From positions 1,550,001-1,614,000 of the forward strand of contig NZ_CP078078.1 of assembly GCF_023101205.1 (NCBI RefSeq): 64,000 bases of DNA, given 5' to 3'. The number at the start of each line of letters is the position of its first letter. Position 1 is the first letter of the stretch. The position numbers and the translations under genes are program-made. Below, in pieces: positions 1-64,000 of this stretch. Under the pieces are notes generated by a model. That model was not told the origin of the DNA. It made no database searches and saw only the letters and a list, made by a program, of their open reading frames with translations. The stretch comes from Microbacterium aurugineum. Its GTDB lineage: Bacteria > Actinomycetota > Actinomycetes > Actinomycetales > Microbacteriaceae.

Positions 1-2
1 CG

Positions 3-446
3 CGCACCCAGGTGCCGGCGACGGCAGGGCACCTGCTCGAGTTCCGTTTCGTCGAGCGCGGCGACCGCGCCGTCGGTTTCGTGCTGCTGGTGCCGCACTA
101 CCTCGCCGAGACGGAGAACCCGGATGCGGTGATCGCCGCCGCCGAGCGTCTGATGGCCTCGACGGGGCTCGTGCTGATGCTGGACGAGGTGCAGGAGCGT
201 CGCGAAGACTACGTGGCGCGTGTCGACGAACAGGTCGCCGGGAACGATGAGCTCCAGCAGATGGTCCACAACCTCGAGCGCCGATACGACGCGTACATGG
301 CGGGTCGGAACCCCGACGACGACTCGTACGACGAGGGCGGGTTCAGCGAGCGTGATCTTCCCAGCGCCGACGAACTGGCTGCGGAACTGGAGCGCTACCT
401 CGCCTCCCGTCCCTCCGGCGACGAGGACAAGCCCGGCCGCGCCTGA
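3..446 (+). CDS. PAC2-family (proteasome assembly chaperone-like) protein, 3' part
   Basis: The reading frame is open through the left edge of the window, so only the C-terminal ~147 residues are present. The visible part holds the end of a globular domain (hydrophobic stretch GFVLLVPHYLAE), a helical segment with ERREDYVARVDEQV, and an acidic tail that includes ADELAAELERYL. PAC2-family proteins directly upstream of sigA are common in Micrococcales, and that context is the main reason for the call; the diagnostic N-terminal half is missing. No function can be demonstrated from this fragment. It ends about 170 bp before sigA and is probably not co-transcribed with it. Confidence 0.65.
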   Translation, partial: RTQVPATAGHLLEFRFVERGDRAVGFVLLVPHYLAETENPDAVIAAAERLMASTGLVLMLDEVQERREDYVARVDEQVAGNDELQQMVHNLERRYDAYMAGRNPDDDSYDEGGFSERDLPSADELAAELERYLASRPSGDEDKPGRA

Positions 447-547
447 GTCCGTTCGGGGAGAACTTGGTCGGAATGCGCCTGCATCGCCACACGTGTGCGA
501 TACTAGGACTCTGACCCGTTGTCAATCGGCGTTTTCGAGCGCTGGAC

Positions 548-576
548 TTGACAAGGGTCTTACTAGTGTCCGAAAT
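548..576 (+). promoter_or_regulatory. possible sigA promoter
   Basis: A perfect TTGACA (548-553) is followed after 17 bp by CGAAAT (571-576), a poor -10. A better -10-like GATACT lies at 499-504 but has no obvious -35. The 168-bp gap between the PAC2 gene and sigA must carry the sigA promoter; which element is used is uncertain. Confidence 0.3.
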
Positions 577-614
577 GTCCCGGGGTGAGAGATTCGCCCC
601 GTGAAAGGCGAAAC

Positions 615-1852
<1,238 letters not shown>

Positions 1853-1856
<4 letters not shown>

Positions 1857-2548
1857 GCCAGGCGAACGACGGCAAGGCACTCGAGACGAGCGTCGACGGC
1901 ACGAGCTACGCGCGCATCCCGCTGCGCACCCGCGTGGTCATGCCTGAGGACGACCTCGACGCGATCATCACGGAGTATGCGAAGGATGCGGTGCAGCCGG
2001 GCGACCTGCTGTTCGTGACCGAGAAGATCGTGGCGATCACCCAGGGGCGGTCGTACCGTCTCGACGAGATCAAGCCGCGCAAGCTCGCGCTGTTCCTCTC
2101 GAAGTACGTCACGCGCACGCCGTACGGGATCGGACTCGGCATGCCCGAGACGATGGAGATGGCGCTCCGCGAATGCGGCACGCCCCGAATCCTGTTCGCG
2201 TCCGCCGTGGCCGCCGTCACCAAAGCGTTCGGTCGCCGTGGTGACTTCTACCGCATCGCGGGTGACAAGGCGCGTGCCATCGACGGTCCCACCAAGCACA
2301 CGATCCCGCCCTACAACGAGGCGGTCGTGCTCGGACCCAAGGACCCGGATGGCGTCGCCGCTCGGCTGAAGGCGTTGATCGGTGGCCAGGCAGAGGTCGC
2401 CGTCGTCGACATCAATGACCTGGGTGGCAACATCCTCGGCTCGACGCTCGACAAGAACGGTGAGCACCGGCTCGTGAAGATCCTCGGTGACAACCCGCTC
2501 GGTCAGGGACTGGAGTCCACGCCGCTCGGGATCGTCCGCGCGGTCTGA
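1853..2548 (+). CDS. coenzyme F420-0:L-glutamate ligase-like protein
   Basis: A 231-residue protein of the CofE/FbiB N-terminal (F420_ligase) family, which in F420 producers adds gamma-linked glutamate to F420-0 using GTP. Supporting features are the N-terminal PLRTRVV..DDL, the early [12 protein letters not shown] segment, and [13 protein letters not shown] followed by LGDNPLGQ near the C terminus, which resemble the nucleotide/metal-binding parts of the fold. It is translationally coupled to sigA (start ATG inside the sigA stop region). No other F420 biosynthesis gene is visible here, so a role in F420 tailing is unproven and it may ligate glutamate to something else. Confidence 0.75.
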
Positions 2549-2561
2549 TCCGCTCAGATCT

Positions 2562-2606
2562 ACGGAGAAGGCCCCGGATGCGCAGAGCATCCGGGGCCTT
2601 CTCCGT
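2562..2606. terminator. bidirectional terminator between convergent genes
   Basis: A perfect 20-bp stem (2562-2581 with 2587-2606, core GGCCCCGGATGC) encloses a 5-nt loop. It lies between the F420-ligase-like gene and the convergent ATP-grasp gene and could end transcription from both sides. Confidence 0.85.
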
Positions 2607-2610
2607 TTCC

Positions 2611-3627
2611 TCAGAAGCCGATGACCTCGCGGTAGCGCGGCTTGTGGCCGGTGCGGATGCCGGTCACGCTGGGCTTGTTCTCGTACACTCCGGCTCCCCA
2701 GTTGCCCTCGACGAGAACGGGGCCGTCGGGGGAGACCACGATGTCCCAGCCCACGTACTGCACCTGCGGCACGACGCGCGCGACGTCGTCGATGAAGGCG
2801 CGAACCTCCTCCATGTACGGCAGCTGGAAGTCGGCGATGCGGAAGCCGGAATCCGGATGCGTCTCGTGCACATGTCCGTGGGAGTCGTACCCGGCGCCGA
2901 TCGCGTGCCCGTTCTGGTCGAGCATCGTGTAGAAGCCGCCGAAGGTCATCTGGTCGCTGACAGCGCCACGGCCGAACTTCTGCGCGATCGCGAGGATGTG
3001 CGCTTTCTCACCGTCGAAGAAGGCGGTGATGCGCGTCGTGTTCACGGTGCCGGGGCAGACGGCGGCCAGGGCGTCGTGCTGCCGGATCACCTCTTCGATG
3101 AGGAGCTCGCCGCGGTCCAGCAGTCCGCGATGGAACTCGTCCCAGTCGTCGATGTCCGCCGCGTGATAGCGATGCACACCGGTTCCCGCCTGCCCGACCG
3201 GCTCCTTCGTGACGATCGTGCCGAGGCGCTCGGTCAGCTCGCGCACCGCGTCGGCGTTGCCTTCCTCGACCGTCATCCACTCGCGTTTCAGGAAGGGGGA
3301 GAACTGCTTGTCGAACTCGACCTTGTCCTGGAAGATCCAGCGGTAGTCAGGGTGGTCGAATCGCTGCGAGAGCTGGTTCGACACGGGGTGGGTCATGTAG
3401 GTCTCGCGCTCCGCCTTGGTGAGCATGGCGAAGTCGTAGTCGATGTAGTCCTGGAACCCGACGTTGTGCCGGGCCGCGGACCAGAGCATGTCGACGACGA
3501 TGGCAGGGACGGCCTTGTGGTGCTGTTCCGATGCCTCCTTGGCCCGTTCCACCACCGATCCGACGTCGATGCGGCGAGCACGTCCCAGCAGGTAGCGGAT
3601 GCGGGGCGCGAGGGAAAGACGAGACAT
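2611..3627 (-). CDS. sugar-transfer-associated ATP-grasp family protein
   Basis: A 338-residue ATP-grasp protein. The central part carries the nucleotide-binding signature (TIVTKEPVGQAGTGVHRY, then ELLIEEVIRQHDAL), and the C-terminal part the metal-binding end of the fold (GWDIVVSPDGPVLVEGNWG, with E and N as likely Mg ligands). This most resembles the sugar-transfer-associated ATP-grasp family found in cell-surface polysaccharide clusters; members are presumed to ligate a carboxylate to an amine or thiol. The substrate is unknown. It is divergent from the alanine-racemase-like pair, which hints at a cell-wall amino-acid role. A TAGACT -10 (reverse of 3654-3659) and a GGAG shortly before the ATG support the start. 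Confidence 0.8.
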   Translation of the reverse strand: MSRLSLAPRIRYLLGRARRIDVGSVVERAKEASEQHHKAVPAIVVDMLWSAARHNVGFQDYIDYDFAMLTKAERETYMTHPVSNQLSQRFDHPDYRWIFQDKVEFDKQFSPFLKREWMTVEEGNADAVRELTERLGTIVTKEPVGQAGTGVHRYHAADIDDWDEFHRGLLDRGELLIEEVIRQHDALAAVCPGTVNTTRITAFFDGEKAHILAIAQKFGRGAVSDQMTFGGFYTMLDQNGHAIGAGYDSHGHVHETHPDSGFRIADFQLPYMEEVRAFIDDVARVVPQVQYVGWDIVVSPDGPVLVEGNWGAGVYENKPSVTGIRTGHKPRYREVIGF

Positions 3628-3694
3628 ATGGCTCCAGGGTCGGGGTCCCCACCAGTCTACGGGGGACTCGGAGGTCCACCTGGGAGGCGGAAGC

Positions 3695-3700
3695 TAGGGT
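3695..3700 (+). promoter_or_regulatory. -10 box of a leaderless promoter (racemase-like gene)
   Basis: TAGGGT lies 7 nt before the GTG at 3708, the spacing expected if transcription begins at the start codon. Confidence 0.55.
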
Positions 3701-3707
3701 GGAGGAC

Positions 3708-4418
3708 GTGTGTGAGACGACTTCCAGCGCCCTGCCTTTCGCGATGATCTCCCGCTCGGCGCTGGCGGCAGGCGCGTCGGCGGCAGTGCGCGCAGGCGGA
3801 CATGTCGCGGATCTGCGACGTGATGCCTGGGGCCACGGAATCCTCGCCGTCGCGCAGGCGGTGACCGCCGCCGGCGCCGAACGGGTGCTGGTCGATTCCG
3901 TCGGTGAGATCGAGGCGCTGCGGTTGGAGGGAATCGTCGGGGTGACCTCGGATGAGGCGGATATCGAACCGACTCTGCTCTACGGGCTGCCGGACGAGCA
4001 CGGAGTCCTCTCGACGCAGCCGGTGATGCGCCTCAGCGGCCGAGTGATGTCCACCAAACGTTTGCGCGCCGGGGATGCGGTGTCGTACGGATACACCTAC
4101 CGTGCGCCCGCGGAGACCACCGTGGCGTTGGTGACGGGCGGTTATGCGCAAGGGATCGTCCGTGCTCTCGGGAATCACGCACACGTCGACGTCGCCGGGA
4201 CGGCGCGACCCATCATCGGACGGGTCGCGATGGATGTCTGCGTCGTGGACCTGGAAGGCCCGGAGAGCGACATCGCGCCCGGATCGGAGGTCACCTATTT
4301 CGGTGGGTGGGGCGCGGCCAGGGCCGGAGTCGCCCGATGGAGCGCGATCACCGGGCTGACGGCGGCGGAACTCGTCACGGTCGCGGGCGCGCACGCTGTG
4401 CGGGGGTGGGAGGCATGA
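3708..4418 (+). CDS. alanine racemase C-terminal-domain protein with collapsed barrel
   Basis: A 236-residue relative of fold-type III alanine racemase in which most of the PLP barrel is gone. A vestige of the PLP loop remains (DLRRDAWGHG near residue 36), but arginine stands where the PLP lysine belongs in the usual VKADAYGHG. The sequence then jumps almost at once to TLLYG, the end of a normal barrel. The C-terminal beta domain is intact: AVSYGYTYRA, TGGYAQGIVR with the tyrosine at the catalytic position, and GRVAMDVCVVDL. The GTG at 3708 fits the leaderless TAGGGT box; 3699 and 3744 are alternatives. The stop overlaps the next gene's ATG. It cannot bind PLP by itself, so a partner role with the next gene is likely (inference). 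Confidence 0.8.
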   Translation: MCETTSSALPFAMISRSALAAGASAAVRAGGHVADLRRDAWGHGILAVAQAVTAAGAERVLVDSVGEIEALRLEGIVGVTSDEADIEPTLLYGLPDEHGVLSTQPVMRLSGRVMSTKRLRAGDAVSYGYTYRAPAETTVALVTGGYAQGIVRALGNHAHVDVAGTARPIIGRVAMDVCVVDLEGPESDIAPGSEVTYFGGWGAARAGVARWSAITGLTAAELVTVAGAHAVRGWEA

Positions 4419-5455
4419 CCCGCCCGCAGCTGCGGATCCGCAGTGACGTCTTCCGCGCGAACGTCGATGCCGTTCAGGCGCGGATCGCACCGTCGACCCT
4501 CATGCTCGTGCTCAAGGACGATGCCTACGGCCACGGGCTCGCGTGGGCGGTCGAGGCCGCGTCGAAGGCGGGCGTCGACTGGTTCGGGAGCTACGACATC
4601 GCGGGCGGCTCAGAGGTTCGGCGCGTCGTCGGAGGAGACGCGCGCATCTTCGCCTGGGCTACCTCGACGGACGCGGAGGTCGATGACGCTCTGCTGCACC
4701 GCATCGATCTCGGAGTCGGCACCGCCGAGTATCTGCGACGGATCATCGCCCGCGTGGAGGCGCTGGGCGCACGGGCGCGCGTGCACCTCAAGATCGACAC
4801 GGGCCTGCACCGCAACGGCATACTCCCAGAGGACTGGGCCGACGTCGTCTCCGAGGCCAGGGCCGCGGAGGCCGCAGGACTCCTCGAATTGGAGGGGGTC
4901 TGGAGCCACATCGCTGAGGCGAGCGATGCGGAGGACGACGAGGCGCAGGCAGTGTTCCTGGACGCCGTGCGAGTGGTGGGGGAGTCGGGTCCGGTTCCGC
5001 GCGCATTGCACCTGACCGCGTCGGCGGCATCCTGGTGGCGACCGGAGCTGCGTGGCTCGGTCTCGCGCATCGGAGCGTTCTGCTACGGCATCCGATCCGC
5101 GGACGGCCCGGACCTCGAGGGTGTGCGACCTGCAGCAAGCCTCGTCGCGACGGTCGTCGAGGTCGACGGTGATGATGCCGTGATCGCGATCGGCAGCTTC
5201 GACGGTCTCCCGTCGACCTTGGGCGGAGCGAGCGTGGGGACTCCCGGTGGAGCCCGAGTGCTCACCGCCGTGGGTCAGACGACGTCGATCGTCGACCGCT
5301 GGCCGGGAGCCCGGGTCGGCGACGAAGTGACGCTGTTCGGCGCGGGCGAATCCGGGGAGTCTTCCGCGACCACGCTCGCCGAGCGGATCGACACGGTCGG
5401 CGAAGAGATCCTCACCCGGCTCACCGCGCGAGTGCGCAGGGTAGTGATCGACTGA
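4415..5455 (+). CDS. alanine racemase-family protein with intact PLP barrel, degenerate C-domain
   Basis: A 346-residue fold-type III PLP enzyme. The barrel has the PLP lysine (LVLKDDAYGHG, near residue 34), the phosphate/carboxylate region KIDTGLHRNG, the barrel histidine in VWSHIAEASD, and RIGAFCYG at its end. The C-terminal domain has lost the normal catalytic signatures: GYADG is replaced by GSFDG, and the GRVxMD loop by GQTTSIVD. Alanine racemase active sites pair the barrel of one subunit with the C-domain tyrosine of the other, and the preceding overlapping gene (ATGA) supplies exactly that missing part. The substrate may be alanine or another wall amino acid such as ornithine; this cannot be decided from sequence. 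Confidence 0.85.
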   Translation: MTRPQLRIRSDVFRANVDAVQARIAPSTLMLVLKDDAYGHGLAWAVEAASKAGVDWFGSYDIAGGSEVRRVVGGDARIFAWATSTDAEVDDALLHRIDLGVGTAEYLRRIIARVEALGARARVHLKIDTGLHRNGILPEDWADVVSEARAAEAAGLLELEGVWSHIAEASDAEDDEAQAVFLDAVRVVGESGPVPRALHLTASAASWWRPELRGSVSRIGAFCYGIRSADGPDLEGVRPAASLVATVVEVDGDDAVIAIGSFDGLPSTLGGASVGTPGGARVLTAVGQTTSIVDRWPGARVGDEVTLFGAGESGESSATTLAERIDTVGEEILTRLTARVRRVVID

Positions 5456-5476
5456 CCGCTGGCCCGTCGAGGGTGA

Positions 5477-5695
5477 TCAGACGGCTTCGATGAGACGCGC
5501 GGTCTCGTCGTGCCAGCTGGTTGCGACGCTGCGGAGCTTCTCTTCGTACTTGCGGCCGTGGTGAGCGCAGAACAGGAGCTCGGAGCCGTTCACCTCGGCG
5601 GCGATGTAAGCCTGCGCACCGCAGGAATCACAACGATCCATGGCGGTCAGGCGGAACTCGACGGTGGAGGTGTCACGTTCGGTCGTTGCGTTCAT
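5477..5695 (-). CDS. DUF7455-type small zinc-ribbon protein
   Basis: A 72-residue protein whose core DRCDSCGAQAYIAAEV and LLFCAHHGRKYE carries a CxxC plus CxHH set that probably binds zinc. Small proteins of this type sit beside parE/gyrB-like genes in many actinobacteria, and their function is unknown. The ATG at 5695 was chosen because AGGAGG lies about 8 nt upstream on the coding strand and the protein then starts MNATTERDT; longer in-frame extensions run over the parE start region and look non-coding. It is divergent from parE with a 181-bp gap. Confidence 0.85.
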   Translation of the reverse strand: MNATTERDTSTVEFRLTAMDRCDSCGAQAYIAAEVNGSELLFCAHHGRKYEEKLRSVATSWHDETARLIEAV

Positions 5696-5862
5696 CTCGG
5701 TGCCTCCTCGGGTGTCGGCTTCGCTTCGTGATTTGGTCAATACAACCACGCTGTACCTGTGTGCATGCCCGGTTTGCGGCGTGTTTCGCTCAGCGCGTAC
5801 GCGTGCGCCTCGGACTCGCTCCGCGTGGGGAGTGTCGGCAGCCCGAGCGGAGGTGGCGAGAA

Positions 5863-5868
5863 TAGACT
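5863..5868 (+). promoter_or_regulatory. -10 box of a leaderless promoter (parE)
   Basis: TAGACT lies 8 nt before the GTG at 5877, which decides that start over upstream in-frame codons. Confidence 0.55.
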
Positions 5869-5876
5869 CGGAGATT

Positions 5877-8015
<2,139 letters not shown>

Positions 8016-8033
8016 CCTGAACTGATTGCGGGA

Positions 8034-8071
8034 CGTCCGGGAGGCCGCCGATGACGGAGGCCTCCCGGACG
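8034..8071. terminator. bidirectional terminator between parE and parC
   Basis: Inverted repeat CGTCCGGGAGGCC (8034-8046) and its complement (8059-8071) with a 12-nt loop, placed between the convergent parE and parC stops. Confidence 0.75.
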
Positions 8072-8074
8072 ACG

Positions 8075-10516
8075 TCACACGATCGTGCGTCCGATGGTCC
8101 CGATCACACCGTCGATGGGCTGGCCGGAGGCGTCGCGACGGGCACCGGCCTCGGGGAGCTTGCGCACCGCACCGGTCGGGTCCACGGCCTGCGCCGGACC
8201 GGGGCCCACCCACGCGACCGTGAGCCGATCCTCGCCCTTCAAGAAAGCGTGCGCGCGCACGCCACCCGTCGCGCGCCCCTTGGCGGGGTACTCAGCGAAC
8301 GACGACACCTTCGCGCGACCCGGATCCGTTCCCGGCAGGATGCTTTCGCCGCCGGACACCGTGGCGACCACGGCATCGCTTGTCGGATCGACCACGCCGA
8401 AGAAGAGGACGGAGGTCCCGGGGCCGAGCTTGACCCCGGCCATACCTCCGGCGGGGGCACCTTGGGGACGTACCGATGACGAAGGGAAGTGGAGCAGCCG
8501 GGCGTCGGTCGTCACGAACACCATCTCGGAGTCGTCCGCTGCCTCCGCCGCGCCGATGACCGTGTCACCGGCCTTCAGGCCGATGACTTCGAGATCGGGG
8601 CGCGCGGAGAGTGAGGACGGAACGATGCGCTTCACCGTGCCCTGGGCGGTGCCGAGAGCGATCGGGATGTCGCTGTCGAAGCGCACGAAGCCGAGGACAC
8701 GCTCGTTCTTGGTCGTGATGCCCAGGTAGTCGCGCAACGGCGTACCGGCCGCCAACTGCACCGAGGAGGAGGGGACGGAGGGAAAGTCGACGGGGGAGAA
8801 CCGTACGACTCGGCCGAGACTCGTCAGCGCTCCGATCTCGGCGCGTACCGTGGTCTCGACCGTCGCGAGGATGGCATCGTGCTTGCTCCGACGCGCCGGA
8901 ACCGTGAGCTCCTGGCCCTCTCCGAGATCGACGCGCACGGCTCTGCCGGTGGTCGAGAGGACGAGCACCGTGGGGGCATCGGCGATCTGCAGGTCGACCG
9001 CGCCCTTGGTCGCCCGGGGCTTCGGGGGAGCCGCGTTCATCAGGAGCGTCCGGCGAGGTGTGCCGTAGGCGTCGGCAGCGGCATCCAGCTCTCTCGCGAC
9101 CGCCGCGCGGAGCAACACGGGGCTCCCGAGGAGTTCACGGAGCGAGGCGATCTCGGCCAGCAACGCGTCACGCTCGCTCTCGAGCTCGATCCGCGAGAAC
9201 TTCGTCAGGCGACGCAGCCGCAGCTCGAGGATGTACTCGGCCTGGAGCTCACTCAGATCGAACACCGAACGCAGCCGGGTGCGGGCCTGCTCGGAGTCGT
9301 CGGAGGAGCGGATGACCTGGATGACCTCGTCGATGTCGAGGATCGCGATGAGCAATCCCTCGACGAGGTGCAGGCGCTCCTCACGGCGCGCGAGACGGTA
9401 CCGGCTGCGCCGTGTGATCACCTCGAGGCGATGCCCGACGTAGACGCTCAGCATCTCCTTGAGACCGAGCGTGCGCGGCTGGCCCTCGACGAGCGCGACG
9501 TTGTTGATGCTGAAGGAGTCTTCGAGCGGCGTCAGGCGGTACAGCTGCTCGAGGACGGCGTTCGGGTCGAAGCCCGTCTTCACGCCGATGGCGACGCGCA
9601 GTCCATGGTTGCGGTCGGTGAGGTCGGTGACATCACTGATGCCCTGCAGCTTCTTCGCCTGTACGGCGTCGCGGATCTTCTCGATCAGACGCTCGGGCCC
9701 GACCATGTACGGCAGTTCCGAGACGATGATGCCGGTGCGCCGCGGGCCCAGAGGTTCGATGGACGTCTTGCCCCGGACCTTGAGGGCGCCACGTCCGCTC
9801 GTGTACGCGTCCTTGACGCCGTCCAGACCCATCAGGATGCCCCCGGAGGGGAAGTCCGGCCCGGGTACGAACTCCATGAGCTCTTCGGTCGTGGCGTCCG
9901 GATTCTCCAGCAGGTGGGTCGCCGCCGCCACGACCTCGATGAGGTTGTGCGGGGCCATGTTGGTGGCCATGCCGACCGCGATACCGCTGGCACCGTTGAC
10001 GAGGAGGTTCGGGAACGCGGCCGGCAGTACGGCCGGCTGCTGGAACTGTCCGTCGTAGTTCGGAATGAAGTCGACGACATCCTCATCGAGGTTCTCGGTG
10101 AGGGCGAGCGCGGCGGCGGCCAGTCGGGCTTCGGTGTACCGCGCGGCGGCCGGACCGTCATCCAGGGAGCCGAAGTTGCCGTGGCCGTCGACGAGCGGGA
10201 CGCGCAACGCCCACTCCTGGGCGAGGCGCACGAGCGCGTCGTAGATCGCGGAGTCGCCGTGGGGGTGGAGCTTCCCCATGACCTCACCGACGACGCGAGC
10301 GCTCTTCACATGGCCGCGATCCGGGCGCAGGCCCATCTCGGCCATCTGGTAGAGGATGCGGCGCTGGACGGGCTTGAGGCCATCGCGGGCGTCGGGCAGG
10401 GCGCGCGAGTAGATCACCGAATACGCGTATTCGAGGAACGAACCTTGCATCTCCGTGGAGAGGTCGATGTCCTGGATGCGCTCCTCGACGGGCTCGGGCG
10501 GCGGGGTTTTCGGCAT
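8075..10516 (-). CDS. parC: DNA topoisomerase IV subunit A
   Basis: DNA-cleaving subunit, 813 residues. The winged-helix region has [11 protein letters not shown], the quinolone-determining segment [14 protein letters not shown] (serine near residue 89 and acidic partner four residues on, the drug-sensitive arrangement), and the catalytic tyrosine near residue 127 in [11 protein letters not shown] coiled tower with [18 protein letters not shown] follows, and the C-terminal third has beta-pinwheel-like blades ([30 protein letters not shown]). No canonical GyrA-box was recognised, which fits ParC rather than GyrA. It is convergent with parE and divergent from the phosphodiesterase gene with 44 bp between starts. 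Confidence 0.92.
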
Positions 10517-10560
10517 GGACTTCCTGAGGGCGTACGGGAGCCTGTGTCAGACTGGCTCGG

Positions 10561-11682
10561 ATGTCCTTCATGCTACCGTCCGACTCTGCGGGCGCCCGGA
10601 GCGTCGTCGGGGTGGCGGCGGACCTGTTCGCCGCCCTGCGCGGCGAGTCGGAGGTGCTGCCCCCGGCGGAATCGGTCGTGCTCGTCGTCATCGACGGGCT
10701 CGGCGCGATCAGCCTTCGCGGACACGCCGGACACGCTCGGGCGCTGACGGCGGGCATGGTGAAGAAGGACGTCGCCCAGTCGGTGTTCCCCTCGACGACG
10801 GCCGCAGCCCTCACCAGCATCGTCACCGGCGCGTGGCCGGGTGCGCATGGCCTCGTGGGGTACCGCGTGGTCGACCCGAGTCGCGACGTGCTCGTCAACC
10901 AGCTCAGCGGCTGGGAGAGCGACGGGATCGACCCGCTCGTCTGGCAGGCGGCGCCCACGATCTTCGAGCGCGCTGGACGCAGCGGTCATGAGAGCTTCGC
11001 CGTCGGTCTGGCCGCCTATGCGCACAGCGGTTTCACGAAGGCGACTCTTCGTGGCGCGGAGTTCGTCGCGGCGGACACCGCGGCATCGCGGATCGAAGCC
11101 GCCTACGCACTCGCTCAGACCCATCCGGGGGCGCTCGTCTACTGCTACCTCCCCGAGGTCGACAAAGCCGGCCACAAGCACGGGATCGCTTCGCGCGAGT
11201 GGGTCGCAGCGCTCGAGGACGTCGATGCGGCGCTCTCCGCACGCGTGCCTCCAGGGGTCGGCGTTCTCGTCACGTCCGACCACGGGATGGTCGACGTGCC
11301 GCAGAAGCGTCAGATCGTCCTGGAGGAAGCGCATCTCGCGGGGATCCGTCATCTGGGGGGTGAACCCCGGATGCTGCACGCCTACCTCGAGCCTGAGGTC
11401 GATGTCGCTGAGGTGATGACGCGCTGGCGTTCCGACCTCCACGGGTCGGCCGATGTCCTCACCCGCGGCGACGCGGTGGATGCGCGCCTCTTCGGCCCGA
11501 CGGTCACCGATGCCGCAGCGTCACGGATCGGTGACGTGCTGGTGATCGCGCGCGGAACCTGGGCCGTGTACGACGGCACGGCCGCCGACCAACGCGGGCG
11601 GGCGATGATCGGTCAACACGGTGCTCTCACGCCCGAGGAGCGTCAGGTTCCGCTGATCAGACTCGGGGCTTTCGCCCGCTGA
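10561..11682 (+). CDS. alkaline phosphatase superfamily / type I phosphodiesterase
   Basis: A 373-residue member of the nucleotide pyrophosphatase/phosphodiesterase branch of the alkaline phosphatase superfamily. Metal and nucleophile motifs are all present: VVIDGLGA (first aspartate), FPSTTAAALTSI (nucleophilic threonine), LPEVDKAGHKHG (Asp and His ligands), TSDHGMVD (Asp-His pair) and GQHGALTPEE (last histidine). There is no signal peptide, so it probably acts in the cytoplasm. Such enzymes hydrolyse phosphodiester or pyrophosphate bonds; the natural substrate is not evident. The start at 10561 is the only convincing one after the divergent parC start. Confidence 0.85.
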   Translation: MSFMLPSDSAGARSVVGVAADLFAALRGESEVLPPAESVVLVVIDGLGAISLRGHAGHARALTAGMVKKDVAQSVFPSTTAAALTSIVTGAWPGAHGLVGYRVVDPSRDVLVNQLSGWESDGIDPLVWQAAPTIFERAGRSGHESFAVGLAAYAHSGFTKATLRGAEFVAADTAASRIEAAYALAQTHPGALVYCYLPEVDKAGHKHGIASREWVAALEDVDAALSARVPPGVGVLVTSDHGMVDVPQKRQIVLEEAHLAGIRHLGGEPRMLHAYLEPEVDVAEVMTRWRSDLHGSADVLTRGDAVDARLFGPTVTDAAASRIGDVLVIARGTWAVYDGTAADQRGRAMIGQHGALTPEERQVPLIRLGAFAR

Positions 11683-11707
11683 TCGTCGTCGGTGCGGCGA
11701 CGACGAT
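11682..11707. terminator. stem-loop between convergent genes
   Basis: A 10-bp perfect stem (ATCGTCGTCG, 11682-11691, with 11698-11707) and 6-nt loop fall in the 31-bp gap between the phosphodiesterase gene and sepH. No U-tract is present. Confidence 0.5.
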
Positions 11708-11713
11708 GTGGCG

Positions 11714-12760
11714 TCATTCGTCCGTGCGAGCGCCGAAGACGATCTCATCCCACGAGGGCATCGCGTTCCGACGGCGACGGCGCCCACCGGACTCGCCGGA
11801 ATCCGTGGGTGTGGGCTGCGACGATGCGGGCTGCGAGGCCTCCGGCTCCTCTTCCGGCTGATCCAGCGCGTCGAAGAGGGAGATCGGGTCGGAGCGCTCT
11901 GCGTCTTCCGCGTCGTCGAGCAGAGGAGCTGTCTCGCGCTGTCCGCGACGGCGTCGCAGTGCTTCGAGCAGGTCGGCCGTCTCGGGGTTCGTGCTCGGTG
12001 TCGAGGGCGCACGCTTGATCGCAGCGTCCTGCGCCGCGAGATCGGAGCGCTCCGGGAGGGAGGGATCTTCGAACTCCGCCTCCGGAGTCGGCAGGAGACG
12101 CGGACCGAACGCCCCCGAATCGAAGCGGCTCTCATCCTTGTAGGGCGATGTCGTACGTTCGGCGTCGACCGCACGCAGTCGCGGGATGAGTCCTTCCGGC
12201 AGGGATCCCTGCCGTGAGAGCTGGGTCGCGTCGGCGTTCAGGGGTGACAGTGCACTGCGGCGAGGATCGAAGCTCCAGCGCGCGTCGTGTTCGACATCGT
12301 TGGCCGTGAACTCGAGCTTGATGGTCCAGCCGGAGTCCTCTTTCCAACTGGCCCAGCGCTCTGCAGTCGCCTCGATCTCGGCCAGCTTGGCGCGGACGGC
12401 GACGCCGAAGGTGGGTTGCGCGTCGGGCTCGACCTCGCTGCCGATCAACACCGGCACAGCGAGAGCCTGGCCGATGATGTGCTCTCGCTCGGCGAGGACC
12501 GGACCTTCGAACCGGGCGACGTCCTCCACGCTGATCCCGAGCAGCTCGGCGACTTCGGGAGCTGTCAGCCCGGCGCGGATCTGGGCCTGGATGTCACGAG
12601 GGCTCGCCGCAAGTTTCTGAGCGGTCGGCTCGGCCTGTCGGGTGGCGCGACGGATCTCGCGCTGCAGCATGTCGTCGATGGGCAGCGCGAACCGCTCGCC
12701 CGACTCGGTCGCGAGTACGAGGACTCCTGCTTCTGTGCCGACGATGGTGACGTTTTCCAT
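11714..12760 (-). CDS. sepH: septation protein SepH (DUF3071)
   Basis: A 348-residue actinobacterial FtsZ-interacting protein. The N-terminal DUF3071 region (VTIVGTEAGVLVLATESGER, then FALPIDDMLQREIRRA) is followed by a helix-turn-helix-like segment GLTAPEVAELLGISVEDVARF around residues 64-85, and the family core continues to about residue 180. The second half is a low-complexity acidic/proline linker (SDPISLFDALDQPEEEPEAS) ending in a basic patch GGRRRRRNAMPSWDEIVFG. In Streptomyces SepH stimulates FtsZ assembly through the HTH-containing domain (known for the family). It is divergent from the DUF4193 gene. Confidence 0.92.
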   Translation of the reverse strand: MENVTIVGTEAGVLVLATESGERFALPIDDMLQREIRRATRQAEPTAQKLAASPRDIQAQIRAGLTAPEVAELLGISVEDVARFEGPVLAEREHIIGQALAVPVLIGSEVEPDAQPTFGVAVRAKLAEIEATAERWASWKEDSGWTIKLEFTANDVEHDARWSFDPRRSALSPLNADATQLSRQGSLPEGLIPRLRAVDAERTTSPYKDESRFDSGAFGPRLLPTPEAEFEDPSLPERSDLAAQDAAIKRAPSTPSTNPETADLLEALRRRRGQRETAPLLDDAEDAERSDPISLFDALDQPEEEPEASQPASSQPTPTDSGESGGRRRRRNAMPSWDEIVFGARTDE

Positions 12761-12958
12761 GCGAATGCCCCTCTGATGGGTGTCCGTTCATGGTGTCACG
12801 CGAGGGGGCTCGCGACCGGGAATAGCGTGGGCGTGCCGTGAGTTTCCTCTGTCGCACGGACGAGCATTTGCGTTATGACCTCGGGTCGTGCAAACTATGG
12901 CCGCCGAATACCCGACGGCGCACCACCCACTCGCACCATGAAAGTGGAGATCTACCGC

Positions 12959-13252
12959 ATGGCAACCGATTACGACGCCCCCCGAAAGAGCGAAGACGAC
13001 TCCGAGTCGATCGAAGCCCTGAAGGAGCGTGTGCCGGACAAGCTCTCCGGCTCAAGCGGGGACGAAGACTCCGACAACCCGTCGAGCTTCGACCTTCCGG
13101 GTGCCGACCTTTCCGACCTCGAGCTCGACGTCGTCGTGCTGCCCGCGCAGCAGGACGAGTTCACATGCATGAGCTGCTTCCTCGTGAAGCACCGCTCGCA
13201 GCTCGACCACGAGGGCGCATCCGGGCCCATCTGCAAGGAGTGCGCTGCGTAG
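12959..13252 (+). CDS. DUF4193 protein
   Basis: A 97-residue conserved actinobacterial protein. The N-terminal half is acidic and disordered-looking. The C-terminal half holds ELDVVVLPAQQDEFTCMSCF, then LVKHRSQL and a final ICKECAA, giving two CxxC pairs that likely bind zinc. The start at 12959 was chosen for the GGAGA about 8 nt upstream and the family-typical MATDYDAPRK; an extended upstream frame has no RBS. The DUF4193-DUF3093-dut-DUF3710 order is conserved across Actinobacteria near sigA. Function unknown; a transcription-linked role has been suggested only by context. Confidence 0.9.
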   Translation: MATDYDAPRKSEDDSESIEALKERVPDKLSGSSGDEDSDNPSSFDLPGADLSDLELDVVVLPAQQDEFTCMSCFLVKHRSQLDHEGASGPICKECAA

Positions 13253-13275
13253 CAGCCCTTCGAGCGACGTCTCAC

Positions 13276-13304
13276 GCGCCCCCGACCATCGTGGTCCGGG
13301 GCGC
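13276..13304 (+). terminator. terminator after the DUF4193 gene
   Basis: GCGCCCC (13276-13282) pairs with GGGGCGC (13298-13304), with an inner GACCA/TGGTC stem. It lies between the convergent DUF4193 and DUF3093 genes. Confidence 0.7.
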
Positions 13305-13318
13305 GCTGTCGTCTCCGG

Positions 13319-13789
13319 TCAGGCGCCGGTCTGCGCCGCGCGGATCGCTGCGGCCAGGCGGTCCGGAGTCCGCGTGGAGATGGTCCAGGCGTCGACCGGG
13401 TCGTCGACATCGAGATTCGGCACGACGACGATGCCGTCGATCCCACCGCGGATGAGATGCCAACCGCGCGCCGGGAGTCCGGGCCCGCGTGCGTGACGCG
13501 CATCCGCTCCGGTCAGCGCCACGGGATCGCCGAGGTGCCCGACATCGATATGTGCGCGGCCGGCGCGCAGGATGGCGCCCTCGACGGACACGACCGGTGT
13601 CGCGGCGACGAACGTCAGTACCAGGAGCGCGGAGACGGCCGCTCCGACGACGAGCGCGACCGTCGATCCGATCGGGACGAAGACGAGCGACACCATCGGC
13701 CCCGCCACCGCGACGGTGACCAGCAGCCACAGGCTGGGAGCGAGTCGTTCGCGATAGCGCGGGCGTGTGTCTGTGCCGGTGTTCTGCAT
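13319..13789 (-). CDS. DUF3093 membrane protein
   Basis: A 156-residue protein with two adjacent membrane segments near the N terminus (LWLLVTVAVAGPMVSLVF and a following V/A/L-rich helix), then a soluble domain with GWHLIRGGIDGIVVVPN and DAWTISTRTPDRLAAAI, typical of DUF3093. It is conserved beside dut in actinobacteria, function unknown. The start at 13789 has GAGG just upstream; an in-frame ATG at 13798 adds three residues. It is divergent from dut, whose promoter overlaps this gene's 5' end. Confidence 0.88.
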   Translation of the reverse strand: MQNTGTDTRPRYRERLAPSLWLLVTVAVAGPMVSLVFVPIGSTVALVVGAAVSALLVLTFVAATPVVSVEGAILRAGRAHIDVGHLGDPVALTGADARHARGPGLPARGWHLIRGGIDGIVVVPNLDVDDPVDAWTISTRTPDRLAAAIRAAQTGA

Positions 13790-13795
13790 TAGCCT
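13790..13795 (+). promoter_or_regulatory. -10 box of a leaderless promoter (dut)
   Basis: TAGCCT lies 6 nt before the GTG at 13802 and overlaps the 5' end of the divergent DUF3093 gene. Confidence 0.55.
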
Positions 13796-13801
13796 CATGG
13801 G

Positions 13802-14275
13802 GTGACCGATTCCGTTGATATCCCCATTATCGCCGCGGCGGTGCCCGGATACGCGCATCCGGGTGATGCTGGCGCTGATCTGGTGGCGGCCGAGGCCGTG
13901 CATCTCGGTCCGGGCGAGCGCGCCCTCGTCGGCACGGGCGTCCGTATCGCCCTCCCCGACGGTTACGCCGCGTTCGTGGTTCCGCGCAGTGGTCTCGCAG
14001 CTAAGCACGGGATCTCGATCGTGAACTCGCCCGGGACGGTCGACGCCGGATATCGGGGCGAGATCAAGGTGAGTCTGATCAACACCGATATCCACAGCGC
14101 GTACGATGTGGCGGTCGGCGATCGCATCGCACAGCTGATCATCATGCCGGTGACTCGCGCCACGTTCCTTCCGGTCGATGAGCTGCCGGAGAGCGTCCGC
14201 GGCGCCGGCGGATTCGGCTCCACCGGCTACCAGGCGGGGCACACGCAGAACGAAGCAGGGCAGGCCAATGACTGA
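13802..14275 (+). CDS. dut: dUTP diphosphatase
   Basis: A 157-residue homotrimeric dUTPase that hydrolyses dUTP to dUMP and PPi, limiting uracil in DNA and feeding dTMP synthesis. All five family motifs are visible: PGDAGADL, PRSGLAAKHGI, NSPGTVDAGYRGEIKV, GDRIAQLIIM and RGAGGFGSTG (the C-terminal arm). Length is normal. The GTG start fits the leaderless TAGCCT box. The stop overlaps the next start by 8 nt, so it heads an operon dut-DUF3710-DUF3159. Confidence 0.96.
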   Translation: MTDSVDIPIIAAAVPGYAHPGDAGADLVAAEAVHLGPGERALVGTGVRIALPDGYAAFVVPRSGLAAKHGISIVNSPGTVDAGYRGEIKVSLINTDIHSAYDVAVGDRIAQLIIMPVTRATFLPVDELPESVRGAGGFGSTGYQAGHTQNEAGQAND

Positions 14276-14855
14276 CAACAACGAGACTTCCCCGAAGTCG
14301 GCGCCCGAGAACCGCGCCACCGAGGGTCCCTTCGACGATTCCGAGGCGAATCCGGTTCGTCCCTACATCGACCTGGGTGGGATCAAGATCCTCCCCAGGG
14401 AGGGCCTGAACCTTCGGCTCGAGGTCGAGGAGCAGACCAAGCGCATCGTCGCCGTGGGGCTCGACTACGCGGACTCCTCGCTGCAGGTGCAGCCGTTCGC
14501 CGCACCGCGATCGGGCGGTCTGTGGGATGAGACCCGTGTGCAGCTGCGCGACCAGGTCAAGGCGCAGGGCGGTCGCGTCGAAGAGCGCGAGGGTCCGCTC
14601 GGCAAGGAACTCCTCGCCGAGGTTCCCGCCACCGCGAGCGAGGGGTCCGGGCTGCGTCTCGCGCGCTTCATCGGCATCGATGGTCCGCGATGGTTCCTCC
14701 GCGGCGTCATCGGGGGAGCAGGCGCGTCGGATCCGGAGGCGGGTGCGAAGGTCGAGGATCTCTTCCGATCGATCGTCGTGGTCCGCGGCGGCTCGCCGAT
14801 GCCCCCTCGTGACCTTATCCCGCTCAAGATGCCGGCGACACCGGGATCCGCGTGA
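14268..14855 (+). CDS. DUF3710 protein
   Basis: A 195-residue conserved actinobacterial protein with no signal peptide or membrane segment. Family features: PYIDLGGIKILPREGLNLRL, then RIVAVGLDY, SLQVQPFAAPRSGGLWDETR, and RLARFIGIDGPRWFLRGVIG. It always travels with dut and DUF3159 genes, and its function is unknown. The start at 14268 lies inside the end of dut (8-nt overlap); the next gene begins within its stop (GTGA), so the three are translationally coupled. Confidence 0.92.
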   Translation: MTDNNETSPKSAPENRATEGPFDDSEANPVRPYIDLGGIKILPREGLNLRLEVEEQTKRIVAVGLDYADSSLQVQPFAAPRSGGLWDETRVQLRDQVKAQGGRVEEREGPLGKELLAEVPATASEGSGLRLARFIGIDGPRWFLRGVIGGAGASDPEAGAKVEDLFRSIVVVRGGSPMPPRDLIPLKMPATPGSA

Positions 14856-15586
14856 GCACCCCGGACCAGGACCCCGAGCGAGAGAAGCGCACCTCCGAGA
14901 TCCTCGGTGAGGCGCTCGGCGGTGCCGCTCGCCGGGCCGGCCTCGACCCGGCGGAGAGTTCGAGCACGCACAAGGTCGTGTGGTCCGCGATGGGTGGGTG
15001 GCGCGGCATCCTCGAGTCGGTGCTGCCCAGCCTCGCATTCGTCATCATCTTCACGATCCGCCCCGAACCGCTGATCCTGTCGCTCGGCGTCTCGGTCGGG
15101 CTCGCGGCGGTCTTCACGGTCGTACGACTCCTGCAGAAGTCACCGCCGTCGGCCGCGCTCGGCGGTCTCATCGCTGCGGTGGCTGCCGCCGCCCTCGCAC
15201 TGTGGACCGGTCGAGGGGCGGACAACTTCGTTCCCGGACTCATCACGAACGCGGTGTACGGGTCGGTGATCCTGGTGTCGGCCCTGATCGGATGGTCGCT
15301 GATCGGCCTCGCGGTCGGATTCCTGATGGGGGAGGGCACCACGTGGCGCAGTGATCGCCGCAAGCGCCGTGCCTACTTCTGGCTCGGGATCGCATGGGCT
15401 GCGCTGTTCTTCGCGCGGCTCGCCGTGCAGCTGCCGCTCTATCTCGCGGGAGACGTCACCGCCCTCGGCACCCTCAAGCTCGTCATGGGGTTGCCGTTGT
15501 TCGCTCCCCTCATCGCGGTGACCTGGCTGGTCGTCCGCGCTCTGCACCCGCGAGAGCCGGCGCGCGAGGATGCCTCCGAGGCGTGA
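14852..15586 (+). CDS. DUF3159 membrane protein
   Basis: A 244-residue protein with about five to six hydrophobic segments (for example [68 protein letters not shown] and LVMGLPLFAPLIAVTWLVV) separated by short loops, with a charged N-terminal tail. It matches the DUF3159 family of actinobacterial membrane proteins of unknown function. It is the last gene of the dut operon (GTGA overlap). The 26-bp palindrome in front of acnA begins 2 bp after its stop. Confidence 0.92.
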   Translation: MSTPDQDPEREKRTSEILGEALGGAARRAGLDPAESSSTHKVVWSAMGGWRGILESVLPSLAFVIIFTIRPEPLILSLGVSVGLAAVFTVVRLLQKSPPSAALGGLIAAVAAAALALWTGRGADNFVPGLITNAVYGSVILVSALIGWSLIGLAVGFLMGEGTTWRSDRRKRRAYFWLGIAWAALFFARLAVQLPLYLAGDVTALGTLKLVMGLPLFAPLIAVTWLVVRALHPREPAREDASEA

Positions 15587-15588
15587 TA

Positions 15589-15614
15589 GATTTATCTTGA
15601 TATCAAGATAAATC
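15589..15614. promoter_or_regulatory. 26-bp perfect palindrome, candidate operator upstream of acnA
   Basis: The half-site GATTTATCTTGAT is followed directly by its reverse complement. It is AT-rich in a high-GC region and lies 126 bp before the acnA start. The symmetry fits a dimeric repressor such as a MarR-type protein (inference); no U-tract follows, so it is not a terminator. Confidence 0.7.
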
Positions 15615-15661
15615 GCAGGCTTTCGCCCGCGGGCTGCGCGGAGCAGACTGGTTAGGTCCGC

Positions 15662-15694
15662 CTTGCTAGCCGCAGGGGCTCGCTGGCGAGCAAG
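15662..15694 (+). other. hairpin in the acnA 5' leader
   Basis: CTTGCTAGCC (15662-15671) pairs with GGCGAGCAAG (15685-15694) with one mismatch and a 13-nt loop, about 30 nt before the acnA RBS. It may affect translation or mRNA stability; no known riboswitch was recognised. Confidence 0.35.
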
Positions 15695-15739
15695 ATGGAG
15701 GCGCCTGTCGCTCCCATCCGAATAGAAGGAGACGGATTC

Positions 15740-18574
15740 GTGTCCACGGTGAACAGCTTCGGTGCCAAGAGCACCCTGACAGTCGGCAGCACCGACTATG
15801 AGATCTTCCGCATCGACACGGTGCCCGGTTTCGAGAAGCTCCCCTTCAGTCTCAAGGTCCTCCTGGAGAACCTGCTTCGCACCGAGGATGGCGCGAACGT
15901 GACGAAGGCGCAGATCGAGGCGCTGGGATCGTGGGATGCCGCGGCAGAGCCCAGCACCGAGATCCAGTTCACGCCGGCGCGCGTGGTCATGCAGGACTTC
16001 ACCGGCGTCCCCTGCATCGTCGACCTCGCCACCATGCGTGAGGCCGTCACGGCACTCGGTGGCGACGCGAACAAGATCAACCCGCTCTCGCCCGCCGAGA
16101 TGGTCATCGACCACTCCGTCATCGCCGACCTGTTCGGCTCGGAGAACGCCCTCGAGCGCAACGTCGAGATCGAGTACGAGCGCAACGGGGAGCGGTACCA
16201 GTTCCTGCGCTGGGGTCAGACGGCGTTCAGCGACTTCAAGGTCGTCCCGCCGGGAACCGGCATCGTCCACCAGGTGAACATCGAGCACCTCGCCAAGGTC
16301 ATCTACGACCGCGACGTCAACGGCGTGCTCCGCGCCTACCCCGACACCTGCGTCGGCACCGACTCGCACACCACCATGGTCAACGGCCTCGGCGTGCTCG
16401 GCTGGGGCGTCGGCGGTATCGAGGCCGAGGCCGCGATGCTCGGTCAGCCCGTGTCGATGCTCATCCCGCGCGTCGTCGGCTTCAAGCTGTCCGGCGAGAT
16501 CCCCGCCGGCGTGACCGCGACCGACGTCGTGCTCACGATCACCGACATGCTGCGCAAGCACGGCGTGGTCGGCAAGTTCGTCGAGTTCTACGGCGAAGGC
16601 GTCGCTTCCGTTCCGCTCGCCAACCGCGCCACCATCGGCAACATGTCTCCGGAGTTCGGCTCCACCGCCGCGATCTTCCCGATCGACGACGTGACGCTCG
16701 ACTACCTGCGCCTCACCGGCCGCAGCGAAGAGGCCGTCGCGCTGGTCGAGGCCTACGCCAAGGAGCAGAAGCTCTGGCACGATGCCGCGCACGAGCCGAC
16801 CTTCAGCGAGTACCTCGAGCTCGACCTCGGCACGGTCGTCCCGTCGATCGCGGGTCCGAAGCGCCCGCAGGATCGCATCCTCCTCTCCGAGGCGAAGTCG
16901 CAGTTCGAGCAGGACATCCTGAGCTACGCGTCGCCGTCCACCTCGGACTCGATCGTCGACCTCGAGTCGAAGCACTCGTTCCCGGCGTCCGACCCCGGTC
17001 AGGCACCCGGCGACGAGGAGCCGTCCACGCGTCCGGTGCACATCAACAGCGGTGCTCCCGCCAATGCCTCGAAGCCCGTGCCGGTCACCACGCCGTCGGG
17101 GGAGAAGTACATCCTCGACAACGGTGCGGTCACCCTCGCGGCCATCACCTCCTGCACCAACACGTCGAACCCGTCGGTGATGATCGCCGCCGGCCTCGTC
17201 GCACGCAAGGCGCTCGAGAAGGGCCTGAAGCAGAAGCCCTGGGTGAAGACCACGCTCGGTCCGGGCTCGAAGGTGGTCACCGACTACTACGAGAAGTCCG
17301 GTCTCGACAAGGACCTCGAGGGCCTCGGCTTCTACACCGTCGGCTACGGCTGCACGATCTGCATCGGCAACTCGGGTCCGCTGATCGAAGAGGTGTCGGA
17401 GGCGATCAACTCGCACGACCTCGCCGTCACGGCGGTCCTCTCCGGTAATCGCAACTTCGAGGGACGCATCAGCCCCGACGTGAAGATGAACTACCTCGCC
17501 AGCCCGCCGCTGGTGATCGCGTACGCTCTCGCCGGCTCGATGCACTTCGACTTCGAGAACGACGCGCTCGGGAAGGGCACCGACGGCGAAGACGTCTTCC
17601 TGAAGGACATCTGGCCGACGCCCGACGAGGTGCAGGAGATCGTCGACTCGTCCATCTCGCGAGACCAGTTCATCAAGCAGTACGCGACGGTCTTCGACGG
17701 CGACGAGCGCTGGCGCAGCCTGCCCACCCCGGATGACGCGATCTTCCAGTGGGACGAGAACTCGACCTACGTCCGCAAGGCTCCGTACTTCGACGGCATG
17801 ACGATGGAGCTCACCCCGGTGAAGGACATCGAGGGTGCTCGCGTCATGGCGACGCTCGGCGACTCGGTCACCACCGACCACATCTCGCCGGCCGGAAACA
17901 TCAAGCCCGGTACGCCCGCGGCCCAGTACCTCACCGAGCACGGCGTCGACCGCAAGGACTTCAACTCCTTCGGCTCGCGTCGCGGCAACCACGAGGTCAT
18001 GATCCGCGGCACCTTCGCGAACATCCGTCTGAAGAACGCGATGGTCGCGGCCGTCAACGACGGACAGGTCGTCGAGGGTGGATTCACGCGTGACTTCACC
18101 CAGCCGGGTGGGCCGCAGTCGTACATCTACGACGCGAGCATGAACTACCAGGCGCAGGGCACGCCGCTCGTCATCTTCGGTGGCAAGGAGTACGGCTCGG
18201 GTTCGTCGCGTGACTGGGCGGCCAAGGGCACGAGCCTGCTGGGCGTCAAGGCGGTCATCACCGAGAGCTTCGAGCGCATCCACCGCTCGAACCTGATCGG
18301 CATGGGTGTCGTCCCGCTGCAGTTCCCCGCGGGCGAGAGCTGGGAGTCGCTGGGTCTCGACGGCACCGAGATCGTTTCGATCTCGGGTCTGGAAGAGCTC
18401 AACAACGGAGTCACGCCGAAGACGGTCAAGGTCACGGCCACCCCGAGCGAGAACTCGCCCGAAGGCAAGCAGCCGGTGGAGTTCGACGCGGTCGTCCGCA
18501 TCGACACCCCCGGAGAGGCCGACTACTACCGCAACGGCGGCATCCTGCAGTACGTGCTGCGTTCGCTCGTATAG
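15740..18574 (+). CDS. acnA: aconitate hydratase A
   Basis: TCA-cycle [4Fe-4S] enzyme converting citrate to isocitrate, 944 residues. Visible features are [20 protein letters not shown] (substrate/cluster loop), the first cluster cysteine in [11 protein letters not shown], the CxxC pair in [21 protein letters not shown], and the C-terminal swivel domain with [10 protein letters not shown] and [16 protein letters not shown] family-typical insert near residues 400-450 is S/P/D-rich. GTG 15740 was chosen for the AGAAGGAGA 7 nt upstream. The last residues QYVLRSLV are encoded by a sequence that recurs at 19815, so its 3' end may have been swapped by an integrating element. Confidence 0.95.
18547..18570 (+). 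repeat. att-like direct repeat, left copy (acnA 3' end)
   Basis: A 24-bp segment in the last codons of acnA, matching 19815-19838 at 22 of 24 positions (shared block CTGCGTTCGCT). Both copies encode QYVLRSLV before a stop. It is the candidate left boundary of the phage remnant. Confidence 0.7.
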
Positions 18575-18588
18575 TTTCTGAACCGATG

Positions 18589-18624
18589 AGCGCCCCGTCC
18601 GGCATCAGCCAGGCGGGGCGCTTT
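18589..18624 (+). terminator. terminator directly after acnA
   Basis: AGCGCCCCG (18589-18597) pairs with CGGGGCGCT (18614-18622), followed by TTT. If the island model is right, this hairpin belongs to the inserted element and now terminates acnA. Confidence 0.7.
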
Positions 18625-18711
18625 GCGTTGGGATCGCTCATAGAATGACGGGATGAGCCGTCGCCAACGCTAGCCCCATCCAGGGGTCGCGATCGACGAG
18701 GGGATACCTCC

Positions 18712-18891
18712 ATGCGCAAGGTGCTCTGCGACAGCCTCTATCAGCGCACCGGGCACCGTATCTGTTGCGGCCGCATACCGGCGTGGACCGCCTACGTCGG
18801 CCAGCGCTGGGACACCTACGACGTCGCGCCGTGGAATCTCTACAACATCGTCTGGCGGGCGCAGGAGTGGGTGCGTGGTGGGATGAGCTGA
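18712..18891 (+). CDS. small tryptophan-rich hypothetical protein (59 aa)
   Basis: A 59-codon frame beginning MRKVLCDSLYQ with a purine-rich GAGGGG about 9 nt upstream. It contains three cysteines (one CC pair) and an aromatic-rich second half (PAWTAYVGQRWDTYDVAPWN, then IVWRAQEWV). The composition is unlike random GC-rich frames and recalls the small proteins of actinophages, and it lies in the phage remnant. No family is recognised and no function is proposed. It may also be an unexpressed leftover. Confidence 0.45.
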   Translation: MRKVLCDSLYQRTGHRICCGRIPAWTAYVGQRWDTYDVAPWNLYNIVWRAQEWVRGGMS

Positions 18892-18933
18892 CGCCCTCGC
18901 AGCGTCCGCCACACAGCGAAGGCCAGCTCTGTG

Positions 18934-19440
18934 CTACGGCCGCAGGCGCAGAACGTCGCCTGGCTGGATGGTGCCCTGCAAGTGAACGTCGTTGAAGTAG
19001 AACAGGCCTGTCCCGAACACGCAGAAGCGGGTAGCGATTCCCTGGATCGCATCGCCCGGTGCGACGGTGTAGGTCGTCGGGATGCCGTCGACTAGGCCGA
19101 CCTCGCCCACCGCGAACTCGCGCGGACCGCTGTCGACGGGTGCGTCGAGCCGCGGCTTGGCCTCCGGAGTGTTCGGGTAGTACAGCGCCTCGCACTCGCC
19201 ATGCGTGCGGTCCGTGATCGGCGCGGCAGACGTGACCGGCTCATCAGCCGGAGCGGCAGCGGCCGTATGGACCGGAGCGGCAGCGGCCGTATCGACCGGA
19301 GCAGCAGCGGCGGTCTGGTTGAACAGTGCCCAGCCGCCGACCGTTGACGCGACCGTGCCGACAACAGGAGCAGCGACAGCGGTGAGGCCCGCGACGACGA
19401 GCACGGACACGACGGTGGCGACCTTCTGAGAGCGGTTCAT
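18934..19440 (-). CDS. LysM-domain membrane-anchored or secreted protein
   Basis: A 168-residue protein. The N-terminal hydrophobic helix (VVSVLVVAGLTAVAAPVVG) after a basic start MNRSQK is an anchor or signal peptide. An A/P-rich linker made of three 8-residue repeats (TAAAAPVD type) follows, then a domain with two cysteines (GECEALYY and TRFCVFG) and a C-terminal LysM-like motif, TYTVAPGDAIQGIATRFC through IQPGDVLRLRP. LysM binds peptidoglycan, so it probably sits at the cell wall. It lies inside the phage remnant next to a prohead-protease fragment; whether it is a phage gene or later cargo is unclear. Confidence 0.75.
   Translation of the reverse strand: MNRSQKVATVVSVLVVAGLTAVAAPVVGTVASTVGGWALFNQTAAAAPVDTAAAAPVHTAAAAPADEPVTSAAPITDRTHGECEALYYPNTPEAKPRLDAPVDSGPREFAVGEVGLVDGIPTTYTVAPGDAIQGIATRFCVFGTGLFYFNDVHLQGTIQPGDVLRLRP
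19247..19318. repeat. three 24-bp tandem repeats
   Basis: Units at 19247, 19271 and 19295 (core CCGGAGCGGCAGCGGCCGT) encode the 8-residue repeats of the LysM protein's linker. Units 1 and 2 are nearly identical; unit 3 has diverged. The number of units is probably variable between strains. Confidence 0.8.
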
Positions 19441-19509
19441 CCGTCTCAGCTTGGCACCGAACCGCTGTGGATGCCAGAGCCAGTGGGCAAGGACGGGACG
19501 TGCAGTGGT

Positions 19510-19800
19510 TCAGTTGTGGCCGACCCCACGACACGGCGGCGCCAGGTCTTGTTCGCCGCGCAGCAGCGCGAGCGTGGCGCGTGCCCTGGCGAACCGCGGG
19601 CGATGCGCCGGGGCCGACTTCACAACCGTGATGGAGATGTCGTGGTTCGCGCCGACGATTACGTACGAGAACTCGTGGACGTCGAGGTCGCGCAGCTCGT
19701 AGGCCTTGGTGCCGTCCTTGAGGGCGACCTCGGCGGCGTCGTGCACCTCGTAGGTGAACGACAGTGCGCGGTTTCTCGGTGTGAAAGTTGCCCTAGTAGC
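19510..19800 (-). pseudogene. C-terminal fragment of a HK97-type prohead (capsid maturation) protease
   Basis: The open minus-strand stretch reads FTPRNRALSFTYEVHDAAEV, then ALKDGTKAYELRDLDVHEFS, YVIVGANHDISITVVKSA. This follows the prohead protease C-terminal pattern, where an L-S-F-x-Y strand is followed by an EL-x-x-LDVxEvSxVxxGANxxT block ending in vKSA. There is no suitable start codon: the frame opens after a stop at 19801-19803, 12 bp from the right acnA-tail repeat, so the N-terminal catalytic half is gone. A GTG at 19746 could start a 78-residue product but would not be a working protease. It is the clearest phage marker in the window. Confidence 0.65.
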
Positions 19801-19814
19801 TCACAACTCACACC

Positions 19815-19838
19815 GCAGTACGTACTGCGTTCGCTGGT
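19815..19838 (+). repeat. att-like direct repeat, right copy (displaced acnA 3' end)
   Basis: 22 of 24 bases match 18547-18570. It is followed by CTGA, which closes the QYVLRSLV reading frame, and 9 bp later by a strong terminator, the arrangement expected for the original end of acnA. Confidence 0.7.
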
Positions 19839-19847
19839 CTGATCGCA

Positions 19848-19891
19848 AGGACGATGGGGCTCGGGTCTTCGGACCCGAGCCCCATCGTCCT
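19848..19891. terminator. strong UUCG hairpin terminator, probably the ancestral acnA terminator
   Basis: A perfect 20-bp stem (19848-19867 with 19872-19891) is capped by TTCG. It directly follows the displaced acnA tail and precedes dxs. Confidence 0.85.
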
Positions 19892-19998
19892 GTCAAGGGG
19901 GTCCTCGCTCACCCGGTTCTCCCGTGTGAGCGCGATAGGATCGGGATGGCGTCGGCGCCCTGTCCGACGCTTCCGGTGAAGCCTGTGAGGAGGCGCAG

Positions 19999-21939
19999 AT
20001 GCCCATTCTTCCGAGCATCTCAGGACCCCGTGATCTGGATGCGCTGTCGACGGATCAGCTCGCAGAACTCGCCGCGGAGATCCGCACCTTCCTCGTCGAG
20101 AACGTGTCCCGCACCGGCGGCCATCTCGGCCCCAATCTGGGCGTCGTCGAGCTGACCATCGCTCTGCACCGGGTTTTCTCCTCGCCGGACGATCCGTTCA
20201 TCTTCGACACCGGCCACCAGTCCTACGTGCACAAGCTGCTCACCGGGCGACAGGACTTCTCCGGCCTCCGGGTGCGCGGCGGGCTCGCCGGCTATCCGCA
20301 GCGCGGCGAGAGCGACCATGACGTGGTGGAGTCCTCGCACGCGTCGAGTTCCCTCAGTTGGGCGGACGGCATCTCCCGGGCGCTGACGGCGACGGGGCGT
20401 GCAGATCGTCATGTCGTCGCCGTCGTCGGTGACGGCGCGCTCACCGGCGGCATGACCTGGGAGGCGTTGAACAACATCTCCGACGACAACGACCGCAACC
20501 TGGTGATCGTCGTCAACGACAACGGCCGTTCGTATGCGCCGACGATCGGCGGCATGTCGCGGTATCTCAACCGCGTGCGCACCGCTGCCGCGTACAAGGA
20601 TCTCCACCGCAAGTCGGACCGACTGTTCCGCGCCTTCGGTCCGGTGGGGCGTGCCGTGTTCCGCGGTGTCCGGGGCGGCACGCACGGGTTCCTCTCCCGT
20701 TTCGCCAACAACGAGGCGCTGTACTCGAACCTCGACATCAAGTACCTCGGCCCGGTCGACGGACACGATCTTCCCGCCCTCCTCGAGACGCTCGAGCTCG
20801 CGAAGTCGTACGGCGCACCGGTCATCGTCCACACGATCACCGAGAAGGGCCGCGGCTACCAGCCGGCGCGTGATGACGAGGCGGACCAGTTCCACGCCGT
20901 CGGCAAGATCGATCCGACGACCGGTGAGACTCTGTCATCGGGTGGGCGCGGCTGGACCGACGTCTTCTCCGATGCTCTGGTCTCGGTGGGGGAGCGCCGG
21001 AACGATGTCATCGCGATGACGGCCGCGATGCTGCGACCGACGGGTCTCGCGCCGTTCGCCGAGCGGTTTCCGGATCGGGTGTACGACGTGGGCATCGCCG
21101 AACAGCACGCGGTGGCGTCGGCCGCCGGACTCGCCTTCGGTGGGCTGCACCCCGTGGTCGCGTTGTACGCCACCTTCATGGGTCGCGCTTTCGACCAGGT
21201 CCTGATGGATGTCGCGCTCCACCGCGCGGGCGTCACCTTCGTGCTCGACCGTGCCGGCGTGACAGGCCCTGACGGCCCCAGCCACCACGGCATGTGGGAC
21301 CTGGCGATGCTGCAGATCGTTCCCCACATCCGCATCGCGGCTCCTCGAGACGGCGCGCGGCTGACCGAAGCGCTCGATGAAGCCGTGCAGGTCGATGATG
21401 CGCCGACCGTCATCCGATTCCCGAAGGGGGAGGTGGCGCCAGACCTTCCGGCGATCGAGAGGCTGCATGACGGTGTCGACGTGCTCGCCCGTGGTGAATC
21501 CGAGGACGTGCTGGTCGTGGCGATCGGTCCCTTCGCCGAACTCGCGCTGGATGTCGCCGACAGGCTGCGGGCGCAGGGGATCGGGGCGACCGTCATCGAT
21601 CCGCGGTGGGCCATCCCGGTGCAGCCGTCGATCGTCGAGCTGGCCGCTCACCACCGCCTCGTGATCACGTTGGAGGACGGCATCCGCGTCGGCGGGATCG
21701 GTACGCGGGTGCGGCAGGTGCTCCGCGAGGCCGGGATCGACACCGCTGTCGACGAGCTGGGCCTCCCTGACGAGTTCATCGATCACGCGTCACGGGACCA
21801 GATCCTCGGTGACGCGGGTCTGACAGCGCCGAAGATCGCCCAGGACATCGTGTCCCAGGTGCTCGGCACCCGGATCCCCAAGGCGCGTCACGCAGGGGAG
21901 ACCGGGACGATCGACCTGCCACTGCGCGAAAGCCGCTGA
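19999..21939 (+). CDS. dxs: 1-deoxy-D-xylulose-5-phosphate synthase
   Basis: First enzyme of the MEP isoprenoid pathway, also feeding thiamine and pyridoxal synthesis in some bacteria; it condenses pyruvate and glyceraldehyde 3-phosphate using thiamine diphosphate. The 646 residues have normal length. Features: FDTGHQSYVHKLLTG (active-site histidine), the ThDP/Mg motif VVGDGALTGGMTWEALNN, the central AEQHAVASAAGLAFGG with its glutamate, DRAGVTGPDGPSHHG, and a C-terminal transketolase domain. The ATG at 19999 has GAGGAGG about 7 nt upstream. A TAGGAT -10 sits near 19937, giving a leader of about 50 nt; no riboswitch was recognised. Confidence 0.95.
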   Translation: MPILPSISGPRDLDALSTDQLAELAAEIRTFLVENVSRTGGHLGPNLGVVELTIALHRVFSSPDDPFIFDTGHQSYVHKLLTGRQDFSGLRVRGGLAGYPQRGESDHDVVESSHASSSLSWADGISRALTATGRADRHVVAVVGDGALTGGMTWEALNNISDDNDRNLVIVVNDNGRSYAPTIGGMSRYLNRVRTAAAYKDLHRKSDRLFRAFGPVGRAVFRGVRGGTHGFLSRFANNEALYSNLDIKYLGPVDGHDLPALLETLELAKSYGAPVIVHTITEKGRGYQPARDDEADQFHAVGKIDPTTGETLSSGGRGWTDVFSDALVSVGERRNDVIAMTAAMLRPTGLAPFAERFPDRVYDVGIAEQHAVASAAGLAFGGLHPVVALYATFMGRAFDQVLMDVALHRAGVTFVLDRAGVTGPDGPSHHGMWDLAMLQIVPHIRIAAPRDGARLTEALDEAVQVDDAPTVIRFPKGEVAPDLPAIERLHDGVDVLARGESEDVLVVAIGPFAELALDVADRLRAQGIGATVIDPRWAIPVQPSIVELAAHHRLVITLEDGIRVGGIGTRVRQVLREAGIDTAVDELGLPDEFIDHASRDQILGDAGLTAPKIAQDIVSQVLGTRIPKARHAGETGTIDLPLRESR

Positions 21940-21955
21940 TACGGCGTCTGATCGT

Positions 21956-23407
21956 TCAGCCGAGGCCGGCGAGCGTGTGCGAGACGATCGGTGCGATGAT
22001 CGGTCGGCAGCGTTCGCGATCGGCACCGACGAGACCGATGCGGGTACGGCGGTCGAGCACGTCCTCGACGGTCAGCGCCCCCTCGACGCGCACCGCGAAG
22101 TCGACCTCAGCATGGGTCAGGCCGGTGGACGCGTCGATCACCTCGTCGGAATCGGCGACCACTCGGTCGACGAGCCGGAGCGAAGAGGTTCTGCTGGACG
22201 ATGCCGGCAATGCGCGCGTGCGGACGGCGACATCGACCGCGTCCTCGGCCATCCTCCGATAGGTCGTCAGCTTTCCGCCGAGCACGGTGATGAAGCCGTC
22301 GTCGGCCGTCGTCACCAGGTGCTTCCGCGAGACGTCCGCTGTCGTGTCGCTGCCGCTGTCGACCAAGGGGCGCAGCCCCGCGAAGGCGCCGCGCACCTGG
22401 TCACGCCGGATCGATGTGGCCACGACACGGTTGAGGCTGGACAGAAGGAACTCGATCTCGCGTTCCGTCGGCTCAGCGACCTGAGGCACCGGACCGGGGG
22501 CGTCCTCATCCGTGAGGCCGACGATCATGCGGCCGTGAGCCTGCGGCAGAGCGAAGATGTAGCGACTGATCGATCCCTCGTGCGGGATGGTGAGCGCGGC
22601 CGTCGGGTTCCCGAGATCGGCGGCGTCCAGCACGATGTGCGTTCCTCGACTCGGCCGCACGCGGATCGTCTGGTCGAGCCCTCCTGCCCAGACACCCGTC
22701 GCATTGATGACGGCGTGTGCGCGGAGCTCGAACCGCTCGCCGGTGATCGTCTCCTCCACGGATGCCCCATCGCCGCGCAGGGCGACGGCGCGGACCCGGG
22801 TGAGGATGCGGGCGCCGAGTGCTGCGGCTGTCCGGGCGACGGTCGTGACGAGCCTGGCGTCGTCGACGAGCTGGCCGTCGTAGGACAGCATGCCGCCACG
22901 GAGGCCTCGTGGATCCAGCGCGGGCACCAAGCGGGTCGCCGAGCGGGCCGACACGAACGAGGGGGCGGGGAGGACCGCGCGGGGCGTACGCGCCCGCATC
23001 CGAAGCAGGTCGCCCATTCCCATGCCCACCGCGCCCGCGACGCGCTGACGCAACGAGATGCCGGATGCGAACGGGAGGAGTTGTCCGAGCGGGTGGATCA
23101 GATGCGGGGCGATCGTCGTCAGGAGCAGATGCCGTTCGAGCGCGCTCTCCTTCGCTGTCTCGAAGTCGCCGGTCGCAAGGTAGCGCAGCCCGCCGTGTAC
23201 GAGTTTCGAGCTGAAGCGGCTGGTACCGAAGGCGAGATCCTCCGCCTCGATCAGGGTGACGCGAAGCCCGCGGGATGCCGCATCGAGAGCGACGCCCGCG
23301 CCGGTGATTCCGCCGCCGACCACGAGGACGTCGACCTTCTCCTCCGCGGACCGCGCCAACTCCACGCGTCGCCGCGCGACGTTCAGTGCGGACGACTCGG
23401 ACATCAT
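21956..23407 (-). CDS. glpD: glycerol-3-phosphate dehydrogenase (FAD-dependent)
   Basis: Membrane-associated flavoenzyme of 483 residues oxidising sn-glycerol 3-phosphate to DHAP. The Rossmann motif VDVLVVGGGITGAGVALDAA with the following GLRVTLIEAEDLAFGTS lies near residue 25. FSSKLVHGGLRYLATGDF, TGVWAGGLDQ, RPSRGTHIVL and VLGGKLTTYRRMAEDAVD are characteristic of GlpD. It is shorter than the ~550-residue enzymes because the C-terminal domain is abbreviated. ATG 23407 overlaps the tetR stop (ATGA), so it is co-transcribed with tetR. The order glpD-tetR-(divergent) AGPS-like-lipid kinase resembles M. tuberculosis Rv2249c-Rv2252. Confidence 0.9.
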   Translation of the reverse strand: MMSESSALNVARRRVELARSAEEKVDVLVVGGGITGAGVALDAASRGLRVTLIEAEDLAFGTSRFSSKLVHGGLRYLATGDFETAKESALERHLLLTTIAPHLIHPLGQLLPFASGISLRQRVAGAVGMGMGDLLRMRARTPRAVLPAPSFVSARSATRLVPALDPRGLRGGMLSYDGQLVDDARLVTTVARTAAALGARILTRVRAVALRGDGASVEETITGERFELRAHAVINATGVWAGGLDQTIRVRPSRGTHIVLDAADLGNPTAALTIPHEGSISRYIFALPQAHGRMIVGLTDEDAPGPVPQVAEPTEREIEFLLSSLNRVVATSIRRDQVRGAFAGLRPLVDSGSDTTADVSRKHLVTTADDGFITVLGGKLTTYRRMAEDAVDVAVRTRALPASSSRTSSLRLVDRVVADSDEVIDASTGLTHAEVDFAVRVEGALTVEDVLDRRTRIGLVGADRERCRPIIAPIVSHTLAGLG

Positions 23408-23982
23408 GGCCGGAGCAGTCCGTCGAGTGCCGCCCGCAGCTCGCGTTCCCACGCGTCCTCGGAGATCAGCTCCGACACGGTCCCGTGCGACAGCACCGCG
23501 GATTGGGCCACGAGCAGGAGCATCACCGCGATCTCCGAGGGCGGCGCCGGGCGGACCGAGTCCTGAGCCTGCGCGGTGTCGATCGCGGTGGTCAGCCACT
23601 GCAGGATCAGGCGCTGGCTCGATCCCACCCGTTCGAGCGTGTATCGGGTGAAGGCTTCGGGTTCATCCGCGAGCAGGCGCGCGAAGAGCGGGTCGCGGCG
23701 GAAGAGGGCGGTGAACAGCAGGATGTCGTCGACGAGCGCCGCACGGGTGTGCACTCTGGCGGGGAGCGCGCTCAGGATGCGTTCGACCCTGCGCAGCAGC
23801 GTCGAGCGGACGACATCGTCGGCGTCGGCCCAGTTGCGGTAGATCGTGGGGCGGCTCAGCTCGGAGCGACGCGCGAGCTCTGCGATCGTGACACCGCGGA
23901 CGCCGCGCCGTTCGAGGAGGTCGTCGGCGGCATCGAGGATCCGGGTCTGTGTCGCATCCCCGAGAGGTTGACGTTCTTCCAT
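23404..23982 (-). CDS. TetR-family transcriptional regulator
   Basis: A 192-residue repressor-type protein. The N-terminal HTH reads RILDAADDLLERRGVRGVTI, then AELARRSELSRPTIYRNWAD around residues 14-52. The variable C-terminal ligand domain includes RRDPLFARLLADEPEAFTRY. It is divergent from the AGPS-like gene with only 20 bp between the two start codons and is coupled to glpD, so it probably controls both directions of this lipid-type cluster through the short intergenic operator. The ligand is unknown; an acyl or lipid effector would fit the neighbours (inference). Confidence 0.9.
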   Translation of the reverse strand: MEERQPLGDATQTRILDAADDLLERRGVRGVTIAELARRSELSRPTIYRNWADADDVVRSTLLRRVERILSALPARVHTRAALVDDILLFTALFRRDPLFARLLADEPEAFTRYTLERVGSSQRLILQWLTTAIDTAQAQDSVRPAPPSEIAVMLLLVAQSAVLSHGTVSELISEDAWERELRAALDGLLRP

Positions 23983-24002
23983 GATGTGTCACACTGTAAC
24001 GC
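23983..24002. promoter_or_regulatory. candidate TetR operator in the divergent intergenic region
   Basis: The 20-bp gap holds GTGTCACAC (23986-23994), an inverted repeat, followed by TGTAAC, with TACAGT as a possible -10 toward tetR. A bound repressor would cover both promoters. Confidence 0.4.
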
Positions 24003-25625
24003 ATGGCGCAAGGAGATGTCGTGGTCGATGCGGACCCGTCGATGAGATGGAACGGCTGGGGTGATCCGGCGAAGGCGAAGGACCTGCCGCTCGCCGTGCG
24101 AGCGTTGCTTCCGATGCTGCTCGGGCGGGTACGCAAGCCTGACCCCGCCGTGGAACTGGCACACGTGCAGTTGGCACCCTCACGGTTGACCGATGAGGAC
24201 CATGCGGCGTTCTGCACCGCGGTCGGCCCGGAGAACGTCGATGCCGCCGCCGAGGCGCGTATCCGTCACGCCGGCGGGCGGTCGACACCGGACCTCCTCC
24301 GGCGCCGCGAGGTCCATCAGGTCGCGCCGGACGCCGTTCTTCGTCCCGCGGATCATGCAGAAGTCCGAGCGTGCCTCGACGTCGCCGTCGCACGGGGGAT
24401 CGCGGTGATCCCGTTCGGTGGCGGTACGAGCGTCGTCGGAGCGCTGGATCCCGAACGGGGCCTGCACCACGCCGTCGTGAGCCTCGATCTGCGACGCCTG
24501 AGCGGTCTGATCCGGCTTGATGAGATCAGCGGGGATGCCGTGCTGGCGGCAGGAACGACGGGGCCGGAGGCGGAGGCGCTGCTGTCTGCGCGCGGATACG
24601 AGCTCGGCCACTTCCCCCAGAGCTTCCGCTACGCCACGATCGGCGGATTCGCGGCGGCGCGGTCCTCGGGGCAGAACTCCGCGGGCAACGGGCGCTTCGA
24701 CACGATGGTCACCGGGATCAGGGTGGCGACACCCACGGGTGACATCGAACTCGGACGCTCTCCGGGGTCCGCGGCGGGGCCCGACCTGATCAGGATCTTC
24801 CTCGGTTCGGAGGGCATCTTCGGTGTGATCACCGAGGTGCGGGTACGTGTGCACCCGATCCCGCGCGACCGGTTGTTCGAGTCGTGGTCCTTCCCTGACT
24901 TCGCGAGCGGTGCGGAGGGACTCCGCGGGGTCGCCCAGCAGGGTGGCGGCCCCACCGTCATCCGGCTGTCGGATGAGGCGGAGACCGCGGTGAGTCTCGC
25001 CCAGGTCGGCAGGATCGGCAAGGCCCTCGCGAAGGGCGCGAGCGTGGTGACGGTCTACGAAGGAGAGGACATCGCCGAGCGGCGCGCCCGGACAGGAGCC
25101 CGACTCGCTGCCGCTGGAGGGGTCTCTGCGGGCGAAGGTCCGGCCGAGGAGTGGCGGAAGGGCAGATTCGACGGGCCCTACCTGCGCGATTCGCTGCTCG
25201 ACGCCGGGGTCTTCTGCGAGACGCTCGAGACCGCGACGACCTGGTCGAACCTGAAGGCGCTGCGTTCGGCCGTCGAATCGGCGCTCAAGGCCGGCTTCGC
25301 CGACGTCGGTGCGAAGTCGTACGTCATGTGCCATGTGTCCCACATCTATCCGAGTGGGGCGTCGCTGTACTTCACGGTGCTCGCCGCCCTCCGTGGAGAG
25401 CCGCTCCGGGTGTGGGACGCGGTGAAAGCGCGCGTCAACGATGCGATCATCAGCTCGGGCGGGACCATCAGCCACCACCATGCGGTCGGCAGGGATCATG
25501 CGCCCTGGCTCCGTCAGGAGATCGGCGAGACCGGCATCCGCATCCTCTCCGCCATCAAGCGCGAACTCGACCCCGCCGGTGTCCTCAACCCCGGCGCTGT
25601 GCTCCCTCTCGAGCGGATGCACTGA
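24003..25625 (+). CDS. FAD-binding oxidase related to alkyl-dihydroxyacetonephosphate synthase
   Basis: A 540-residue VAO-type flavoprotein. The FAD-binding part has GIAVIPFGGGTSVVGALDPE and PQSFRYATIGGFAAARSSGQ. The C-terminal substrate half has GVFCETLETATTWS, MCHVSHIYPSGASLYFT and the histidine run TISHHHAVGRDH, all as in alkyl-DHAP synthases, which exchange the acyl chain of acyl-DHAP for a fatty alcohol to form ether lipids. Actinobacterial homologues (M. tuberculosis Rv2251 type) have not been shown to make ether lipids, so the reaction is inferred. It is the first gene of an operon with the lipid kinase and GMC oxidase. Confidence 0.85.
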   Translation: MAQGDVVVDADPSMRWNGWGDPAKAKDLPLAVRALLPMLLGRVRKPDPAVELAHVQLAPSRLTDEDHAAFCTAVGPENVDAAAEARIRHAGGRSTPDLLRRREVHQVAPDAVLRPADHAEVRACLDVAVARGIAVIPFGGGTSVVGALDPERGLHHAVVSLDLRRLSGLIRLDEISGDAVLAAGTTGPEAEALLSARGYELGHFPQSFRYATIGGFAAARSSGQNSAGNGRFDTMVTGIRVATPTGDIELGRSPGSAAGPDLIRIFLGSEGIFGVITEVRVRVHPIPRDRLFESWSFPDFASGAEGLRGVAQQGGGPTVIRLSDEAETAVSLAQVGRIGKALAKGASVVTVYEGEDIAERRARTGARLAAAGGVSAGEGPAEEWRKGRFDGPYLRDSLLDAGVFCETLETATTWSNLKALRSAVESALKAGFADVGAKSYVMCHVSHIYPSGASLYFTVLAALRGEPLRVWDAVKARVNDAIISSGGTISHHHAVGRDHAPWLRQEIGETGIRILSAIKRELDPAGVLNPGAVLPLERMH

Positions 25626-25626
25626 C

Positions 25627-26532
25627 GTGTCCGAGCACATCGCCGTGCTCGCGAACCCGTACGCAGGCAAAGGCCGAGGCGAGCGGGCGACCGAGACGGC
25701 CGTCCGTCTCCTCCGGGAGCACGGCGTCGACGTGCGCACCTACGCGGGTGTCTCGGCAACGGATACCGCCCAGCTCGCCGTGGCCGCGCTGGCGGATGAG
25801 CCGCGTGTCCTCGTGGTAGTGGGGGGTGACGGCACGCTCTCCGGCGTGCTCGACACGGTGTGCGACGCCGCCGTCCCCATCGTCCTCGTGCCCGCGGGCA
25901 CAGGGAACGATCTCGCCCGGGCGCTCGGGCTCCCGCGCGGAGACGCCCGGGCTGCCGCCGAACTCGCCCTCAGGGGCGTGCCACGAGCGATCGATGTCGG
26001 CGTGGTCCGCACCGCGGAGGGCAGCCGGAGGTTCCTGACCATCGCGGCGCTGGGCTTCGACGCGAAAGTCAGTGATCGCACCAACCGGCTCCGCTGGCCG
26101 CACGGCGCGCCGCGTTACTACCTCGCACTGCTCATCGAGCTCCTGCGACTGAAGCCGATGGACTTCACGCTCGCGGTGGACGGTGAACCCGCCAGGAGGT
26201 CGCCGGGGACGCTCATCGCTGCCGGCAGCACCTCCAGCTACGGGGGCGGGATGCCGATCTGCGCCGGGGCTGTGCCGGACGACGGGTTCCTCGACATCGT
26301 TCATGTCGCCCCGCTGGGCCGACTGCGCCTGCTGCGGCTTTTTCCGCTGCTGCTCCGCGGAACGCATCTCGCGCGCGGTGAGGTCGCGCATCGTCGCGCG
26401 CAGTCGGTCACGGTGTCGGCCCCGGGTCTCGTGGTCTACGCCGACGGCGAGCGGATCGGCGAGGATGAGTGCACGATCTCGGTCATTCCGGGAGCGCTCA
26501 CGATGATGGTGCCGAAGGAGGGCGATGACTGA
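25627..26532 (+). CDS. diacylglycerol kinase / lipid kinase family protein
   Basis: A 301-residue kinase of the DAGK catalytic (DgkB/YegS) family. Motifs: IAVLANPYAGKGRGERATE near the N terminus, the nucleotide loop VVVGGDGTLSGVLDTV, the second glycine motif LVPAGTGNDLARALGLP (~95), AALGFDAKVSDRT, and the acidic end DDGFLDIVHVAPLGR. The family phosphorylates diacylglycerol or related lipids with ATP. GTG 25627 starts 1 bp after the preceding stop codon; the 3' end overlaps the next gene by 8 nt. The M. tuberculosis counterpart in the same order is Rv2252. Confidence 0.9.
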   Translation: MSEHIAVLANPYAGKGRGERATETAVRLLREHGVDVRTYAGVSATDTAQLAVAALADEPRVLVVVGGDGTLSGVLDTVCDAAVPIVLVPAGTGNDLARALGLPRGDARAAAELALRGVPRAIDVGVVRTAEGSRRFLTIAALGFDAKVSDRTNRLRWPHGAPRYYLALLIELLRLKPMDFTLAVDGEPARRSPGTLIAAGSTSSYGGGMPICAGAVPDDGFLDIVHVAPLGRLRLLRLFPLLLRGTHLARGEVAHRRAQSVTVSAPGLVVYADGERIGEDECTISVIPGALTMMVPKEGDD

Positions 26533-28156
26533 GTTCGATGAAGATGTCGTGGTCGTGGGTTCCGGATTCGGCGGTTCCGTTGCCGCACTGCGACTGGCGG
26601 AGAAGGGATACCGTGTGCGCGTCTACGAAGCGGGGCGTCGCTTCGAGGACGACGACTTCGCGAAGACCAACTGGAACGTCCGCCGGTACCTGTGGGCACC
26701 GGCCCTGGGCTGCTACGGGATCCAGCGCATCCACCGACTGCCGCATGTGCTGATCCTGGCCGGGGCAGGCGTGGGAGGCGGATCGCTCAACTACGCGAAC
26801 ACGCTGTACCAGCCCGGATCGGCCTTCTTCGCGGACCCGCAATGGCACGGTATCGCGGACTGGGAGACGGAGCTCGCACCGCACTACGCCACGGCGAAGA
26901 GGATGCTCGGCGTCGTCGAGCACTACCCGCATACGGGACCTGTGGAGAGGATCATGGCCGGTGCCGCGGAGGACCTCGGCGTCGGCGACACCTTCCGGCG
27001 CGCGCCGGTCGGCGTCTGGTTCGGAAAGCCGGGGGAGCGCACACCAGACCCCTTCTTCGGCGGCGAGGGCCCCGATCGCACCGGATGCACCCTCTGCGGG
27101 AACTGCATGGTGGGTTGTCGTGTCGGCGCGAAGAACACACTGATGAAGAACTACCTCGCTCTCGCGGAACGCCGCGGGGTCGCGATCGAGGCGCTGCGCA
27201 CGGTCAGCGAGGTGCGGGAGCTCCCCAGCGGGGGGTTCGCGGTCACGACACAGCGCAGCGGGGCGTGGCTCCGGCACGCGCGGAGGACGGTGACCGCCAG
27301 GCAGGTGGTGCTGGCGGCAGGCACATGGGGCACGCAGCAGCTCCTGCATCGGATGAAGGAGTCCGGCGCACTGCCGCGGATCTCGGGGTCGATCGGCCGT
27401 CTCACTCGCACCAATTCGGAAGCGCTGGACGGCGCGGTCGCCACGGACGTCCCGGAGTCTCTCCAGCTCGCTCGCGGCGTCGCGATCACGACCTCGTTCC
27501 ACATCGACGAGCGCACGCACGTCGAGAACGTCCGCTACGGGCCGGGCTCGAACCTGATGGGGGCGCTGGCGACGGTCATCGTCCCCGGAGGGCGGCCGCT
27601 GGGGGTGCGGCTGCGCAGCCTCGTCGCGCAGGTGCTCCGCTCCCCGCTGCGGCAGTTCCGTCTGGGGAGCCTCCGGCGCTGGAGTGAGCGGGGGATCATC
27701 GCGCTGGTGATGCAGACGGCGGACAACTCGCTCACCCTCTCGCTACGCCGCCGCTTCGGTCGCCTCGTGATGACGAGTGCGCAGGGTCACGGATCGCCGA
27801 ACCCGAGCTACCTGCCCCAAGCTCACACCGCGGCTGCGGCGATCGCCGCGCGGGTCGAGGCTGAGGGCGGGGTGCCCGCAGCTCCGCGCGGATCCTGGCC
27901 GGAGGTGTTCGGCATCCCACTCACGGCGCACTTCCTCGGAGGTGCCGTGATCTCCGCATCGCCGGCACACGGGGTCATCGACGCATATCACCGCGTCTGG
28001 GGGCATCCCGGGCTGCACGTCGTCGACGGTGCCGCTGTGCCCGCCAATCCCGGGGTGAACCCCTCGCTCACGATCACCGCGCTCGCGGAGAGGGCACTGT
28101 CGTACTGGCCTCGCTACGGTGAGGTCGACGGCCGACCGGTTCAGTCCGCCGGTTGA
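26525..28156 (+). CDS. GMC-family oxidoreductase (cholesterol oxidase-like)
   Basis: A 543-residue flavoprotein beginning with the FAD motif VVVGSGFGGSVAALRLAEKG. ILAGAGVGGGSLNYAN follows, and a central cysteine cluster GCTLCGNCMVGCRVGAKNT (CxxCxxCxxxC) around residue 195 resembles a ferredoxin-type site, as in the ChoD-like subgroup. The C-terminal GMC region has VVDGAAVPANPGVNPSLTITALAE. Members oxidise sterols or long-chain alcohols; the substrate here is unknown, but the operon suggests a fatty alcohol or lipid. It is last in the operon with the AGPS-like and kinase genes. Confidence 0.88.
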   Translation: MTEFDEDVVVVGSGFGGSVAALRLAEKGYRVRVYEAGRRFEDDDFAKTNWNVRRYLWAPALGCYGIQRIHRLPHVLILAGAGVGGGSLNYANTLYQPGSAFFADPQWHGIADWETELAPHYATAKRMLGVVEHYPHTGPVERIMAGAAEDLGVGDTFRRAPVGVWFGKPGERTPDPFFGGEGPDRTGCTLCGNCMVGCRVGAKNTLMKNYLALAERRGVAIEALRTVSEVRELPSGGFAVTTQRSGAWLRHARRTVTARQVVLAAGTWGTQQLLHRMKESGALPRISGSIGRLTRTNSEALDGAVATDVPESLQLARGVAITTSFHIDERTHVENVRYGPGSNLMGALATVIVPGGRPLGVRLRSLVAQVLRSPLRQFRLGSLRRWSERGIIALVMQTADNSLTLSLRRRFGRLVMTSAQGHGSPNPSYLPQAHTAAAAIAARVEAEGGVPAAPRGSWPEVFGIPLTAHFLGGAVISASPAHGVIDAYHRVWGHPGLHVVDGAAVPANPGVNPSLTITALAERALSYWPRYGEVDGRPVQSAG

Positions 28157-28208
28157 GCCTCGGCGACGGGAATCTGCGGTGCCGCGTCATCGCAGAGCGG
28201 ACGACGAA

Positions 28209-28245
28209 GCGCCCCACCGGATTCGCGGGGAATCCCGTGGGGCGC
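28209..28245. terminator. bidirectional terminator
   Basis: GCGCCCCAC (28209-28217) pairs with GTGGGGCGC (28237-28245) between the GMC oxidase gene and the convergent fadB. Confidence 0.75.
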
Positions 28246-28266
28246 GTCGCGTGATGGTGTTCGCGG

Positions 28267-30423
28267 TCAGCGGCTCTCGACGCCGCGGATCTGCGGAGTG
28301 TGGAACGAGCTGCCGAAGGCCCGCTCGGACGCTCCCTCACGGTCGAGGTACGGCGAGGCGCCCCCGTCGATGAACGGCCAGCCGGCGCCGAGGATGAGGC
28401 ACAGATCGATGTCCTCGACCTCGGGCACGACGCCTTCGTCCAGCATCAGCTTGATCTCCTGGGCCAGGCCGTCCTGAACGCGCTGCAGGATGGTCGCTGC
28501 GGAGGCAGGGGTCTTGCCGACCGCCGGCTTCAGCACCTTCTCGGCCTGCTTGGTCCAGCCGATGACGCGTCCGCCCTTGTCCTTCTCCACGACCGCGTCG
28601 AGTTCCGCGAGCGCATGGAAGTTCTCGTTGGCGTAGAACCGGTCGGGGAAGGCGTGGACCATCGTGTCCTGCACGTGGGCGGCGACCTTCCACCCGACCA
28701 GGTCGATCAGCTGGAACGGTCCCATCGGGAGGCCGAGCGGGCCGAACGCCTTCTCGACGTCGGCGATCGGCGTGCCCTCGTAGACCGCGCGGGCCGCCTC
28801 GCCCATGACCTTGGCGAGCAGTCGGTTCACGACGAAGCCCGGCGCGTCGGCGGTGAGCACCGCGTTCTTCCCGAGATTCTTCGCGACGACGAAAGCCGTC
28901 GACAGCGCGGCATCGTCCGTCGCCGGTGTCTTCACGATCTCGATCAGCGGCATCACTGCGACCGGGTTGAAGAAGTGGAAGCCCACGAGACGCTCGGGGT
29001 GCGCCAGCTTGGAGCCGATCTCCTCGACGGACAGCGACGAGGTGTTGGTCGCGAGGATCGCGTCCTCGGCGATGACCTTCTCGATCTCGCCGAACACCTG
29101 CTGCTTGACGCCGACCTCTTCGAACACGGCCTCGATCACGAAGTCGCAGTCCGCGTAGAGGCTCTTGTCGGTGGTGCCGGTGACGAGCGCGCGCAGCTTG
29201 TTGGCCGAGTCGGCGTCCAGGCGTCCCTTCGCCTCGAGCTTGCCGATCTCCTCGTGGATGTACGCGACGCCCTTGTCGACGCGCGCCTGGTCCAGGTCGG
29301 TGATGAGCACGGGCACCTGTAGCTTGCGCACGAACAACAGCGCGAACTGGCTCGCCATGAGACCGGCGCCGATGATGCCGACCTTGGTGACCTTCTTCGC
29401 GAGCTGCTTGTCCGGAGCGCCGACAGGACGCTTCGCGCGCTTCTGCACGAGGTCGAACGCGTACATGGACGCCGCGAACTGATCGCCCGTGACGAGTTCG
29501 GCGAGCGCCTCGTCCTCGCGGGCGAAGCCCTCTGCCTTGGTTCCGGCTTTGGCCTTGTCAAGCAGGTCCAGTGCGGCATAAGGCGACTTCGGCACGGTGC
29601 CGATCTTCGACTCGAGCATCCCGCGTGCCATCTTGATGGCGATCGGCCACTTGGTGAGGCGTTCGATCTTGCCGGGCTCGTTCTTGCGCTCGACCTTCTT
29701 GCCGCCGAGAACGGCGTCCGCCCACGACAGGGAGTTCTCGAGGTAGTTCGCCGCGGGGAAGATCGCGTCGAAGATGCCCAGATCGAATGCCTGCTGAGGC
29801 TTGAGCATGCGGTTCTGCTTGAGCGGGTTGGAGATGACGACCTCGAGCGCGTTCTCGATGCCGATCAGGTTCGGCAGGAGGTATGCGCCACCCCAGCCCG
29901 GGATGATGCCGAGGAAGACCTCGGGCAGGGCCACTGCCGCCGCCGAGGCGTCGACTGTGCGGTAGCTGGAGTTCAGAGCGATCTCCAGGCCGCCGCCCAG
30001 AGCGAGGCCGTTCACGAACGCGAACGAGGGCACACCGAGATCGCCGAGCTTGCCGAGCACCTTGTGGCCGAGCTGCGCGATCAGGCGGGCGTTGTCACGC
30101 GAGCCGACCTTGCTGATGTCGGACAGATCGGCGCCCGCGGCGAGGATGTACTGCTTTCCCGTGATGCCGACAGCCTGGATCTCGCCCGCGGCCGCTCGTG
30201 CCGTGAGAGCGTCGAGTGTTTCACCCAGCTGAGTGAGGGTCGCCGGACCCAGTGTGTTCGGACGCGTGTGATCGCGGCCGTTGTCGAGGGTGATCAGGGC
30301 GAGCACCTTGCCGGAGGCGAGACGGATGTCGCGCACGGGCGACTGCGTGATGACCTCGCCCTCGGTGAGCGCCTGGATGGGGGAGAAGTCGATCTCGTCG
30401 TAGTTGGTCACAGTGGCGCTCAC
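28267..30423 (-). CDS. fadB: fatty acid oxidation multifunctional protein (enoyl-CoA hydratase / 3-hydroxyacyl-CoA dehydrogenase)
   Basis: A 718-residue beta-oxidation enzyme. The N-terminal crotonase domain has AAGADLSDIS (oxyanion loop) and FVNGLALGGGLEIALNSSYR; the glutamate motifs PEVFLGIIPGWGGAYLLPNL follow. The NAD-binding domain begins KVGIIGAGLMASQFALLFV near residue 345 and continues with ATNTSSLSVEEI and VGFHFFNPVAVMPLIEIV, then the C-terminal helical domains with DAPGFVVNRLL. GTG 30423 overlaps the thiolase stop (GTGA), so it is translated from the fadA-fadB transcript. It catalyses hydration and NAD-dependent dehydrogenation of acyl-CoA intermediates. Confidence 0.94.
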   Translation of the reverse strand: MSATVTNYDEIDFSPIQALTEGEVITQSPVRDIRLASGKVLALITLDNGRDHTRPNTLGPATLTQLGETLDALTARAAAGEIQAVGITGKQYILAAGADLSDISKVGSRDNARLIAQLGHKVLGKLGDLGVPSFAFVNGLALGGGLEIALNSSYRTVDASAAAVALPEVFLGIIPGWGGAYLLPNLIGIENALEVVISNPLKQNRMLKPQQAFDLGIFDAIFPAANYLENSLSWADAVLGGKKVERKNEPGKIERLTKWPIAIKMARGMLESKIGTVPKSPYAALDLLDKAKAGTKAEGFAREDEALAELVTGDQFAASMYAFDLVQKRAKRPVGAPDKQLAKKVTKVGIIGAGLMASQFALLFVRKLQVPVLITDLDQARVDKGVAYIHEEIGKLEAKGRLDADSANKLRALVTGTTDKSLYADCDFVIEAVFEEVGVKQQVFGEIEKVIAEDAILATNTSSLSVEEIGSKLAHPERLVGFHFFNPVAVMPLIEIVKTPATDDAALSTAFVVAKNLGKNAVLTADAPGFVVNRLLAKVMGEAARAVYEGTPIADVEKAFGPLGLPMGPFQLIDLVGWKVAAHVQDTMVHAFPDRFYANENFHALAELDAVVEKDKGGRVIGWTKQAEKVLKPAVGKTPASAATILQRVQDGLAQEIKLMLDEGVVPEVEDIDLCLILGAGWPFIDGGASPYLDREGASERAFGSSFHTPQIRGVESR

Positions 30424-31625
30424 TTCTTCTTCTTGCCGTCGTAGTGCGGGTTCTCCCAGATGACCGAACCGCCCTGACCGAGGCCGACGCACATGGCGGT
30501 CAGACCGTAGCGGACATCGGGGCGCTCGGCGAACTGGGCCGCGAGCTGGATCATCAGGCGCACACCGGATGCCGCGAGCGGGTGTCCCAGCGCGATCGCG
30601 CCGCCCCACTGGTTGACGCGGGGGTCGTCATCGGCGATGCCGAAGTGGTCGAGCAGAGAGATCACCTGGATGGCGAATGCTTCATTGAGCTCGAACAGGC
30701 CGATGTCGTCGATCGTGAGTCCGGCCTTCTTGAGGGCCTTCTCGGTCGACGGGATCGGTCCGATGCCCATGATCTCGGGCTGCACACCGGCGAAGGCGAA
30801 CGAGACCATCCGCATCTTCGGCGCGAGTCCGAACTCCTTCACCGCTCCGCCCCCGGCGAGCAGCGACATCGTCGCGCCGTCGGTGAGCGGGGAGGAAGTG
30901 CCGGCGGTGACACGCCCGTGCGGGCGGAACGGCGTCTTGAGGGACGCGAGATCTTCCATCGTGGTCTGCGGGCGGCGGCCCTCGTCCTCGGTCGCGAGGC
31001 CCCAGGCGCCATCCGGACCCTTGGTGGCAACCGAGACGAGGTCGGGCTGGATCTTGCCAGCGTCGTACGCTGCCTGCACCTTGTGCTGGCTGAGCATGCC
31101 GAATCGGTCCGAGCGCTCCTTCGTGAGGTGCGGGAAACGGTCGAAGATCCGCTCCGCGGTGACGCCCATGTTGAGCGCGCCGGGATCGACCATCTTCTCG
31201 GCGACGAAGCGCGGGTTCGGGTCGGCGTTGCCACCGATGGGGTGGTGGCCCATGTGCTCGACGCCGCCGGCGAGGGCGAAGTCGTACATGCCGACGCCGA
31301 TCGACGCGCCCATGGTCGTCACGCTCGTCATCGCGCCTGCGCACATGCGCTCCACCGCGAGACCGGGCACGGTCTGCGGAAGGCCGGCGAGGATCGCCAC
31401 GGATCGCCCGAGCGTCAGCCCCTGGTCGCCGGTCTGGCTCGTCGCCGCGATCGCGACATCGTCGATGCGGTCGGCCGGCACGGCGGCGTTGCGCTCCATC
31501 AGGCCGATGGTCGCCTTGACGGCGAGGTCATCCGCGCGGGTGTTCCAGTACATGCCCTTTTCGCCGGCGCGCCCGAAAGGGGTGCGTACTCCATCGACGA
31601 AGAAGACGTCCGAGATCTCGGCCAC
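30420..31625 (-). CDS. fadA: acetyl-CoA C-acyltransferase (thiolase)
   Basis: A 401-residue thiolase that cleaves 3-ketoacyl-CoA with CoA in the last beta-oxidation step. The nucleophilic cysteine is in GLAVERMCAGAMTSV (near residue 92), the NEAFA motif in FELNEAFAIQVI, the histidine in AIALGHPLAASGVRL, and the acid/base cysteine in MCVGLGQGGSVIWE. It starts at GTG 31625 and is the upstream partner of fadB (overlap of 4 nt). Length and motif spacing are typical. Confidence 0.95.
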   Translation of the reverse strand: MAEISDVFFVDGVRTPFGRAGEKGMYWNTRADDLAVKATIGLMERNAAVPADRIDDVAIAATSQTGDQGLTLGRSVAILAGLPQTVPGLAVERMCAGAMTSVTTMGASIGVGMYDFALAGGVEHMGHHPIGGNADPNPRFVAEKMVDPGALNMGVTAERIFDRFPHLTKERSDRFGMLSQHKVQAAYDAGKIQPDLVSVATKGPDGAWGLATEDEGRRPQTTMEDLASLKTPFRPHGRVTAGTSSPLTDGATMSLLAGGGAVKEFGLAPKMRMVSFAFAGVQPEIMGIGPIPSTEKALKKAGLTIDDIGLFELNEAFAIQVISLLDHFGIADDDPRVNQWGGAIALGHPLAASGVRLMIQLAAQFAERPDVRYGLTAMCVGLGQGGSVIWENPHYDGKKKK

Positions 31626-31698
31626 TCTGCCTCCAAGTTAGTGCGTGGCCTCAGTCTACGAAGCCGGTGAAAACCGGGAGGAATCGGTTGGATCGAAC

Positions 31699-32892
31699 CT
31701 ACGAAGCGGTCGCGGGGGTCGCGTCGGGCGTTTGCGCGGCTTCTACAAAGGCCGCAGCGATCTTCTGTGCGGTCTGTGCAATCTGCCAGGGGCGGGCGCC
31801 CAGTGCGGCCAGTGCAGCGCCGATCTCCTCCGGAGTCTCTCCCGGCAGCTCCCAGGCCACGCGGCGCAGATACTCCGGCGTCAGGAGGTTCTCGGTCGGC
31901 ATCCCCAGCTCTTCGGCCGTGGCCTCCACGACGGGTCGCGCAGCCTTGAGTCGCGCATCCGCTTCGGGGTTCCGGTCTGCCCACGCGCGGGGCGGGGGAA
32001 GGCTGTCACTCGGCACGCGCTCACGGGGGAGGTCTTCCGTCGCCCTGCCCTCGACGATGGCCTGCCACCAGCGGTCGAGCTGTGTGCGACTGGCGCGCCC
32101 CTGGAACTCCTTGACGCCGGCCAGAGCCTGCTTCGACGGCGGGTTCGCCATGACCGCGGCCACCAGGGAGCGGTCCGGCACGAGTCGTCCGGGCGAGACG
32201 TCCTGGTCCTGCGCGTATGCCTCGCGGGCTTGCCACAGAGAACGGGCGACCGCGAGGTTGCGGGCGCCGCGCACCTGATGCAGGCCGCTGAGTCGGCGCC
32301 AGGGGTCTTCTCTCGGGGGTTTGGGTGCGCGTGTCAGGGTGGCGGCGAACTCCTCCGCCGCGATCTCCGTCTTGCCCTGCTCCTCGAGCTCCAGGACGAG
32401 GACGTCGCGGACGTCGATCAGATGCAGGACGTCGAGAGCGGCATACTCCAGCCAGGAGTCCGGAAGCGGACGCGTCGACCAGTCGGCGGCGGAATGCTCC
32501 TTCTTGAGCGTGATGCCCAAGGTGTCCTCGACGACCGCCCCGAGCCCGACGCGCTCGTGACCGAGCAGGCGGGAGGCGAGTTCGGTGTCGAAGATCGTCG
32601 GCGGTTCCAGGTGGAGCTCCCGAAGGGACGGGAGGTCCTGACTCGCGGCATGCAGCACCCACTCCACGTCGCCGATCGCGTCCTGGAGCGGAGCGAAGTC
32701 ACCGATCGCCGGTGGATCGAACAGGAAGACCCCGGCGTCGCGACGGAAGACCTGCACGAGGTAGGCGCGTTGCGAGTATCGGAAGCCGGACGCGCGCTCC
32801 ACGTCCACGGCCACGGGCCCGGTGCCGGCGGCGAGCACGGCGCACGCCGCGCGGAACTCCTCAGCATCCGAGATCACGGAGTATTCAGTCAC
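31699..32892 (-). CDS. ribonuclease D-like 3'-5' exonuclease with HRDC domain
   Basis: A 397-residue DEDDy exonuclease. Acidic motifs: VAVDVERAS (Asp and Glu, near residue 28), LHAASQDLPSL (Asp, ~80), and the YAALDVLHL motif (~150) with its tyrosine and aspartate. HRDC-type helices follow: LAVARSLWQAREAYAQDQDV and the second-half PSKQALAGVKEF. Family members trim the 3' ends of structured RNAs. It starts at GTG 32892, overlaps the end of DUF3000 by 8 nt, and the same pair occurs in M. tuberculosis (Rv2681/Rv2680), so it is an operon. Confidence 0.92.
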   Translation of the reverse strand: MTEYSVISDAEEFRAACAVLAAGTGPVAVDVERASGFRYSQRAYLVQVFRRDAGVFLFDPPAIGDFAPLQDAIGDVEWVLHAASQDLPSLRELHLEPPTIFDTELASRLLGHERVGLGAVVEDTLGITLKKEHSAADWSTRPLPDSWLEYAALDVLHLIDVRDVLVLELEEQGKTEIAAEEFAATLTRAPKPPREDPWRRLSGLHQVRGARNLAVARSLWQAREAYAQDQDVSPGRLVPDRSLVAAVMANPPSKQALAGVKEFQGRASRTQLDRWWQAIVEGRATEDLPRERVPSDSLPPPRAWADRNPEADARLKAARPVVEATAEELGMPTENLLTPEYLRRVAWELPGETPEEIGAALAALGARPWQIAQTAQKIAAAFVEAAQTPDATPATAS

Positions 32893-33466
32893 GTACAGCC
32901 TTTCGCGCGCCGATCACGGCGATGCCCTCGGAGCCGGGCGGAAGTCCCGCCAGCATTCCGACCAGCTCGGCCCATGCTTCGACGTGGGGTCGGAACGGGC
33001 CTTCCGGAGTCCAGGACGCCCGCAATTCTATCTGGGCCCCGTCGCCCTCGATGGCGAGCCCGCCGAATCCCTTCGACAGCGTCTTGGTCGAGGTGCCCGA
33101 TTCCGAGTGGTAGACGGCCTGACGGGAGTCGAGCGCATCGACCAGCCACGACCACGTCACATCGGCCAGGAGGGGGTCGGTGCCGATCTCGGTCTCGAGC
33201 GGGGCCTGCGCGAAGATGACGATGCGCCAGGAGCCGCCCCATGCCCCTGGTTCCTCCGGATCGTGCAGCAGGACGAACCGGCCGGTGCCGTACACGGACT
33301 CGCCGTCACCCTCCGGGCGCACATCGGCGGCGAGGGCGATGGCGAAGGGCGCGAGGCCCTGCGGTGTGGCGATCTCGCGCACCGTGATGTCATCGCGGAA
33401 CTCGGTCGCGCGCAGTTCGGCCACGGCGCTCTCGAAGGGCGTCCCGGCTTCGGGGGGTGCGGTCAC
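32885..33466 (-). CDS. DUF3000 protein
   Basis: A 193-residue conserved actinobacterial protein with no signal or membrane segment. It carries the family features EIATPQGLAPFAIALAADV, GTGRFVLLHDPEEPGAWGG, VTWSWLVDAL and IELRASWTPEGP. It always precedes the RNase D-like gene. Function unknown, possibly RNA-related by context. It is divergent from the alpha/beta hydrolase with a 25-bp gap. Confidence 0.9.
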   Translation of the reverse strand: MTAPPEAGTPFESAVAELRATEFRDDITVREIATPQGLAPFAIALAADVRPEGDGESVYGTGRFVLLHDPEEPGAWGGSWRIVIFAQAPLETEIGTDPLLADVTWSWLVDALDSRQAVYHSESGTSTKTLSKGFGGLAIEGDGAQIELRASWTPEGPFRPHVEAWAELVGMLAGLPPGSEGIAVIGARKAVRD

Positions 33467-33491
33467 GGCAACAGGCTAGAGTCAGGAAGCG

Positions 33492-34646
33492 ATGAAGAGT
33501 CTCAGGCACGCCGTTACCCTCCTTGTCCCCGCCCTGTTCGCTTTCGGGGCGGCGTTCGCTCTCGTCGTGTTCGCCGTGGCCCGGCGAGTGGTCACCCCCA
33601 TGCGTCGCGCGACCGACACCGAGATCCTCGCCGTCGACACCGGCGCACAGACCATCGAGCTGCAGCGCACTCCCGACACCGAGCTTCCCGGTCGTTACGG
33701 CCTGTTCACGACGGGCACCTACGGCTATGTCAAGCTCGGCGCCGTGCTCAGCGCGGACGCGGGGACGGTGCGTCGCAAGCTCCTGACACAGATCGAGCCC
33801 GGTGCTCGCGTCGACCGCGCCGCGGCCTTCAGCGGTTACTACTACTCCTCGCCGAGTGAGCTTCATCTGCGGTGGGAGAACCTGCTGATCGGTTCGCCCG
33901 CGGGGCCGTGCCCGGCCTGGTATTTCCCGGCGTCGTCGAAGACTTGGGTGGTCCAGGTGCACGGCCGTGGGGCGACACGCGCCGAGTGTCTCCGTGCGGT
34001 GCCGGTGCTGCATGCCGCCGGCCTTCCCAACCTCGTCGTGTCCTATCGCAACGACGGCGAGGCCCCGCGCACGAGGGCGGGTGCGTACGCCCTCGGTGCC
34101 TCGGAGTGGCGTGACGTCGATGCCGCGATCGCTTATGCGTTGCGGCACGGTGCCGAACGCGTCATCTTGATGGGTTGGTCGATGGGAGGTGCGGTGTCGC
34201 TGCAGGCAGCGGTCACCTCCGGGCACCGCGATCGCATCGCCGGGATCATCCTCGAATCGCCGGTCGTCGACTGGCGCACGGTGCTGAGATTCCAGGCGAA
34301 GCTCGCCCGCGTACGGGCGCCGCTTCCGGGGCTGGCCATGGGGGCGCTGCAGATGCCCCTCACCGCACGCCTCAGCGGAGCGGATGCGCCGATCCCGTTC
34401 GACCGGTTGGACATGGTCGCTCGTGCGGACGAACTCACCGCGCCGGTGCTGATCCTGCACAGCGACGACGACGGATTCGTGCCGGCGGATTCCTCACATG
34501 CGTTGCAGGAGGCGCGCCCCGACCTCGTGACCATGCCGCGGTTCACGGTCGCCCGCCACACGAAGCTGTGGAACTACGATCAGGTCGGCTGGACGACTTC
34601 GATCACGGACTGGCTCGAGGCTCAGGGCTTCACCGCTTCTGAATGA
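33492..34646 (+). CDS. membrane-anchored alpha/beta hydrolase
   Basis: A 384-residue protein with an N-terminal transmembrane helix (TLLVPALFAFGAAFALVVFA, residues ~9-28) and an extracytoplasmic or cytoplasmic alpha/beta hydrolase domain. The catalytic serine sits in ILMGWSMGGAVSLQAA (near residue 227), the aspartate in HSDDDGFVPAD, and the histidine in VARHTKLWN. The region between (AWYFPASSKTWVVQVHGRG) holds the oxyanion motif HGRG. It resembles esterase/lipase-like hydrolases, substrate unknown. TAGAGT at 33477 lies 9 nt before the ATG, giving a very short leader. Its 3' end overlaps the convergent sufE by 17 bp. Confidence 0.85.
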   Translation: MKSLRHAVTLLVPALFAFGAAFALVVFAVARRVVTPMRRATDTEILAVDTGAQTIELQRTPDTELPGRYGLFTTGTYGYVKLGAVLSADAGTVRRKLLTQIEPGARVDRAAAFSGYYYSSPSELHLRWENLLIGSPAGPCPAWYFPASSKTWVVQVHGRGATRAECLRAVPVLHAAGLPNLVVSYRNDGEAPRTRAGAYALGASEWRDVDAAIAYALRHGAERVILMGWSMGGAVSLQAAVTSGHRDRIAGIILESPVVDWRTVLRFQAKLARVRAPLPGLAMGALQMPLTARLSGADAPIPFDRLDMVARADELTAPVLILHSDDDGFVPADSSHALQEARPDLVTMPRFTVARHTKLWNYDQVGWTTSITDWLEAQGFTASE

Positions 34647-35070
34647 CCTGGTTTTTCGCGCGCATGAGCATTCCGGTCATGCCCCCGATCCGCAACGGCG
34701 ATACGGCCTTGGTGAGTCCGATCGACTGCGGGTAGTCGTTCGGTATCGCGAGCACCTCATCGGTGGTGAGGCCGGTCAGGCCCTGGACCAGGATGCTCGC
34801 GAACCCACGCGTGGTCGGCGCCTCGGGCGGCGCTGAGGCGTGCATGGTGACGATGTCGTCGTCGACCTCGACGTGGATGTACACCGGCGACTGGCACTCG
34901 GCGACCCGTTCGTACATCTCCGGGTGCGCCGCGACCTCTGCGGACACGTCGGGAAGTTCGTCCGAGAACTCGAGCAGCAGCAGGAGACGGTCGGCTTCGG
35001 GAATCTCCAGGAATCCGTCGCGGATGTCGGCGAGGGCCTCAGGAACGTCGCTTGTGCTCATCCCTGTCAT
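34630..35070 (-). CDS. sufE: SufE-family Fe-S cluster assembly protein
   Basis: A 146-residue sulfur-acceptor protein that takes persulfide from a cysteine desulfurase. The active cysteine is in RVAECQSPVYIHVE (near residue 61), with conserved PTTRGFASILVQGLTG and the C-terminal RIGGMTGMLMRAK. The start is uncertain: ATG 35070 (MTGMSTSDV) or ATG 35061 (MSTSDV). It lies 10 bp after the sulfurtransferase gene and is probably co-transcribed with it, a common actinobacterial pairing for sulfur transfer. Confidence 0.92.
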   Translation of the reverse strand: MTGMSTSDVPEALADIRDGFLEIPEADRLLLLLEFSDELPDVSAEVAAHPEMYERVAECQSPVYIHVEVDDDIVTMHASAPPEAPTTRGFASILVQGLTGLTTDEVLAIPNDYPQSIGLTKAVSPLRIGGMTGMLMRAKNQVIQKR

Positions 35071-35080
35071 TGTCACATGC

Positions 35081-35974
35081 TCAGAGCGTGCCGGGCTCGG
35101 ATCCGGTGACGATGGGAACACGTACAGCGCTACCCCACTCGGTCCAGGAGCCGTCGTAGTTGCGCACGTTCTCGAAGCCCAGGAGGTGCTTGAGGACGAA
35201 CCAGGTGTGGCTCGAACGCTCCCCGATGCGGCAGTAGGCGACGATCTGATCGCCCTCGTTCAGGCCTGCTCCGTCGCGGTAGATCTCATCGAGCTCGGCG
35301 CGGCTGCGGAAACCGCCGTCTTCCGCGACCGCCTTCGCCCACGGCACGCTCTGCGCCGTCGGGATGTGGCCGGCACGGAGCGAACCCTCTTCGGGGTATG
35401 CGGGAGCCGTCGTGCGCTCTCCGTTGTACTCCTCGGGGGAGCGGACATCGATCAGCGGGTTGCCGATGTGGGCGAGGACGTCTTCCTTGTAGGCGCGGAG
35501 CACCGAGTCGTCGCGCTCGACCACCGGGTACTCGGTCGCCGGGCGGCTGGTCGCTTCGCGGGTGATCTCCCGGCCCTCGGCGATCCAGCGATCGCGTCCG
35601 CCGTCGAGAAGGCGGACGTCTTCATGGCCGAACAGGGAGAAGACCCAGAGGGCGTAGGCCGCCCACCAGTTGTTCTTGTCGCCGTAGATCACGACGGTGT
35701 CGTCACGGGAGATGCCCTTGCGGCTCAGCAGTTCTGCGAAGCCCTCGCCGTCGACGTAGTCGCGGACGACGGGGTCGTTGAGCTCGGTGTGCCAGTCGAC
35801 CTTCACCGCACCCGGGATGTGGCCCGTCTCATAGAGAAGCACGTCCTCATCCGACTCGACGACGACGAGTCCGGGCGTCCCGAGTCGCTGGGCGAGCCAC
35901 TCCGTGGTCACGAGGCGACCGGGTTCGGCGTACTCGGCGAACTTGGGGGAGGAGGAATCGAACTCGATGGCCAT
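35081..35974 (-). CDS. sseA: thiosulfate / 3-mercaptopyruvate sulfurtransferase
   Basis: A 297-residue tandem-rhodanese enzyme. The first rhodanese half ([20 protein letters not shown]) is inactive; the second has [16 protein letters not shown] [14 protein letters not shown] and the catalytic loop [15 protein letters not shown], whose cysteine is near residue 243. It transfers sulfane sulfur from thiosulfate or mercaptopyruvate to an acceptor such as SufE, its downstream neighbour. GGAG lies about 6 nt before the ATG. It is divergent from zapE with a 146-bp gap. Confidence 0.93.
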
Positions 35975-36120
35975 GGGATCTCCGAAGCGTGTGAGCGGAC
36001 GAGGGGGTGATTACGGACGGCGTAGTGTTGATCCGTCCCTTCGACGATAGATCCCCGCCGAGCACCCTGCGCCCGATTCGTAAGACTTCGACACAGGCCA
36101 GCACCCGATTCAGGACCGTG

Positions 36121-37146
36121 ATGACCGACACGACCAGCCGCACCGTGCACCTCACCGATCGTCAGCCGACGGTCACCGGACCCGAGATGCTGGCGAGCCT
36201 GGTGCCGCCGCCCCAGTTCGACACGGCGACTTTCGACAGCTATCGCGCGGATCCTGCCTATCCTTCGCAGGAGGAGGCGAAAGAGACGTTGATGCGTTTC
36301 GCGGGCCGCGGCCCCGCGGTGAAGCGCGGCGGCCTCTTTAGCCGCGCGAAGAAGGAACCCGAGCTCAAACCCGGTGTCTACCTCGACGGCGGCTTCGGTG
36401 TCGGCAAGACCCACTTGCTCGCCTCCATCTATCACGCGATGCCGGCCCGACGGAAGTACTTCGGTTCCTTCATCGAGTACACCGCCCTGGTCGGGGCCCT
36501 CGGGTACAAGAACACCGTCGACCTGCTCAAAGGCGCGGATCTACTGTGCATCGACGAGTTCGAGCTCGACGATCCGGGCGACACCATGGTCATGACCCGC
36601 CTCATCGGAGAGCTCGTTCCCACGGGGACCCGCCTGGCGGCGACCTCCAACACCCCACCGAACGCGCTCGGCGAGGGAAGATTCGCCGCACAGGACTTCC
36701 TCCGCGAGATCCACGCCATGTCCGACAGCTTCCAGACCCTCCGCATCGACGGAGTGGACTTCCGCCAGCGGGCGATCGACGGACACGCCGTGGTCCTGGA
36801 TGACGACGCCTATGAAGCGGCAGCAGCGACGGCGGACGGCACGGCATCCGACGACCGCTTCGACGATGTGATCCGTCACCTCGCCCAGGTGCACCCGTCT
36901 CGCTACATCCGTGTGATCGAAGGTCTCGACCAGGTCGGGCTGCGCGACGTGCATCAGCTCACCGATCAGTCCGAGGCGCTGCGCTTCGTCGCCTTCGTCG
37001 ACCGCGTGTACGACGCCCAGATCCCCGTCATCGCGACCGGGCTCGGGCTCGATTCGGTGTTCTCCGAGGAGATGCTGGCCGGCGGATACCGCAAGAAGTA
37101 CCTGCGCGCCGTCTCTCGACTCAACGCCTTGACGCATTCTGCGTAA
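36121..37146 (+). CDS. zapE: cell division protein ZapE (AFG1-like ATPase)
   Basis: A 341-residue AAA-type ATPase of the ZapE/AFG1 family. Walker A is GVYLDGGFGVGKTHLLA (near residue 88), Walker B DLLCIDEFELDDPGDT (~145), followed by sensor-like LAATSNTPPNALGEGRF, and the C-terminal RFVAFVDRVYDAQIPV. In E. coli ZapE interacts with FtsZ under stress and low oxygen (known for the family). The ATG at 36121 with AGGA upstream was chosen; an in-frame extension to 36007 has no RBS. Confidence 0.92.
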   Translation: MTDTTSRTVHLTDRQPTVTGPEMLASLVPPPQFDTATFDSYRADPAYPSQEEAKETLMRFAGRGPAVKRGGLFSRAKKEPELKPGVYLDGGFGVGKTHLLASIYHAMPARRKYFGSFIEYTALVGALGYKNTVDLLKGADLLCIDEFELDDPGDTMVMTRLIGELVPTGTRLAATSNTPPNALGEGRFAAQDFLREIHAMSDSFQTLRIDGVDFRQRAIDGHAVVLDDDAYEAAAATADGTASDDRFDDVIRHLAQVHPSRYIRVIEGLDQVGLRDVHQLTDQSEALRFVAFVDRVYDAQIPVIATGLGLDSVFSEEMLAGGYRKKYLRAVSRLNALTHSA

Positions 37147-37191
37147 CCCCGAAGGGCCGCGTAACGCGATGTTCATACCAGGAGCGGCGCT

Positions 37192-37207
37192 GTAACAGCG
37201 GGGAAAC
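37192..37207 (+). promoter_or_regulatory. GlnR-type nitrogen-control box upstream of amt
   Basis: GTAAC-N6-GAAAC (37192-37207) exactly matches the actinobacterial GlnR half-box pattern and lies 73 bp before the amt start. A second GTAAC at 37171 lacks its GAAAC partner. Confidence 0.65.
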
Positions 37208-37280
37208 AAACCTCACGCATGCGCGAAACGGCGCGTCGTCACACTGAAGCTCTCAATTACTTCGGATGTGAGGTTTTCCT

Positions 37281-38519
37281 ATGGATGCTCCCGGCAACAT
37301 CTCGTGGGCGATCACCGCGACAGCGCTCGTTCTGCTCATGACGCCCGGCGTCGCCTTCTTCTACGGAGGTCTCGTCAAGGCGAAGAGCGTCGTCAGCATG
37401 ATGATGATGAGCTTCGGCTCGATCGGACTTGTCGCCGTGCTGTGGATTCTCTTCGGCTTCTCGATGAGCGCCGTCGACAGCCCGACCGCCTTCGCAGGCA
37501 ACCCCTTCGCCGACTTCGGGCTGTCCAGCCTGGCGTCCGGTGAAGGATCGAACGTCGCGCTCCTGGGCGTCGCTTACGGCGCGACCTTCGCGATCATCAC
37601 CGTCGCGCTGATCTCCGGAGCGATCGCGGATCGTGCCAAGTTCGGCAGCTGGCTGATCTTCGCCGGCATCTTCGCCACGGTCGGCTACTTCCCGGTCGCC
37701 GCGTGGGTCTGGGGTGGCGGCTGGATCATGAACCTCGGCACGACGCTCTTCGGTGAGGACAGCGGCATCGGCGTGATCGACTACGCCGGCGGTACTGCGG
37801 TCCACATCAACGCGGGTGCAGCCGCCCTGGCGCTCGCTCTGGTCCTCGGAAAGCGCATCGGTTTCCAGAAGGGCATCCTGAAGCCGCACAACGTGCCGCT
37901 GACCCTCCTCGGTGCCGCACTGCTGTGGTTCGGCTGGTTCGGTTTCAACGCCGGTGCGGAGTGGCTCGCTGAGGACATGGGCGGAGTCGGACTCATCGGG
38001 CTGAACACGCTCGGCGCCACCGCGGCCGCGATCCTGGGCTGGATCCTCATCGAGCGCATCAAGGACGGCAAGGCGACTTCGGTCGGTGCAGCCTCCGGTG
38101 CCGTCGCCGGTCTCGTCGCCATCACCCCGGCCTGCGCCAACCTCACCCCGGGCTGGTCCCTCCTGCTCGGTGCTGTCGCCGGTATCGTCTGCGCCCTCGC
38201 TGTCGAGCTGAAGTTCCGTCTCGGCTTCGACGACTCGCTCGATGTGGTCGGTATCCACCTCGTCGGCGGTCTGATCGGAACCCTGTACCTCGGCTTCTTC
38301 GCCACCGACACGGGTCTGTTCGTCGGCGGCGACGCCCGCCAGCTCGCCGTGCAGGTCATCGCCGCGGTCGGCGTGCTGATCTACTCCTTCGTGGTCGCCT
38401 TCCTCATCGGCTTCGCGATCGAGAAGACGATCGGATTCCGCGTCACGAGCGAGGACGAGATCGCCGGTGTCGACCAGGTCGTCCACGGCGAGGAGGGATA
38501 CGCACTCGTCGACGCGTGA
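37281..38519 (+). CDS. amt: ammonium transporter
   Basis: A 412-residue Amt-family ammonium channel with about eleven membrane helices. Recognisable are the first helix ALVLLMTPGVAFFYGGLVKA, the second MMMMSFGSIGLVAVLWILFG, the pore histidine motif DYAGGTAVHINAGAAALALA (near residue 175), LLWFGWFGFNAGAEW, and the second histidine in DVVGIHLVGGLIGTLYLGFF. A C-terminal cytoplasmic tail follows. No glnK is next to it, unlike many actinobacteria, where amt-glnK-glnD is usual. A GlnR-type box precedes it, so it is probably induced under nitrogen limitation. Confidence 0.95.
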   Translation: MDAPGNISWAITATALVLLMTPGVAFFYGGLVKAKSVVSMMMMSFGSIGLVAVLWILFGFSMSAVDSPTAFAGNPFADFGLSSLASGEGSNVALLGVAYGATFAIITVALISGAIADRAKFGSWLIFAGIFATVGYFPVAAWVWGGGWIMNLGTTLFGEDSGIGVIDYAGGTAVHINAGAAALALALVLGKRIGFQKGILKPHNVPLTLLGAALLWFGWFGFNAGAEWLAEDMGGVGLIGLNTLGATAAAILGWILIERIKDGKATSVGAASGAVAGLVAITPACANLTPGWSLLLGAVAGIVCALAVELKFRLGFDDSLDVVGIHLVGGLIGTLYLGFFATDTGLFVGGDARQLAVQVIAAVGVLIYSFVVAFLIGFAIEKTIGFRVTSEDEIAGVDQVVHGEEGYALVDA

Positions 38520-38527
38520 ACTGCGGT

Positions 38528-38533
38528 TAGGGT
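38528..38533 (+). promoter_or_regulatory. -10 box of a leaderless promoter (MazF-like gene)
   Basis: TAGGGT lies 6 nt before the GTG at 38540, and only 9 bp after the amt stop, so the toxin gene has its own promoter. Confidence 0.5.
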
Positions 38534-38539
38534 GACCGA

Positions 38540-39124
38540 GTGGGCAAGAGCAACAGCATCCTGACATCACTCCTGGACATCCTGCGCAAGGCAGTTCGTT
38601 CTGGCCGGGCGCCTCGGACATCAGGTCCGAGGCGCCCGGTCGCGCGTCTGCGGACCGAGGAGCAACGACCCGCGCCGTCGTCGTCGACGGTGGAGCGGGG
38701 GCGGATGAGTGGCAGCGAGACCGTTCGCGTCGATCCGGACCGGATCACGCGTCTGGAGGTCGCCTACGCGCCGCAGCGCGACGGGGCGCCGGATGCCGGG
38801 GAGATCGTCTGGACCTGGGTGCCCTACGAGGAGAATGACGGACGCGGCAAGGATCGTCCCGTTCTCGTGATCGGACGCGAGTCCGCTGAGCGCGTGTACG
38901 CCGTACGCATGACGAGCAGACCCCACGACGGCGATCGCGACTATCTCTCGATCGGCACGGGGGAGTGGGACGCGCAGAGACGCGAATCCTGGGTCGACAT
39001 CGAACAGCTCTACAGCGTGCACGAGCGAGGACTCCGTCGAGAAGCCGCTGTCCTGGACCGACGCCGCTACGACCGGGTCGGTGCCGCTCTCACACGACGC
39101 TACGGATGGTCGGCCGCGGGGTGA
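38540..39124 (+). CDS. PemK/MazF-family growth inhibitor, orphan
   Basis: A 194-residue protein whose C-terminal ~115 residues follow the MazF/PemK fold: GEIVWTWVPYEENDGRGKDR, then PVLVIGRES, and YLSIGTGEW through the final RYDRVGAALTRRYGW. The N-terminal ~70 residues are basic and disordered. MazF toxins are sequence-specific endoribonucleases. No antitoxin gene is adjacent (amt upstream, a DUF1611 gene convergent downstream with 35-bp tail overlap), so it is orphan, diverged in function, or controlled elsewhere. GTG 38540 fits the TAGGGT box; an in-frame ATG at 38705 would give just the MazF domain. Confidence 0.75.
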   Translation: MGKSNSILTSLLDILRKAVRSGRAPRTSGPRRPVARLRTEEQRPAPSSSTVERGRMSGSETVRVDPDRITRLEVAYAPQRDGAPDAGEIVWTWVPYEENDGRGKDRPVLVIGRESAERVYAVRMTSRPHDGDRDYLSIGTGEWDAQRRESWVDIEQLYSVHERGLRREAAVLDRRRYDRVGAALTRRYGWSAAG

Positions 39125-40247
39125 GGGCGGGGAACGCCTGCAGCACCATGTCGACGAGTTCCCCCAGCGGGCGGGTCAGCGGATCCGTGGCGGGGAGGCC
39201 GGTGTCGATCTCGATCCCGTCGATCGCCGCTGTGAGCTGATCCGCGGAGAGGTTCTCGTGATTCACGGTCACACCGATCACACGCGTGTCGGCGAAGGCC
39301 TCGATGAGAGCGACCTCGCTGTCGACCGTCGGCATCGCGACCATCGGGAAGTCTCCGAGCACCGTGCGGCCCGGGGCATGCTGCACGATGACTCCGGCAG
39401 GCCGACTCCCACGGAGGATGTGCGCCGACGTGATGTACGCCGGGTGGCTGAGCGCGCCTTGCCCCTCGACGATGATCACGTCCGGGTCTTCGCCCTCGAA
39501 TGCCGCGACCACCTGGTTCTCGACCTCACCTGAGCAGTACTGCGGGACGAGTGCGTCGAGCGCCACGCCGTAGCGGCCGCCCTGGATGATCGTGGTCTGC
39601 CCGGTGCCGACCATGACGGCATGGATGCCGCGTTCGTTCAGCGCCCGAACCAGGATCGTCGCGGTGGTGCGCTTGCCGATGGCTCCGTCGGTGCCGAGAA
39701 TCGCGATGCGCGGACAGGTCACGTCGAAGATCCGCCCGGAGAACAGGTGGAGTTCCTTCTTCTCGCGCGGGCGGCGGATGTCGGTGATCGTCACTCCGGC
39801 CAGCAGCGCGGCGGCCACGAACTCGGCGTCGTCGGTGAGGAACTCGTGCAGACCGTTGATGATGTGCATGCCTCGAGCGATCCCGTCCAGGAGTACGGTG
39901 CGCTGACCTGCCGAGAGGAGGCCGTCTGCCGGTGCGACGCCGCAGATCAGGTAGTCCGGGACGTGACCGGCGTGCGCGATGCCGGTGACGAGATCACTGA
40001 CGATCGGGAGGCCGTTCGCGGTGCCGTCCAGCAGCATGCCGGCATCCGCACCGGCGTGGGTGCTGTCGATGACACTGAGGATCTCGTACTTCTCGGAGTG
40101 GCGGACCAGTCCGTTCGCCGTCTTGCCGTCCTGCTCCCCGAATTGACCTTCGCAGTAGACGATCGCCGTCGAGCCGCTCGGGAGGGCGATGGGGGCGGCC
40201 CATGCGTGCGCAGGGTCTCGGAAGGCAGGGGTTGACGGGATGGGCAT
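39090..40247 (-). CDS. DUF1611 / DgcN-like protein
   Basis: A 385-residue protein of the DUF1611 family, with an N-terminal Rossmann-like domain (TAIVYCEGQFGEQDGKTANG) and a C-terminal P-loop domain: RIAILGTDGAIGKRTTATIL (Walker A near residue 195), VIIVEGQGALSHPAY, and GVTVNHENL near the end. DgcN-type members acetylate D-glutamate in D-amino acid catabolism, others are uncharacterised; usually a dipeptide epimerase or DgcA partner is nearby, and none is seen here. ATG 40247 has GAGGAGC just upstream. Its 3' end overlaps the MazF-like gene by 35 bp. Confidence 0.8.
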   Translation of the reverse strand: MPIPSTPAFRDPAHAWAAPIALPSGSTAIVYCEGQFGEQDGKTANGLVRHSEKYEILSVIDSTHAGADAGMLLDGTANGLPIVSDLVTGIAHAGHVPDYLICGVAPADGLLSAGQRTVLLDGIARGMHIINGLHEFLTDDAEFVAAALLAGVTITDIRRPREKKELHLFSGRIFDVTCPRIAILGTDGAIGKRTTATILVRALNERGIHAVMVGTGQTTIIQGGRYGVALDALVPQYCSGEVENQVVAAFEGEDPDVIIVEGQGALSHPAYITSAHILRGSRPAGVIVQHAPGRTVLGDFPMVAMPTVDSEVALIEAFADTRVIGVTVNHENLSADQLTAAIDGIEIDTGLPATDPLTRPLGELVDMVLQAFPALTPRPTIRSVV

Positions 40248-40491
40248 GACGCTCCTCGGGTTCACACAGAGGAGGCGACGGAGAACGAAATGACCGATGA
40301 GGCCCGTTGGTCGACGAGAAGTCTTCCCTGATGCCGGCGAGTTGCCGACTCTGCTCACCGTAGCAGCGCCGCCTGGGGCCGAGCCGCGAACACTCGTCCG
40401 CGACCCTTCCTCACGCCGCGGGCAATCCGATGCGAGGAGGGCTTCGAACCAGTGGTGAGTCGCGTTCAGCGGCGCCACACAAGGAGGAATC

Positions 40492-40878
40492 ATGCGTTTC
40501 ATTCCCACCAAGGTCCACGGAGCTCTCGACTACATCGTCGGCATCGCCCTGATCGCCGCGCCCTGGCTGTTCGGCTTCGCGAGCATGGGCGGACCCGCGG
40601 TCATCATCCCGATCGTCCTCGGCATCGGGCTCATCGTCTACAGCCTGTTCACGAAGTACGAGTGGGGGCCGTTCGGCTTCATCCCGATGCCCGTGCATCT
40701 CGTGTTCGACATCGTCGCCAGCCTGTTCCTCGCGCTGTCGCCCTGGATCTTCGGCTTCTCCGGAGAGGCTCTCAACGTCTGGCTGCCGCACGTCGTGGTG
40801 GGGGCAGCGGTGATCGTCGTCGTGCTCTTCTCGCAGCCGGAGCCTGCGAACGCACGAGGACGCGCAGCCACGGCCTGA
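40492..40878 (+). CDS. SPW-repeat membrane protein
   Basis: A 128-residue membrane protein with four helices in two related halves. The signature APWLFGF in the first half and SPWIFGF in the second define the SPW family, whose members are found in actinobacteria and proteobacteria without known function. GGAGG lies 5-9 nt before the ATG (AAGGAGGAATC). A perfect 13-bp stem terminator follows. Confidence 0.88.
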   Translation: MRFIPTKVHGALDYIVGIALIAAPWLFGFASMGGPAVIIPIVLGIGLIVYSLFTKYEWGPFGFIPMPVHLVFDIVASLFLALSPWIFGFSGEALNVWLPHVVVGAAVIVVVLFSQPEPANARGRAATA

Positions 40879-40894
40879 TCACCTCCCGATACGC

Positions 40895-40932
40895 GGTGCC
40901 GGGCGACTGGACTTCCCGAAGCAGTCGCCCGG
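40895..40932. terminator. bidirectional terminator
   Basis: TGCCGGGCGACTG (40895-40907) pairs perfectly with 40920-40932 across a 12-nt loop, between the SPW gene and the convergent GIY-YIG gene. Confidence 0.85.
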
Positions 40933-40949
40933 CATCGTCATGTGACGGT

Positions 40950-41390
40950 CTACCCGCGGTCATCGTCTCCGTGCAGCGCTGCGCTCAGCCAACGCGCGTA
41001 GAGCACCCAGGGTTCGCCCTCGTGGTGGAGCTGCGAGACATGCGCGCGCAGAGCGGGCGTGAAGGTGAACCACTCGCCGCCCTCGCGGATGGAGGCGAAG
41101 TCGCGGTGTCGCTGCTGCTCCAGGGACCGCCCTCCTCGTTCGAAGGCGAGGAGCTCGTCGTGCCGGAGCGCGGCGAGGCGTCTGCGGGGGTTGCTGCTCG
41201 TCCCGATCTTCACGCGCTCGTCGAAGCGGATGTAGTAGACGACGTCGACGCGGGGGAGCGGGAGGTCGGCGTCCGGTACATCACCGTAGCCCCAGCCGCA
41301 CGCCGCACAGCACCAGTGCTCCTCGGTGCGGAACCCCGTACCGCCGCCGCAGAGCGTGCACGGACCGGGGAGAGCGTGAGTTATCGACAC
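40950..41390 (-). CDS. zinc-ribbon GIY-YIG (T5orf172/MUG113-type) nuclease-like protein
   Basis: A 146-residue protein. The N-terminal ~40 residues carry two cysteine pairs, PCTLCGGG and WCCAACGWGYG, a probable zinc ribbon. The rest has the core of a GIY-YIG-type domain: VDVVYYIRFDERVKIGTSSN (tyrosine pair and glycine motif), PRRRLAALRHDELLAFERGG, RHRDFASIREGGEWFTFTP with its glutamate. Such domains are DNA nucleases in phages and selfish elements, yet many chromosomal copies are uncharacterised. It starts at GTG 41390; no partner gene is adjacent. Confidence 0.8.
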   Translation of the reverse strand: MSITHALPGPCTLCGGGTGFRTEEHWCCAACGWGYGDVPDADLPLPRVDVVYYIRFDERVKIGTSSNPRRRLAALRHDELLAFERGGRSLEQQRHRDFASIREGGEWFTFTPALRAHVSQLHHEGEPWVLYARWLSAALHGDDDRG

Positions 41391-41518
41391 CGGGGCAGAC
41401 TACACGCACGGTCGGACAGAACCGACGATGCGACCGAGGAACGGTGCCCCCGGGTCTTCTGCCTGCGTGGTCGTGCGTTTAGCCTCGAGGGGAAGCGTAC
41501 GGTCCGGAAGGAGCGGTG

Positions 41519-42580
41519 ATGGAGTCGAAGGTGCGACGTGTCCTGTGCGCGTTGGGCATCGCGTCGTTGTCCGCGTTGCTTCTGAGCGCCTGCGCGCCGC
41601 TACCTCACAGCGTCTCTGAGGGCGAAGCCACGGGGGAGACCTCGACGGTCGTCGAAGATCTGGCCGCGCCGTGGTCCATCGCTTTCCATGAGGGGGCCGC
41701 GCTGATCAGCGAGCGCGACACCGCGCGGGTGCTGGAGATCTCCGACGACGGGGACGTGCGTGAGGTCGCCGTGATCGACGGCGTGGAGCCACGAGGCGAA
41801 GGTGGTCTCCTGGGCATCGCCGTCCAGGAGGGATGGCTCTACGCGTACTCCACTGCGGCAGACGAGAACCGGGTGCAGCGGTTCGCACTGTCCGGCTCCC
41901 CGGGATCGATCGAGCTCGGTGATCCCGAGATGGTTCTCTCGGGACTCGCGGCCGCGACGAATCACAACGGAGGCCGCATCGCGTTCGGTCCGGACGGCAT
42001 GCTGTACGTGACCGTCGGTGACGCCGGCGAGCGCGAGAGCGCACAGGATCCGAGGAGTCTTTCGGGGAAGATCCTCCGCATCGCACCGGACGGCGGCATG
42101 CCCGAGGACAACCCGGTCGTGGGCTCACCCGTGTACAGCCTCGGCCACCGCAACCCGCAGGGACTGGCCTGGGACGATCGCGGCACGATGTACGCGAGCG
42201 AATTCGGCCAGGACACCTGGGATGAGCTCAACGTCATCGAGGCGGGCGGCAACTACGGGTGGCCGGAGGTCGAGGGCGTCGGAGATCGTGGCACCTTCAT
42301 CGATCCCGTGCAGCAGTGGGCCCCGGATGCGGCGAGTCCCAGCGGGATCGCGATCGCGGACGGCGCGATCTTCGTCGCCAACCTTCGCGGTGAGCGGGTG
42401 CGTCGCGTACCGCTCGGCGACCTGTCCGCCTCCACCGAGTTCTTCCCGGGTGAGTACGGTCGGATCCGCGATGTGGCGGTGGCTCCGGATGGCGCGCTCT
42501 GGGTTCTGACCAACAACACGGATGGCCGTGGTCGCCCTGCGACCGGTGACGACAGGGTCATCCGCATCATGCTGGAGTAG
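41519..42580 (+). CDS. PQQ-dependent sugar dehydrogenase-like lipoprotein
   Basis: A 353-residue six-bladed beta-propeller of the soluble aldose/glucose dehydrogenase (GSDH, Asd) family. It is exported as a lipoprotein: basic start, hydrophobic stretch, and lipobox LLLSACAP (cysteine near residue 25). Key features: GGLLGIAVQEGW, TNHNGGRIAFGPDGMLYVTV with the active-site histidine, HRNPQGLAWDDRGTMYASEF, and GGNYGWPEVEG. Related enzymes oxidise sugars with PQQ; Microbacterium may lack PQQ synthesis, so activity is not guaranteed. ATG 41519 was preferred over GTG 41516 by the AAGGAG 5 nt upstream. Confidence 0.85.
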   Translation: MESKVRRVLCALGIASLSALLLSACAPLPHSVSEGEATGETSTVVEDLAAPWSIAFHEGAALISERDTARVLEISDDGDVREVAVIDGVEPRGEGGLLGIAVQEGWLYAYSTAADENRVQRFALSGSPGSIELGDPEMVLSGLAAATNHNGGRIAFGPDGMLYVTVGDAGERESAQDPRSLSGKILRIAPDGGMPEDNPVVGSPVYSLGHRNPQGLAWDDRGTMYASEFGQDTWDELNVIEAGGNYGWPEVEGVGDRGTFIDPVQQWAPDAASPSGIAIADGAIFVANLRGERVRRVPLGDLSASTEFFPGEYGRIRDVAVAPDGALWVLTNNTDGRGRPATGDDRVIRIMLE

Positions 42581-42597
42581 CGGCGAATCGGAGGTTA

Positions 42598-42673
42598 TGG
42601 TGGGCGATACCGGACTCGAACCGATGACCTCTTCCGTGTGAAGGAAGCGCGCTACCAACTGCGCCAATCGCCC
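42598..42673 (-). tRNA. tRNA-Val (anticodon CAC)
   Basis: A 73-nt cloverleaf with encoded CCA (complement at 42598-42600). The acceptor GGGCGAT pairs with ATCGCCC, the anticodon loop is TTCACAC and the T-loop TTCGAGT. It faces the sugar dehydrogenase gene with 17 bp between. Confidence 0.93.
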
Positions 42674-42762
42674 ATACCCGCGGGGTACGTCAACCGATAC
42701 TACCCGACGCTCGGAGCCCTCGCGGACCAGTCAGCGAGACACGCGCGAGATTCGCAACGGGT

Positions 42763-42791
42763 TTGGCGGACGGGAAATCTTCGGCTAATGT
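42763..42791 (+). promoter_or_regulatory. promoter of the tRNA-Gly-Cys-Val operon
   Basis: TTGGCG (42763-42768), a 17-bp spacer and TAATGT (42786-42791), 33 bp before the first tRNA. Confidence 0.6.
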
Positions 42792-42824
42792 TTCATGAGT
42801 GCCCGGGACAACCGGGAACGAAAT

Positions 42825-42897
42825 GCGGATGTAGCGCAGTTGGTAGCGCACAACCTTGCCAAGGTTGGGGTCGCGAGTTCGAGTCTCGTCATCCGCT
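42825..42897 (+). tRNA. tRNA-Gly (anticodon GCC)
   Basis: A 73-nt cloverleaf: acceptor GCGGATG/CATCCGC, anticodon loop TTGCCAA, T-loop TTCGAGT, discriminator T. CCA is not encoded. Confidence 0.93.
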
Positions 42898-42951
42898 CGA
42901 GTGCAGAAGATCTTCTTCGGAAGGTCCTTCGCACGTGGGGTCAATCCACAC

Positions 42952-43022
42952 GGTGGCGTGGCCGAGCGGCTAGGCACCGGCCTGCAAAGCCGTTTACACG
43001 GGTTCGAATCCCGTCGCCACCT
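42952..43022 (+). tRNA. tRNA-Cys (anticodon GCA)
   Basis: A 71-nt cloverleaf: acceptor GGTGGCG/CGCCACC, anticodon loop CTGCAAA, T-loop TTCGAAT, discriminator T. CCA is not encoded. Confidence 0.92.
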
Positions 43023-43049
43023 CACGGGAAAACTGAATAGCCCCAACGG

Positions 43050-43121
43050 GCGCGATTGGCGCAGCGGTAGCGCGCTTCCCTGACACGGAAGAGGTCACTG
43101 GTTCGATCCCAGTATCGCGCA
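43050..43121 (+). tRNA. tRNA-Val (anticodon GAC)
   Basis: A 72-nt cloverleaf: acceptor GCGCGAT/ATCGCGC, anticodon loop CTGACAC, T-loop TTCGATC. CCA is not encoded. It is the last tRNA before the lower-GC region. Confidence 0.93.
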
Positions 43122-43129
43122 CAGACAAA

Positions 43130-43154
43130 CCCCCGGGATTTCCGGGGGTTTTTT
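43130..43154 (+). terminator. intrinsic terminator of the tRNA operon
   Basis: CCCCCGGGA pairs with TCCGGGGG, followed by TTTTTT, 9 bp after tRNA-Val. Confidence 0.9.
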
Positions 43155-43320
43155 CGTGTTCCCACCGAGTTGGGCAACATCTGGGGAATAAGAACCTGCG
43201 CGTCTCCCGCGACGGACTGTGGGTTCGAAACTACCCGCCGGGCGTGGCGGCTCACCCTGTCTATCACTCGCTCCCGCATGCCTCGGGGGGAGGGCAGTCT
43301 AGTGGGCTACACGTGTACGC

Positions 43321-43347
43321 GTCTGTAGGCCGAAGAGGGGACAGCGC
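43321..43347 (+). repeat. 27-bp promoter element, copy 1
   Basis: GTCTGTAGGC, one variable base, then GAAGAGGGGACAGCGC; 26 of 27 positions match 45240-45266. It ends 18 bp before the TAGGCT -10 box and has outer inverted ends CTGT/ACAG. Confidence 0.75.
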
Positions 43348-43365
43348 TCGGCGCTCATCTGTTCG

Positions 43366-43371
43366 TAGGCT
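43366..43371 (+). promoter_or_regulatory. -10 box of a leaderless promoter (43379 gene)
   Basis: TAGGCT lies 7 nt before the ATG at 43379 and 18 bp after the 27-bp shared element, which therefore covers the -35 region. Confidence 0.6.
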
Positions 43372-43378
43372 TCAGACC

Positions 43379-43864
43379 ATGAGCGACCTAACGATTGGCG
43401 TCAGCGCGGTAACCGTGATGGACGGTGACCAGTTGACCACCTTCAGCTACAACGATCCTGACGCGCTGATTCAGGCGCTCACCGATGCGTTCGGATCCTC
43501 ACCGAGCATCACTGAGGATCCGAACGGATACGAAGTGACTTTCTACGATTGGCAAGGCGCGCGGGTGCTGCGCCTAACTGACGCTCGTGCGAGCATTACG
43601 ATCTCCGCTCCGGTTGTGGGTGGTGTGAACGCCGCAACGCTCGAGGGGATCAAAGTCGGTTCGGATCGTGCTTCGGCGCTGGCAGGTGAGGCGCGTGACG
43701 TCGGAGAGGGCGCGGACTTCCTCGGCATCACCGCCCGTGAGGCAACGAACACTCAATCGCTCACGAGGCCAGGCGAAGTGGGACTCGACTTCGTGAGGCT
43801 TCGCTTCAGCAGCGATCAGGTAACTCACATCCAAGCGCCCGCCTTCGACTACGGAGACGTATGA
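43379..43864 (+). CDS. hypothetical protein in the wall-hydrolase region
   Basis: A 161-residue acidic protein with no signal peptide, starting MSDLTIGVSAVTVMDGDQLT. It has the alternating pattern of a small alpha/beta or SmpA-like fold (ALIQALTDAFGSSPSITEDP, VTFYDWQGARVLRLTDAR, LRFSSDQVTHIQAPAFDYGD). Similar-looking domains occur in secreted lipoproteins of Microbacteriaceae, but here the export signal is absent. No family is assigned. It shares a promoter with the downstream M15 peptidase gene (43-bp gap), so a partner or self-protection role is conceivable (inference). GC content is visibly lower than in the flanks. Confidence 0.7.
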   Translation: MSDLTIGVSAVTVMDGDQLTTFSYNDPDALIQALTDAFGSSPSITEDPNGYEVTFYDWQGARVLRLTDARASITISAPVVGGVNAATLEGIKVGSDRASALAGEARDVGEGADFLGITAREATNTQSLTRPGEVGLDFVRLRFSSDQVTHIQAPAFDYGDV

Positions 43865-43907
43865 CGGTCAAAGAAACTCACATCCTTCGAACAGCGAGAT
43901 CGAGAGC

Positions 43908-44930
43908 ATGACTGAATCGAGCGCACCTGTGTCCCCTGACATCCCGATGATGAGCGCGCACGGGATCTCGCGTCGAACGCTCCTATCGTCTGCCGGGGTT
44001 TTCGTCGCCGCATCGTCAGTCGGAGCAGACCTCTTCTCCAGACCTACGAGCGCGAGCGCAGCCTCTCTCGTGGTCAAGGCGGGCGCATGGGGCGGGCATG
44101 CGAACGGCAGGATCCCACTGTCAGCGCTGTCCACCGTGCCGTGGAACACTGCCCGACGGTTGCGTTCGGATGCTGTGACGGCATTGATCGCCTTGAATAA
44201 GGCCTTCCGGGCCGCATTGGGACGAGACCTGCCGCTAAGCGATGCCTACCGCGATTTCGCGGGCCAGGTTGAAGCCCGCAATTACTGGTGCGGTCAGGGG
44301 AACTGCGGGCTGGCAGCCGTGCCGGGGACATCCAACCACGGCTGGGCACTCGCGATCGATATCGGCGTCGGACGCACGGATTGGAGTAATCCCATCTACG
44401 TGTGGATGAAGGCCAATGCGCAAAAGTTCGGATGGTTCCATCCCTCCTGGGCGGAACCGAACGGAGCTCACCCAGAGGCGTGGCACTGGGAGTACTCAGG
44501 ATCAACCACGCCCACACCACTACCGGAGGATGACGTGCCGATTTACCACCGCAAGCAAGGCGACTACACCGTGCCGATTGGTACGACATCGAACACTCGC
44601 CTGTACTTCTCATCGGGTGTGTTCGATATGGCCGGGGGAGCCGGAGGCGCGGGACTCTATCAGATCACCACCCATGCCTACTTCACGGGTCTTACGCCCG
44701 AAAAGACGCTCATGCTCCAGTACTACCTTCTGCACGCTAGCACTGGCGTGTACAGCGGTGGGTTCGCGGCAACATTCCCGGGCGTGACGGATGGCGTCGC
44801 ACAGATCGAATTCAGCACGATCATTCCGGTGCCGGCGGGAAACTACTTGTTCGTGGCGGCGCGATCCCCGCAAGGTGGCGTCAACCAGACCCGAGTTGCC
44901 AAAATGAGCCTAAACTACGGCTCCGTCTAG
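43908..44930 (+). CDS. Tat-exported M15/VanY-type D-Ala-D-Ala carboxypeptidase-like protein
   Basis: A 340-residue secreted protein. A twin-arginine signal (GISRRTLLSSAGVFVAASS) ends at an ASA-type cleavage site near residue 51. The M15 peptidase domain has LPLSDAYRDFAGQVEARNYW, the zinc motif VPGTSNHGWALAIDIGVGRT (His and Asp) and the second histidine in EAWHWEYSG. After a T/P linker (~residue 200) a C-terminal beta-rich domain of ~130 residues of unknown family has YHRKQGDYTVPIGTT and NYLFVAARSPQGGVN, and recalls phage receptor or tail modules. It should cleave peptide stems in peptidoglycan outside the cell. GAGAG precedes the ATG. Confidence 0.85.
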   Translation: MTESSAPVSPDIPMMSAHGISRRTLLSSAGVFVAASSVGADLFSRPTSASAASLVVKAGAWGGHANGRIPLSALSTVPWNTARRLRSDAVTALIALNKAFRAALGRDLPLSDAYRDFAGQVEARNYWCGQGNCGLAAVPGTSNHGWALAIDIGVGRTDWSNPIYVWMKANAQKFGWFHPSWAEPNGAHPEAWHWEYSGSTTPTPLPEDDVPIYHRKQGDYTVPIGTTSNTRLYFSSGVFDMAGGAGGAGLYQITTHAYFTGLTPEKTLMLQYYLLHASTGVYSGGFAATFPGVTDGVAQIEFSTIIPVPAGNYLFVAARSPQGGVNQTRVAKMSLNYGSV

Positions 44931-44942
44931 AGAGCGCATCGG

Positions 44943-44974
44943 CGGCCCCATTCAACTTCGGTTGGGTGGGGCCG
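44943..44974 (+). terminator. terminator after the M15 peptidase gene
   Basis: CGGCCCCA plus a wobble-paired TTCAAC stem, TTCG loop, and TGGGGCCG on the far side, 12 bp after the stop. Confidence 0.75.
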
Positions 44975-45342
44975 TTGCTCATTGGTGCCGGATCGGCGCG
45001 GAGGGGTGCGCATGCGGCGCCGCGGTTGGAGCGTGTTTGCGGGGCTTCTCTGACCTCCAATCCCATCGGTGACAGCAATCACAGATCGACCGAACCAATT
45101 GATTTCGCGCCTTCTCACGCTGGCTCAAGAACGCGAAAGGGCGACACGAGGATCGCGGCGCGGGCGCCGGTACGAAAGAACCTGTGCGTGCCGGAGCGCG
45201 CGTGGGGATCTCTCAACGTATCTCGCGTTCGCATGGCATGTCTGTAGGCAGAAGAGGGGACAGCGCCGCGTGCACGCCGATCGGTAGCGTGAACGTGAAA
45301 CGCCCTCGGCCGCGGGTACCCATCCAACTTTAGGAACTGAAA
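44975..45342 (+). other. intergenic region before the M23 gene
   Basis: About 370 bp without a convincing gene on either strand. It holds the second copy of the 27-bp promoter element (45240-45266), a TAGCGT -10 (45285-45290) and a ~45-nt leader with AGGAACTG before the ATG. The part 44980-45235 shows only weak purine-rich tracts and no clear structure. Confidence 0.6.
45240..45266 (+). repeat. 27-bp promoter element, copy 2
   Basis: 26 of 27 positions match 43321-43347. It again ends exactly 18 bp before the -10 box (TAGCGT, 45285-45290). Confidence 0.75.
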
Positions 45343-46641
45343 ATGAAGAGAACCCAGGCGCTTCGTCGCGCCCGAATCGGAATCATGACGGCTCTCGCGG
45401 TCGTCGTCGGTGCGCTCGTACCCTTTGCGGCACCGCCCGCTGCGCAAGCCGCATACGGCGTGATGATTCAACCGGCAACCGGATACATCGTGTCCCGCGT
45501 CGCCGATGGCTGCGGAGGCGAGCGGCCCAGCCACACTGGCATCGACATCTCGCACAACGGAGGAACGCCGATCGTGGCTGCCTACGGTGGGACGGTCAGC
45601 ACTCGCACGTTTAGCAGCGGGTATGGCAATTATGTGGTGATCTCCCACCCGAGTGGATACACCACGTTGTATGCGCACATGGCGTCCCCCGGCTCAGTGA
45701 ACCCTGGGCAGACGGTGACGAAGGGCCAGCAGATCGGCGTCGTGGGAAGCACCGGAAACTCAACAGGAGCCCACCTTCACTTCGAGATCTATCGCAACGG
45801 TACCAACGTCGCCAACCAGGGGTACACCTGCAAGACGAACGTCACACGAGGCGCCGCGATCCCCATGGACTTTCCGGGTCTCGGAGGCAGCAGTACCGGC
45901 GTCAATGCTGACTACAACGGGGATGGCAAGGCCGACGTGCTCGCAGTGTCGACCACCGGTCAGATGACCGCCTACAACGGCAATGGCAACGGTGGGTGGG
46001 CCACCGACACACTCGGCGGCGGCTGGGGAACGACTCGCGCTCTTATCCACGGTGACTACAACGGGGATAGCAAGGGGGACGCGATCGCTGTGCGGGACGA
46101 CGGCACCCTCTGGTTCTACCGAGGCGTAGGAGGCAACTCGTTCCAGGCCTCTCAGGTTGGGCACGGCTGGGGAACCATGCGGCTAGTGACAGGGGGTGCC
46201 GACTTCAACAGTGACGGACGGGCCGACCTCGTCGCCATCGGCAATGACGCCAACCTCTATCTGTATCCGGGGAACGGCGCGGGCGGGTTCAACGGCGGAG
46301 CTATACAGATCGGAAACGGCTGGGGCAATTTCAGCATGATCCTCGCGGGAGACTTCGGGACTGACGGCAAGGGTGACATCCTCGCACGTGACACCAGCGG
46401 CAAACTTCTCCTCTATCCTGGCAACGGGTCAACGCTCAACAACCCTTACCAGGTCGGTCACGGCTGGAACACCATGACGGCGATCACGGGTGGCGTCGAC
46501 TTCGGTGCGGACGGCTATGCCGACGTCCTCTCGCGTGACGAAGCAGGCGATCTCTGGCTCTACCCAGGGCTCGGTGGATCCGGCTTCGGCACTCGCATCA
46601 AGGTCGGACACGGCTGGAACATCCACCGACTGATCGCCTGA
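45343..46641 (+). CDS. secreted M23 peptidase with five FG-GAP/VCBS repeats
   Basis: A 432-residue exported protein. The Sec signal (basic MKRTQALRRARIG, hydrophobic core, cleavage after AAQAA near residue 38) precedes an M23/LytM endopeptidase domain: GERPSHTGIDISHNGG (first zinc ligands), YTTLYAHMASPGS, and GNSTGAHLHFEIYRNG with the HxH motif. From residue ~188 there are five repeats with calcium-type loops DYNGDGKADVLAV, DYNGDSKGDAIAV, DFNSDGRADLVAI, DFGTDGKGDILAR and DFGADGYADVLSR, each followed by a GHGW-type motif, forming a propeller probably used for surface binding. It should cut peptide cross-links outside the cell. It shares a promoter element with the 43379 operon. Confidence 0.9.
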   Translation: MKRTQALRRARIGIMTALAVVVGALVPFAAPPAAQAAYGVMIQPATGYIVSRVADGCGGERPSHTGIDISHNGGTPIVAAYGGTVSTRTFSSGYGNYVVISHPSGYTTLYAHMASPGSVNPGQTVTKGQQIGVVGSTGNSTGAHLHFEIYRNGTNVANQGYTCKTNVTRGAAIPMDFPGLGGSSTGVNADYNGDGKADVLAVSTTGQMTAYNGNGNGGWATDTLGGGWGTTRALIHGDYNGDSKGDAIAVRDDGTLWFYRGVGGNSFQASQVGHGWGTMRLVTGGADFNSDGRADLVAIGNDANLYLYPGNGAGGFNGGAIQIGNGWGNFSMILAGDFGTDGKGDILARDTSGKLLLYPGNGSTLNNPYQVGHGWNTMTAITGGVDFGADGYADVLSRDEAGDLWLYPGLGGSGFGTRIKVGHGWNIHRLIA

Positions 46642-46656
46642 CCTAGGCGTGACGAA

Positions 46657-46692
46657 AGACCCCCACCCGGGCGAAAGCCTAGGTGGGGGTCT
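46657..46692. terminator. bidirectional terminator
   Basis: AGACCCCCACC (46657-46667) pairs with GGTGGGGGTCT (46682-46692) between the M23 gene and the convergent DyP gene; the loop holds CCTAGG. Confidence 0.85.
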
Positions 46693-46774
46693 CTCTCGCG
46701 AGTCGATCGCAGGCTGCACACCCGCGTGGGTCGACCCTCCTACGTGCGCCATGCGCTCACTCCAGAACGTCGCC

Positions 46775-48001
46775 TCATGTCAGGAGCGTCTCACCGATGA
46801 ACCCGCCCTCCGCGCAACCCGGCGGGATCGCGAAGACGGCCGAGCCGATCGGGACCGTCCACTCGTTGAGCAGGTCGAGTTCGTCGAGCCTCCGCTGCAT
46901 CGGGACGAACTGCGCGTCGACGTCGGCCTGGAAAGAGACGAAGAGCAGGCCCGACTCCGAGACGGAAGCGCCCGAAGGGCGTTCGTCGTAGTTGTACCCG
47001 CGCCGGAAGATCCGTTCGGCACCGTCGCCGCGGGCACGGCGGATGTGAGCGAACTGCGGGATGACGGGGAAGCCGAGGGATGTCTTCGCCTCGAAGTCCG
47101 GTTCATCGAACTCCTCGGCGCCGGTCAGCGGCGCTCCATTGGCGAGTGTCCTCCCCACCGATGCATCCCGTCCGCTGCGATCCAGCCGGTCCCACTTGTC
47201 GAGGTCCATGTGGATGCGTCGGAGCACCATGCCCGTCCCGCCGGCGAGCCAGCCGTCCGCACTCCACACGACCTCATCGAAGTCCGCCGTGCCGGGTTCC
47301 GGGTTGGTCGTGCCGTCCACCTGGCCGAAGAGGTTCCGCATCGTCGTGCCGGGGCGCTCCGTTCCGTACGCGCGGCGGAAACCCTGCTGCGTCCACCGGA
47401 CGTCGGCGAAGCCCCGGGCGTCCTTCAACAGCATCCGGGTCGCGTGGGCCACGGTCAGCGGGTCATCGGCGGCGATCTGCAGGAGGAGGTCGCCGTCGGA
47501 GAATTCCGCTTGCAACCGGTCCACCCCGAAAGCAGGCAAGGTGGCGAGCCACGATGGACCCACGCCGCCTGCACGCGCGACGAAGTTCGGGCCGAAGCCG
47601 AATGTCACGGTCAGCCTCGCCGGAGCGAGCGCGAGCTCCGGCTCGGAGTCGGCGAGCGCGGCGCGGCCCTGCGTCAGGCGTGCGGCGTCATCGGTCAGGA
47701 GTCCCATCAGCCGGGCGAGCCCGTCGCGATCGACGTCGTCATGCAGGTCGAGGGCGACGAAGAGCCCGTGCGCCTGCGCAGCCGTGTCTATGCCCGCTTG
47801 ATGGTCGCCGAAGAACGGTACGGTCTGCTCACCGTTCATCGGGGTGGAGGCGGGTGCCTGATCAGCATCCGCGCGGTTCAGGGCGAGATCCACTCCGACG
47901 GCAGCGACCGCGCCGACACCGGCGACAGCTCCTCCGAGAAGGAACTGTCGCCGGGTCGACCCGGAGCGTCGGGAGCGGGCGCCCTCAGAGGGCGCCGACA
48001 T
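46775..48001 (-). CDS. efeB: Dyp-type (EfeB-like) heme peroxidase, Tat-exported
   Basis: A 408-residue dye-decolorizing peroxidase. A Tat signal (STRRQFLLGGAVAGVGAVAA, residues ~15-35) leads into the ferredoxin-like fold, with the catalytic aspartate in FGQVDGTTNPEPG (GxxDG motif, near residue 233), the proximal heme histidine in IPQFAHIRRARGD, and LLFVSFQADVDAQFVPMQRR. EfeB normally works with the EfeUO iron importer; neither partner gene is adjacent. Instead its ATG overlaps the stop of a PCuAC copper-chaperone gene (ATGA), so it is the last gene of a copper-type operon. Confidence 0.9.
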   Translation of the reverse strand: MSAPSEGARSRRSGSTRRQFLLGGAVAGVGAVAAVGVDLALNRADADQAPASTPMNGEQTVPFFGDHQAGIDTAAQAHGLFVALDLHDDVDRDGLARLMGLLTDDAARLTQGRAALADSEPELALAPARLTVTFGFGPNFVARAGGVGPSWLATLPAFGVDRLQAEFSDGDLLLQIAADDPLTVAHATRMLLKDARGFADVRWTQQGFRRAYGTERPGTTMRNLFGQVDGTTNPEPGTADFDEVVWSADGWLAGGTGMVLRRIHMDLDKWDRLDRSGRDASVGRTLANGAPLTGAEEFDEPDFEAKTSLGFPVIPQFAHIRRARGDGAERIFRRGYNYDERPSGASVSESGLLFVSFQADVDAQFVPMQRRLDELDLLNEWTVPIGSAVFAIPPGCAEGGFIGETLLT

Positions 48002-48534
48002 CAGTGATCCATACCCTCGTGCTCTTCGCCATCCTCATAGTTCTCGTTCGCGCCGGAGTAGTCCTTCACCGGGGCCGTGAACTCGTAGGTGGAGTCGTCC
48101 GAGAACGTCACGGTGAAGGTGACGTCGTTGCCGGCGGTGAGCGGGGCGCTCAGATCCATCAGCATGATGTGGTTCGCTCCCGGCTCCAGCGCGAGCGTCC
48201 CTCCGGCGGGGATGACGAATCCGCCGGCCTTCTCGCGCATGACCATCTCGCCTGCCTCGTTCTCGACGGTCTCGTGCAGCTCGATCATCGGCGACGCCTC
48301 GGACGTCACCGACACGACGGTCACGTCTTCGTCTCCGCTGTTGACGAGGGTTCCGAAGCCGGCGGACATTCCCTCTTCAGCCGACTTCACCCACGCATCC
48401 TCGATGGTGATGGTGTCACCGGCGGGACGCGTCGTGGGCTCACTCGTGGGGCTCTCAGGAGCGCACCCGGTGAGCGCGAGCAGGGAGACCGCGATCACAG
48501 CGGCGAGTCGGGGGAGGTTCTTGGTGGTGTTCAC
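48001..48534 (-). CDS. PCu(A)C-family copper chaperone lipoprotein
   Basis: A 177-residue exported protein with lipobox LLALTGCAP near residue 22. The PCuAC domain has the copper set: MIELHETV (His), MVMREKAGG (Met) and ANHIMLM (His and Met). The C-terminal tail is histidine- and acid-rich (GEEHEGMDH). Family members carry Cu(I) to cytochrome oxidase or other acceptors. GTG 48534 was preferred over GTG 48549, since GAAAGG lies 7 nt upstream of it and the protein then begins as a typical signal. It sits between copC and DyP genes. Confidence 0.88.
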   Translation of the reverse strand: MNTTKNLPRLAAVIAVSLLALTGCAPESPTSEPTTRPAGDTITIEDAWVKSAEEGMSAGFGTLVNSGDEDVTVVSVTSEASPMIELHETVENEAGEMVMREKAGGFVIPAGGTLALEPGANHIMLMDLSAPLTAGNDVTFTVTFSDDSTYEFTAPVKDYSGANENYEDGEEHEGMDH

Positions 48535-48545
48535 AATGGTGCCTT

Positions 48546-49133
48546 TCACAGGTCATCTGCTGTCGTCCGGGGACGACGAAGGAATCGAATGAGCACGAGG
48601 AGGAGGACGGCCACAGCCGCTCCCCCTGCGCCGATGAGCAGCACCCGGAGGGTGGTGCTCGAACCTGTTGCGTTCTGATCCGGTTGTTCTTCGCCTGCGG
48701 AGGATGTCGTCGCCGTGTCACCGGATGTCGGGACCTGCATCGGTTCGGCATCGCCGACCGTGAAGGGGATGACCCCGGCGATCGGGTGACCGTCTTCTGA
48801 CACCACCTGCCATCGCACCTGGTAGCCGGCAACGGGCATCCCCGCTTCGAGTCTGGCGGTGACCGTGCGCCCGGCGACCGTGACGTCGCCGGAGACCCAG
48901 TCCTTCCCCGAGGCGTCGACGACCATGACGACAGCCCCGGTCAGCGACTCATCGAGGACCAGGAGCTCACCGGAGAACGACATCGTGATGTCTTCCGGCG
49001 CGGCCGCCAACTGCTCGTCAGCGGCCGGGGAACTGGATACCAGCTGGTCGTGGGCGGACGCGGGCGTGGCGATCGCGAGGGTCGCGATCGTCGCCAACGC
49101 CAACCCGGCCGCAATCCTGCGGACAGGGGACAT
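48546..49133 (-). CDS. copC: CopC-domain copper-binding membrane protein
   Basis: A 195-residue protein. The signal peptide (GLALATIATLAIATPASA) ends right before the histidine of AHDQLVSSSPA, the usual N-terminal copper ligand of CopC; a second histidine is in SEDGHPIAGVIPF. The beta-barrel is followed by an S/T-rich spacer and a C-terminal transmembrane helix (VLLIGAGGAAVAVLLLVLI), then RRPR. ATG 49133 with GAGAGG upstream was taken; 49148 would add five residues. It is the first of three overlapping or closely spaced copper genes. Confidence 0.9.
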   Translation of the reverse strand: MSPVRRIAAGLALATIATLAIATPASAHDQLVSSSPAADEQLAAAPEDITMSFSGELLVLDESLTGAVVMVVDASGKDWVSGDVTVAGRTVTARLEAGMPVAGYQVRWQVVSEDGHPIAGVIPFTVGDAEPMQVPTSGDTATTSSAGEEQPDQNATGSSTTLRVLLIGAGGAAVAVLLLVLIRFLRRPRTTADDL

Positions 49134-49250
49134 GGGATGACCTCTCATCAGACGCCGCGTGTGCGGCGTTCATGCATGCGTTCAGAACCCGCGCGCGACG
49201 ATCGCGCACGGTGTGACGCGCCTCTGGACCGTGAGGGTCCAGGGCACGGA

Positions 49251-49856
49251 TCAGATCGCAGCGGAGAGAGGAGGAGCGCGGCCCCGAAGGGTCGCCAGAA
49301 GGATGAGGCCGCGGCTGCAGGCGAGGTCGAAGACGCCGCGCAGACGGCGGGGCAGACGGAGCGCCGGGAGGAGCAGGACGTGATCGACACGGCGGCGCAG
49401 CCATCGACTCAGCTGCCGGGCGAGGTCTCGCACGGCGAGGACCAGACGCTCGCCCCGGTACAGCGCGGCCACCGTCAGCAGTGCCGCGACCGTGTGGCCG
49501 AGCCACATCGAGGTGTCAGCGGCGACCGCCTCCGGGATGCCGGGCCCCGCGGGGATCACGAGCGGTCCACCGTGCACGTGCGGCGTCGAGACTCCGGAGG
49601 GTGTGACGGTGCCGAGCACGAACAGCGCATGGAACAGGAACTGACTCACTGCGACGGACACTCCGAGGCGGATGAGTGACAGAGAGCGCCCGGCGAGGAG
49701 GACGCAGACCATGAACGAGAAGATCCACGGGACGAGGATGCCGAGCGCGCCGGGCACCTCCCCGCCGCCGGTCACGTGGCCGGCGAGTGCGACGAAGATC
49801 GCGAGTGACGACGCAGCGAAGCCGCGGATGACGGCTGGCTTCCTGGATTCGGTCAC
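49251..49856 (-). CDS. hypothetical membrane protein beside copC
   Basis: A 201-residue protein with about four to five membrane helices (FAASSLAIFVALAGHVTG, ALGILVPWIFSFMVCVLLAG, LGVSVAVSQFLFHALFVLGT, MWLGHTVAALLTVAALY) and a basic C-terminal tail (R-rich, cytoplasmic). Several histidines (GHVT, FLFHALF, PHVHGG, WLGHT) lie at helix ends and could bind a metal. Membrane proteins of this kind accompany copC in related actinobacteria. It ends about 118 bp before the copC start; no known family is assigned with confidence. Confidence 0.7.
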   Translation of the reverse strand: MTESRKPAVIRGFAASSLAIFVALAGHVTGGGEVPGALGILVPWIFSFMVCVLLAGRSLSLIRLGVSVAVSQFLFHALFVLGTVTPSGVSTPHVHGGPLVIPAGPGIPEAVAADTSMWLGHTVAALLTVAALYRGERLVLAVRDLARQLSRWLRRRVDHVLLLPALRLPRRLRGVFDLACSRGLILLATLRGRAPPLSAAI

Positions 49857-49898
49857 GCTTCCAGTCTGGCACGGACGGCGCGAACCACCGTCGCACGC

Positions 49899-51275
49899 CT
49901 ACCGATCGCGGACGCCGTCGTTCCCCTCGCGCCGTGTCTTCGGGGCCCGCTTGACGGCGTCGTACGCTGCGAGCGCAGCCTTCCGTGTCTCCGCGAGGTC
50001 GACGATAGGCTCGGTCGGCGCCTTCGATGCCCAACGCGAGATGTAGACGCCCTGCGGGTCGAACTTTTTCGCCTGGAGCTCGGGGTTGAACACGCGGAAG
50101 TACGGTGCGGCATCCGCTCCGGAACCCGCTACCCACTGCCAGTTGAAGGGGTTGCTGGCTTCGTCGGCGTCGACGAGCGTGTCCCAGAACCACTCCTCGC
50201 CGAGTCGCCAATCGACGAGCAGATTCTTGATGAGGAACGACGCCGTCACCATCCGCACCCGATTGTGCATGTAGCCGGTATGCCAAAGCTCGCGCATCCC
50301 GGCATCCACGAGCGGCACACCCGTCTCCCCGTGGTGCCAGGCATCCAGCTGCGACGGGTCGAGCGGCGGCCAAGGGAAGGCGTCGAACTCCGGCCGCAGG
50401 TTCTTCGCCGCCAGATCCGGGAAGTGGTACAGCGTGTGCCAGGCGAACTCGCGCCAGCCGAGCTCCGAGAGGAAGCCACCGGCGCCATCGACGCCGACCG
50501 CCTCATGCCAGACCGTGAACGGACTGATCTCCCCCCAGCGCAGGTGCGGCGACAGCAGCGAGGTGGCGCCCGCAGACGGCTCGTCACGGGCGCTGTCGTA
50601 GCCGGGAAGGTCGTTCTCGAGGAACTCCTTCACACGGCGCCGCGCGGCCGGCTCACCCGGCTCCCACGTCTCGCGGAGTCCCGCTGCCCAGTCCGGTGTC
50701 GTGGGGAGAAGCGCCCAGTCGTCGAGGGCGTCGGATGCCGGCGGACGCGGTGCTCCCGGGATCTCCCGGGGCTCGGGGAGGGGAGCGCGAGGCGCAGGGA
50801 GGGCGAGGCACGCGCGCCAGAACGGCGTGAAGACCGAGTAGTGGGTGCCGCTGCCGGTCGTGACCGTCCACGGTTCGTGGAGGAGCGACGCGGCGAAAGA
50901 CGCGACCGTGACGCCCTCCGCGCGGAGGGCCGACTTGATGCCCGCGTCGACGGCGCGTTCCGGGCCGCCGTAACGACGGTTCCAGAACACGGCCCCGGCT
51001 CCGGCATCCGTCACGAGCTCTCTCAAGACGCCGGCTGCAGCGCCCCGCTTCAAGACGAGCGTCGCCCCCTTGTCATGCAGGCGTTCCGCGAGGGAGGCGA
51101 GCGAGTGGTGCAGCCACCACCGGGCTGCGCCGCCGAGCGGACGGAGCCCCTCGGATTCCTCATCGAGCACGAACAGCGCGATGATCGGCTCGCCGTGCTC
51201 GATCGCCGCACGGAGTGCAGGATTGTCTGCCAGGCGAAGGTCGTCACGGAACCAGACGATCGAAGGAGAGGACAT
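49899..51275 (-). CDS. phrB: deoxyribodipyrimidine photo-lyase
   Basis: A 458-residue FAD-dependent photolyase that repairs cyclobutane dimers by blue light. The N-terminal photolyase domain starts SIVWFRDDLRLADNPALRAA; FAD-domain motifs include SLLSPHLRWGEISPFTVW, ELGWREFAWHTLYHFP, and the C-terminal signature VDAGMRELWHTGYMHNRVRM with SFLIKNLLVDWRLGEEWFWD. Length is normal for class I CPD photolyases. ATG 51275 gives MSSPSIVWFRDD; a longer upstream frame is not coding. Confidence 0.94.
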   Translation of the reverse strand: MSSPSIVWFRDDLRLADNPALRAAIEHGEPIIALFVLDEESEGLRPLGGAARWWLHHSLASLAERLHDKGATLVLKRGAAAGVLRELVTDAGAGAVFWNRRYGGPERAVDAGIKSALRAEGVTVASFAASLLHEPWTVTTGSGTHYSVFTPFWRACLALPAPRAPLPEPREIPGAPRPPASDALDDWALLPTTPDWAAGLRETWEPGEPAARRRVKEFLENDLPGYDSARDEPSAGATSLLSPHLRWGEISPFTVWHEAVGVDGAGGFLSELGWREFAWHTLYHFPDLAAKNLRPEFDAFPWPPLDPSQLDAWHHGETGVPLVDAGMRELWHTGYMHNRVRMVTASFLIKNLLVDWRLGEEWFWDTLVDADEASNPFNWQWVAGSGADAAPYFRVFNPELQAKKFDPQGVYISRWASKAPTEPIVDLAETRKAALAAYDAVKRAPKTRREGNDGVRDR

Positions 51276-51328
51276 CGCCCCATTGTCCCTGACCCCGAGG
51301 ACGATGGGCGCTGTCCGCGGAGGCGGGT

Positions 51329-51724
51329 TCAGCGGCCGCGCGGGGGACGCTCGTCCGTCGCCCAGAGCGCCCACAGCACGAGCAGCGGCTGCAGGAAGAG
51401 GCGCCCGAGTCGTCGGGCATCCGTATCGAGTCCCGGGGTGGATCGTCCGGTCCGCCACTGATGGACGTTCCCGGGGAAGACGGCGACGAAGAACGCGGCG
51501 GTCGCCCAGCCGATCCGGCGACGTTCGCGGGGGAGCGCGATGAGGCCGGCGGACAGGGCGATCTCGGCGGCACCGGAAGCGAGGACGATGTCGTTCTTGT
51601 CGAGCTTCGTCACCTGCACCGCCCAGTCGGGCACGACGATACGGAAGCCGCGGGTCGAAGTGAAGTGCATGATGCCGATCGCGCCCAGCGCGATCGCAAG
51701 GATCCATCGGGCGACTGCTCTCAT
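51329..51724 (-). CDS. DoxX-family membrane protein
   Basis: A 131-residue protein with four predicted helices (ARWILAIALGAIGIMHF, IVLASGAAEIALSAGLIAL, IGWATAAFFVAVFPGNVHQW, LFLQPLLVLWALWA) in the DoxX/DoxD pattern. Members are associated with redox stress or thiosulfate oxidation in some systems; function here is unknown. It lies upstream of phrB on the same strand with a 53-bp gap, so co-transcription is possible. Confidence 0.85.
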   Translation of the reverse strand: MRAVARWILAIALGAIGIMHFTSTRGFRIVVPDWAVQVTKLDKNDIVLASGAAEIALSAGLIALPRERRRIGWATAAFFVAVFPGNVHQWRTGRSTPGLDTDARRLGRLFLQPLLVLWALWATDERPPRGR

Positions 51725-51831
51725 GCCCTCACGCTACGTGATGGTCCGGCGATCCGCGCCCTGTGAACTCATACCGAGGGGGCATACGAGGTCCGTACCC
51801 CGGTGGGTGGCGGACTCCGCCGGACGCTTCG

Positions 51832-51837
51832 TACGCT
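51832..51837 (+). promoter_or_regulatory. -10 box of a leaderless promoter (DUF2807 gene)
   Basis: TACGCT lies 6 nt before the ATG at 51844. Confidence 0.5.
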
Positions 51838-51843
51838 GAGACC

Positions 51844-52614
51844 ATGCGCTCACGTCTCGTCGGTTCTTCCGTCCTCCTCCTCGCCCTCTCCGCATCGGCG
51901 CTGACGGGGTGCGCGTCGTTCGACGCGGGACCGGTCGTCTCGCAGGAGCGTGCGGTGCCGGATGTCGCCGCGGTCGAGCTCGACACCTCCGGCGATCTGA
52001 CCGTGACTCTCGGCGCGACGCCCGCACTCACCGTGACGGCGGGCGAGCGGGTCATCGAGCACCTGACCGCCCACGTCGAAGGCGGCGTCCTGCGGCTCGG
52101 GATGAACGGCGAGCCGGTGCTCCGGAACGGCGAGATCCGCTACGAGCTGACCGTGTCGTCTCTCGAATCGCTCGTGGTGCAGGGGTCAGGCGATGCCCGC
52201 ATCGACCTGTCCGGTGCGATCGCCCCGACGGTGACCGTGCGCGGCTCGGGCGACGTGGAGGCCACGGGGATCGATGCTGCGACGGCTGTGCTCCGGGTCG
52301 ACGGCGCCGGCGAGATCGTCGCCCATGACACCGTCGTCGAGGACCTGACCGTGCGCATCGACGGCTCCGGCACGGTGGCGATCGACGGCGCGGCGCGCTC
52401 CCAGGACGTCTCGATCCGCGGTTCCGGCGAACACACGGCCGAGGATCTGCGCAGTGAGGACGCTTTCGTCTCGATCCGCGGTTCAGGGAGCGCAGATGTG
52501 ACCGTGGACGGAAACCTCGCGGTCGTCATCGACGGCAGCGGCGACGTCTCCTATGGCGGTGAAGCCCGTGTCACCCAGGAGATCGCAGGATCGGGAGATG
52601 TCCGGCGCCGATGA
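51844..52614 (+). CDS. DUF2807 (auto-transporter adhesin head GIN-type) lipoprotein
   Basis: A 256-residue lipoprotein (lipobox ASALTGCAS, cysteine near residue 22). The rest is a beta-helix of repeated strands with SGD/GSG turns (VQGSGDARIDLSG, VRGSGDVEATGID, IDGSGTVAIDGAA, IRGSGEHTAEDL, IRGSGSADVTVDG), characteristic of DUF2807. Surface proteins of this kind are widespread, without a known function. It stands alone between the divergent DoxX gene and thrS. Confidence 0.88.
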   Translation: MRSRLVGSSVLLLALSASALTGCASFDAGPVVSQERAVPDVAAVELDTSGDLTVTLGATPALTVTAGERVIEHLTAHVEGGVLRLGMNGEPVLRNGEIRYELTVSSLESLVVQGSGDARIDLSGAIAPTVTVRGSGDVEATGIDAATAVLRVDGAGEIVAHDTVVEDLTVRIDGSGTVAIDGAARSQDVSIRGSGEHTAEDLRSEDAFVSIRGSGSADVTVDGNLAVVIDGSGDVSYGGEARVTQEIAGSGDVRRR

Positions 52615-52702
52615 CGAAGAGCGGGTGCGACGCCGTCGCGTAGCGGTCCGGAGCGCCCGACCGTACCGGTAACCTGGGTACCGACCCAGATGGAGAGTTT
52701 CT

Positions 52703-54691
52703 GTGCCTGAAAACGCCCGGCCGAATGACGGCTTCGCCCTGTTCACTGACCGAAACGTCGTCGCGATGCGCGTCAACGGCGAACTCAAGGATCTCGCCAC
52801 GACCCTGACCGACACCGACGAGGTCGAGCCGATCACGATCGACAGTCAGGACGGGCTGAACATCCTCCGCCACTCCGCGGCCCATGTGCTGGCACAGGCG
52901 GTGCAGCGCATCAACCCGCAGGCGAACCTCGGCATCGGTCCGCCCATCACCGACGGCTTCTACTACGACTTCGGCGTCGAGACCCCGTTCACGCCCGAAG
53001 ACATCAAGGCCATCACCAAGGAGATGCAGCGAATCGTCCGCGAGGGCCAGCGCTTCGTCCGCCGGGTGGTGACGGACGACGAGGCGCGCGCCGAGCTCGC
53101 CGACGAGCCGTTCAAGCTGGAGCTCATCGGGCTCAAGGGCGGGAAGGAAGCGGCGGAGGGTGCCTCCGTCGAGGTCGGCGAGGGCGAGTTGACGATCTAC
53201 GACAACACCACCCGCGACGGCGAGGTCGTCTGGAAGGACCTCTGCCGCGGCCCTCATCTGCCCAACACGCGCATGATCGGCAACGGCTGGGACCTCACCC
53301 GCATCGCCGCCGCGTATTGGCGGGGCAGTGAGAAGAACCCGCAGCTGCAGCGCATCTACGGCACGGCGTGGCCCACCAAGGACGAGCTGCGCGCGTACCA
53401 GCACCGGCTGGAGGAGGCCGCCAAGCGCGACCACCGTCGCCTCGGCAAGGAGCTCGACCTGTTCTCGTTCCCCGAGGAGATCGGCTCCGGCCTCTCGGTC
53501 TGGCACCCGCGCGGCGGCGTCATCCGTGGCGAGATGGAGCAGCACGCGCGCAAGCGCCACATCGAGGGCGGCTACACCTACGTGTACACGCCGCACATCT
53601 CGAAGGAAGACCTGTTCCTCACGTCGAACCATCTCGTCACGTACAAGGAGGGCATGTTCCCGCCGATCGTGATGGACGAGGAGCGCGACGACGAAGGCAA
53701 CGTCACCAAGCAGGGCCAGGACTACTACCTGAAGCCCATGAACTGTCCGATGCACATCCTCATCTACAAGGAGCGCGCGCGCAGCTACCGTGACCTGCCG
53801 TTGCGGTTCGCCGAGAACGGCACGGTCTACCGCAACGAGCTCTCCGGCGCGCTGCACGGCCTCACCCGCGTGCGGGGCTTCACCCAGGACGATTCGCATC
53901 TGTTCGTGACCCCCGATCAGCTCGAGGCCGAGGTCGCCAAGGTCCTCGAGTTCATCCTCTCGATGCTGCGCGACTTCGGTCTGACCGATTTCGAGCTCGA
54001 GCTCTCGATGAAGGACGACGAGAAGTCGAAGTGGATCGGCACGGACGAGTTCTGGGAGTCGTCCACCGATGCGCTGCGCCGCGTCGCCGTCGCCTCCGGC
54101 CTCAAGCTGACCGAGGTCCCCGGTGAGGCCGCGTTCTACGGTCCGAAGATCGACCTCAAGACGCGCGATGCGATCGGTCGCACCTGGCAGCTCTCCACCG
54201 TGCAGGTCGACCCCAACCTGCCCGAGCGCTTCGACCTCGAGTTCATGGACAAGGACGGGCAGAAGAAGCGCCCGATCATGATCCACCGCGCGCTGTTCGG
54301 CTCGATCGAGCGGTTCTTCGCGATCCTGCTCGAGCACTACGCGGGCGACTTCCCGGTGTGGCTCTCGCCGGTGCAGGTCGTGGGCATCCCGGTCGCCGAA
54401 GACTTCGCCGACTACCTGGGCGAGGTCGTCGACACGCTGCGCGCCGAGGGTGTGCGCGCGGAGCTCGACACTTCGGACGACCGCATGCAGAAGAAGATCC
54501 GCACGCACACGACCGGCAAGGTGCCGCTGCTGCTGATCGCGGGGGAGAAGGACCGTGACGCCGGCACCGTCTCGTTCCGCTACCGCGACGGCGCCCAGGA
54601 GAACGGGGTTCCGATCGCGGACGCCGTGGCTCGGATCCGCGCAGCCATCGACAGCCACGCCCTGGTGCAGACAGCAGGGGACCTGGCGTGA
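52703..54691 (+). CDS. thrS: threonine--tRNA ligase
   Basis: A 662-residue class II synthetase. An N-terminal TGS-like domain precedes the editing region [14 protein letters not shown] (HxxxH near residue 58), with the cysteine and histidine motif LCRGPHLP (~180). The catalytic core has motif 2 [44 protein letters not shown], and motif 3 [19 protein letters not shown]; the anticodon-binding domain follows ([16 protein letters not shown]). GTG 52703 has GGAGAG 6 nt upstream. The stop overlaps the HIT gene start. Confidence 0.96.
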
Positions 54692-55275
54692 CCGAGGGGG
54701 AGCAGCCGCTGGAGGACGCCGGACATCTGGCCGGTGTGCCCGACGAGTTCCAGCGGCTGTGGACCCCGCATCGGATGGCGTACATCCAGGCCGGGCCTGA
54801 ACCCCTCCGTGAGGAATGTCCGTTCTGCGAGGCGCCGAAGTTCCCGGACACCGAGCGCCTCGTGGTCGCTCGCGGCGAGACCGCCTACGTGCTGTTGAAC
54901 CTGTTCCCGTACAACTCGGGCCATCTGCTCGTCTGCCCGTACCGTCACATCGCCACCTACGACCAGGCGACGCCGGAGGAGGTCGCCGAGATCGGTGCTC
55001 TCACGCAGACCGCGATGCGCGTGCTGCGGGAGGTCTCCCGGTGCGACGGCTTCAACCTCGGCATGAATCAAGGTGCGGTGGCAGGAGCCGGTGTCGATGC
55101 CCATCTGCACCAGCACGTGGTGCCGCGGTGGACGTCGGACGCCAACTTCTTCCCGATCATCGCGAAGACCAAGGCGCTGCCGCAGCTCCTCGGCGAGGTG
55201 CGTCACGCCGTGGCTGCCGCGTGGCCGCAGCCGGAAGGGCCTACCGAGAAGGTCAGCGCACCTGACGCGCCGTGA
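54688..55275 (+). CDS. HIT-domain nucleotide hydrolase/phosphorylase
   Basis: A 195-residue HIT protein: a CPFCEAP zinc-type pair near residue 47, [17 protein letters not shown], and the histidine triad [14 protein letters not shown] near residue 131. It is coupled to thrS (GTGA). The M. tuberculosis neighbour of thrS, Rv2613c, is a diadenosine tetraphosphate phosphorylase, so cleavage of Ap4A, a ThrRS by-product, is a reasonable inference. The 3' end overlaps the convergent pdxY by 23 bp. Confidence 0.9.
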
Positions 55276-56104
55276 ACTGCATCTGCGGGTTCGCGTAGAA
55301 CTCCTGCGCCTCGACCAACTGGAGCTCACGCTCGCCGGACTCCAGCGTCGCCTTCAGCAGGTCGTACACGCTGGACGCCGTGCGTTCGAGCGCGACCTTC
55401 GCGCTCCCGGTCTCGACGTAATGCGCGGTGAACAGTGCTGCCGTCACGTCACCGGAGCCGTTCGCCTTCATCGGAAGGTGCGGGGTCTGCACGACCCAGG
55501 CACCCTTCTCGTCGGCGGCGAGCATCTCGATCGTGCCCTCTTCGCGGTCGGGTCGTTCGACGCTCGTCACGAGGACGGTCCGCGGACCCATCGCGTGGGC
55601 GAGGTCGACCGAAGCGAGCGTGGACTCCAGCGTGTCCGGCTCGGTGTCGGTGAGGAAACCCAGTTCGAACTGGTTCGGCGTGATGATGTCCGCGACCGGC
55701 ACCACGCGCTCGCGCAGGAGTACGGGGATGGCCGGGGCCACGAAGCACCCCGACTTGGCGTTGCCCATGACCGGATCGCACGCGTAGACGGCGTTCGGGT
55801 TCGCCGACTTCACCCGCGCGACGGCGTCGATGATCACGTCGCCGATGCCCTCTCCGCCCTGGTAGCCGCTGAGGATCGCGTCGATGCCCCCGAAGACGCC
55901 ACGCTCTTCGATCCCGGTGATGACCTCACGCACGTCATCGGGGGCGATCAGCGGTCCGCGCCACGCGCCGTAGCCGGTGTGGTTGGAGAAGTTCACCGTG
56001 TAGACCGGCAGCACTTCGACGCCGATGCGCTGCAGCGGGAACACGGCCGCCGAGTTGCCGACGTGTCCGTAGGCGACGGCGGACTGGATGGAGAGGATCT
56101 TCAT
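55253..56104 (-). CDS. pdxY: pyridoxal kinase
   Basis: A 283-residue ribokinase-fold enzyme phosphorylating pyridoxal to PLP. Motifs: IQSAVAYGHVGNSAAVFPLQ at the N terminus, HTGYGAWRG, SGYQGGEGIGDVI, CDPVMGNAKSGCFV (~115), DIITPNQFELGFLTDTEPDT, and the anion-hole/catalytic MKANGSGDVTAALF with its aspartate. ATG 56104 (MKILSIQS) was chosen. It lies 50 bp after the MocR-type gene on the same strand, so salvage and de novo B6 synthesis are encoded side by side. Confidence 0.92.
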   Translation of the reverse strand: MKILSIQSAVAYGHVGNSAAVFPLQRIGVEVLPVYTVNFSNHTGYGAWRGPLIAPDDVREVITGIEERGVFGGIDAILSGYQGGEGIGDVIIDAVARVKSANPNAVYACDPVMGNAKSGCFVAPAIPVLLRERVVPVADIITPNQFELGFLTDTEPDTLESTLASVDLAHAMGPRTVLVTSVERPDREEGTIEMLAADEKGAWVVQTPHLPMKANGSGDVTAALFTAHYVETGSAKVALERTASSVYDLLKATLESGERELQLVEAQEFYANPQMQFTARQVR

Positions 56105-56153
56105 TCTCCGACCCTTTCGTTCAGGGCGGGGCGTTGCCCGCGACAGGTGGTGG

Positions 56154-57461
56154 TCATCTTCCGGCGGCGACGAGGTCAGCGACGAGCGTCTCCGCGTCGG
56201 CATCGGACAGGTCGTGAACGGTCAGACGCAGGTGGTGGGAGGGCTCCGCGCGTTCGTCGAGCGCGAAGTCGTCTCCGGTGCGGGCGAGCCACCCGCGTCG
56301 CATGAGTCGATCGGCAACCGTCCGTGCGGGTTGCGACAGCTCGACCCACAGGCTGAGACCGTCGGACTCGGTCGCGTCGATCCCGTGCGCGCGCAGTCTC
56401 TCGACGAACGACGCGTTCCGCTCGGCATAGTGCGCAGCCGCCGCGGCGACCTCGGTCCTGACCGTCTCGTCGGTCAGTTGCGTCAGCGCGAGGCGTTGCA
56501 AGAGGTGACTGACCCACGTGGTTCCCGGGCTCAGGCGCATCGCAAGCCGTTCCGCGGTCTCGGCATCCGTCGCCGCGATCGCGAGGCACATGTCGGGTCC
56601 GAGGAACTTCGACACCGACCGCACGAGGGCGAACCGTCTGTGCTCGGCGCCGATGAGGGACTCGTAGGGCCGCTGCGACAGCATCGAGAAGTGGTCGTCC
56701 TCGATGATCAGCACGTACGGATGGTCGGCGAGGATCGCGCGGAGCTCGGCCGCCCGCGTCGCCGTGAGGCTCGCCCCGGTCGGGTTCTGTGCGCGCGGGG
56801 TGCAGATGATGGCACGGACGCCCGCGTCCAGCGCCGCTCGCAGTCCGTCGACGGTCATGCCTTCGCCGTCGACGGGCACGGGGACCGCCCGGTAGCCGCC
56901 CAGACGCACCGTGTGGATACTCGCGAGGAAGCAGGGGTCTTCGAGCGCCACGGCGTCGTCGCGCATGAGTGCCTGCGCGAGCAGACGCTCGACCGCGTCG
57001 ACGGCACCGCTCGTCACCGTGATCCGGAAGTCGTCGGCGCGGAGATCGGACGAGATCCACTGCCGGGACCATTCTTCGAGGCCACGATCGATCACGGGCT
57101 CGCCGTAGAGCACGGGACGGGAGGCGATCGTCATCAGCGCGGGTGCCGGGTCGGGGATGAGCCGGGGATCGGGGTTACCCGTGCCGATGTCGCGAAGGAC
57201 CGTGTCGGGCGCGTATCCCTCCTGGGCCACCGATTCGAGACCCGCCACGACGGTGCCCGCACGCCCGCGCGAGACGACGAGGCCGGCCTGGGCGAGCTGC
57301 CGGTACGCGGCCACAGCCGTGTTGCGGTTGACGCCGAGCGTGGCAGCGAGCTCGCGCACCGGGGGGAGGACAGCACCGACCCGGAGGATTCCGCGGTCGC
57401 GCAAGGAACGCACGCTGTCGGCGATGTCCGCTGCGGTCGTCCCGGTGATCTGGTCGCTCAT
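56154..57461 (-). CDS. pdxR: MocR/GntR-family PLP-dependent regulator (PdxR-like)
   Basis: A 435-residue fusion of an N-terminal GntR winged helix (VLPPVRELAATLGVNRNTAV, then AAYRQLAQAGLVVSRGRAGT, residues ~31-70) and a class I aminotransferase fold. The aminotransferase part has NPTGASLT, EDDHFSML and the PLP lysine in RSVSKFLGPDMCL (near residue 282). Such proteins sense PLP and activate pdxST transcription. It is divergent from pdxS over a 90-bp region containing an 8-bp inverted repeat. Confidence 0.92.
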   Translation of the reverse strand: MSDQITGTTAADIADSVRSLRDRGILRVGAVLPPVRELAATLGVNRNTAVAAYRQLAQAGLVVSRGRAGTVVAGLESVAQEGYAPDTVLRDIGTGNPDPRLIPDPAPALMTIASRPVLYGEPVIDRGLEEWSRQWISSDLRADDFRITVTSGAVDAVERLLAQALMRDDAVALEDPCFLASIHTVRLGGYRAVPVPVDGEGMTVDGLRAALDAGVRAIICTPRAQNPTGASLTATRAAELRAILADHPYVLIIEDDHFSMLSQRPYESLIGAEHRRFALVRSVSKFLGPDMCLAIAATDAETAERLAMRLSPGTTWVSHLLQRLALTQLTDETVRTEVAAAAAHYAERNASFVERLRAHGIDATESDGLSLWVELSQPARTVADRLMRRGWLARTGDDFALDERAEPSHHLRLTVHDLSDADAETLVADLVAAGR

Positions 57462-57477
57462 GGTCCTCCTTTGTGAT

Positions 57478-57514
57478 TCTAGGTCGAATCGGACAGTGCT
57501 ATGTTTGACCTAGA
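57478..57514. promoter_or_regulatory. inverted repeat, candidate PdxR operator
   Basis: TCTAGGTC (57478-57485) and GACCTAGA (57507-57514) are perfect inverted repeats with a 21-bp centre, in the pdxR/pdxS divergent region. Both arms extend loosely to AT(T)CTAGGTCnAA. Confidence 0.6.
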
Positions 57515-57551
57515 TCAAACCCGACTTCGGTGCATCCGACAGGAGTTCCCC

Positions 57552-58445
57552 ATGGCAGAGCAGACAACCACCGGATCCGCGCGCGTCAAGCGCGGTCTCG
57601 CCGAGATGCTCAAGGGCGGCGTCATCATGGACGTCGTCACGGCAGAGCAGGCGAAGATCGCCGAAGACGCGGGCGCCGTCGCCGTGATGGCTCTCGAGCG
57701 TGTGCCGGCGGACATCCGTGCGCAGGGCGGTGTCTCCCGCATGAGCGACCCCGACATGATCGACAGCATCATCGACGCCGTCTCCATCCCCGTGATGGCC
57801 AAGGCCCGCATCGGGCACTTCGTCGAGGCGCAGGTGCTGCAGGAGCTCGGCGTGGATTACATCGACGAGTCCGAGGTGCTCTCACCGGCCGACTACGTCA
57901 ACCACATCGACAAGTACGGCTTCACCGTCCCGTTCGTGTGCGGTGCGACGAACCTCGGCGAGGCGCTCCGCCGCATCAATGAGGGAGCGGCGATGATCCG
58001 TTCCAAGGGAGAGGCCGGGACCGGCGACGTCTCCGAGGCGATGAAGCACATCCGCAAGATCCGCGGAGAGATCGCCGCGCTCACCGCGCTTCCCAAGGAC
58101 GAGCTCTTCGTCGCGGCGAAGGAGCTGCAGGCGCCGTACGAACTCGTCGCCGAGATCGCTGAGACCGGCACGCTCCCGGTCGTGCTGTTCGTGGCCGGAG
58201 GGGTCGCGACCCCCGCCGATGCCGCCATGATGATGCAGCTCGGTGCGGACGGCGTCTTCGTCGGCTCCGGCATCTTCAAGTCGGGCAACCCGGCAGAGCG
58301 GGCCAAGGCCATCGTCAAGGCGACGACCTTCTATGACGACGCCAAGGTCATCGCCGAGGTTTCGCGTGGGCTGGGCGAGGCGATGGTCGGCATCAACGTG
58401 AGCGACCTCCCGGCACCTCACCGACTCGCCGAGCGTGGCTGGTAG
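57552..58445 (+). CDS. pdxS: pyridoxal 5'-phosphate synthase, synthase subunit
   Basis: A 297-residue TIM-barrel (Pdx1) that builds PLP from ribose 5-phosphate, glyceraldehyde 3-phosphate and ammonia. Motifs: [48 protein letters not shown] (active lysine), [47 protein letters not shown], and [19 protein letters not shown] lies 5 nt before the ATG. The pdxT start is inside the end of this gene (11-nt overlap). Confidence 0.96.
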
Positions 58446-59055
58446 AGGCAAGGTCGGCGTCCTCGCATTGCAGGGCGACGTGCGCGAGCATGTCGCCCTG
58501 CTGACGGAACTCGGCGCCGATGCCACTCCGGTGCGTCGCCCCGACGAGCTCGCCGCGGTCGACGGACTCGTGATCCCGGGGGGCGAGTCGAGCGTGATCG
58601 ACAAGCTCTCCCGGATCTTCGGCATGCAGGAGCCGATCCGCGACGCGATCGCCTCGGGCATGCCGGTGCTCGGCACCTGCGCGGGCTTGATCATGCTCGC
58701 GGATGACATCGTCGACGCGATCGACGGGCAGGAGTCGTTCGGAGGGCTCGACGTCGTCGTGCGCCGGAACGCCTTCGGTCGCCAGGTCGAGTCGTTCGAG
58801 GCGGAACTCGAGGTCCCTGCGTTCGGCGGGGGCCCGGTGTCGGCGGCCTTCATCCGTGGGCCCGTGGTCGAGTCGGTCGGTCCGCGCGCGACCGTGCTCG
58901 CGGCGCTGCCCGACGGGCGTGTGGTCGCGGTGGAGCAGGGGAATCTGCTCGGACTGAGCTTCCACCCCGAGATCACGGGGGAGCGCCGTTTTCACGAACG
59001 CTTCCTCGCACGGGTGGAGTCGCGGCACCGCACGAGGGCGCCGCAGAGCGCCTAG
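58435..59055 (+). CDS. pdxT: pyridoxal 5'-phosphate synthase, glutaminase subunit
   Basis: A 206-residue class I glutaminase giving ammonia to PdxS. It has [31 protein letters not shown], the nucleophile in [13 protein letters not shown] (Cys near residue 82), and the His-Glu pair in [15 protein letters not shown] 58435 overlaps pdxS, giving translational coupling of the 12+12 complex. Confidence 0.94.
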
Positions 59056-59074
59056 GTCCGTCCGAGCGTCGCGG

Positions 59075-59761
59075 TCAGACGTGGCGCCGGTGGGAGAGGA
59101 GCCAGTCGTACAGCTCGGGGTTCTCATAGGTCTCGGTCCAGGAATCGTGACCGACGCCTGCGTATCGAGTGAACCGGGCGTCGGCACCGAGGCCTCGGAG
59201 TTCGCTGATGATCTGTTCCGTGGCGGAGATCGGCACGACATCGTCGGCATCACCGTGGAAAGCCCAGACGGGGACGTCACGGAGCGGCGCAGCGCTCTGC
59301 ATCCAGAGTCCTCCGCAGATCGGCGCGATCGACGCGAACCGTTCGGAATAGCGCACCGCCAGGCTCCAGGCCCCGAATCCGCCCATGCTGAGTCCTGTCA
59401 CCGATATGCGGGACGCATCGATGCGGTGCGCCGCGACGACCTCGTCCAGCAGGACGGACAACGTCGAGAGCTCGGCGACCCACTGACTCGATTCGCCGCA
59501 CTGAGGCGTGACGAGGACGAAGGGGAACTCCTGCCCGGCATCCGCCAGACTCGGCGGACCGTGCACGGCGGCGAGCTCGACGTCGGTACCGCGCTCACCC
59601 GAACCATGCAGGAACAGGACGAGTGGCCACCGTCGGTCGGGGTCGGCGTCGTAGTCGTCCGGGAGATGGAGCAGGTACCGCAGGGAGTCGGCCGGCGTCG
59701 GCTCGCCGTCCCGCACGTCCGAAGAGCGGGAGGCAGGAGTGATGTGTCGCGATCTGCGCAT
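59075..59761 (-). CDS. alpha/beta hydrolase (esterase / prolyl oligopeptidase-like)
   Basis: A 228-residue soluble hydrolase. The oxyanion strand is WPLVLFLHGSGERGTD, the nucleophile in ISVTGLSMGGFGAWSLAV (Ser near residue 125), the acid in VWAFHGDADDVVPIS, and the histidine in AGVGHDSWTETY. It resembles the phospholipase/carboxylesterase and feruloyl esterase-like group; substrate unknown. It lies 84 bp after the decarboxylase gene, same strand, convergent with pdxT. Confidence 0.88.
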   Translation of the reverse strand: MRRSRHITPASRSSDVRDGEPTPADSLRYLLHLPDDYDADPDRRWPLVLFLHGSGERGTDVELAAVHGPPSLADAGQEFPFVLVTPQCGESSQWVAELSTLSVLLDEVVAAHRIDASRISVTGLSMGGFGAWSLAVRYSERFASIAPICGGLWMQSAAPLRDVPVWAFHGDADDVVPISATEQIISELRGLGADARFTRYAGVGHDSWTETYENPELYDWLLSHRRHV

Positions 59762-59845
59762 GCGTCCATCCTGCGCTATCCGTGGCGGTCGTCCGAGCGA
59801 ACGATGTGCGGAGCGGGCAGCCGGATGTGAAGCCCACGGTCTCGG

Positions 59846-61240
59846 TCAACCGGCGGGTGACCCTGCGGCGACCAGGCCGCGGATGGCTTCGACCGTGCGG
59901 ACGATGTCTTCCGGGGTGGTCGCCCAGGACGACATCGAGCACCGCAGAGCCGCACGACCTTCCCATTCGGCACCCGTCATCGCGGCCGTCCCGTCGACGA
60001 GGATCGCCGCGCCGAGCGCACGCGTCGCTTCGTCGGAGCCGAGGCGGAACATCACCTGTGTGTAGTCGACGTCGTTGATGACTTCCACCGACTCCACGGT
60101 TCGCAGTCCCGCCGCCATCGCGACGGCGTTCGCATGGAGGCGGTCAATGAGTTCCGCGATGCCCGACCGACCGAGACTGCGCAGTGCGGCCCACGCGGGA
60201 ACCCCGCGGGCGCGTCGTGAGAGTTCCGGGGTGACATCCCACGGGTCGAGCCCCGAATAGATCAGATAGTCGCCTCCGGTGCGGAATGCGGCGATCGAGT
60301 CGGCCGGGTCGCGCACAATCGCGATGCCGCAGTCGTACGGCACGTTGAGCGTCTTGTGCGCGTCGGTCGCCCAGGAGTCGGCGTCCGCCATGCCGGCGGT
60401 GAGGTGGCTCAGCCCGGGAGACGCCGCAGCCCACAGTCCGAACGCGCCGTCGACGTGGATCCATGCACCGTGCCGGCGGGCAAGGGGGATCAACGCCGCG
60501 AAGTCGTCGAAGGCACCGGTGTGCACCTCTCCCGCCTGCAGGCACACGATGAGGGGTCCCTCCGCGCCGACGAGTGCCTGATCGAGCGCCTCCGGGCTCA
60601 TGCGCCCTTGGCCGTCGGTCGGGACGATCGTGAGTTCGGCCCGCCCGATCCCGAGGAACCGGGCGGCGCGGTCGATGGAGCCGTGCCGGTGGGTGCCGAC
60701 GACGAAACGCAGCGGCGGAGACCCGTGGAATCCCTGCTCGGCGATGTCCCACCCCGCGCGCGCCAGCACGGAGTGCCGCGCGGCGGCGAGGCACGTGAAG
60801 TTGGCGAGCTGCCCGCCCGTGACGAAGCCGACGCTGGCGGTCGCGGGGAGCCCGAAGGCCTCGAGCATCCATTGCCCGGCGATGCGTTCCATCGCCACAG
60901 TGGCCGGCGTGAGAGTCGACGAGCCCGAGTTCTGATCCCACGTCGAGACGAGCCAGTCCGCGGCCAGGGCTGCCGGATGGGTTCCGCCGATCACGAAACC
61001 GAAGAACCGGCCGCCGGGGATCGCGACGAGTCCGGGGTCGGCGAGCACGGACATCTCCTCCACCACTGCCGCCGCGTCCACGCCATGTTCCGGGAGCGGA
61101 CCCCCGAAGGCGGTGAGCATCTCGTCGAGCGAAGCCCTCGGCCACACCGGCCGCTCGGCCACCGAGTCCAGGAAGCGGAGCGCGGCATCGTGCGCGGTCT
61201 CGAGTGCGCGGGTCCGGTCGTCGGGAGCCGTCTCTTTCAT
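59846..61240 (-). CDS. PLP-dependent amino acid decarboxylase family protein
   Basis: A 464-residue group II decarboxylase-fold enzyme. Features: FFGFVIGGTHPAALAADWLV, NSGSSTLTPATVAMERIAGQ, VGFVTGGQLANFTCLAAARH, HVDGAFGLWAA (Asp), and the PLP lysine in SWATDAHKTLNVPYDCGIAI (near residue 300). Typical substrates are aromatic amino acids, glutamate or diaminobutyrate; nothing decides among them here. It lies next to the PLP synthesis genes, though that may be coincidence. ATG at 61240. Confidence 0.87.
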   Translation of the reverse strand: MKETAPDDRTRALETAHDAALRFLDSVAERPVWPRASLDEMLTAFGGPLPEHGVDAAAVVEEMSVLADPGLVAIPGGRFFGFVIGGTHPAALAADWLVSTWDQNSGSSTLTPATVAMERIAGQWMLEAFGLPATASVGFVTGGQLANFTCLAAARHSVLARAGWDIAEQGFHGSPPLRFVVGTHRHGSIDRAARFLGIGRAELTIVPTDGQGRMSPEALDQALVGAEGPLIVCLQAGEVHTGAFDDFAALIPLARRHGAWIHVDGAFGLWAAASPGLSHLTAGMADADSWATDAHKTLNVPYDCGIAIVRDPADSIAAFRTGGDYLIYSGLDPWDVTPELSRRARGVPAWAALRSLGRSGIAELIDRLHANAVAMAAGLRTVESVEVINDVDYTQVMFRLGSDEATRALGAAILVDGTAAMTGAEWEGRAALRCSMSSWATTPEDIVRTVEAIRGLVAAGSPAG

Positions 61241-61387
61241 GCCTCAGGCCTACACCCGGAGGCCCCATCGCACCAGTGGTCACGCGAGGCTGACACGGTC
61301 GCAGTGGCTGCCCGCGCGAGACCCACGCGAGTGACGGCCGCGCGGTCGGCCGCGGTGGTCGCCACTCGGGCAACCGTGGCTTTTCGA

Positions 61388-61393
61388 TAGAAT
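61388..61393 (+). promoter_or_regulatory. possible -10 box of yebC
   Basis: TAGAAT 50 bp before the yebC start; no good -35 was found. The 202-bp gap before yebC otherwise shows nothing notable. Confidence 0.35.
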
Positions 61394-61442
61394 GGTCGAT
61401 GCCCTGGGCACGCTCCGGGGCGGATACGACGAGCGGAGACTT

Positions 61443-62204
61443 ATGTCCGGGCATTCCAAGTGGGCGACCACGAAGCACAAGAAAGCCATCATCGACTCCA
61501 GGCGCGCGAAGTCCTGGGCCAAGCTCATCAAGAACATCGAGGTCGCGGCGAAGCTCGGCGGACCCGATCTTGCGGGCAACCCGACGCTCTTCGACGCGGT
61601 GCAGAAGGCCAAGAAGACCTCGGTCCCCAAGGACAACATCGACCGTGCGGTGAAGCGCGGTGCGGGCATCGGCGGCGAGGCCGTCGAATACCTCTCGATC
61701 ATGTACGAAGGCTATGGACCCAACGGCGTCGCCCTCATGATCGAGTGTCTGACCGACAACAAGAACCGTGCGGCTGCAGAGGTGCGTACGGCTCTCAGCC
61801 GCAACGGCGGCACGCTTGCCGATCCGGGTAGCGTCGCCTACAACTTCAGCCGTAAGGGCGTCATCGTCGTCGGCTCCGAGGGCACCACCGAGGATGACGT
61901 CATGATGGCCGCGCTCGAGGCGGGCGCCGAGGAGATCGAGCCGCACGCGGAGGGCTTCGAGATCATCACCGAGGCGACCGACCTGGTGGCCGTGCGCACC
62001 GCGCTCCAGGAAGCGGGGATCGACTACGAATCCGCTGACGTCGAGTTCGTTCCGAACCTCAAGGTCGAAATCGACGCCGACACCGCACGCAAGGTCTTCC
62101 GTCTCATCGATGCGCTCGAAGACAGTGAAGACGTGCAGAACGTCTTCACGAACTTCGACCTGAGCCCCGAGGTCCAGGCCGAGCTGGAGAACGACGAGGC
62201 CTAG
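61443..62204 (+). CDS. YebC/PmpR-family DNA-binding or translation regulatory protein
   Basis: A 253-residue YebC-family protein: [20 protein letters not shown] at the start, [58 protein letters not shown], and an acidic C-terminal region. YebC proteins act as transcription regulators and have more recently been linked to translation of difficult sequences. It has GGAGA before the ATG and precedes ruvCAB, its usual place. Confidence 0.94.
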
Positions 62205-62237
62205 GCGCGCCGGACCCGCGGTGTCCGCTCCGCCGCC

Positions 62238-62243
62238 TAGCCT
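62238..62243 (+). promoter_or_regulatory. -10 box of a leaderless promoter (ruvC)
   Basis: TAGCCT lies 6 nt before the GTG at 62250. Confidence 0.55.
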
Positions 62244-62249
62244 GGGGGA

Positions 62250-62813
62250 GTGGCTTCCTCTCTGCGCGTGCTCGGCATCGACCCGGGCCTGACCCGGTGC
62301 GGTGTCGGTGTCGTGGACGTCGACCGTTCCCGTCGGGGAACCCTCGTGCACGTGGGGGTCATCCGATCGTCGCCGGAGACGGAGATCGGTGATCGCCTCG
62401 CGATCGTCGCCGCAGGGATCCGCGCCGTGATCGCTGAGCACCGGCCCGATGCCGTCGCCGTCGAGCGGGTGTTCGCTCAGCAGAACACGCACACGGTGAT
62501 GGGCACGGCGCAGGCCAGTGGGGTCGCGCTGCTGATCGCGTCCGAGTCCGGGTTGCCGGCCGCCACGCATACCCCGAGTGAAGTGAAAGCGGCCGTCACC
62601 GGGTACGGTGCCGCCGACAAGCGGCAGGTGCAGACCATGATCGCGCGGATCCTGCGTCTGGATGCGCTGCCCCAGCCCGCCGACGCGGCGGATGCTCTGG
62701 CGATCGCGCTCTGTCATGCCTGGCGTCGCGGAGGACCGACCGCATCCGGTCAGAGCGCGTTGACGCCCGCGCAACGCGCCTGGGCCGCGGCGGAGCGTGT
62801 CGCTCGAACATAG
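62250..62813 (+). CDS. ruvC: Holliday junction resolvase RuvC
   Basis: A 187-residue RNase H-fold endonuclease. Catalytic acids: LGIDPGLTRCGVGVV (Asp near residue 10), DAVAVERVFAQQNTHT (Glu near 71), and the C-terminal PADAADALAIALCHAW pair. It resolves junctions after RuvAB migration. GTG 62250 fits the leaderless TAGCCT box. It is followed 27 bp later by ruvA with its own -10. Confidence 0.95.
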   Translation: MASSLRVLGIDPGLTRCGVGVVDVDRSRRGTLVHVGVIRSSPETEIGDRLAIVAAGIRAVIAEHRPDAVAVERVFAQQNTHTVMGTAQASGVALLIASESGLPAATHTPSEVKAAVTGYGAADKRQVQTMIARILRLDALPQPADAADALAIALCHAWRRGGPTASGQSALTPAQRAWAAAERVART

Positions 62814-62828
62814 CTACGAGCGACACCG

Positions 62829-62834
62829 TAGGCT
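62829..62834 (+). promoter_or_regulatory. -10 box of a leaderless promoter (ruvA)
   Basis: TAGGCT lies 6 nt before the ATG at 62841. Confidence 0.55.
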
Positions 62835-62840
62835 GAGACG

Positions 62841-63461
62841 ATGATCTCCTCTCTGCACGGCGTCGTTCTGCACGCGACGTCCGATCAGGTCGTCATCGAT
62901 GTGGGCGGGGTCGGGTTCGCCGTCGCCGTCCCGGCCGATGTCGCGCACACCGCCACGGTGGGGGAGAAGCTCCTCCTGCACACGAGTCTCATCGTGCGAG
63001 AGGACTCCCTGTCGCTGTTCGGCTTCGCGGACCGCGGTGAACTCGAGATCTTCGGCCTCCTGATCGGGGTGACCGGAGTCGGGCCGAAGTCGGCGCTCGG
63101 CGTGCTGTCGCACCTCACCACCGATCAGATCGCGGAGGCCGTCACCGCCGAGGACGATGCGCCGTTCCGGCGTGTCTCCGGGATCGGCCCGAAGACGGCC
63201 AAGCTCATCGTGCTTCAGCTCGCGGGCAAGGTGCAGGCGTTCGCCGCCCCGTCCACGTCCGTCGCCGCGGGGAACACCGATGTCGTCACCCAGGTCTCCG
63301 CCGCCCTGGTCGGCTTGGGGTGGTCGGAGAAGATCGCCGCCGAAGCGGCAGCCCAGACGGCGGAGGAGGCCACGGAGGCGGAGCGTGCATCTGTCGCGGC
63401 GCTGCTCCGACGCACCCTCGCCCTGTTGGGCCCGGCGAAGGGAGCCCAGCCGCATGTCTGA
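62841..63461 (+). CDS. ruvA: Holliday junction branch migration protein RuvA
   Basis: A 206-residue junction-binding tetramer. OB-fold domain I ([20 protein letters not shown]), the helix-hairpin-helix domain II with [19 protein letters not shown] and [19 protein letters not shown], and domain III ([20 protein letters not shown]) that contacts RuvB. Length is typical. The stop overlaps ruvB by 8 nt. Confidence 0.95.
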
Positions 63462-64000
63462 CCCTCTCGACGCGTCGGAACCCTCGGACGAGACCGAACT
63501 CGCGATCGAGGGCGCACTGCGCCCCACGAGCCTCGGAGACTTCGTCGGGCAGCAGAAAGTCCGAGGACAGCTGCAGCTGCTCCTCGAAGCGGCGCGACTC
63601 CAGAGCCGGCCGGCCGATCACATCCTTCTGGCGGGCCCGCCGGGGCTCGGGAAGACGACGCTCGCGATGATCGTCGCGCACGAGAGCGAGCGGCCGCTGC
63701 GTCTCTCGAGCGGCCCCGCGATCCAGCACGCGGGCGACCTGGCGGCGCTACTGTCGAGCCTGGTCCCGGGGGAAGTGCTCTTCATCGACGAGATCCATCG
63801 CATGGCCCGCTCGGCGGAGGAGATGCTCTACCTCGCGATGGAGGACTACCGGATCGACATCATGGTCGGGAAGGGCGCGGGCGCGACCAGCATCCCGCTC
63901 GAGCTCTCGCCGTTCACTCTCGTGGGGGCGACGACCCGCTCCGGCCTGCTGCCCAACCCGCTGCGGGACCGCTTCGGGTTCACAGGGCACCTGGAGTTCT
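63454..64000 (+). CDS. ruvB: Holliday junction branch migration helicase RuvB, 5' part
   Basis: The first ~182 residues of RuvB; the gene runs off the right edge of the window. Visible: [20 protein letters not shown], Walker [21 protein letters not shown], Walker [21 protein letters not shown], and [20 protein letters not shown] (sensor I/arginine finger region). AAA+ motor that drives branch migration with RuvA. ATG 63454 lies within the ruvA end. Confidence 0.95.

Follow-up and report, generated by a model that had tools for sequence, protein, structure and literature searches.

Two overlapping genes of Microbacterium aurugineum appear to divide between them the active site of an enzyme of the alanine racemase (Alr) fold. 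The half-site kept by the longer protein (L) is the one that the shorter protein (S) has lost and vice versa, and across the proteins surveyed here the two are constantly paired. S and L very probably form an obligate heterodimer of the Alr fold with one composite active site. A sequence-only reading of this DNA had proposed such a complex, and it is supported by the residue split, the pairing, gene fusions in both orders and genomes without any complete Alr. The genes lie in a stretch of 64,000 nucleotides, here called the window, at the following positions:

3699..4418, + strand: S subunit gene; Alr C-domain plus a remnant of the barrel start, with PF00842 as the sole Pfam match (E 5e-29)
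4415..5455, + strand: L subunit gene for 346 aa; PLP barrel in full, C-domain without the Tyr265 loop
4415..4418, + strand: ATGA in which S stop and L start overlap; both ORFs intact

Probable division of the active site between S and L

Both ORFs and their ATGA overlap are as first described. S measures 239 aa from the GTG at 3699 and 236 aa from the GTG at 3708. Because the former is preceded by the Shine-Dalgarno sequence GGGAGGCGG and a homologue of 239 aa (P0001) is 97% identical to S, 3699 is probably the true start. L matches PF01168 (E 8e-42), with a weak and partial PF00842 match (40.6 bits, profile positions 34-126 of 127), and S has PF00842 only, so neither chain combines the two domains in the ordinary way. 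Based on TIGR00492, the alanine racemase equivalog, S scores 99.7 and L 123.3 bits, both under the cut-off of 168. For NF009879, a subfamily model for broad-specificity racemase/alanine racemase, the scores are 53.8 and 38.1 bits against a cut-off of 434. Homologues of these genes are annotated as 'alanine racemase'.

Residue names follow the G. stearothermophilus numbering, placed through alignment to the full-length Alr of the window genome itself. The motif carrying Tyr265 is presumably the VSYG loop, and GYADG/GGYAQG holds what we take to be the entryway Tyr284. The earlier reading was right that S keeps and L has lost the catalytic tyrosine (Y127 in S, a deletion in L), but it had named GYADG/GGYAQG as the motif; with Tyr265 placed in the VSYG loop, the complementarity read from the alignment is cleaner than it had stated. 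Its other observations stand, namely that S has lost most of the barrel and has arginine at the PLP-lysine position, while L keeps barrel and lysine. AlrA and AlrB below are two complete enzymes encoded in tandem in related genomes.

3816..3818, + strand: S codon R37, aligned with the PLP lysine (Lys39) of the genome's own Alr
4086..4088, + strand: S codon Y127 in VSYG, the catalytic Tyr265; Tyr265 in 90/90 S
4514..4516, + strand: L codon K34, the PLP lysine (Lys39); Lys in 92/92 L
4916..4918, + strand: L codon E168, position 169; acidic in 86/92 L and 27/27 AlrB, N/G in 29/29 AlrA
5402..5404, + strand: L codon E330, position 354, substrate gate, Tyr in ordinary Alr; E/D in 85/92 L

In Alr the catalytic pair spans both subunits, with Lys39 supplied by one and Tyr265' by its partner, and Tyr354 and Tyr265' gate the substrate (PMC3485190, excerpt). 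Among the fetched proteins, all 92 L and none of the 90 S have a complete barrel half-site (Lys39, Tyr43, Arg136, His166, Arg219), whereas the trans half-site (Tyr265, Tyr/Phe284, Met312, Asp/Asn313) is complete in 90/90 S and in 0/92 L. All 27 AlrB and all 29 AlrA have both. The complementary residues are conserved throughout, and no Alr unit among the 92 L and 90 S is complete in both half-sites. In the nine natural fusions, too, each half-site belongs to its own Alr unit of the single chain. The barrel of L has the PLP lysine and the PLP-contacting residues of the fold-type III superfamily: K39, Y43 and R219 in 92/92 each and S204 in 86/92, with T in the other six. The trans-acting Tyr265, Met312 and Arg290 are each present in 90/90 S; L retains Met312 in 1/92 and Arg290 in 8/92. 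The Tyr265 column is a gap in 86 L and is filled in the other six; the lone tyrosine there (L260) is the Tyr284 motif misplaced by the aligner. S ranges from 171 to 389 residues. A barrel can still be recognised in the longest one (L275; PF01168, E 1e-34), but Thr, Phe, Gln and Thr replace Lys39, Tyr43, Arg136 and His166.

With a geometry that rests on known Alr homodimers, the barrel of L would bind PLP through Lys39. From its C-domain, S would provide Tyr265 as the second catalytic base, along with Met312, Asp313 and Arg290 for gripping the substrate. The mirror site, made of the S barrel and the L C-domain, would be dismantled.

It is quite improbable that S is a non-catalytic, prozyme-type regulator of L or of an ordinary Alr which donates no tyrosine. 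Dead paralogues that activate a partner do exist, as in the trypanosome AdoMetDC prozyme (PMC5201418, excerpt). However, S keeps exactly the trans-acting residues that L lost, and L without Tyr265 would miss one of its two bases. A prozyme has lost its catalytic residues, and S keeps every trans-acting one.

Pairing, spread and origin

A total of 299 Microbacteriaceae genomes were searched with S and with an L profile, and 119 usable regions were fetched from the matches listed. They were picked mostly by L-profile score, with six taken for the fusion in genus g21, and many lower-scoring matches were left out, so the counts are not frequencies. Including the window, the regions comprise 79 S+L pairs, one two-pair locus, three S-L fusions (genera g85 and g74), six L-S fusions (genus g21; three fusions were domain-scanned), 27 tandems of the two complete genes AlrA and AlrB, two lone L at contig ends and two single AlrA. 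One of the fusions, L276, is 629 aa long. L was found in at least 30 genera, the window being counted within its own genus. One gene without the other, which would have spoken against the heterodimer, was not found in the fetched loci: an S partner is adjacent or fused for 90/92 L, and the other two (L203, L295) lie at contig ends. Seen from S, 39 of 44 short S-like rows (frames under 330 aa, among the matches listed) have L within 400 bases, 11 bases away in genome G066. Inspection showed an L beside the remaining five as well, in two of them a partial one at the edge of a contig. The exact -4 overlap recurs in 60/79 S+L loci, with heuristic starts.

GTDB contigs were also scanned with the L profile. 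Within the best 80 loci kept, among the matches listed, at least 14 have an L without Tyr265 and an S directly upstream: eight Microbacterium, Agreia bicolorata, Leifsonia aquatica, Gulosibacter sp. 10 and three MAGs labelled Microbacteriaceae, Micrococcales and Cellulomonadaceae. One of the eight Microbacterium, the MAG L041, has an S region that reads in two frames. Outside the family, an order sample (396 genomes, E 1e-101) and a phylum sample (396 genomes, E 1e-96) matched 16 and 6 other genomes, respectively, at thresholds that could miss diverged pairs like the three MAGs. These matches span 1,095-1,122 bases, as ordinary Alr does, and the eight loci read are all complete, with Lys39, Tyr265 and Tyr354. 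The split arrangement is widespread within the Microbacteriaceae.

In five within-genus pairwise comparisons, dN/dS was 0.15-0.31 for S and 0.15-0.25 for L, rough values since dS was 0.63-1.15 and mostly near 1. By these ratios, both genes are under purifying selection and there is no gene decay. That the pair is a pseudogene or an assembly artefact of a broken alr is already contradicted and has a negligible probability: S is shorter than Alr and is read in two frames in L041, but S and L occur together in at least 30 genera, share the -4 overlap in 60/79 adjacent pairs and have dN/dS values of 0.15-0.31. Some fold-type III enzymes function without Tyr265, which would suit L as a stand-alone one-base PLP enzyme (e.g. 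a lyase, aldolase or epimerase) with S as a leftover. This is highly improbable given that, in the fetched loci, L without S occurs solely at contig ends, that S is under purifying selection and that the two are fused in places.

The composite heterodimer is further supported by genomes in which no complete Alr was found. In genus g21, the L-S fusion is the lone S match in each of six genomes, among the matches listed, and in 6/6 it leads the Ala_racemase_N matches by far (E <=4e-36; next best 3e-19). The weaker matches lie in frames of 239-621 residues and are YggS- or decarboxylase-like in appearance. The fusion accounts for all Ala_racemase_C (PF00842) matches in the three genomes tested, lies at the glmS locus and has Gly169 and Tyr354. 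Agreia-type genomes (g78) contain exactly four Ala_racemase_C stretches in 5/5, two at the pair beside a sigma factor gene and two elsewhere. At this second site, again in 5/5, the L-like protein has Lys39 and Tyr354 without Tyr265 and Met312, and the adjoining S-like protein has Tyr265 and Met312 without Lys39. The site is the glmS locus in the three genomes tested for neighbours. Every Alr protein in these five genomes thus belongs to a split pair. A D-Ala transaminase model scored over its cut-off in 0/11 of the g21 and Agreia-type genomes and in 1/14 control genomes. Since no complete Alr was seen in either group, the asymmetric enzymes should make their D-alanine and the split or fused architecture should be catalytically competent; the g21 fusion and the Agreia-type pair at glmS are probably alanine racemases.

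In Herbiconiux daphne and H. gentiana, two complete genes are adjacent, in the order glmS-alrA-alrB-tsaE. AlrB and L have the acidic residues at positions 169 and 354 in common. In a barrel tree of 64 rows, AlrB and all L except the g21 fusion form one clade (100/99). It divides into two subclades. One has 18 members (16 L and 2 AlrB; 100/99), with Glu354 in 16 and Asp in 2; the other has 23 (17 L and 6 AlrB; 96/83), with Asp354 in 22 and one not read. Each subclade mixes complete and degenerate members, and a single clade of L, g21 excluded, was rejected (AU p 0.019, quick tree). The split architecture probably arose more than once. In a C-domain tree of 136 columns, however, all S group together (SH-aLRT 94, not starred), and the S-L pair occupies one conserved locus in both barrel clades. 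The grouping of S is hard to square with L having more than one origin. S may have had a single origin while L degenerated time and again, or the course of events may have been more complicated. Gene conversion restoring Tyr265 in AlrB from the neighbouring AlrA was considered as well and gave no sign, with identity ratios matching the outgroups: within one genome of the Asp354 type, AlrA and AlrB are ~46% identical in the N-domain and ~58% in the C-domain, compared to ~47% and ~55% versus outgroups.

Locus neighbourhood and the substrate question

The neighbours of S and L in the window are the following:

585..1856, + strand: primary-type sigma-70 factor (Pfam); conserved left neighbour in context maps
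1853..2548, + strand: F420_ligase-fold protein (PF01996); place held by a murT-type gene in 21/31 mapped S-L loci
2611..3627, - strand: ATPgrasp_ST amide-ligase-like protein (PF14397, E 2e-30), divergent from S
5640..8015, + strand: GyrB/ParE-type topoisomerase subunit (Pfam, context maps); conserved right neighbour, true start ~5880

Context maps were made for a set of 41 loci with one locus per genus, in which the window and a second g1 locus are included. Beside the sigma gene, the 31 mapped S-L loci have a murT-type gene in 21 cases, an F420-ligase-like gene in nine (window included) and neither within the stretch in one, the identity of both groups being taken from one scanned member each. 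Some of the F420-ligase-like loci also carry an ATP-grasp. The murT- and gatD-type proteins score over the Pfam cut-offs for MurT_C and GATase_3; in NCBIfam they match MurT and GatD best, with scores that fall far short of the cut-offs of these models. The AlrB tandems are found at the glmS-tsaE locus and not at the sigma-factor locus. MurT/GatD act on the D-Glu carboxyl, the origin of type-B cross-links, and neighbours of this type therefore point to a putative role in peptidoglycan cross-bridge synthesis.

The pair at the sigma locus would then racemise a basic diamino acid (Orn, or DAB in relatives) for type-B peptidoglycan. We favour this reading with reasonable though not high confidence, because of the acids at 169 and 354, the peptidoglycan-ligase-type neighbours and the presence pattern described below. 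As reported for related racemases, position 354 sets the substrate choice, with Thr in Lyr, Ala in Bar and Asn in VanT (PMC3485190, excerpt). Among the 92 L, position 354 is E/D in 85, Y in the six g21 fusions and a gap in one. The acidic signature is not common to all heterodimers, as the same six fusions, the non-acidic L at 169, have Gly169 and Tyr354.

It is possible, albeit unlikely, that the same heterodimer is instead a second alanine (or serine) racemase. It shares its fold and its mechanistic residues with Alr, and Tyr354 is kept in the g21 fusion and in the Agreia-type pair at glmS. However, a check for a separate ordinary alr, suggested with the first description, found two further full-length Alr in the window genome, the L of the window has both E169 and E354, and an acid stands at 354 in 85/92 L. 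Charged residues at the 354 site lowered the alanine racemase activity of AlrTt (PMC4517790, excerpt).

For the diamino-acid reading, the presence pattern was followed within Microbacterium, where L was matched in 165/198 genomes at E 1e-108. Of the genomes lacking such a match, 20 had their sigma-gyrB locus fetched, 17 from the genus search (matches listed) and three from the order/phylum sampling; the incomplete genomes G717 and G760 and the merely located G750 were left out of this set. S and L were absent from 20/20 of these loci, which keep the F420-ligase-like and gyrB genes in 20/20 and the sigma gene in 19, with two ATP-grasps in eight, one in 11 and none in one. In 21 L-lacking genomes, there is one Ala_racemase_C protein in 19 and two in two. 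All 21 have a complete main Alr copy that carries Asn169 and Tyr354; the two additional copies, likewise complete, have Arg/Ala and Gly/Gln at 169/354. No Alr-family racemase of the acidic 169/354 type was found in these 21 Microbacterium genomes.

Named close relatives of the lacking type with one ATP-grasp include M. lacticum, M. laevaniformans and M. flavum, all with an L-Lys wall. Judged by their ATP-grasp, M. radiodurans, M. invictum and M. dauci belong to the lacking type with two of these genes. The wall of M. invictum has Lys (PMC10978784 Table 2, excerpt), and M. radiodurans is reported with D-Orn and its two clade mates with L-Lys (PMC10757982, excerpt). M. testaceum, of a mostly D-Orn clade, carries the S-L pair, and M. 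croceum, with a D-Orn wall, has an S homologue (PMC10757982, excerpt, for both walls). In Herbiconiux, where AlrB is complete, the wall contains D- and L-DAB (PMC10011130, excerpt). Compared through the nearest named relatives, the pattern suggests that absence of S-L goes mostly with an L-Lys wall. The D-Orn of M. radiodurans, a species assigned to the lacking class by its ATP-grasp type, may conflict with an Orn racemase.

Two simpler rules were rejected. The rule 'no S-L = L-lysine wall' fails on M. radiodurans if its genome lacks S-L. A rule by which E354 means Orn and D354 means DAB was dropped, as Agreia and Microbacterium have E and Herbiconiux and Leifsonia D, and the choice of acid at 354 does not follow that of Orn or DAB in the wall.

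Taken together, such heterodimers would have arisen at least three times in the Microbacteriaceae, in two barrel lineages (mostly Asp354 and mostly Glu354) and in the alanine type at glmS. They would be the sole source of D-alanine in some genera, and the version at the sigma locus would be the missing D-Orn/D-DAB racemase of type-B peptidoglycan, with F420-ligase-like and ATP-grasp proteins replacing MurT/GatD where they occur. We consider the chances of this whole picture evenly balanced. The loci can be ranked in a natural series that begins with two complete enzymes in tandem and ends with a pair sharing one site; along it the partner ranges from 389 to 171 residues and is fused in places. 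With such a series, complementary loss after duplication can be put directly to the test in a cell-wall enzyme that is essential and serves as a drug target. Should the substrate indeed be a diamino acid, a racemase can be named for the D-diamino acid of much type-B peptidoglycan, with two candidate cross-bridge ligases beside S-L. The annotation 'alanine racemase' may be wrong for many such genes.

Comparison with known systems

S-L shares its fold, PLP lysine, neighbour-subunit tyrosine and domain order with Alr/DadX (EC 5.1.1.1, PLP fold-type III). Alr/DadX, however, is a homodimer with two identical sites, whereas S-L would be two chains, each without half, with one site. A literature search found no published description of a two-component alanine racemase, in line with the sequence-only reading, subscription papers being mostly outside its coverage. 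VanT is membrane-bound and has both active-site halves in one chain, unlike S-L. The Alr-type domain of this serine racemase also has a changed residue at 354 (Asn; PMC3485190, excerpt), a position likewise changed in L. According to the same excerpt (PMC3485190), the lysine-preferring racemase Lyr and the broad-specificity racemase Bar combine the Alr fold with a replaced Tyr354 and an opened substrate gate, similar to S-L. They are homodimers with Thr or Ala at 354, while S-L has Glu/Asp at 354 and 169.

AlrB of Herbiconiux and its relatives falls into the barrel clade of L (100/99) and has the same D/E at 169 and 354. AlrB is full length with both half-sites and lies at the glmS-tsaE locus, whereas L has one half-site and lies next to the sigma factor gene. 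Engineered Alr heterodimers and a fragmentary B. stearothermophilus Alr reportedly indicate that one-site or split chains can be active; no paper on either was found in the literature search. Those are laboratory constructs and S-L is a natural gene pair. The trypanosome AdoMetDC prozyme resembles S-L as a pair of paralogues with one partner dead alone (PMC5201418, excerpt). The prozyme relieves autoinhibition, whereas S appears to donate catalytic residues.

Genes adjoining the paired racemase-fold genes

Two genes of the window belong to the surroundings of S-L, the paired C-domain (S) and barrel (L) halves of alanine-racemase-fold proteins:

1853-2548, F420-ligase-like gene (PF01996)
2611-3627, ATPgrasp_ST gene (PF14397)

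According to the context maps, an F420-ligase-like gene adjoins S-L in the window and at loci L192, L196, L270, L272 and others, some of which carry an ATPgrasp_ST gene as well. In other genera, this slot next to S-L is taken by murT/gatD-type genes. The F420-ligase-like and ATPgrasp_ST genes are possible replacements of these, for modifying the D-Glu of lipid II.

At Microbacterium loci L331-L334, L343 and L348-L350, two codirectional ATPgrasp_ST-type genes are found instead of S-L, perhaps a different cross-bridge cassette. Two S-L-less Microbacterium genomes encode additional complete Alr-like proteins, with Ala (L372, G719) and Gln (L373, G610) at position 354.

Unusual pairs and fusions

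A strongly diverged pair (L323:6725-8646, G015), with Asn at the Tyr43 position of its L subunit, lies in a reduced genome of 0.9 Mb. Genome G225 carries two pairs around 3.5 kb apart (L271), of which the tree included only one. In the Microbacterium MAG locus L041, the S region (~9323-10001) has matches in two different frames, reflecting either a frameshift or an assembly error.

A single chain at L233:7092-8765 combines a complete AlrB, the barrel-related tandem Alr, with TsaE, based on Pfam matches for L233; judged by frame length, L235, L258 and L262 have long frames of this kind.

A second full-length Alr-like gene

The genome of the window has a second such gene, within this locus:

L001 (G000:C1:3200482-3204123), locus with the full-length Alr-like gene

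Its neighbours, assigned by eye, are a putative D-Ala-D-X ligase-like frame and a putative response-regulator frame. From sequence, this neighbourhood appears reminiscent of a glycopeptide-resistance-type cluster.
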